DNA from: Thoreauomyces humboldtii
Taxonomy: Eukaryota > Chytridiomycota > Chytridiomycetes > Spizellomycetales > Powellomycetaceae
Reading direction: 5' to 3'
Assembly (NCBI GenBank): GCA_027596035.1
Contig: JADGJA010000154.1
Span: 1-35,696, forward strand
Length of the DNA: 35,696 nucleotides
The translations under genes and the position numbers were made by a program. The notes below the pieces were generated by a model, which was not told where the DNA came from, did no database searches, and worked only from the letters and a program-made list of their open reading frames with translations. Of this stretch, positions 1 to 35,696 are shown piece by piece; within the stretch, counting starts at the first letter, position 1; every line of letters begins with the position of its first letter.

Positions 1-757
1 ACCGAAACCCTCGTGCAAGAGGTCAAGGACGACGTCTCCGCCTATCCTCCCGCGCAAACCTCACCCGCAACCCTCCTCACCCACCCCCAGTCCGCCGAAA
101 CCACCGACACCCCGCTCCGCTTCCTCGCCTACCTCGCCCGATTCAAGACCCTCGCCATCACGGGTTCCAGGTACCTCGCGTACACGTCCGACGTCGGAGA
201 AGCCTTCCGACCCGTCGTCAACAGGCATCTCGTCTCCGCGGCCTACGGCGTCAGCTTCGCCTACGTCGGCTTCGACATCGCGTTGGAGGGGTGGAAGGCG
301 AGGAACAGGGGCGTGGACAACGTCGAGCTGACGAGGGTCGTGGTGGAACGGACCTTGTTCCAGGGACTGGCCAGTTTGCTGCTGCCCGCGTTGACCATCC
401 ATACCGTCGTGGATCTGACCGGGAAGGCGTTGAGGAAGTATGTTGTGTTCCCCTTTCGGGAATCTCTCCCTTGTGTTGCGCAAAGATGTTCTCTTCTTTT
501 TTTTTGTTCTTTCTCGTCTCATCTTCTCCCTTGTTCTCTTCCTGCCTCTCAGTAAGCCAAAGACGGCGCTCGTGCGATGGTCTCCCACCCTCGCGGGTCT
601 CTTCGTGGTCCCCTTCCTTCCCATCATGTTCGACCATCCCCTCGAGGGTCTCATCGCCAGGGCCTTCGACACCGTCTGGCCCTTGGAGTCCAGACCCAAG
701 ACCATCGCCGAAAAGGTCAAGGAGAAGGCCCGCGAGGTCAAGGAGAAGGTCCAGTAG
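1..757 (+). CDS. MTP18: Mitochondrial fission process 1 (MTP18-like), 5' partial
   Basis: This is the 3' part of a gene that enters from the left edge, already open in frame at base 1. Exon 1 runs to 437, an intron of 115 bp occupies 438-552 (GTATGT donor, CTCTCAG acceptor), and exon 2 ends with TAG at 755-757. The product has the family signature: a 'SRYLAYTSDVGEAFRPVV' block, a hydrophobic segment around the 'SAAYGVSFAYVGFD' region, a second one ('GLASLLLPALTIHTVVDL'), and a C-terminal hydrophobic stretch followed by 'FDHPLEGL'. The end is a Lys/Glu-rich helix. The family sits in the mitochondrial inner membrane and is required for normal fission. It is convergent with PDA1, leaving about 160 bp of shared 3' space. 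The N-terminus is outside the window. Confidence 0.85.
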
Positions 758-918
758 GATGACAAGGGAAGACGGGGGGGAACCCATGACAATAGACAAG
801 AAGCGAATCCTCATATGTTACAATCGGAGGAGAGCGAAGACGCCAAGGGCGAAACAAAGCAAAAAAAAAAACAGGGGAAAGAGTAAGGGGCGTGCGAGTG
901 AGTACGGTAGGTCGGGTC

Positions 919-2328
919 CTAGAGTCCGGGTGCAGGAGCGGAAAAGTGATGGGTCTCGTCCGGCGTGCAACCCCTCAGGAACAACGGTTCGTTGCCCTTG
1001 GTGTGGATGTCGGTGAAGAGTTCGGAGAGTTCAGGTTCGGGACTCTCCTTTGCCTCCACCACGGCCCTGTCCACCTCGATCCTCGCCTCCTTGTCGATCT
1101 TCTTCAGCTCGTCCTCGCTCGCAATGTCCCTCTCGAGGATCCTCTCCTTGAGTCCCGTGATGGGATCGTTGGTGGACCTCATGTGCTGGATCTCCTCCCG
1201 GGTGCGGTAGGTGGTACCGGGGTCGGACATGGAGTGACCGCCGTATCGATACGTGACCGCCTCCATGACCATGGGACCCTTGCCGGCCAACGTCCACTCC
1301 CTGCAGAACCGGGTGGCCTCCCTGACGGCCAGGACGTCCATGCCGTTGACGCGGACGCCCGGGATGTAGTCGCCTCGGGTGTAGTACTTTGTGCTGGCGG
1401 CCGCTCGATGGGCGCTGGTCCCCATGCCGTACATGTTGTTCTCGCACACGAACACGACGGGAAGGTTCCACAGCTTGGCCATGTTGTAGGCCTCGAACAC
1501 CTGGCCCTGGTTGGCGGCCCCGTCGCCGTACATGGCGAACGTCATGGTCCCCTTCTCGAGATACTTTTGCGCCAACGCGATGCCCGCTCCGATGGGAACC
1601 TGAGCCCCGACGATCCCGTTCCCACCGTAGAACTCGTGCGCGAACATGTGCATCGACCCTCCCTTCCCCCGCGAACAGCCGTCCGCCCGTCCCATGAGTT
1701 CGGCGAGGATGGACTTGGGCGACGCCCCTCGAAGCATCGTGAACCCGTGACATCGATACGCGGTGATGATGGCGTCGTCCTTTGCGATCGCGGCGTGCAT
1801 CCCGGCCGCAACCGCCTCCTGACCCGTGGAAAGGTGGCAGAACCCGCGAATGAGCTTGGCTTTGTACAGCTACGAGAACCCAAGACCGCGACTGTGAGCA
1901 ATCTTCGATCTCGAAAAGAAGCAAGGGACAAGGAACCCTTGTCCTCCCTTGATACGCGCCACGCGTCGTGAGCCTACCTGATCGCTGGCCGTCTCGAGCC
2001 GTCGGATGTAGGCCATGTTCCGGTAAATGTCGAGGAGCTCCGACTTGTCGGTCTGAACGTCCAGAGGGATGGGACCGCAGTTGTGGTAGGCGAAGTGAGA
2101 CTCTGGGAAGGTGAAGGTGTGCTTGTCGTTGTCGTTGCTGCTGCTGCTGCTGTTGCTGACGAGGGAAGAGGAGGAGAAGGGCCTGGGACGCGGAGAAGAA
2201 GTGGTTGCCGAGGAGGGCCGTGAGGTTCTGGTGGTCGCTTGGCAGACGGGAAGGATCCTGCGAGCGACGGTGCCGACGACGGCGCTGCCTGCTGCTATGC
2301 TTCCTCGAGAGGATATGAGGAGGGACAT
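919..2328 (-). CDS. PDA1: Pyruvate dehydrogenase E1 component alpha subunit
   Basis: This is the thiamine-diphosphate-dependent alpha subunit of E1 of the mitochondrial pyruvate dehydrogenase complex, which decarboxylates pyruvate. Two exons, 2328-1978 and 1869-919, are joined across a 108-bp phase-0 intron (GTAGGC...TCGTAG) and give 433 aa. The first ~60 residues are Arg/Ser-rich without acids, as expected for a mitochondrial presequence, and contain a Ser/Asn tract. The thiamine-diphosphate motif GDG starts at residue 232 and closes with NN at 261-262. The phosphorylation loop '[10 protein letters not shown]' (Ser330 and Ser332) is intact, so control by a PDH kinase is expected from the family. 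The conserved '[19 protein letters not shown]' block falls exactly at the exon junction and confirms the splice. The first ATG at 2328 was chosen because it opens the presequence. Confidence 0.95.
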
Positions 2329-2382
2329 TGCGTGTGGGGATCGTTGTGTGTGCGATGGGGTGGGACATGAGGTGATGGCGGG

Positions 2383-3876
2383 TTGGTGCTTGGAGGGTCG
2401 TTCACCATTTCGCCTCTCCTTCATTCCCAACAACAACAACAACAACGAACGACAAACAACAACAGCAGCAACCACGCTCATGGTTCCCTCTCTCCGGCTC
2501 CCGGCAACCCATCCCCTTCGGCGGTCAGCACCGCTCCACGGCATCCCGTGGGCAGTCGTGGAACGCTCTCTCCCGACGTCAAACGCGTACGAGGAAGATC
2601 TGGGAACGTGGAATCTTCTCAACTGCGTCAGTTCCCAGACGACATTCTCCGGCATCTTGTGCAAGGTCTCGACTGGTCCACCGCTCGGCGCCTATCGCAG
2701 ACTTCCCATCAGTGGCGCAGAATCTCGTTCGCGTATCGTCCGCGCCTCGAGCTCCATAGTCGGCATGAGCAAATCCGTTGACGAGAATATGAATGAAGTT
2801 GATGATCCCGACGACGAGACGCACGGGTCTCCATCCTGACGTACTGAACGGAATCCAACGTCTTCGCATCGCGGACTGTCATCTTCGAACCGAAAATCTC
2901 TGGAGGCCGATGCTGAAGATGGTCGAGCATGAACGGGCAATCTCTTATCTGTGGCGATTGAAGACACTTTGTCGGGCCTTATGTGGCCAGTGCGCACTTC
3001 CCTCTCGTAGCGAGTTCCTCCTCTGAAAAGGGCTTCGACATCGAAGACTGGGTCAGAAAGAACTGTCGCTTCACGTCCTTCCAAGCTCTCGATGCGGGAA
3101 TCACGGGATGCAGAGGCGTCACTGGCCGACTGATCAAGGGCGCAGATGGATTTTCGTGCGCGCCCCTCGGGATCCTTGCGGACTTCAACCTTCGTGCCGA
3201 TCAGGGCCGAGAACACTTACAACGGTTAAGAAGGGGAATACTGGTGCAGTGTAGGTACCTTGCTGGTGGAAAATCCGGACCATATTGCATGATCGGCCTC
3301 TTCGGGTATGACATGAACGGAGACTCCTGGATACGCGACTCGGATGAAGATTCCTCGACCGACGAAGACGAAGGCGACACACTCGTCACAACGAACGCGT
3401 CAACCAGCGCGTCAACCGACGAGGACGAGCCTGAGTTTTTGAAGGAAACATGGTGGGCACCTCAATTCCCACAATCCCTCTTCTCATGGCGCGAGATCGC
3501 TCGCCTGTGGAAACGGGCGGACCTTCATGGGGAGCTGGAAGGACCCCTCCACCTCTCCGTCATGCTTCTGGCCGTCAGCATGTCCTTCGTCGCGGACTCT
3601 CGTCAGATGAGATGCCACTGTCGTCGGCAACGTGCTCAAGACGGCGCATCGGACGAGTCTAGCAGCGAGGACGTGGATATGGAGTCTCGCCCGGAAGGAG
3701 ACGACAGCGATGACGACGACGACGGTGAGGGCTTTCCGGAGATTGAGCTGACGGATACCGGGAAACCGAACCATCATTCTTCAGAGGTCTGGTCCGAGGA
3801 GGATGATGCCGGATCCCGCTGCGTACGTCGATCTTGTCTCTTGCGTTCGCGAAATGCACCGTATGTAGCCCGTTGA
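2383..3876 (+). pseudogene. F-box-like gene, probably degenerate (copy 1)
   Basis: An F-box-like helix pair is readable around 2635-2745 ('PDDILRHLVQGLDW', 'TARRLSQTSHQWRRIS'). The stretch has no ATG in that frame. The sequence continues as plausible coding DNA in another frame at about 2838-3020 ('LWRPMLKMVEHERAISYLWR') and then in the first frame again from about 2983 to 3876. The last part holds two acidic tracts (DSDEDSSTDEDEGD and SDDDDDGEGF) and ends at a stop at 3876. I could not find canonical introns that join the three pieces: the last change of frame would need an intron below 30 bp. Comparison with copy 2 near 4311 shows the start codon replaced (ATGGATTGG versus ACGTGGAAT) and a frameshift just before 'PDDIL'. 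A decayed gene is the simplest reading; a multi-exon gene with unusual introns is possible. Confidence 0.45.
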
Positions 3877-4299
3877 CCTGATGATCCGGCAACCGGATGA
3901 GCGGGAGGAGACGGATTGGGTGGGATCATAAGCCCGCTCTTTTCTGAAGATTTTTGAGAGTTTTACGAAATGCGTCATTCTTTTGTCCGAGATGTCGAGG
4001 CGAAATGGGTTGATGCCTCCCTGCCAGAATCATCGATCAGACGTCGAGCTCGATCAGACGAGGAAAGCATAGGCTGCTCGGTCGGCCAGCGGAGAAGGCC
4101 GGGGGGCTGAAATCTGGGAACGTTCGCTAGCTATTGGGTTTGACTAACCCAACTGTAAGGGTGCTTCGCCTCCAATAACTTGCCTCACCTGCTTGTTGGT
4201 CTTGCTCTTTCTCAATAGCTGCTGCGCATCAGACGACGCGCCGTCGAAGCTCAATTGCCCTGCGCTCACAGCCTGTACATGCGCAGCGTTCTCCCACGA
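3877..4299. other. Intergenic stretch, short hairpin only
   Basis: No coding signal is seen here. The only structure is a small perfect inverted repeat, TTGGGTT / AACCCAA with a 5-base loop, at 4134-4152. Its role is unknown. Confidence 0.4.
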
Positions 4300-4535
4300 C
4301 GTCAAACTATTTGCTCGTACGCGCAGAGAAAGACATGGATTGGAAGCTCCTCTACTGCAACGACGATATCCTCATGCCTCTCCTGCAGAGTTTCGACTCG
4401 ACCACCGCCCGGCGCCTCTCGCAAAATTCCCGGTCGTGGCATAGGATCGGTCGTGGCTATCCGTGCGCGATGATCAAGGCATCGTGGTCGGTAAAGCCAG
4501 GCGATCATGGGTTATGGGACGTCTGGCGGTTCTGA
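4287..4535 (+). pseudogene. F-box-like gene fragment (copy 2)
   Basis: A short open frame with an ATG at 4335 begins 'MDWKLLYCNDDILMPLLQS' and continues 'TTARRLSQNSRSWHRIG', closely matching the F-box-like segment of copy 1 at 2600-2745. The similarity extends upstream of the ATG (a shared 'cacgacgtcaaac' type segment), so promoter and coding start were duplicated together. The frame stops at 4535 after only 67 codons from that ATG, and nothing like the acidic C-terminal part of copy 1 follows. It is therefore a truncated copy or a very short F-box-like protein; I favour a fragment. Confidence 0.45.
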
Positions 4536-4770
4536 AGCCTGACAGGGCAGCCGCAGCGGCGACGTGGGGATCTGTCGAACCGACAGTTGTTGTGCCTCCA
4601 CGGGCCAAAAACCTTGTCGTTCACCCGTGTAAAGACCCCACGAGATGTTTGGGTAGGCGCTCAAACGGCAAGTATACCGGTTGTTGGAGGAGCAAGGCAT
4701 GGATGCGGATGCGCATGGAAGATGCGGAATGATTGCGGATGCACACAGGTACGCATCTTCCAGATTCCTT

Positions 4771-4778
4771 TATAAGAA
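4771..4778 (+). promoter_or_regulatory. TATA box of the DPP3 gene
   Basis: TATAAGAA lies 74 bases before the ATG at 4845. The in-frame ATG at 4785 would leave only seven bases after the TATA box, so the downstream ATG is the likely start. Confidence 0.5.
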
Positions 4779-4844
4779 ACGCCGATGGTAACGCTTCCCA
4801 CTCTCTCGATTCATCCAGCATCCAGCAACCAATCTTTTCTCACA

Positions 4845-7026
4845 ATGACCGTCGCAGACACCACTTCTGATTTTGTCCATTCAAAGGCAGACTTCAATCA
4901 GTTCGCCATCAGCGCCAGCTTCCAACTCTTGCCTTCGAAAGCCCAGCGATTCGCACATCACTACGCTCGCGCTGCCTGGGCTGCCGCGCCGCTCTCCCAA
5001 TCCATCGCTTACACTGGTAATGTTGCCATCCATGCTTTTCTCATGGCAGTCCTGCGTCCCGAACATGGCGATCAAGTCGACCTCGACCGCCTTCACAAGC
5101 GCTCCGGGGTTTCTCAGGAAGTCTGGGATGATTTTTGCGAGTAAGGCACACATAAGAAGAAAGATCCTTTCGAGTCAAGATCCTCATGCGTTGTCATTTG
5201 TTGTTTTCAGCTACATGGCTATCTTAATCGGCTCCCGATCGGCATACTCGCTTAGCAAAAGGAAGTATATTCCAAAGATCACGAAGCACGACATGTCTCG
5301 CATCGCACACGCTTCCCCCTCGCGCCGAAGGGCTTCCGCTTGTCTACCAGCTGCACTAGACGCCATGTACGACCTCTCACAACCTTTTATCGGATTCCCG
5401 GCCGACCCTGCCAGGACCAGCGGTCTGTATTTTGGGTCCATCAGCAAAGCCGATACCGACCTCATCGGACGCTTTTGGCTTTCCCTCGGCCGAAAGGCGA
5501 CTGGTCTGTATCAAACCACCTTGGCAAAGGACGATGATGGTGACTACGAGATCCGAGTGTCGTCCATCGATGTCCTTGAACCAGAGTCACACCTTTTCGA
5601 GAATCGGACTGTCCGCGTTACTTACGGCTGGAACCGTGATCTTCTTGCCAACGTAGTGGCAGAACTCCAGCTGGCGGCGCCCTTCGCTGACAACGAGCAC
5701 ACCTCGAAACAGACGGCCCTTACCATCGAAATGCTCAGGACCGGAAAGCACATACCAGCCGCTGACAACGAACTTTGCCTCGACAATGGCCCGGTTCAAG
5801 CTTCGCTCGGTTTCGACTGGTTCTACGGTGATCCCGCTGCGACACGCAGCGAGCTGAGCTACCTGATCACCATTCACGATACAACTCAAAGCTCCAAGTT
5901 CGATCGCCTTGCCCGAGAATCAGGCAGCCTCTTCACTGCCCTACCATGGCCTCGTGTTTACGACGCCGAAAAGGTCGCCATCCCAAACTTCCAGGTTGCT
6001 CTCACCCTCGCTGCCGGAAGAAGTTTTCCGTCCGGGATCGCCTACGAGGCCTTCGACGATGCCGGAAACATCATCGCTACGAAGCAGATCGAGCTCGTCA
6101 GCGTCACCAGTGCACGGTCCGCTGAACCCAGCAACTTCCTTCGGAAGGAGGAGGACGCTCTCGTGAGGGGACCATTGGCAGGCGACATCATGACGGTGTC
6201 GCTCGGCGTCCACGAGCTCCTCGGACACTGCTCCGGAAAGCAACTCCTCGAACGTGTCGACGGAACCATGAACTTTGATCCCGCAACGACCCTCGATCCA
6301 CGAACAGGAAAACCCGTCACGTCCTGGTACAAGCCCGGCGAGTCATACCAGACAAAGTTCGGCGGACTCGGAATGACGATCGAGGAATGTCGGGCCGAAC
6401 TCATCGCGCTGTACCTCTCCACCGACGTCGCCACGATGGCGGCTCTTGGATTCGAGGGTCAACGAGCCGACGACATCGCCTTCGGAGTTCACGTCTTCAT
6501 GATGCACACGGCCATCCGATCCCTCACCATATACGATCCCGCGACCAAGACGATCCCGCAAGCCCACGCCGCAGCTCGCTTCGTCATCCTCTCCCACCTG
6601 GTCCCCACCGGTTTCGTCACGGTCGACATCCGCTCGCCGACGGACGTCAAGCTGGTCTTTGACCGTACCCGCATGTCGGCGGCGAGGGGAGCGGTCGCTG
6701 ACCTCCTGACCCGCATCCAGGTGGCGCGATCCACGGGGGACGTCGGCTTCTGCGATGTTTGGAGGAACGAGCTCATGGTGGTGGATGAGACGTGGCATCA
6801 GGCGGTACTTGCGGTGGAGAGGACTAGTAGGGCTGGACAGCGGGTTCATGTTCAGCCCAACACGTTCTTGAGGCCGGATGGCACCGTCGAGGCGAGGGAC
6901 TACCCGCCGACGGCGCAGGGCATGGCGCAGAGCGTGGTGGACAGGTTCCCGGATCATGAGAGCGGAGAGGTTGAGGTCTCTCGTGCCTTGCGTGCCCTGC
7001 GTGCAAAAGATAGCCAGAGTACCTAG
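4845..7026 (+). CDS. DPP3: Dipeptidyl peptidase III (zinc peptidase, M49)
   Basis: This is a cytosolic zinc exopeptidase that releases dipeptides from the N-termini of short peptides. Exon 1 (4845-5140) and exon 2 (5211-7026) flank a 70-bp intron (GTAAGG...TTTCAG, phase 2) and give 703 aa, the usual family length. Both diagnostic motifs are present: HELLGH at residues 433-438 (zinc ligands His433 and His438, catalytic Glu434) and EECRAE at 490-495 (third zinc ligand in this motif). The 'SRSAYSLSKRKYIPKI' block right after the intron matches the conserved substrate-cleft region, which supports the splice. The gene ends 195 bp before the stop codon of the convergent ATPase on the other strand. 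Confidence 0.95.
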
Positions 7027-7220
7027 TGCCCTGAAGTGGTCTTTTTCATTTTCAACCAATAAGATTTTTTTAGAAAAGACGGACAGCTGTGTGGCGTCGA
7101 GATGATTTGAGAGCGAATCATGATGCGGTGTATGATAAGTTCGAATTTCTTCTATTCTCTATTATGTAAAATGCGAGAAAAACAGTAAGGATTAAGGAAA
7201 GGGAAATGATGATGCCGGCT

Positions 7221-10200
7221 CTACCACGCCACCCGTGCGAGGAACGAACGAGGATAAACTCGAACCAACAGCTTCCGACACTCGTCCATGAGCAAGATGC
7301 CGAGAGCGAGGGCGACGGGGATGACCCAATGCACGAACGGCATAGGTCTAGTGTTGAAGACGTTGTTGAAGAAGGGCAGGTAGAGCACCACGATGGCGAT
7401 GACGAGGGAACAGAGCATGGCTCCGAAAAGGTACGGATTCTTGGTGATCGGATTCGACTGCACCAACGAGTTGTGTCTCCCACGACATCCGAGGAGGTTC
7501 CCCCACTGCAGGACGACGAGGGAGATGAAGTAGACGCATTGAGCCGTGCAGAGGAGCTCGTTCAGCTCGTCTCCTGTCTTGCCCTTGTACCCGTCCCCCC
7601 ATTGGTCGAACACCAGGAAGAGGTCCGACGCTGCGAGTCCCCCGTATCGCTTCATGTAGAGGAGGTACATGCCCAACGCGCAGATAGTCTCCATGTTTCC
7701 GATGAATCCGTAGGCGTGGAGAAGCAGCTTGAAGTCCACGAGACGGTCCTTCCGTGGGTTGCGGGGTTTGCGAGACATGAGATCGGCTTCGGGGAGTTCG
7801 TTGATCAGAGCGAGGGAGGGGAAGAGGTCCGTGAAGAGACAGATGACGATCATGAGGAAGGTCGAGAGCGGGAGTGGAACGCCGAGGAACACGTTGAACA
7901 GTACCGGCCATCTACGGGAAAGCGACGAGACATGTGAGCTTTTAGGATTGAAATGATGAGTGACTCACTTTTTCTTGAAACTTACAGCTCGCTCCATGAT
8001 CCCGCAGGCAGAAGGTAGATGATGACCTTTTTCAGGTTCTCAAAGACAAGTCGACCGTACTCGATGGCGATGAGCATGGAGGAGAAGTTGCTGTCCAGCA
8101 AGATCATGTCACCGGCTGCCATGGCGACATCGGACCCAGCTCCCATAGCGACACCGATGTGGGCTGCCTTCAGTGCCGGAGCGTCGTTCACGCCGTCGCC
8201 GGTCACACCAACGACATTGTCCCGGTTGCGAAATTCCGTCACGATTCTCAACTTCTGTTCCGGAGTCTAACAAAAATCATCGGAAAGGATTAGAAACAGA
8301 TTCACACAAGTTTGCGAGTTGAACTCACTGTTCTGGCGAAAACGACTTCCGAGTACGCGGCAATTTTGTCCGAATGAGCTTCGGTCAGTTCACCAGATGC
8401 CAGGTCGGGTCCGCTCAAGATCAAAGACGTGCACTTGTTATTATAGTCGGTCGAGGGGTCCTTGTCATCTCTTCTTGTCGGTGTCGTCCCGGGATCCAGG
8501 ATGGCCGAGATGTCGTCTATACGGGCGTTCGGCGAGAAGATACCGACTTGTTTGGCGATAGCCGCAGCGGTCAGACGGAAGTCACCCGTGACCATGAAGA
8601 CTCTGATTCCGGCTTTCCGACAACGTGCAATCACATCCGGAATCTCTGGTCGCGGTGGGTCGACGATGCCGAGGAGACCAATGATACACAGACCCGTGTT
8701 GGCGGCGAGCACACGTTCGCTGATGTTTGAGTAATCCTGGCAGAGGAGAGGCAGGACATTTGCATCGGTGAACAGGCGAAACGTGAGGATGAGAACACGC
8801 TGGCCCTCGTTCGACCATCGCTCCTGAAGTTTCGAGATGCCGGCGATAGCATCCGCGGACAGACTTTGCTGCATTCCCTTTCCGTCTAGGTAGGTTGTGC
8901 AGAGAGGGAGGATGACGTCGGGAGCGCCCTTGGTGAACATGAGGAGGTTCCCGGCTTCACAGCCGAAAAGAGCTTTCGAAGCCGTGTCTCGGACGCGATA
9001 TAAGCTCATCATCCATTTGTTTTTGCTGTTGAAAGGAACCTCGTGAACCTTTTCGAAAGCGTCCTTGGCAGCACCACTGGGTAGATCCTCCGCGAAGCGT
9101 AGAAGGGCCGAGTCGGTTGCGTCGCCGTTGACCTTTCGTTGATAAAGCGGCAAGTCGAGCGAAAGGGTATCGAAGCTAGCGCCGTTGCAGAGTGCCGCTG
9201 CTGTTCGCAGTTGCTGGATGACCGCCGAAAGGTCGGGCTGCCCAGGTGTCATAAGCATCTCCCTGCACCGAGCCGGGGTCAAGTCCTGTTGGTCGGGGCC
9301 GACTCCGAAACCTGCCCGCGAGACAAACATCTTATTTTCGGTCAAGGTTCCGGTCTTGTCGGAAGCGAGAACATTGATGGATCCGAGAGTTTCGACGGTA
9401 GTAAGGACCTTGCAAAGAATTTTGTGCCTTGCCATCTGTCGCGCGACGGCCGTCAGCGTCATGGTCACGGCGACCGGCATTCCTTCCGGGACGAACGCGA
9501 CCATGACACCAATAACGTTGACCACGATGGACGCTGAGGACAAAAAGTCAGGATAAACGCGTTTGAGCCACGCGCCCCAGACAACGAGGACGATCACTCC
9601 GGTGAACACGGCCATGGCCGCCACGATCCGTACGAATCGAGTGATCTCAAGTTGCAGAAGCGGGGGGTCGTTGCGGTGGGTAGTCGACAGCTTCGCGATG
9701 GCACCCATCACCGTATTATCACCGACGGCGATGACGATACCAGTGGCAGCTCCATTGGTGACGAGGGTTCCGGTCAATGCAATGTTGTTGGACTCGAGGT
9801 AGTTCGCGTCCGTCATCGCTACTGTCCCCCCAACGGGTTCAGCTTCTCCGGTCAGAATTGCTCGGTCGAACCTGACGTCTGCCGTTACCTACATGTGATG
9901 AGATGGCATTTACTTGATTAGCAGTAGTAGACAAGGTAACAGAATCAGCTCGAGACAACTGTTACCGAAATGAGACGAAGGTCCGCCGGGACTTGGCCGC
10001 CGAGAGTGAGATGCACGAGGTCGCCAAGGACGAGAGTTTTGGTTTCGACCTTTTGCTTGATGGCATCGCGGGTAACCATGGATTCAGATGGGAGCAACGA
10101 GTTGATGGAGGACATGACTTTGGACGTCGTCCAGTCCTGATAGGCCGTGAAGAGTGCTTGGATCAAGATCACAATCAACTGTCGGGCATAAGGGAATGAA

Positions 10201-10890
10201 GGGCCATCGATTGAGTAAGGAAGCAATCAAAGATGGGAACCACCGCACAATGCAACGCACTCACAATAACAATGGCGAGGTACAGATTGAGAGGATCAGG
10301 CGGGGATCCCAAAGGCTTCCAAGCGATGAAGCACATCAGAGCGGCAACCCAGAGCAATGGACAGAATCCGCCAAAGACGTAACCGGCGATCTTCAGCAGC
10401 TTGCTATCCTTCGGAGGGGTGATCTGGTTCTTCCCGTTTCGGGCAAGTCGCGTGGCGGCAGCTGTCTGGTCGAGACCTCGGTCTGAACTCGTGCTGAAGC
10501 GCTGACAGATCTCGTCTACGGTCAGGCGGTGAAAGTCGAATTCGATGGCGGGGGGAACCCCCTTGGTCTTTTTGGGTTTCGCAGCTTCGGAGGTATGAAT
10601 GGAAAGCGTGCGGAACACGATGGCGAGATTGGGGTCATCTGAGTGAGTCAACGGAAGGAGGGTGGAGCTATGAGGAAATTGTAGAGGCGTAAGGACTGAT
10701 GTCAAAACGACTGGCTCTTACTATCTACCGCAGCTGGAGGGTTGCCATCTTTGTTCGAAGATTGTACGTTCTGCCATGTTACCTATAGGCCAAAGGAAGC
10801 TTAGGAATCCGTACAAGGCGATATCAGAAAGTGCCATGTTACCGTCCGGCTCATGGGAACGATGCTCATCTCCGTGTGGTCCACCATCAT
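7221..10890 (-). CDS. P-type cation ATPase, ACU/Na,K-ATPase-like (pump 1)
   Basis: This type II P-type ATPase has seven exons: 10890-10843, 10782-10722, 10638-10265, 10178-9966, 9888-8329, 8266-7986 and 7911-7221. They give 1075 aa. Domains in order: an N-terminal cytosolic tail ('LAIVFRTLS' as in pump 2), M1-M2, the actuator motif LTGEAE, M3-M4 with PEGMP (Glu367), DKTGT (phosphorylated Asp409), nucleotide-binding '[10 protein letters not shown]' and KGAPD, GDGVND at 775-780, then M5-M10 and a C-terminus 'SFLARVAW'. M5 reads LPAGSW (Ala840 where Na,K-ATPase has Glu779) and M6 has Cys870 with Asp874. The overall kind fits fungal ACU pumps for K+ or Na+ uptake; the transported ion is inference. 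The two 5' exons are short, but their phases and the match to the pump 2 N-terminus support them; the start codon itself is less certain. Confidence 0.85.
10772..10843. repeat. 12-bp direct repeats bounding a 60-bp intron
   Basis: TGCCATGTTACC occurs at 10772-10783 and again at 10832-10843, exactly 60 bases apart. On the gene strand both copies read GGTAACATGGCA and coincide with the 5' and 3' splice junctions of the first intron of pump 1 (10783-10842). If retained, the intron brings an in-frame TAA. Confidence 0.75.
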
Positions 10891-11665
10891 TCAGTGTGAG
10901 TCCGCGAGAGATGATGCGGATCTGGCTTTGGGGCGGAGGGAGTACTCTGATGTAGTTTGACGCGATCGTCGGATTCTTGACTTTAAATGGGCTTCGGATC
11001 AAAACGAGGAAATGCAGGACTCATAAATCGGCATGATTTCGCATGACTGAAAGAAGGCTTTGCTACGGTTTGGCGTTGCCAAGGCGCTGTTCTCTCTCGG
11101 TTTCCGTTTTTGGGACGAGAACCTCTGCCTGGAGATGTTTTTTTCGAAAGCCTTGAGCAGTTGAGCAGGCGACTGGCCAGGCAGACCGCCATTGGGAAAG
11201 ACATCCCAACGCCGCTTGCGCTACTGTGATGAGACGATTGAAGCTCCGCTCAGGAGACCATCGTTCTGCACTGGATCGGTCTGCAAAAAAAAAGAAGCGC
11301 CGGTGGAACTGATACGGGGGAGAGGAGACCCGCCAAGTCACCTAGACTCCGGTGCTGTCAAAAAATAGACTGATTATAGTAGGCAACAGTGTGCTGCGCG
11401 CGAAGGCAAGCTGAACCAGACCAGCGGCACGCAGGTCTGGAGAAGCAGTTCCCTCGAGAAGTCAGGGTTGCTGACAAGCGGTTTCCAACATGAGCAACCT
11501 GCACACAACGTGAGGGGCTGGGGGAGTCTTCTTTCTTTCCCGTTTCGAGAGAAAGGCCGTTCCGCTCCCTGATGCCTAGGGGAAGGCCCTCAAAATTGCG
11601 AGCACGATGTTCGATTGCCGTCTCGTCCCGCTCTCGTTCCTCCAACCTCCTTCTTGAACAAGGTA
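10891..11665. other. Divergent intergenic region
   Basis: This 775-bp gap lies between pump 1 (minus) and the small membrane protein gene (plus), so it should hold both promoters. I see no clear TATA box, repeat or RNA gene in it. Confidence 0.4.
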
Positions 11666-12122
11666 ATGAACCTTACGGCGTTGATCTTGGCCATACCCGT
11701 GCTGGTAAGAGCGACTGGCCATTCTGTTCTCTCCCGTTTCGTCTCTCTGATCTGGCGAATCGCTGCTTACATCTCGAAAGGCTCTTCTGGTGTTCATCAC
11801 GTTATACCTGAGGGTTCAGCGCAAGGCATTCCAAGAACTGCAGAACCGCGCCAAAGCGGTCTTGCAGACGCAGATGAACCGACGCTCCCATCGTCAGGAC
11901 GAGACGCGACACCCCTGGGACATGATACTCGAGCGCGAGCGCGAGCGGGCACAAAGTTCTGCGAACCAAGTCCACGTCGAGATTCACATTTACTCCCGCC
12001 ACGATTCGGAGCTTCCTCCCTATTCACCGCCCGATCCTGACCTGGCCCCGCCCCCTGCCTTCCGGGAGGAGGAGGAGGAGGAGGAAGGAAGTCGCTCGGC
12101 GGTGTCGACGGTCGCGCCGTGA
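11666..12122 (+). CDS. Small single-pass membrane protein with PPxY motif
   Basis: Exon 1 (11666-11704) and exon 2 (11781-12122) join across a 76-bp phase-0 intron (GTAAGA...CGAAAG) and give 126 aa. The joined N-terminus forms one membrane segment, residues about 3-24 ('LTALILAIPVLALLVFITLY'), followed by basic residues, so the tail should face the cytosol. The tail is rich in charge, contains 'ELPPYSPP' (a PPxY motif of the kind that binds WW domains of Nedd4/Rsp5 ubiquitin ligases), then a proline stretch and a run of seven glutamates coded by a GAG/GGA microsatellite. The intron splits the membrane segment, and only splicing produces a full-length hydrophobic helix, which argues for a real gene. 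I do not recognise an orthologue. Its place between two cation pumps makes an adaptor or regulatory role thinkable but unproven. Confidence 0.6.
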
Positions 12123-13025
12123 CGGACGGGAAACAGTCACATCGGACAATCGAGATGATCTAATATACATGATAAAATGAAATGCGCAGAGCAACGTCCA
12201 GAGCCTCATCAGACCAAAGTAAACAGCCCCCGTGCCAGCTTTTTGTTTTCTTGGGGGGGGGGGATGCCTCTGGATTTCCGGGTCTGCGGAACGGTACCGG
12301 GGCCGAGAGAATGCATGACCCGGTTTCGTCCGGAGGGATCTGTCGAACCGATCGCTCGGTGACCTTTGTGCATGGGATTACCGGACTTTGGCTCTCCTGG
12401 TATCGGGGGCAACCGAGACACCCCGATACCGGGCAAGAAAGGAGAAAAAAGAAACGAAAACAAAGAAAAAAAAAAAAGAAAAGAGAAAAGGCCAAGGCAG
12501 ATGGCAGAAGAGCGTGTAGTAAACGTCAGAAAGATCGGAAGGGGCAGAAACATGGGACAGGACGAAACACACCTTCACAGGCTGGATGCACGCGCAGGGA
12601 AAAAGGCCAAGGCGCAAAGGCAAAGGAGAGGAAAAAGGGCGGCGGAAAAAACGTACAGTGTACTGTAGTACTGTACAGGAGGAGAGGGGGGGTCTCTGAT
12701 GTGATGCGCTGTGAGGGCGTGAGGGGAGGGGGTGCATGCACCTGTCAAGCGGCTCAAACACGGTCATCGGTATACCGCCTGATGCCTATGCAGATCTTGC
12801 TCTCAAGTCACTTGGCATGCATGACGGCGTTCAGACAGGCATTCGCCCAACTACAGGACACTTGCACTGCATCTCGCTGCTGCTTCCAGTGCATTGAAGA
12901 TGTTCTCTGGACGCCTTTTTTTTTCCTCTTTGCGGGGATCTTTCTCTCGCCTCAACCAGCGCCAGTAGCAACGAGTCCTTCTCGAGATGGCAGCTGCGCA
13001 GGCCACGTCCTTTGTCCAGGTTTCG
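12123..13025. other. Low-complexity intergenic region with hairpins
   Basis: No convincing gene is present. There is a run of G at about 12255-12264, a perfect 10-bp hairpin GGTATCGGGG / CCCCGATACC at 12399-12430, a long purine tract at about 12436-12490, and a palindrome-rich GTACAGT...ACTGTAC at about 12652-12675. The hairpin lies about 280 bp after the PPxY gene. The region ends in the promoter of pump 2. Confidence 0.5.
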
Positions 13026-13033
13026 TATAAAGA
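13026..13033 (+). promoter_or_regulatory. TATA box of pump 2
   Basis: TATAAAGA lies 116 bases before the ATG at 13142, a usual spacing for this window. Confidence 0.5.
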
Positions 13034-13141
13034 CCGATGCCTTTGGACCGGTCCTCGTAGACTTCTCCATCCTCAAAGCAACCCCGTCCACGAGCAACCA
13101 TTTCGTCCATCATCTCATTCCCGTAACCCCCTCCGCCCGAC

Positions 13142-16100
13142 ATGACCACCCCTATGAAGGATGTCGAAAAGGACAGCTCGCACGCAACCCTTGTCGTTCG
13201 CCAGCCACAGATCAAGTTCGAAGACACCATGCGTTCTGGCGCTGGCGCCAACGGTGACGTCCCCGACGGCGCTCGCTTTAATCGCGTAGACTCGCTTGCG
13301 ATTCAGTACCGTACGATATCTCACCAGCTCACCAATCCTCGTGAGGCTCATTCGGACAAGAAGGAGAACCGCAGCGATACGCAGTACTTTGAGCAGTTGG
13401 AGTTCCACAAGCTCGACGCTCAGCGACTCTGTCAGCAGTTCAACACGGATTCTCTCAAAGGTCTCGATGATCGCGCTGTCAAGTAAGTCGAAAAGTTGAT
13501 GGAAGCAGCACACTTCCGGACGAACAACTGATCTCGTTCTCTGCAGGATCCGACAGGATCGCGATGGCCTCAACACGTTCTCCCAGAAGCACCCGAGCTA
13601 CATCTGGAAGGTCCTCGGCTATCTCTTCGGCGGATTCTGCTCGGTCCTTTGGGTCGGCGTGCTCGTCTTCCTTCTCTGCTGGCAGCCACTCTCATCGCCT
13701 CCGTCGGTCATCAACCTTGCCCTCGCCATCTTCGTGATGGCAGTCATCGTCCTCCAAGCCAGCTTTTCTGCCATGCAGGACTTTGCCACCGGCCGTGTCA
13801 TGAACTCGATCCTCAACCTTCTTCCCTCCGAGTGCGTCGTCGTTCGCAACGGCGAGACGACCAAGATCCTGGCCGCGCAGCTTGTCACCGGAGACCTCGT
13901 CATCCTTTCCACCGGAAACAAGGTCCCCGCCGACTGTCGCATCATCGAATCCTCCGGAGACGTTCGCTTCGACCGTGCCATCCTCACCGGAGAGTCCGAC
14001 GAGATCGACGGCTCTGTCGAGAATACGGACGACTCATTCCTCGAATCTCGCAACATTGCTCTCATGGGCACCCACGTTACCAACGGTCACGCCAAGGCCG
14101 TCGTTATACTCACCGGCGGCAACTCGGTCATGGGTCGCATCTCCAAGCTTACGTCCAACACGAAGGAGCAGGTCACCATGATCCAGCAGGAGATCAACCG
14201 TTTCGTCAAGATCATCGTCGGTCTCACCATTGTTCTTGCCCTCCTCATTCTTCTTGCTTGGCTCTTCTGGATTCGCATCCAGCATTACGCTTTCATCAAC
14301 CTCGTGGCCATGCTGAACGATGTCATGGGCTGTGTCGTTGCTTTCATCCCGGAAGGCATGCCCATGGCTGTCACACTCACTCTATCGCTTATTGCGCGCC
14401 GCATGAAGAGCGTCAAGGTCCTCCCGAAGTCTCTTGCCGTCGTCGAAACTCTGGGCTGCGTCGATGTGCTGTGTTCGGATAAGGTACGACAATTGTTTTC
14501 TCTCAAAACTTCCACAACCACTGTACTGACTCGCAGCATCCTTCGCAGACTGGTACACTCACGCAGAACAAGATGTCGGTAACCTCCGTCGGATTCGTGG
14601 ACCTTGAGCTCGATCCCGCCGGCCTTCAGCAGGCACTACTTCGCCCCGACGCGTCTCGAGCATTCCACGAGCTCCACCGTGCCGCAACTCTCTGCAACGA
14701 CGCAACCTTCGAGGCCACGCAGGACGATCTCTCCATCAACGACCGTCCCGTAAACGGAAACGCAACGGACGCTGCAGTCCTTCGGTTGGTTAACAATGTC
14801 GGCGAGACCGCCGTGCATCGACAGCAGTTCGAACAGGTTCATCAGATTCCCTTCAACAGCAAAAACAAGTGGATGTTGAGCATGTTCCGCAGCCATACCG
14901 GTGTCGAGAAGGGCTACGAGATGTACGTCAAGGGAGCGCCCGACGTCCTCGGCCCTGCTTGCACCAGCTACTACTCTGCCACCGACGACAAGATCTGCGA
15001 CCTGAACGATGCGGCCCGGGAGAGGATGATCAGCATGCAGGAAGCGTGGAGTCGAAAGGGTCGCCGAGTGATCATGATCGCCAAACGTCGCTACATCTCG
15101 AACTACCCGGTTGGATCCAACCAGTTCTCGGACGCCGTGGCTCGTAACTGCATGGAAGACCTCACCGTCATCGGCCTCCTCGGCATCATGGACCCACCTC
15201 GTCCCGAGACGGCCAAGACCGTCGCGGACTGTCGTCGTGCGGGTCTCCGCTTCTTCATGGTAACGGGTGACTTCGAGCTCACTGCTGCCGCCATCGGTCG
15301 CCAGGTCGGCATCGTCACCTACGAGAACACGCAGTCATTTGCCGACGTCGACCACGCGGCCGTCCCCGTCAAGGAGCTTCCTACCGGAACCGACTACGTC
15401 GTCCGTCCGTGCGACGACGACGACTTTATCCCGGCCGCCCTCGTCCTCACCGGAAAGCAGATCAGCGAGTGCAAGAACGAGCACTGGGACGTCATTTGTC
15501 GCTACCAGGAGATCGTGTTCGCGAGAACTTCGCCGGAGCAGAAACTCGGCATCGTCAACCACTTCAAGTCCCGCGGATCCATCGTTGCCGTGACGGGTGA
15601 CGGAGTCAATGATGCCCCTGCTCTCAAGGCCGCCGACGTCGGAATCGCCGTTGTGAGCGGTAGCGACGTGGCCATCGAGGCGGCCTCGCTCGTTCTCATG
15701 GGCAACTTCGACTCGATCACCGACGGTATCCGTCTCGGTCGTCTCGTCTTCCAGAACCTCCAGAAAGTCATCGGTTATCTTCTCCCGGCCGGCAGTTGGT
15801 CCGAGATCTGGCCCGTTCTCCTCAACGTCTTCTTCGGCACCCCGCTTCCCCTCTCGTCCTTCCTCATGATCGTCATCTGCGTCTTCACAGATCTCCTCTG
15901 CTGTCTCTCTCTCATCATGGAGAAGGAAGAGTACGACCTCCTCTCGGTCCCACCGCGAAAGGCAAAGAAGGAGCATCTCGTCAACGTCAAGCTCTACGCG
16001 CAATCCTACCTCTTCATGGGAACGATGATGACGGTCATCGCTCACTTCATGTTCTTCCTCTACATGTACAAGTACGCCGGCCTCTACCCAAGCGACCTGT

Positions 16101-16504
16101 TCTTCCAGTTCGAGAACTTCGGCAGCACCTCTTCCTACACCTCGGACGAGCTCAACAACTTCGTCAACACGGGTCAGTGCGTCTACTTCGTGACCCTGGT
16201 GATCCTCCAATGGGGAAACCTGTTCTCGATCCGGAATAAGCGTCTCTCGGTCCTCCAAGCCGATCCCTTCCGAAAGGAACGTCGCAACCTCTGGCTCCTC
16301 CTCGGCATGCTCTTCGCCTTCCTCGTCGCCATCTTCGTCACAGAGGTGTCCGCCATCCAGAACGTCTTCTTGACGAACTCGGTCCCCATCGAGTTCTGGC
16401 TGCTGCCCATTCCCTTCGCTTTCGCCATCCTGTTCGTCGATGAGACCAGGAAGCTTTGCGTAAGGAGTTTCCCGAACTCGTGGATCGCTCGCATCGCTTG
16501 GTAG
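13142..16504 (+). CDS. P-type cation ATPase, ACU/Na,K-ATPase-like (pump 2)
   Basis: This is a close paralogue of pump 1. Three exons, 13142-13482, 13547-14483 and 14549-16504, are joined by 64- and 65-bp introns and give 1077 aa. The second intron falls inside the phosphorylation motif, after DK of DKTGTLT. Features: N-terminal tail with 'LAIQYRTIS', actuator motif LTGESD, M4 PEGMP (Glu383), phosphorylated Asp425, '[10 protein letters not shown]', KGAPD, GDGVND near 15600, and M5 LPAGSW with Ala840. M6 has Cys870 and Asp874, the same numbers as in pump 1 because the cores align without gaps. The C-terminus 'SWIARIAW' also matches. The gene has two introns against six in pump 1. A role as a plasma-membrane K+ or Na+ pump is inferred from the family; which ion it carries cannot be told from sequence. 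Confidence 0.92.
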
Positions 16505-17114
16505 AAAACCACTTCCTCACGCACCTCCACTCAATTTCCGCCTTGGACCTTGTCATCCTGCATTGCATGTCACAATTCTTTTTTTTTTCTGTTCTTTAAT
16601 ATTGTACATTTCATATCGAGAGTCCCCCAGGACGCTACCGACCTTGGCTCCATGCTTGTTTGTTTGAGAAAGTGAAAGTCGAACGGGATGGACAATCGCC
16701 TTAATGTCAGTTGAGTCGTCTTGTAAGTGCCCAACGCAGGCCGCTTGGATCTCTGTACGTTGGATCATCCGACACTCATTTGTTTTTTGTTTTCGACTTA
16801 GCGTATCAGTCTGGGTAGCCCATTTCCTTCGAACCGATACAGATTTATAGTGAATGATTGAGTCCTTTCCCAGGGAAAGAGGAGACGGTCGGTAGATCTC
16901 TTCACCCGTTGACGCTGACCTTTATCTGCAGATCCACCGATACGATCTCGCAAGTGCGCCATGGAAGTCGCGTGTATCGCGATCCGCTGGAACCGATACC
17001 TATGTGAGGGATATGAGGGTATTCCATGAATCCGACAGCGGACTTGTGCGTACAGTTAATTGACCTTGGAATTTACTTCTATAGACGACAGGTACGAAGC
17101 CATGCTATCAAGGA
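16505..17114. other. Intergenic, downstream of pump 2
   Basis: This stretch holds the 3' flank of pump 2, with a T-rich run and an AT-rich 'taatattgtacatttcata' segment. No gene or clear repeat is seen. Confidence 0.4.
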
Positions 17115-17600
17115 GGTAGGTGATCGTCAGTGATGGTATGAGACTCCAAGATGTAACACGCTCACGAAATACTTGGTTAACAAGGACAACCGAGCCCGTC
17201 ACCTTCCACCGACTTTGTTTGAAAAGATCAACCGGACCCGATCGGTTCCCTCCATCAGGCTACCGTGGCATCGACTGGGCAGCTGTCGATACGAAAGGCA
17301 ATCGTTTGCGATGAGGTCAGACTCCATGACGGACTATGCTCACCCGACCACCCACTTGGTGCTAATCGTCAACCCGATCGATATCCTCCATCAAGCTGCG
17401 GCGTTATTTTTCTCCGGTAATCGCATGGGTAGGTGATCGTTGACGATAAAGTCAGGGCCCCCAAGACAAATCAAAATTACTCTCGCTAGCTACTTGACAG
17501 GGACTGCCAGAACCGACGTCGTGTTCCAAGGCATATTCATCGTTCTCCTCCATCAGACTATCAAGCGGAATGGACGAGAGCAAAGGATCGACGAGGGAAT
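17115..17600 (+). repeat. Degenerate direct repeats
   Basis: Two diverged copies of a block starting GGTAGGTGATCGT lie at 17115 and 17429, and the phrase CTCCATCA(G/A) recurs at about 17250, 17396 and 17548, a spacing near 150 bp. Surrounding words (cgatcg, 'cccaaga', 'ccaaga') also recur with substitutions. This looks like an old tandem array with a unit of about 150 bp, now heavily mutated. No coding capacity is supported. Confidence 0.4.
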
Positions 17601-17755
17601 GCCTGCGCTGGACATACCAGGAGGACGACGTCCATTCAAAGGAAAGACGGGATTGTTCAATCGGATGAAAAGGTACTGGGTCTTGGCTTGTATCTGACTC
17701 TTTTTGATGTTACGTCTTCCGACGCTCACCTATCGCGTTGTTCTGCAGGGCTAAG

Positions 17756-18223
17756 ATGTGCGAAAGCCGTGCGTCACGACGCCTAACCAGGGACGCGTCG
17801 TCCTTTTCCGAAAGCGAAACAACCACCCACTGCTCGGAGCCCTTCTCCCGCCTTCTGGACAGCAACGCCCTTGTCAAAACAAGGGAGCGGAAACGAAGCG
17901 CGGAGGAGGATCGTCAGCACCGCCGCCGGTTCCTCTCCGTTGGGGGCGTTTCCGGTGGGAGACACCACGCTGGCAGGCACAGCCACGACACCACATTCAC
18001 ATTCGTCGTCTCTTTTAGGTTCCTCCCAACAGCTCCGAAAACACACCCCGGGAAATCTTCTTCTTTCGAGTGCCTCACACAACCTTCGGAAAATCACTCG
18101 GGAGTTGGAACCTGCGACACTCCGCATCACTACTGCTTTGAACGAGAGCTCGAGGGTCTGCCACTGTTTCCCTTCCCCGAAAGAAAACTCCGCCTCAGCT
18201 CATACTCCTGGGATCTTCGATGA
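17756..18223 (+). CDS. Possible hypothetical protein, weak
   Basis: An ATG-initiated open frame of 155 codons follows an intron-acceptor-like sequence (CGTTGTTCTGCAG at about 17735-17747). The product is Ser/Arg/His-rich ('SRASRRLTRDASSFSESETT', then a basic stretch) with no domain I recognise. A second open frame overlaps it in another phase to 18335 but lacks an ATG. Codon usage and composition do not separate it clearly from random sequence. I list it as a candidate only. Confidence 0.15.
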   Translation: MCESRASRRLTRDASSFSESETTTHCSEPFSRLLDSNALVKTRERKRSAEEDRQHRRRFLSVGGVSGGRHHAGRHSHDTTFTFVVSFRFLPTAPKTHPGKSSSFECLTQPSENHSGVGTCDTPHHYCFERELEGLPLFPFPERKLRLSSYSWDLR

Positions 18224-18335
18224 GCAGCATTCCCAGTCTCTCTGCACGAGTGGACTGAAGCGCGTCCTCGCAAAACAGGGCCAGCCAAAGGCCGCAACAA
18301 ACTTGTTCAGAATCAGTGTCTGCCAGAAACTCTGA

Positions 18336-19831
18336 GCAACGCAAGGTCGTCGATCTCTACCTAAACCTGTCGGGGCGCCGATCCGTGTCGCAACCACAAG
18401 CGGTGCGCCCACCTTTGGCCAGGTTTCCTAAACGTGCAATCATGTGGAGACCTCGTGGTCAAGAACCGCGACGAGATGATACGGGCTCCGAAAGATGGCA
18501 CGTCAAGGAGAGCCTTTGTAGTCAAGCCTCAGAAGGTGGGGCGCGCTTCTTTCTCACTATGGGGCCACGCTTGCCGGTCTGATATGTGTAGGTGACTGGG
18601 CGAATGCAATGTTTCCTTGCTATCATGCGTATGCATCTTTGATACTCGGGGATTCCGTCATATGCGAACCTTCAGATTCGACGCGGCTGACTTTGAACTA
18701 GCCGACGGAAGCGCGTTCTATGATACGTCTCCAACGCTGACCAAAACATTCATGATGCGCATAACTTGGCAGATTCTCCTGTGCGAATTATCGCAGTTGG
18801 TCAAACCAAGAACCCATTAGGCTATCTGTGTCGTTCTCAAAGAGTGTGCGAGGAGCTTCTGTCGATGTACAGTCTAGTCTGTACACTCTGCACGAAGGGC
18901 TGCATGGGGCTTTTGGGTTCATATGCCTTCCCCGCTATTCTCTGCCCCTCGTGAAGGTCTTATAATGCCTTCGTTTTCTACATAGACTCATTTAAGCCGA
19001 AGCGCCCGTCGACGCAACTCAGCTTGGCATGAGCGCGCAACCGGTTTCAGTACGCAAAAGCCAAGATGCATAGGCTTTTTGGGAACTTCAGCTCGTACGA
19101 TGACAGCTCAGTGCGGGCTTTGAAACTGCTGCTCGGGTCGCTGTGCAGTCATGACGACCGCCAATCCATGAAGCAAGGGTTAGGTCCCTGCGCTATGATG
19201 AGGCATAATCAATGAAAGTCACATTGCCATATGGGTCCCAGGGTAGTGGGCCGGGGGCGGGGGGCGCGATGGTGCTCTCGATCAGATCTTGCTCTGGACC
19301 CTCCGTCGAGCACGAAAACGAACACTCGATTTCCGAAGCCTCAACAGAGCCCAGGGACGGAAAAATGTTCGGAGGCTTCCTGCGGTACATTCATTCGATA
19401 AGCCAGCCCCGACCCTTGGCCCACCGTCGCTTGTGCCAAGTCGCCTGGCAGGTGGCGAGTGAGTGTCTGGTGTCTGCTGGCTGCTGCTCCGCAACCCTAA
19501 CTAGGGCAACGCGCAAAGCCTGGGGGACAGACGGTTGCAAAGGCCAGGTTCACAGGGACCTACTATTTACATGCATGCGAGGCGGGGCATGAGATGATGA
19601 TCCATATTCATCGGTTACGGCATTGCCGGCTAAGGCTTATGGCAGGAATGCGGAGGGATCTCGCAGATAAAGAGCTGGCTGGCGTAGCCCAGCCGCCTGC
19701 CCTCTCCCCGCTTGCGCTGCCGCAAAGAAATTTGAACACCCGCTCTCGCACCCACATAGTCCGCGTACTCCAAGCAAAACGCCACTGCTGCTGGTCAAAA
19801 CGACGCTAAGCTAGCACAACGGCTTTCAAGC
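18336..19831. other. Intergenic, no supported gene
   Basis: About 1.5 kb without a frame I can support. A small inverted repeat TGTACAG / CTGTACA lies at about 18865-18885. The ATG at 19212 opens 126 codons of low-quality sequence with a Gly-rich start. The last part is the upstream region of pump 3, in which I see no TATA box. Confidence 0.35.
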
Positions 19832-22800
19832 ATGTCGAAATCGCCTGCAAATGCTGGTGACGATGGGGACATCCAACGGTCCAACCGTATCGGCAACAAA
19901 AAGGGAAAAAAGGCTGTCGACCTCGTAAGTTCCGACCCCCTCTCCTCACGCCTGTCGTCGTTGACGGCTCCAACGCCGCTGATACTCCCTGTCGATCATC
20001 ACTTTCCTAGACCGAGCATCTCCTCAACGACAAGGACCTGCAGACCCTTCACTCAACTTCCTATGATCCGCTCAAGCCTGCTACATCGAGAGGTCTGACT
20101 GCCACGGAGGCAGCGCAGCGCCTTGCCACGAATGGACCAAACGTGCTATCGCAAAAGAAGGGTGTTCATCCTATCATCCTCTACTTTGAGTGTTTGGCGA
20201 ATCTTTTCAACCTCTTGCTACTTATTGCCGGTGTCCTCACTTACGTGCTGTACGGCATCGATCCGGTTGGAAACTACCTGAACGTATGTTCCTACAGACG
20301 CAACCATCGTCCTCGTTAGCCTCATCTAATGCACGCGTCATCTTTCACATCTGATATCAGGTGTATGTCGGAGCCATCCTCATCGGTGTCGCCCTTCTCA
20401 ACGCCTTCATCGAGTTCTACCAAATGCGAAAAAGCGCTTCCATCTTGTCCTCCTTCCTGGTAGGAGCAGGCAGCCGCACAAATGTCGTCGGCAGTCTGGT
20501 CGCCGCTTGCTCACCTTGTACTCCTTCTCAATTTCAGACCATGGTGCCATCTCAATGCCATGTTTATCGTGACGGAAAGATGAGTGACATTCCCGCTGCG
20601 GATCTGGTTCAAGGAGACGTTGTGTTTGTCCGTCAAGGCGACAAGGTCCCAGCCGACATTCGCATTATCCACTCCGGAGACGCCAAAGTTGACAACAGTT
20701 CTCTTACTGGCGAGAGTGAGCCTCAAGACCGAACTCCGGAGAACTCACAGAAGAACCCGTTAGAGGCCACCAACCTCGCTTTCAACTCTACCCTGCTCGT
20801 GGCGGGAGAGTGCTACGGTGTGGTGATCCGGACAGGTGATGCGACCGTTCTCGGACAGATCGCGGGTCTTACACAAGGCGAGAAGAAGCGAATCAGCCCT
20901 TTGACAAAGGAGGTAACGACGACAAGACCCCCATCTGTCGAAAACCGTATGGTTGAACATGCTTGCCTTCAACGCAGATTGACGACTTCGTTTGGATCAT
21001 CGGAGGGATCGCATTCACGACGGCCATCATCTTCTTTGCCATCACCATGGCGCGCACTCACTCGGTCAACGTCTCCTTCAACTTTGCTATCGGCGTACTC
21101 ACCGCTTGGGTTCCCCAAGGGCTGCCGGCCACCGTCAGCATGCTACTCACAATCGCTGCCAAACGTATGGCGAACCGCAACGTTCTCGTCAAGGACCTTC
21201 GTGGAGTCGAGACCCTCGGGGCGATCACCCTTCTAGCAACCGACAAGACGGGCACCTTGACCCGCAACCGGATGTCCGTGACCACCATGTGGACATCGGG
21301 AAAGCTCATCACCGCCGATCCCCATCAGAAGGTGTTCGAAACGGGAGAACATCCGCTTGATAAAAATCTTTCAGGGGTTCAAGAGCTTCTTCACATTTCG
21401 GCCATGTGCACCCGGTAATCTCTTTCCGTCCAAGGCTTCCAAGCACACCTTCAGACACTCACGTTCTATCGCGATTCTTGCAGTGCCCGTTTCGAGAGAA
21501 CCGACGTTCCCATCAACGAGAGGTATGGTCTTTTTTGCTCGATCATACTTCATCCAGGACGCACTAACAATGCATGCAGAGAGGTCAAGGGTGATGCTAC
21601 CGAGATCGGGCTTTTCACTTACGCCGCCCAGCAACTTCCCTCCATGGACCAGGTAAAAAGACTGGTTTGCTTATCCGTTGTACTGTACCAACTGTCCTTG
21701 CGTCTCTTAGCTAGGAGAAAAGTATCCAAAGGTCATGGAGATTCCATTCAACAGCGAGAACAAGTGGAATTTGACCATTCACGATATGAGGCATGCTTCC
21801 GGAAGTCACACGCTGTTCGTCAAAGGCGCGCCAGAGCGTATTCTCAAGATGTGCTCCACGATCCTCAAGGATGGGGCTTCCAAGCCTCTTGACAAAAAGG
21901 AAGAAGAAGATTTCTTGGCAACCTACGAGTGGATGGCAGGCAAAGGCCGTCGTGTTCTGGCCTTTGCTCAACTCCAGCTTCCCGAAGATCAGTTCCCGAA
22001 AGGATTTGGTTTCGACAAGAAAAACATGAACTTTCCAACGGTAAGCTTCTCTAACCGCAGAGCTTGCAATCTGTGCCTGCCTCATTCATATCTCGTTTGC
22101 AGGTGGGTCTCTGTTTTGTCGGTCTTGTCTCTTTGGAAGATCCACCCAAGCACGGCGTTCGGGAAGCGATCGGCCACTGTCGCGGTGCCGGTATCAAGGT
22201 CATGATGGTCACGGGCGATCATCCTCTCACGGCCGAAGCAATCGGACGCAAGATCAACCTGATGCTCCTGCCGACGAAAGAGCTCTACGCAAAGCAGAAC
22301 AAGCGTCCCATCGAATCAGTCCAGGAGTCGGAGATCCATGCTATCGTCATTCACGGAGAACGCATCGCGACGCTTACCGACGCCGAGTGGGATAACATCT
22401 TCTCCAAAGAGGAGGTAGGAGGCAGAGGACCAAAAATCAGTGTTTTCGAGCGTTCAACTAACATCTTGCGCTCTTGGGGCTTGTTTGGGAACAGATCATC
22501 TTTGCTCGAACCTCACCCAAGAACAAGCTTGAAATTGTGCGTCGCGCACAAGGCCTCGGACACATCGTCGGGGTCACAGGAGACGGTGTCAACGATTCGC
22601 CGGCACTCAAGAAGGCCGACCTGGGTATTTCCATGAACATTTCTGGTTCCGACGTATCGAAGGAGGCTGCAGCGATGATTCTTTTGGACGACAACTTTGC
22701 ATCTATCGTGAACGGAATCGTCGAGGGACGATTGATCTTCGCAAACCTCAAGAAGTGTGTTCAATATGTAAGGTTGCATTTATGGATGTCCACGTGGTGG

Positions 22801-24049
22801 AGTTCTTGACTGAAGAACATTTTCGCCTTGAAGGTCGTCACCCACATTGTTCCGGAAGTCATCCCGTTTCTGCTGTACGCTGTCGTACCTCTGCCAAACA
22901 TGCTGGGCACCCTTCAAATCCTTGTGATCGGTATGGAAACCCCGTCTTCAACCATAAACATTCTTGCTCGAAGCTAAAGTGCATCTTTCTTGCAAGACCT
23001 TGGCTTCGAGCTGTTCTGCGCGCTCTCGTTCGCCTGGGAACCTGTCGAGTCAGCCACGGGTCTCATGAAGCAGCCGCCCCGCCAGCCCGTCACGGAGGAG
23101 ACGATTGCTCGTCGTCGCATGTACGCACAGGAAGATCGCGATCACGGAATTGTAGATCCTGAAGCCGAGGAAACCACCGAGGCGGTCTCCGGTCTTGCTC
23201 GCGTACGCTCCGCTGTCAAGGCCCCGTTCAGCGGGTTCTTCTGGAAGCGCAAGTTCCGCAAGAACGAAGGCGAAGTGCTGGTCGACATGAACGTTCTCAG
23301 CTGGGCTTATCTCGAAGCCGGCTTGCTCGAAACCTTCGGCTGTCTGCTCGCCTTCTTTTTGGTGCTGTGGGCGGCCGAGAGTCCCACCAGTGGAAGAAAA
23401 TTCAGGATCTCGCCGTATGATTCGTACGTGATTCAGAACGGAGGCGGGTTTGCGGCTGGTGCGGCCGACTACACTACCGGGACCGGGAACGTTCTGGTAT
23501 CTATGCACAGGGCCGGTTTCTTGCCGTTATGGCACGAATCTCTTATCATCGCCGTTATCTTTCCTTCGATGTCCTTTTAGAACGCGGCGGATCAGGTGGA
23601 GGCTCTCGCTCAGGGCCAGAGTGCATACTACTGGAACGTTATGCTCTGCCAGATGTTCAACCTCTTCGCATGCAAAACTCGTTACCGCATGCCTTTCGGT
23701 CGCTACCAGTTCAAGAACCCGAAGACCTTCGCCTGTGTTCTGTGCGGGGGTATCTTTACGACCATCATCGTGTATGCTCCACCCTTCAACAGTACGTTAT
23801 TTACGGGATTCGTGCGCAAGAGCGGATTGCGTAACGTACTTACAAAATCCGGTTCGGTTTTCAGTTGCATTCGCGACATCCTACCACATGCTTCCGCTGT
23901 ATTGGCTTCCCGGTTTCCTCGGCGGTTTCCTCATCATCATGTACTCGGCACTGCGCAAGCTCATTCTTCGAAAGTATTTCCCGGTACTGTGGAACAAGGA
24001 CATCGATGGTCTGATCATGCACCCTACCAGGTGGTCTACCAAGGCTTGA
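19832..24049 (+). CDS. P-type cation ATPase, Na,K-ATPase-like (pump 3)
   Basis: This is a type IIC-like P-type ATPase of 1098 aa in 14 exons: 19832-19924, 20011-20283, 20361-20459, 20538-20912, 20978-21414, 21484-21522, 21580-21652, 21711-22040, 22103-22414, 22495-22767, 22834-22930, 22997-23496, 23581-23791, 23865-24049. The introns are 57-86 bp and all phases close. Motifs: actuator LTGESE, DKTGT with Asp369, '[10 protein letters not shown]', KGAPE, TGDGVND in exon 10 and '[10 protein letters not shown]'. M4 reads PQGLP, so Gln327 replaces the Glu that binds cations in Na,K- and H,K-ATPases (codon CAA at 21116). M5 keeps VPE (Glu776) and M6 reads IDLGFE (Asp801, Glu805). It is more distant from pumps 1 and 2 than they are from each other. 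The long M7-M8 loop is unusually polar and Gly-rich. It is probably a monovalent-cation pump; its ion and direction are unknown. Confidence 0.88.
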
Positions 24050-25211
24050 AGCAGAAGTCACTCCCGGTTTGGCAGAGGGAAGAGTAGAACGTCGTCAAGA
24101 AGAAAAAAAAGATTGAGTACAACCGAGCATCGTAGTGGTCAGATTTGCAAAAGCACTTCATCAAACGGCTTTGCCTGCATCGCCGTCTTCAATGATTCCC
24201 GTCTTCAGTGACTCCCGCCTTCAAAAACACTTCTGTCGCTCAGTCGCCGGAAGCCGGGATGTTTGGTTATCTGTGAACAGGACGGCGCAGCTGTGGGAAC
24301 TGGTAGACGAATATATTCCACACTTCCTAATTGCGCGTGGGAGCCGTTGGCCCCGAACACTCTCGGCTGAGGTCACACAGAGTCCCCAGAGAGCCATATC
24401 CCAATATGCCCCTCCCGGGGAGGGACATATCAGGATATGGGGGACTTGCGGACTTGTCTTTTTTTATGACTTTTTCAGACTTGAGTCTCTTTGCTAAAGA
24501 GCAGATGGAAAACCGGCATACGCCGATTTTCCCATCAGCGCTTTTGCAGTTTCTCTCTCTTCTCTCATCCCTCATAACACTTGCAATCAGAAAGTGTGAA
24601 ATATACTCGGTACATCATTCGAGCAATGGTTGTCGGCCCCGCTCGGGGTTCGTTTCGACGCTCGTGGGCATGAGAATATCGCTCGCGCTGACGCGCTCGG
24701 CGAAATGGCTAAGCCACTCGCTGTCGAAAATCTCCCCCTCAGCGGTATTGGCCTCGAACATCACTGCTCTCTGTGGTGTACCTAGTTCGTATATAGGAGA
24801 ACCGAGGGGAGAGATGTGGGGTGGCTGTGCTCCTGCTATGCACGTCCGAGTGCGCCGGACACCATTAACGCTCTTGTTCTGTGTGAGTCACAGCCTTGGG
24901 GACTGAGTCACTTTGCCGCCCAAAGTCGTGAGACCTGACGAAAACCCAGCGAGAATTAACACGATACCTACCGCTCCACCCGGCATTAGTCCACAAAGAG
25001 ACCGCATGGGCTTGCACAAACCAACGCCTTGCTGTATCCGCTCAACTGACTTCCGTAATGACGTTCCGTTTTTTTCTTTTTCTGGCAGAACAGGTGTAAC
25101 TGCAGATGCTGTCATTAGGCATCAACAGAGCTCAAACTGCGGGTGCGGTCGTGAAATTGGGTTCTACCAAGTCACTGTCCCTCTGTCCCTCATGCAGTCG
25201 CAATATTCTGC
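24050..25211. other. Intergenic region with imperfect palindrome
   Basis: No gene is supported. A three-fold 15-bp direct repeat ('cttcaatgattcccg' and variants) lies at about 24187-24230. A strong imperfect inverted repeat is listed separately. A segment TCACACAGAGTCCCCA near 24373 reappears roughly in reverse complement (TGGGGACTGAGTCAC) near 24897, which could mark the ends of a small degenerate element of about 540 bp. Confidence 0.35.
24394..24440. repeat. Imperfect 23-bp inverted repeat
   Basis: The left arm starts CCATATCCC and the right arm ends GGATATGG. The arms meet at CCCGGGG with three mismatches, so the stretch could fold into a hairpin of about 23 pairs. GTCCCC and GGGAC just outside can extend it. 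Confidence 0.55.
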
Positions 25212-25220
25212 TATAAAAGG
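25212..25220 (+). promoter_or_regulatory. TATA box of the AAA ATPase gene
   Basis: TATAAAAGG lies 88 bases before the tandem ATGs at 25300 and 25303. No ATG in the coding frame lies closer to it, which decides the start. Confidence 0.6.
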
Positions 25221-25299
25221 CCAGAAGGGATAGTGCTTCCCCAGCGTGAACAACTTATTCAACTCTTCCCTCGCTCGCGCTTTCCACCCATCGCTCGTA

Positions 25300-26727
25300 A
25301 TGATGGTAACAGTCACGGTCAACCCCGACTTTGTGGACGACGTACAGCGCGCGCCGGGCGCGGCCGCGGCCTATCACGCGTACAGGACGCTCGCCGCTTC
25401 CACCGACCGCATCGTGATCCAAGGCTCGGACCGCCTCTTCGATCTTATGCCATTCGTAGCCGCCGGCAAGTGCACTCTCCGCGTCTCGGATCGGATACGA
25501 TCCCACTCCAACTACCGCTGGGAGGCGAGCAACACCACAACTTCCCGCTGGGAGCGCCTCTACGGGGACGAGAACGACCTGAAGTTTGACGCCGCGACCG
25601 GCGAGAAGAGATCCGACGACCGTTTGGTTGAGGAGCCCAAGGCGGCGTGGTGGGATGTCGAGTGGGACGGCCACGAACTCCAAGTCGTCCTGTTGCACAT
25701 CTACAGGCCGATGGAAGGCGAGGTCATGCTTTATCATGTCATCACGGATTCGAGAGAGGTCGGCGAACGGTTCATCGCGTCGGTCGAGCGAACTAACGCC
25801 GAAGTCAAGGAAGTCATCTGGGTCTACGAGCAGGGCAACTGGAGGGCCGATGCGCGTCTCTACAAGGCTGTGAAGCACTCCACCTTCGAGAACCTCATCC
25901 TCGAATCCAACCTCAAGAACACCATCCGTCAGGAGCTTGATCATTTCTTCGCCTCTCGGGAGATGTATGCAGAGTGCGAGATCCCCTGGAAGCGCGGCTT
26001 CCTGCTGACAGGTCCGCCAGGGAATGGAAAGACGCACCTCGTCAAGTCCATCATCAACCACTTCCACGCCACCCCCGCACTCCAGGACGTGACGGTCCTC
26101 TACGTCAAAGCATTCGTTGCCCGCGGATGCCCGGAAGAGTACCAGATCAGCGATGTCTTCAAGCGAGCTCGGAACCGTCCATCGCTGCTAATCTTCGAGG
26201 ATCTCGACTCTTTGATCACCAAGGACAACCGTTCCTTCTTCCTCAACGAAGTGGACGGTCTGGCCGCCAACACGGGAATCGTCATTCTGGCCACGACCAA
26301 CCACCCCGAGTCGCTCGATGCAGCCATCCGCGACCGACCTAGTCGATTTGACAGAAGGTTCGACTTTCGCCTACCAGATGCCTCGCAACGGCTGGCGTTT
26401 GTCAAGGCGTGGTCCGACAGCAAGAAGTCGGAGCTGCAGATCGACGATGAGACGGCAGAACACATCGCGGCGGACGAGAGCACCGGATCCTTCTCCTTTG
26501 CGTACCTCAAGGAACTGATGCTGGCGGCTATGGTTCGGTGGATACAGACGAAGTCGGTCGACGGAGTTGGAACGACTCCGTTCAAAGATACTTTGATCGA
26601 GCAGGCGGAGATCCTCAGGGAGCACATTGCCAAAAACAAGGAGCTGGACGAGCTGGCAAAGAAGGAGAAGGAAAATGGAGCAAAGGACGATGAGGGCAAG
26701 AAGCGAGCCCCTACCGGGTGTTGTTAG
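25300..26727 (+). CDS. AAA-family ATPase
   Basis: This intronless gene codes for 475 aa with one AAA module in the C-terminal half. Walker A GPPGNGKT is at residues 238-245, Walker B LLIFEDLD at 296-303, the sensor ATTN follows, and 'RPSRFDRRFDF' holds the expected arginine finger. The N-terminal 200 residues have no domain I can name but include alternating aromatic and charged strands ('WWDVEWDGHELQVVLLHIY'). The C-terminus is a Lys/Glu-rich helix, perhaps coiled-coil, ending in GCC. The architecture (uncharacterised N-terminal region plus a single AAA domain of BCS1/YjoB-like type) is common in fungi; the substrate is unknown. The last 56 codons' DNA overlaps the first unit of a tandem duplication that continues past the stop codon. 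Confidence 0.85.
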   Translation: MMVTVTVNPDFVDDVQRAPGAAAAYHAYRTLAASTDRIVIQGSDRLFDLMPFVAAGKCTLRVSDRIRSHSNYRWEASNTTTSRWERLYGDENDLKFDAATGEKRSDDRLVEEPKAAWWDVEWDGHELQVVLLHIYRPMEGEVMLYHVITDSREVGERFIASVERTNAEVKEVIWVYEQGNWRADARLYKAVKHSTFENLILESNLKNTIRQELDHFFASREMYAECEIPWKRGFLLTGPPGNGKTHLVKSIINHFHATPALQDVTVLYVKAFVARGCPEEYQISDVFKRARNRPSLLIFEDLDSLITKDNRSFFLNEVDGLAANTGIVILATTNHPESLDAAIRDRPSRFDRRFDFRLPDASQRLAFVKAWSDSKKSELQIDDETAEHIAADESTGSFSFAYLKELMLAAMVRWIQTKSVDGVGTTPFKDTLIEQAEILREHIAKNKELDELAKKEKENGAKDDEGKKRAPTGCC

Positions 26728-26814
26728 AGGGCTCGTTCGTCCAAAATGGAGCAAAGGACGATGAGGGCAAGAAACGAGCCCCCTACCGGGTGTTATTAGA
26801 GGGCTCGCTCGTCC
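26672..26814 (+). repeat. Tandem duplication of the AAA gene 3' end
   Basis: Two copies in a row, 26672-26742 (71 bp) and 26743-26814 (72 bp), share the start AAAATGGAGCAAAGGACGAT and differ at a few positions. Copy 1 has four C in 'gagcccctacc' where copy 2 has five. With four C the frame reads into TAG at 26725; the extra C in copy 2 would give a different frame. The copies cover the coding end, the stop codon and the first bases of the 3' flank. Confidence 0.85.
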
Positions 26815-26985
26815 AGAATGAAGTTTTTGTTGACTTGCATAATGAATCGTTGGATACAATCGGATATGACTGTCTGATTCTGCGCACACAGCGAGGTGGC
26901 ACCGTGGCAGACGGGGTCTGAAATTGGTTGTGGCATTTTCCTGTTGGCTGCTTCGGACTTCCACCTCCTTCCGATTTGATTTGCA

Positions 26986-27516
26986 GTGGCACGGTGCACT
27001 TTGGATCCGGAGAGCTCCCTCGCAAAGTTCGAGTACGAGGTTTGCTCTGACCTTCAGTTTTGTCTTCAATCCGGTCGAAGAACGGTCGGCTGGGCCAACG
27101 TCTCGCTCCCGCTGGGTAGCAACTTCACGGCTAACGTGCGAGCTCTAAACGATACAGGACTATGGAAACCCTGGATCAGCAGCGCGGGCTCCATGCAAGT
27201 CGAACTCTCTGCCCCAAGGTTCCAGTACGCTTTCGTGACTGGGAACATCAGTAACATCGCCACCTGCAACCATGCTTGGCGCGAGACTGATCTGGAAGGC
27301 ATCGGGGCCGTCGCTTATCGTCGAGTACAAGGTTCAGATTGGAACGACATGCGGAGGTCCCCGGTTTCTCGGCCTCATGTCGGCGGGGACGTTCGAATCG
27401 TTGTCCCTTACGAGCCTCGTGATTACGCACAACATTACCGTTTATGCAACCATCATCGCCATCTCGGCTTCTCGGCTTCGAAGCGTAACAGGTACCCACA
27501 GATGGAAGTCCCTTGA
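26986..27516 (+). CDS. Possible hypothetical protein, fragmentary
   Basis: A frame without an ATG start is open from a GTG at 26986 and shows protein-like composition up to about 27290, with four N-glycosylation sequons (NVS, NFT, NDT, NIS) and two Cys. From about 27272 a different frame looks better, with a hydrophobic 'LVITHNITVYATIIAIS' segment. An acceptor-like TTTGCAG just before 26986 suggests that it could be an internal exon. No domain is recognised. It may be a secreted or membrane protein with undetected introns, or a relic. Confidence 0.2.
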   Translation: MARCTLDPESSLAKFEYEVCSDLQFCLQSGRRTVGWANVSLPLGSNFTANVRALNDTGLWKPWISSAGSMQVELSAPRFQYAFVTGNISNIATCNHAWRETDLEGIGAVAYRRVQGSDWNDMRRSPVSRPHVGGDVRIVVPYEPRDYAQHYRLCNHHRHLGFSASKRNRYPQMEVP

Positions 27517-28074
27517 ACGTGACTGCAGATTGGACAGGTGTGCCAGAGCGAAAAAAGAGATAGCGGACTACAGAGGGTACTTGTACTTTATTTTTCATTT
27601 TCGCTTGAACGAGAATAAATGGAGCTTAGTAAGCACAACCGAAGACGAGTAGTCCTTTCTCTCCTGTTGCAGTTTTGATGGACTCGTCGACAACCAAGGT
27701 GGGCTGTCCGACATCCACGTCCTTCTCAGCGCGAGTCTGCGCGACCAACACGGGAGAAATGCTTTAGACCCGCATTAAACCCTAACCAGCATTAAACCCT
27801 AACTGTACATCGCACAATGTCACCGTCATCAGCAGCAGTTGTACTGTACGTACGTACAGATCCTTCGAAGATTCCCATCAGCAACGACGGACGGAAACCG
27901 TGGCGACATATACGTATGTACTTATTTGTTGTTTCCTCGCTCCTAGCGCATCTAATGCTTTGTCGGTCTGACTAAACGTACAAGCTTAGCAGGCGTTGTG
28001 CCCCTGTCGGCAAGCAGTCCTCAATTGGCAATTGCTCACATCGATCGGCCTCCTGCTCAAAAAGTCTCCTCAAG
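27517..28074. other. Intergenic region upstream of the WD40 gene
   Basis: No gene is seen. It holds a telomere-like tandem motif (listed separately) and a perfect 16-bp palindrome CTGTACGTACGTACAG at about 27844-27859. The WD40 gene starts at its right end; no TATA box is obvious. Confidence 0.4.
27772..27805 (+). repeat. Tandem telomere-like motif, two 17-bp units
   Basis: GCATTAAACCCTAAC occurs twice with a 17-base period, starting at 27772 and 27789. Each unit contains AAACCCTAAC, that is CCCTAA, the C-rich strand of TTAGGG telomere repeats. It could be a telomere-repeat-factor binding site or a relic of a chromosome end. Confidence 0.6.
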
Positions 28075-29349
28075 ATGGGTCCGTCAGCTGCTGACGCGCT
28101 GAAGGAAAACTGGAGTCATGGTCGGCACAACCGGCTCTCCATCCCAGCGCACGGTTTCAACGTCGTCACGTGCCTCCAAATCGACGCCGAATCCATCATC
28201 ACCAGCTCCGACGACGCCACGATCACCATACACAACATCGCAACGGGAAAACTCATCCATACCCTCAAAGGCCACAAAAAGGGTATATGGTGCATGAAGC
28301 TTGTTGGTAACATCCTCGTCTCGGGCTCGACCGATATGACCGTGAGGGTCTGGGACGTACGACGAGGGATCTGCATCCGCGAGCTGCATGGATTCAAATC
28401 GACGGTCCGGACGGTGTCAGTGCTCCTTCCCGAGCTAAACGTGAGGACTGGGGACCTCGAGCCTGACGAACCTCTGATCGTCGCGGGATCACGCGATGCG
28501 ACCCTGAGGATCTGGCGTTTGCCGGCCGTGGACGATGCGGAACCTATCGTCAAGTCCGAGTCTTCCAGGAAGAGAAAAAAGGTACTAGCATCTCCCTTCC
28601 AGGAGCAGGTCGAGGATCCCCTCCTGCGACACGTGCTGAGAGGCCATGCGAACTCTGTGCGAGCAGTTGCAGCTCACGGAAATACGGTGGTCAGCGGCTC
28701 ATACGACCGCACCGTTCGCATCTGGAACGCGGCGGACGGGAAGCTCGTCCACACCTGTACGGGCCACGCCGAAAAAGTTTACAGCGTGGCTCACATCCCC
28801 GAGCTCGAAAAAGCGGTCAGCGGGAGCATGGATGCGATCATCAAGGTGTGGTGCACACGCACCGGAAATCTTCTCTTTGACCTCGAGGGTCATACCTCCC
28901 TCGTCGGACTTCTGAAGGCATCGTCAGAGTACATCGTCTCGGCCGCTGCCGACGCTACCCTGCGCGTGTGGGATTCAGCGTCGTGCGAATGCATCGCTGA
29001 GCTTGTCGGCCACACAGCTGCCATCACGGCCTTCCACTACCGACCTTCGGCAAGGACTCTCGTTTCAGGAAGCGAAGGGGGAGTCAGGCTGTGGGATCTC
29101 GACCGTCTTGATCTTGAGGACGCGGGGCATTTGGTGCAGCCAAAGTTCCTCGAAGACTGTCAAGGCGTGTGGAGAGTGTGGTCAGACGAACATAGACTCG
29201 TCGCAATCGTTCAGAGGGAAGGTGGGGCCACCTCCATCGAAGTCCTGGACTTTGCAGAGAGCGACGGGTACGGAAGAAGGACCAACTTACCGGCGGAGGT
29301 CCCAGACGACGGGGACGTGTCGTCGTGGTTCTATTTTGTTGGTTTCTAG
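28075..29349 (+). CDS. Cdc4-like WD40 propeller protein lacking the F-box
   Basis: This intronless gene codes for 424 aa. The sequence follows the eight-bladed propeller of Cdc4/Fbw7, the substrate receptor of SCF ubiquitin ligases. It starts at the linker 'LKENWSHGR', continues with 'VVTCLQIDAESIITSSDDA', 'GIWCMKLVGNILVSGSTDM' and 'VSGSYDRTVRIWN', and has a closing blade 'RLVAIVQREGG...IEVLDF' as at the Cdc4 C-terminus. The Cdc4 N-terminal half with dimerisation helix and F-box is absent, and no F-box is seen in the 500 bp upstream. Such a protein could bind substrates without recruiting Skp1, or be non-functional. The last six codons and the stop (FYFVGF, TAG) come from 18S rDNA sequence starting at 29327. 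Absence of introns may point to a retrocopy or partial duplicate, but some other genes here are intronless too. Confidence 0.75.
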   Translation: MGPSAADALKENWSHGRHNRLSIPAHGFNVVTCLQIDAESIITSSDDATITIHNIATGKLIHTLKGHKKGIWCMKLVGNILVSGSTDMTVRVWDVRRGICIRELHGFKSTVRTVSVLLPELNVRTGDLEPDEPLIVAGSRDATLRIWRLPAVDDAEPIVKSESSRKRKKVLASPFQEQVEDPLLRHVLRGHANSVRAVAAHGNTVVSGSYDRTVRIWNAADGKLVHTCTGHAEKVYSVAHIPELEKAVSGSMDAIIKVWCTRTGNLLFDLEGHTSLVGLLKASSEYIVSAAADATLRVWDSASCECIAELVGHTAAITAFHYRPSARTLVSGSEGGVRLWDLDRLDLEDAGHLVQPKFLEDCQGVWRVWSDEHRLVAIVQREGGATSIEVLDFAESDGYGRRTNLPAEVPDDGDVSSWFYFVGF

Positions 29350-29437
29350 GACCGAAGTAATGATTAATAGGGATAGTTGGGGGCATTAGTATTTAATTGT
29401 CAGAGGTGAAATTCTTGGATTTATGAAAGACTAACTT

Positions 29438-29486
<49 letters not shown>

Positions 29487-29576
29487 AGGGGATCGAAGAC
29501 GATCAGATACCGTCGTAGTCTTAACCATAAACTATGCCGACTAGGGATCGGACGACGTTAAATAATTGACTCGTTC

Positions 29577-29649
<73 letters not shown>
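29327..29649 (+). rRNA. 18S rRNA gene fragment, 323 bp
   Basis: The sequence matches nuclear small-subunit rRNA from 'GGTTCTATTTTGTTGGTTTC' to 'GCTGAAACTTAAAGGAATT', roughly yeast positions 820-1142 by my estimate. The conserved words 'GTCAGAGGTGAAATTCTTGG', 'GGGATCGAAGACGATCAGAT' and 'GGGGGGAGTATGGTCGCAAG' are intact, and few bases depart from what I expect for a basidiomycete (for example GAAG for GCCG after 'TCTAGGACC'). Both ends are abrupt: before it lies WD40 coding sequence, after it 'TAGGGTTAGG' replaces the expected GACGGAAGG. It is far too short for a working rRNA and is not next to other rDNA in this window. Confidence 0.93.
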
Positions 29650-29659
29650 TAGGGTTAGG
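29648..29659 (+). repeat. Telomere-like TTTAGGGTTAGG at the rDNA junction
   Basis: Almost two units of the TTAGGG repeat begin exactly where 18S similarity ends. The G-rich strand reads rightwards, opposite to the CCCTAA motifs at 27772-27805. Confidence 0.5.
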
Positions 29660-29709
29660 TAGAAGGTTGCACCACGCTCATTACTGACTCTTGCCTTTCA
29701 TTTATCCAG

Positions 29710-32414
29710 CTCAGCATGGTGACTCAAGAATCGTTGAGCGCAGACCGCAGAGCTTCGATTTATCTCCGCCTGACATACAATACATCTCTGACGAGATCGG
29801 CCAGGCTGATGTGGACCTTACCCTGCTGCACACGTCGGCAGTAAGTGGCGGCCTCCTGTCGGGCGACAGCGAGAGAGTCCCCTCCGCAACGGCTACCCCG
29901 CGGCAAGGACGTGATGGTCCACAGCACATGCTTCAAGGGGACAGCAACGAGAGTGATTTCTTCAGCATGGATCGCGTTCCTGTAGCGAATGATGGCAGCC
30001 TCGCACCGAGAGGCGACGGAGATTTTACTGATTTCGGCACACTGGCAAACTCTCCGACACCGTTGCGTAAAGAGGGCCACCATCAGGCATACAGCACAGC
30101 TCGATTAGCCTCCGCCGTGAGCAACGCACCTGATGCATCCGGGCCTCCTTGCACACCTTCCGCAGATGGCGGCAACACGTCCCCGAGATGCAGTGGAGAT
30201 AATGTTCATTTCGCTGCGCCAGCACTTGAAGGGCGAGACCGACCGTATCGTAAGACTTACGAAGACTTGGTAGGCAGTGGCTACGCTAGCCCGCCGCATA
30301 CGCCAGAAAATAGCCGGTACCGCGTTTTGCTGAGACACGACAAGGATGCTGCGAAAGTTTTCTTATCAAGAGCACTTGAGCCTTCCCAAGCATGGCCAAC
30401 GTCTGACAAACAGAGTCCCGAGGCAGGAACTTGGGATTACCAGCCACGAGGATCCCTTTCATCGGCCTCCTCATCGGAGGCTACCACCGGCGAAGACTTT
30501 CCTGAATCTGGCTGTCCCAGCCCTTCGTACGCTCCTGCGGCCGAGGATCAGCCTGATTTCTTCCTGTCAGCACCGCAAGAGGCCGGGCGTCTCCTGATGC
30601 CTGATGTTGATCAGGGCGATCTGGCTCGTGGGATCAAAAGCGTCGTACGTTTCAAATGGTATCTTTTTTTTACCCTTGGACAATCCTTCCTCCTTGACCT
30701 TACACGATTTGACTGATCCGGCTCCTTTAGTTATACCCTTCAGAACTATGACATGACACCACTGAATCACAATGAGTTCCATGGCCTACGTACGTTCTTC
30801 AGTGTGCCATATGAACCACGCCGCGGCAACAACAGACCCAGGAACGAGCAGACGATTGCCAAGTCGCGGGAAAGAATCTGCGGTTTTCTCGGTTGGTTGA
30901 AGCAGAGCGGGCGACAGTCCAAGCCGTCGTTTGTTCATTTCGAAGACGTCCACCTATTCCTGGTACGCGGTGACTTCGTCGGCTTTCCTTTGCCATTTGG
31001 ACGTCTCGCTTACACATCTTCCTCTTCTAGGACAAGTACGTCGAGGGATACCTTCGTTCTATCCGCGGACTGAGTCACGGGTCCATCGGCAACCACGTTA
31101 CGGCTGCTATCGACGTTCTTAAGTACCGTACCGCCCAGTCCTCTAGTGCCACAAGGCTCAACCCGAAGGCCAACATGAAGATTGCTCGGCTTATGCGTAC
31201 TCGGAATCAAGAGCAGACACTAGCCGAAAGGGAGCGTAACGAGACGCGGCAGGACAGTGCCTCTTCTGGAATCGTCTGGGAGCAGGTACGTGGGAAGATT
31301 GCAGTGATGTAGCGGCTTATGCCTGTCGCTTACATCCCCATTTCCACAAAGGTCTTAGAAGCAGTTCGCCGCCAACGCCTCGTCGTGACCAAGCTTTGGG
31401 AGCTGTCCAACGAGGGGAAGATGGCGGACTACAAGCTCGCGGTCGAGGTCCAGCATTACGTGGCAGCCGCTTTCTACACGTGCATGCCCCCCGGACGATC
31501 GAAGGAAGTCCGATTGCTTCTCGGGCGCATCCTGAGCGAGAACGAAAGCCAGAAATCGCTCCAAAACCACATCACCGTGCTTCAAGGTAGGGGAGGGAGT
31601 CGCGAACATTCTCTATGTACCTGTATCATGGTAGCTCCATTCTGACACGCTTGCACTCTCCAGCGACTATAAGAACAAGCAGAAATGGGGAAGGGACACG
31701 ATCGAGTTGCCGACCGACAAGGAAGTGCTGTTGAAGCATCTGCATTGGTTGATGTCTCCGGCTGTCCGAAACCTCCTCACCCGTGACAACAACCATGGCT
31801 TCCTCTTTTGCAGGCGGAACGGGACTAATTTTTGCGAGGCTTCGAGTTGGACCACCTACCTGGCGGGGATCGTCGCAAAGCACACCGGGGTTGCTGGCGT
31901 TGGCACGAACGCCTTGCGACATGCATTTACGACGTTTATGGAAACGTCCACCGACGAGGATCACTTGCGATTGAGAGAATCGGTTGGACGCGCAATGCGG
32001 CACACGGGTCGCATCCAGCAGAATGTCTACAACGACGTGTCAAACCTCGAACGGAAGCGGAAAGCAGTCGAGTTTGCCACGGGCGCATTCAAGCGAGCGG
32101 TTATCGAGATCGACTCTGATGAAGACGTGGCGAGACCCGTACGCTTGAATCCCCCCGTCGGCGCCCTGGTTGAATTCAAGGACGAGCAAGACGCTCCCGC
32201 TTTCGGAAAGGTGTTGCGTATCACAGCTGGAGACGTGTTGGTCATGGTTCTGCGACCTTCCCCTGGGACGAACGTGCTCATTCCAGACGCAACAAAGGTT
32301 CTACGAAAGAGCATCTCACAGCTCACATGGCCGATCGACTACGAGACGAGCGGCGCGGACTATCTACTTCGTACGAGTGTGGCTGCGATAGAAGGTTTTT
32401 CTGGTGAGCAATAG
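29710..32414 (+). CDS. Tyrosine recombinase, Crypton-like
   Basis: Exons as I read them are 29710 (first in-frame ATG 29928) to 30658, 30731-30962, 31031-31285, 31352-31586 and about 31664-32414. The N-terminal ~300 residues are Ser/Pro-rich and low in structure. Next comes a helical core-binding segment ('AKSRERICGFLGWLK'), then the catalytic domain with box I Arg (CMPPGRSKE, codon at 31496), ALRHAF (Arg at 31917, His at 31920) and MRHTGRIQQNVY (His at 32001, candidate nucleophile Tyr at 32028, nine residues apart as in the family). After it come a small barrel-like stretch ('GALVEFKDEQDAPAFGKVLR') and a short tail. Fungal Cryptons are the best-known mobile elements with such genes. The 5' end is unclear: an acceptor at 29709 suggests a lost upstream exon towards the rDNA junction. 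The fourth splice with canonical sites leaves the frame off by one, so the gene may be broken. Confidence 0.65.
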
Positions 32415-32604
32415 ATAGTATATTGTGACTCGTTTTGCATGGCTTGGGTGGGAAAGCTCATCGGATGAACGGTGGGAATATAAGTGCTTTACTTACTATA
32501 GTTGATGTTAGCTCGCCATTTCTGCCTCCGGTTGATTAAAGCTAGTTCTGACGGCATTTTCGGCAGCCTAAGGACGAATGCGTGTTCACCATTCATCTTC
32601 GAAA

Positions 32605-32669
32605 CGATCGATTACGAGACGAGCGGGGAAGGCTATACTTCGCACGAATGTGGCTGCGATGGAAGGTTT
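32605..32669 (+). repeat. Second copy of the recombinase gene 3' end
   Basis: This segment repeats the end of the recombinase coding region at 32332-32398 (shared 'ACGAGACGAGCGG' and 'TGTGGCTGCGAT'), with several substitutions and two bases fewer. A weaker match just upstream (about 32570-32600, 'GGACGAA') to 32268-32290 suggests that the duplicated piece was longer and has lost an internal part. Confidence 0.75.
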
Positions 32670-32690
32670 CCCGGGTGGGTCATAGAACGT

Positions 32691-33506
32691 ATATGTGCTT
32701 GACGCTAGATAGCGTTTACTAGAATCTTACTGCCCAGGCTTGCAGTTCGTGCAGGCACGGTCTCCTCCGCGGAGATAATGAGGCTGTTAACCAAGCAAAA
32801 GAAATAGCAGCATAGGATTGGGCCGCCTCCTGATAATAGTAAGGTCCGACAAAGTGCTCCAAGTGCAAGGAACCATTGACGTACGGCCCCATGAAAGAGA
32901 TCAAACCATCACCACACTCCTAGCTGAGTGTCTTCCAAACAATGGTGTTGTTGAAAAATCGTCGAGTTCTGATGTATGCTTGGATCAGCGATTGACCGTG
33001 CATACCGATAGAAGTCCTTACGTCTTTCCGCCTCGTCGTCTAGCATTTCATGATGACTCTAACGCCAGCCGACGAGGCGGTTATCTATCCGGACATCAAT
33101 CAAGGATGGAATAGCGTCAAGGTGAAAGCCCCTTGTACCCTTTGCCGCAGTAGTAGCACTGACTCTCGCTTCAATCAGATCATCGAGATGACTGTGATCC
33201 CGTACTGCTGGTGCATCTTGCCTCGTACTCGTCTCTGGAATGTCCTATTCATCGGTGCTGTCTTTGACTATCTCCATGTGAGATGAACATGCTAGATTCG
33301 GTTGTAACAGGATTTCGAACTGACCCATGGTCTTGTGATAGGTCATCACGGTTTTCTCCGTTTACACCGTAGAACAACTCAGTCCTACCACGGGCTTAAG
33401 TCGATCTGGGGTATCCAATGTCTTTCGGCCGCCATGGTTCGCATCGCTGAGATTTGGGTAAGGCTGCGTTTGCATCATCGTCGCTAGCCTGCCAAGCTAA
33501 CTCAAT
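32691..33506. other. Intergenic, no supported gene
   Basis: Short open frames here have no recognisable domain and no clear splice sites. I see no RNA gene or strong repeat. Confidence 0.35.
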
Positions 33507-33646
33507 GATGCCACCCGGGTGGACGGAAAGGGCGTGGAGTCCGTGGCTCCCGAAGCGGCGATCAATTTCTTGGACTGACCATAGGCGACCCACTGATCAT
33601 AGCCGCCCTTCTCAAAATTGAGGTCGTCGAAGCGGATCGGACTGGA
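33507..33646 (-). pseudogene. Relic of a short-chain dehydrogenase/reductase gene
   Basis: On the minus strand one frame reads 'SSPIRFDDLNFEKGGYDQW' and then 'VAYGQSKK', which contains the SDR catalytic YxxxK (33569-33583). A different frame then reads 'EIDRRFGSHGLHALSVHPGG', the segment that normally follows. About nine residues between them are missing and the frame shifts. Neither the N-terminal Rossmann glycine motif nor the C-terminal part is present. This is a small fragment of a fungal WWOX/retinol-dehydrogenase-like SDR, clearly inactive. Confidence 0.7.
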
Positions 33647-33921
33647 TCGGATTCATCACTTGCAAACAAAGCAAAATTACACGTATAAGTGAAAGGCGAA
33701 CTCGCAAACTTTCATCACTCGGGTTTTGTTTTCTTACCGGCAAAATTATTACCGTAGCAGCGGAACGAGCAAAAGTCAAGGATGGTTCTAAACTTCAGCT
33801 GGCAAATGGGTTTCGCTCAGTTGATAATTATATTAACATTGTCTGCTTAACCACACTTCGATCTAATCCAAGACTGGTCTCCCGCCTTTTCTAGTTCTCT
33901 GCCTTTTTTCGTTACGCAGGG

Positions 33922-34072
33922 TACCGTAAACAAAATGGTCGTACACCCCCCCTTCAACCGAGTCGACGAGAAAATTACACCAGAGAAAGCTAAAGAAAGC
34001 GTCCTTTTGGACAGCTAAATTTCTCGTCGCCTCAAGTTGAAGGGGGGGTGTACGACCATTTTGTTTACGGTA
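33922..34072. mobile_element. Foldback MITE with TA duplications, Tc1/mariner-like
   Basis: Perfect 35-bp terminal inverted repeats, 33924-33958 and 34036-34070, start CCGTAAACAAAATGGTCGTA and end with a run of seven C next to TTCAAC. They are bounded on both sides by TA, the target duplication of Tc1/mariner-type transposons. A second nested pair CGACGAGAAA / TTTCTCGTCG (33964-33973, 34020-34029) continues the fold, leaving a loop of about 46 bases. There is no coding capacity. It ends nine bases from the stop codon of the neighbouring minus-strand gene, inside its 3' untranslated region. Confidence 0.88.
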
Positions 34073-34080
34073 TTGTCGCT

Positions 34081-35098
34081 TTACTGAGTGCAAGCTGAGC
34101 CGTTCCAGTTGTAGCCATCGTTGCAAACGCACTTTCCCTGATCGTTGTCATAGTGGCCATTGGCCGAGCAGCCGCTGTTGTTCCCGCCTCCGCCACTGCC
34201 ACCAACGCAGGCCGACCCGTTCCAGGTGTAGCCGTCATCGCAGACGCACTTGCTTTGGTCGTTATCGTAATGACCGTTGGAAGAGCAGCTGCCGCCAGAG
34301 CCAGGCGATCCAGCGGGCCATCCGCAGGTGATAGCGTTACCGTTAGGCTGGCAAGTTGTACCTTGTCCGCAGAATTGGGTAACGGTCCAGCCGTCTGCAT
34401 GACAAGGACAACATTAACTCAAAACTTCTCGATATACACAGGCACATGACATCAGTTACTTACATTGAGCGCAGGTACTGAACATGTGGTCGCCGGCGCA
34501 CTGCATGTTACCACGGTTGTCGTCACCACAGTCCGAATTGTAAATGTTTTCGAGAGCGCCCACCGTGCCCTTGTCAAGGCAAACCTCATAGCCTGCACCG
34601 GGGAAATTGGGGTAGCATTGGAAGGGGTCCTGGGTGGGATCGCCGCTAGTGACTTGGTTCAGGTCGTAATTGGCGAAGGCGTTGAAATCGAAACCAGCCG
34701 CGCTGAAAGTCTTGCCAGCAGCCGAGATGGAGTCGGACGAGTCCCGTTTGGCAGTCTTCTGACGATGCTGAAACGCTGTGACGTTCCGACGTGGCTGGAA
34801 TGCCGGAACGCTTTCTATGCTATCCGAGACCTCGCCACAACCAGCACCGGCGGCAACCCCGCAAATGGCCCCGGCGATGGGGAAGATGAGTCCCATAGCA
34901 CCGCAAACTACTCCGGCGCTGACACCGCACCCGACGGCGTTACCGTGGTCGCCAGCGCGAACGGTGCTCTGCAGGGAAAGAAGATGACGAAAACAAGATT
35001 CAGGTTTTGAAAGTGATATCACTGCCTTCGCAATGGAAACTATTTACCGTGAGAGCAGCAAGGGCGAGCGACACCGCAGTGATCTTGAAGGAGGACAT
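34081..35098 (-). CDS. Secreted protein with two EGF-like Cys repeats
   Basis: Three exons, 35098-35048, 34968-34464 and 34394-34081, are joined by 79- and 69-bp introns and give 289 aa. Residues 1-17 ('MSSFKITAVSLALAALT') form a signal peptide. A Gly/Ala/Cys-rich hydrophobic stretch follows (about 28-62), then a dibasic Lys-Arg at 91-92, which could be a Kex2 site. The C-terminal exon carries two near-identical six-Cys-type units, 'CSSNGHYDNDQSKCVCDDGY' and 'CSANGHYDNDQGKCVCNDGY', each closing with 'WNGSAC' (an N-glycosylation sequon) and repeating every 117 bp, with a Gly/Ser linker between. A surface or extracellular role is likely; the ligand is unknown. The stop codon TAA at 34081 lies nine bases from the MITE. 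Confidence 0.85.
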
Positions 35099-35174
35099 GT
35101 TGTGTGCAAGTCAGGAAGATCTGATGGTCGTGAGCTGGTGAAGAAAAGAAGAGAGACTTGTGCACGTTCCCTGG

Positions 35175-35182
35175 TCTTTATA
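35175..35182 (-). promoter_or_regulatory. TATA box of the EGF-repeat gene
   Basis: On the minus strand TATAAAGA lies 76 bases before the ATG at 35098, in line with the other TATA boxes of the window. Confidence 0.55.
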
Positions 35183-35696
35183 CTTCCATGCATCGCTGGG
35201 ATGTCTCAAGCCTTTGGCGTGCGAGCATCCCAGATCGGGGCCTCGATCAAGCAAAATCGCTGGGTCTCACATGTTTACGCGACCTGAGTGGTTCTACATC
35301 AGCCCGCAACTGGCAAACGAACCTCTTACGTTGATCCTGGACCTATATTCAGACCGACGGAAGCTGTCACGTTTGAGTGCTATTCAGTTTTGAGCTCATG
35401 GCGGAGTAGTTTTGTACTCTCGAAAAAAAAAGTGGTGCGAGGCTTGCTGCCCGTCTGCAAGTTTGGCAACAAAGCAAGAGAGTGATTCTTCAATCGAACC
35501 AGGGAGGAGTGAAGCCTCTGCCGCACGATTCCAAAGTAGTTCTGTGTTTCTAGTGCAATTCGGCACCGAAAGGTTTCGGTCGCTATCGAAAAAGTTTGCG
35601 GATCGGAATCTCTGTGCGAAGGGGCAAAACGGGATACAGCGTACCGGTATCCTGAGATGGAGCACCCTTATATCTGAAAGCAACATGGTTCTTCAA
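35183..35696. other. Upstream region of the EGF-repeat gene
   Basis: No gene is seen. Small inverted repeats CTGGGATG / CATCCCAG (about 35197-35234) and ACCGAAAGGTTTCGGT (35565-35580) could be protein-binding sites in this promoter region, but nothing else supports that. Confidence 0.3.

Follow-up and report, generated by a model that had tools for sequence, protein, structure and literature searches.

A Cdc4-like gene of Thoreauomyces humboldtii that ends in an 18S rDNA fragment at the edge of a multi-copy element

At chromosome breaks in yeast, the inserted sequences are frequently derived from DNA that is fragile, telomeric or repetitive, and the published account implies that in Dna2-deficient cells many inserts stem from rDNA (PMC11724301). 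The same account describes few rDNA inserts in rad27 mutants, where nearly all inserts are shorter than 100 bp. In vertebrates, telomeric repeats are inferred to have been inserted at breaks during evolution, though no telomeric insert was counted in over 35,000 induced junctions (PMC8537989). Among the best-ranked entries of literature searches on fusions of rDNA to genes or its insertion into them, and on telomeric tyrosine recombinases, nothing matched the case described here.

The window that we analyzed is the entire 35,696 bp contig C62 of the chytrid Thoreauomyces humboldtii, whose assembly comprises 20.67 Mb in 823 contigs. We describe the anatomy of a locus in this window, both edges of an rDNA fragment within it, and an element family with its differing flanks (Table 1). 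It is probable, in our view, that a recent break-repair event brought a fragment of 18S between the 3' end of a Cdc4-like gene and the margin of an element that probably encodes a tyrosine recombinase.

Table 1 Coordinates of the features at the gene, rDNA and element junctions, in positions of the window
Feature	Position	Strand	Basis or remark
Native part of the F-box-less, Cdc4-like WD40 gene	28075..29325	+	417 codons, one open frame; WD40 PF00400 7.3e-47
Internal 18S rDNA fragment, 324 bp	29326..29649	+ (same strand as gene)	RF01960, conserved columns, own-genome DNA search
Seven codons WFYFVGF and TAG from 18S sequence	29326..29349	+	Codons, Rfam alignment; junction +/- about 3 bases
TTAGGGTTAGG, telomere-like left terminus of downstream element	29649..29659	+	Line-up of 14 left ends; first T common to 18S end
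Multi-copy element with five-exon probable tyrosine-recombinase gene	29649..32729	+	Right limit marks only where similarity to the C104 copy ceases
Recombinase-like gene model	29928..32414	+	Exons 29928-30658, 30731-30962, 31031-31285, 31352-31585, 31665-32414

The Cdc4-type WD40 propeller is recognized by Pfam, and the alignment with chytrid proteins named cdc4 extends across it. The two closest homologues of the window protein carry that name. The first, P0002 (57% identity), is a paralogue encoded in the same genome exactly at C12:14851-16029; the second, the Geranomyces protein P0003 (56%), likewise lacks an F-box. Pfam matched 38 families in the 28075-29349 frame, and the 25 of them listed include no F-box. 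The window protein begins just ahead of the propeller, as do P0002 and P0003, and the gene may have an upstream exon that is so far unseen. Because the propeller is complete, we infer that the Cdc4-like protein still works. Two copies of AAACCCTAA, which resembles a telo-box, stand at 27777 and 27794, about 280-300 bp upstream of the gene. Further upstream, at and just beyond the end of the AAA ATPase gene, there is a tandem duplication at 26672-26823 with a unit of 71-72 bp.

A reading of this DNA from sequence only had proposed that the WD40 frame enters 18S rDNA without a break, that the final residues and the TAG are read from rRNA sequence, and that the original stop was lost. These proposals are borne out: the frame from 28075 to 29349 stays open over 424 codons and through the junction at about 29326 (+/- about 3), codons 418-424 (TGG TTC TAT TTT GTT GGT TTC) and the TAG are rRNA sequence, and no native stop remains in frame ahead of the rDNA. 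The Cdc4-like gene would have been deprived of its original terminal codons along with their stop. The natural end of the protein had been placed at the residues LDF, where it probably does not lie, judging from the homologues. Past LDF, both P0002 and P0003 continue with AESDxYG and end at the sixteenth residue; in the window protein, LDF is followed by 24 native-looking residues and then by the seven derived from rDNA. Third-position GC is 0.68 in the body of the gene, 0.79 in the 24 post-LDF codons and only 0.43 across the seven that are read from rDNA. Homologous tails are variable, with the partial record P0019 ending at LDF, and the tail of the window protein is shared by none of 12 aligned relatives.

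The fusion had also been presented as a notable way of making a C-terminus, which is not supported; the 18S part may, as was further proposed, act as 3' untranslated region. Seven codons were added, the chance of at least seven sense codons in a random insert is about 71%, and all three frames of the 18S piece stop within 21 codons. A short tail and a stop are the outcome of any insert. Nothing indicates selection on the tail, and selection on the new C-terminus is unsupported. The odd ending of the Cdc4-like protein is most likely an accident and not a designed fusion.

The eukaryotic small subunit rRNA model RF01960 scores 297.7 bits (E 2.4e-88) in the Rfam analysis of 29290-29720, a match far above chance to an internal fragment, and RF02542 scores 143.5 bits in the scan of the whole window. 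Over 29340-29649, 134 of the 135 strongly conserved consensus columns compared match, and the one mismatching column is a T in yeast too. Similarity to 18S begins near TGGTTCTATTTTG, at 29326 give or take about 3 bases, an edge placed by eye against fungal 18S sequence. It ends at GGAATT (29649) and collapses beyond, with 10 of 17 compared columns mismatching from 29650 on. The piece has sharp edges and almost no decay. It is shorter than the interval of 29280-29660 first assigned to it and, at about 324 bp, is not the complete 18S gene of an rDNA unit. The window has no further rRNA match at Rfam gathering scores. A DNA search of the same genome with the 18S sequence, which skips very common words, returned this copy as its sole match. 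A downstream 18S probe matched nothing in the assembly in a DNA search that likewise skips such words and had no positive control. The rDNA array seems to be missing from the assembly. Searches of viral and genome contig collections with 18S words gave no match.

The right edge of the rDNA is defined by what follows it. The last T of the terminal GGAATT is also the first base of TTAGGGTTAGG; TTAGGG is the telomere repeat of the T. humboldtii genome, and the left edge of the element corresponds to between one and a half and two such units. When 14 left ends of the element were lined up, TTAGGGTTAGG was found exact, over its 11 bases, at 8 of them and GGGTTAGG at 13. The first 100 bp of the element are alike in 70 of 91 pairs, and the 400-bp flanks ahead of it are alike in one of 91, the pair C104 and C480, which share 60 bp at 88%. 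As the element starts are alike and the flanks unlike, the rDNA ends on its right precisely at the element's left terminus, a point missed in the earlier reading. The line-up omits C96:4681-4838 and C412 (without a left end), the second start on C548 (3811-4117), repeated rows for C669, C677 and C308, and C131, C302, C212 and C464, where no left end was found. Across 17 loci of other element copies, no rRNA match at gathering scores was found beside the element, only two tRNAs. Dismissing TTAGGGTTAGG as a common word was considered and rejected: 112 sites carry it, the reversed control has 34, and telomere arrays account for many of the 100 listed occurrences.

The gene model within the element gives a spliced frame of 733 aa, in which the start codon and the last splice site are uncertain; a deposited T. 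humboldtii model, P0123, covers part of it. The last exon has 14 further matches on eight other contigs at 49-85% protein identity, and the 25 listed relatives of the protein all carry chytrid names, three of them T. humboldtii. The tyrosine-recombinase family PF00589 is recognized in 4 of 17 aligned members, with a best E of 2e-5 that is below the curated cut-off, and it is not hit in P0123, the window's own protein. The family alignment has conserved LRH, MRH and Y columns that we take to be the tyrosine-recombinase motif. A predicted structure (mean pLDDT 68.8, pTM 0.56) had no PDB fold match at E 0.001, and a PDB sequence search returned one match, weak and irrelevant. Because the assignment rests on weak Pfam matches and this motif, the gene is only a probable tyrosine recombinase. 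The right terminus of the element was not found by DNA similarity. The end of the recombinase-like gene (32332-32423) is duplicated at 32605-32694, 271-273 bp downstream, at 81-84%. At 33922-34072 there is an inverted repeat whose 37-nt arms match perfectly and stand 77 nt apart, resembling a small fold-back element, and it has relatives of up to 97% on seven other contigs. On C539, left of position 446, the flank of the element resembles a Ty1/copia RNase H by eye; the flank gave no Pfam match, and a copia-like identity was dropped.

We propose the following course of events. A break would have occurred at the 3' end of the Cdc4-like gene, and the broken end would have been ligated to an internal 18S rDNA piece of 324 bp or extended by copying it. 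On its far side, this piece abuts exactly the left terminus of the multi-copy, in part subtelomeric, element. By chance, the frame would have continued for seven codons into the rDNA before reaching a stop. The 18S piece is sharp-edged and its right edge is a terminus found in 13 other copies, and a random chimera is not expected to land on an element edge, which favors break repair. The yeast and vertebrate precedents, the orientation of 13 of 14 copies toward the nearer contig end, and the telomere arrays at or near some of the ends they point to also speak for it. Against this, the junction is known from one strain and one assembly, and the published data include few rDNA inserts in rad27 mutants and no telomeric insert among the induced junctions. 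The junction of gene, 18S and element is, we believe, real DNA, and both break repair as its origin and the order of events are our reconstruction from its structure.

The alternative that survives best, which we nevertheless consider unlikely, is that rDNA reads were wrongly joined to a gene contig during assembly. Reads from rDNA are very deep in any fungal library. The undecayed appearance of the 18S piece would suit such a chimera; it is consistent with a recent event and also with an artefact. No further 18S came up when the assembly was searched at the DNA level; it is in 823 contigs and contains at least one perfect palindrome. The palindrome is on C212 (66,624 bp), a contig with telomere arrays at both ends, where the arms 26625-33312 and 33313-40000 mirror each other at 100% identity over the 6,688 bp compared; it may be an inverted duplication or an assembly artefact, so the assembly may contain artefacts. 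However, a chimera needs two wrong joins, one of them at precisely the left terminus of the element family, and the window contains no N.

Quite unlikely, in our estimate, is an insertion of the element into an 18S gene or fragment, followed by movement of the composite to a place beside the Cdc4-like gene. The rDNA does end at the element terminus, as such an insertion would give, but the other half of the 18S was looked for to the right of the element and not found, with no other Rfam match in the window at gathering scores and GACGGAAGGGC missing from it. This argument is weak, as it is uncertain where the element ends on the right.

The telomere-like terminus invites a further explanation. 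In 13 of the 14 copies, the contig end toward which the element points is the nearer one (one-sided sign test 0.0009), a pattern that would also arise if contigs broke inside the element; the single copy that points to the far end is on C539. The pointed-at end of C198 is a terminal telomere array, the only such case, and on C104 and C539 a short TTAGGG array is separated from the pointed-at end by 48 and 47 bp. Stretches of 65 and 233 bp on C308 and C363, respectively, are shared with the C539 contig. The telomere-ending contigs C234, C648 and C691 are absent from the element matches, and the matches on C131, C302, C464, C412 and C212 lie well inside their contigs, without a left end. C62 has no telomere array, and its right flank has nothing in common with eight telomere-side stretches except element sequence. 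The element family is in part subtelomeric. Element copies might then mark healed breaks, at which an end gained telomere repeats and was capped by a copied subtelomeric block starting with the same repeats, the 18S rDNA having been picked up first in the window. We regard this as very unlikely; if true, the 29649 junction would preserve the trace of a healed chromosome end in a chytrid, with the gene fusion as a by-product. We rejected the idea that TTAGGGTTAGG came solely from telomerase acting on a broken rDNA end: 8 of the 14 left ends carry these 11 bases, so TTAGGGTTAGG is more simply the element terminus.

A selected fusion, in which the rDNA-derived C-terminus or 3' UTR is functional, would fit the intact frame through 417 native codons but is extremely improbable given an extension of chance-expected length, the variable homologous tails and the lack of the same tail among the aligned relatives.

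Stray rDNA within genes confuses annotation and rRNA surveys, and it records how a genome repairs its breaks. If the junction is real, it shows at sequence level, in a recent example from an early-diverging fungus, how a broken gene end is patched. A more useful lead comes from the neighboring element family, with its telomere-like edge, some copies beside telomere arrays, and relatives only in chytrids among the listed matches.

The break-repair event that we propose has partial counterparts in known systems. As in the templated insertions of yeast (PMC11724301), repetitive nuclear DNA lies at a break-like junction with other repetitive DNA; the chytrid case differs in being a natural locus known from one assembly, and its 324 bp exceed nearly all rad27 inserts. 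Like the interstitial telomeric sequences of vertebrates (PMC8537989), it has a short TTAGGG stretch exactly at the junction, but the 11 bases in the chytrid recur at 8 of 14 element left ends and look like a terminus and not a separate telomerase product. The element itself is comparable to the Crypton DNA transposons (PMC3212892) in being a multi-copy fungal element with a probable tyrosine-recombinase gene. It differs from the Cryptons in that its Pfam support is weak, no fold match was obtained, neither a right terminus nor a terminal direct repeat is fixed, and some copies lie near telomere arrays.
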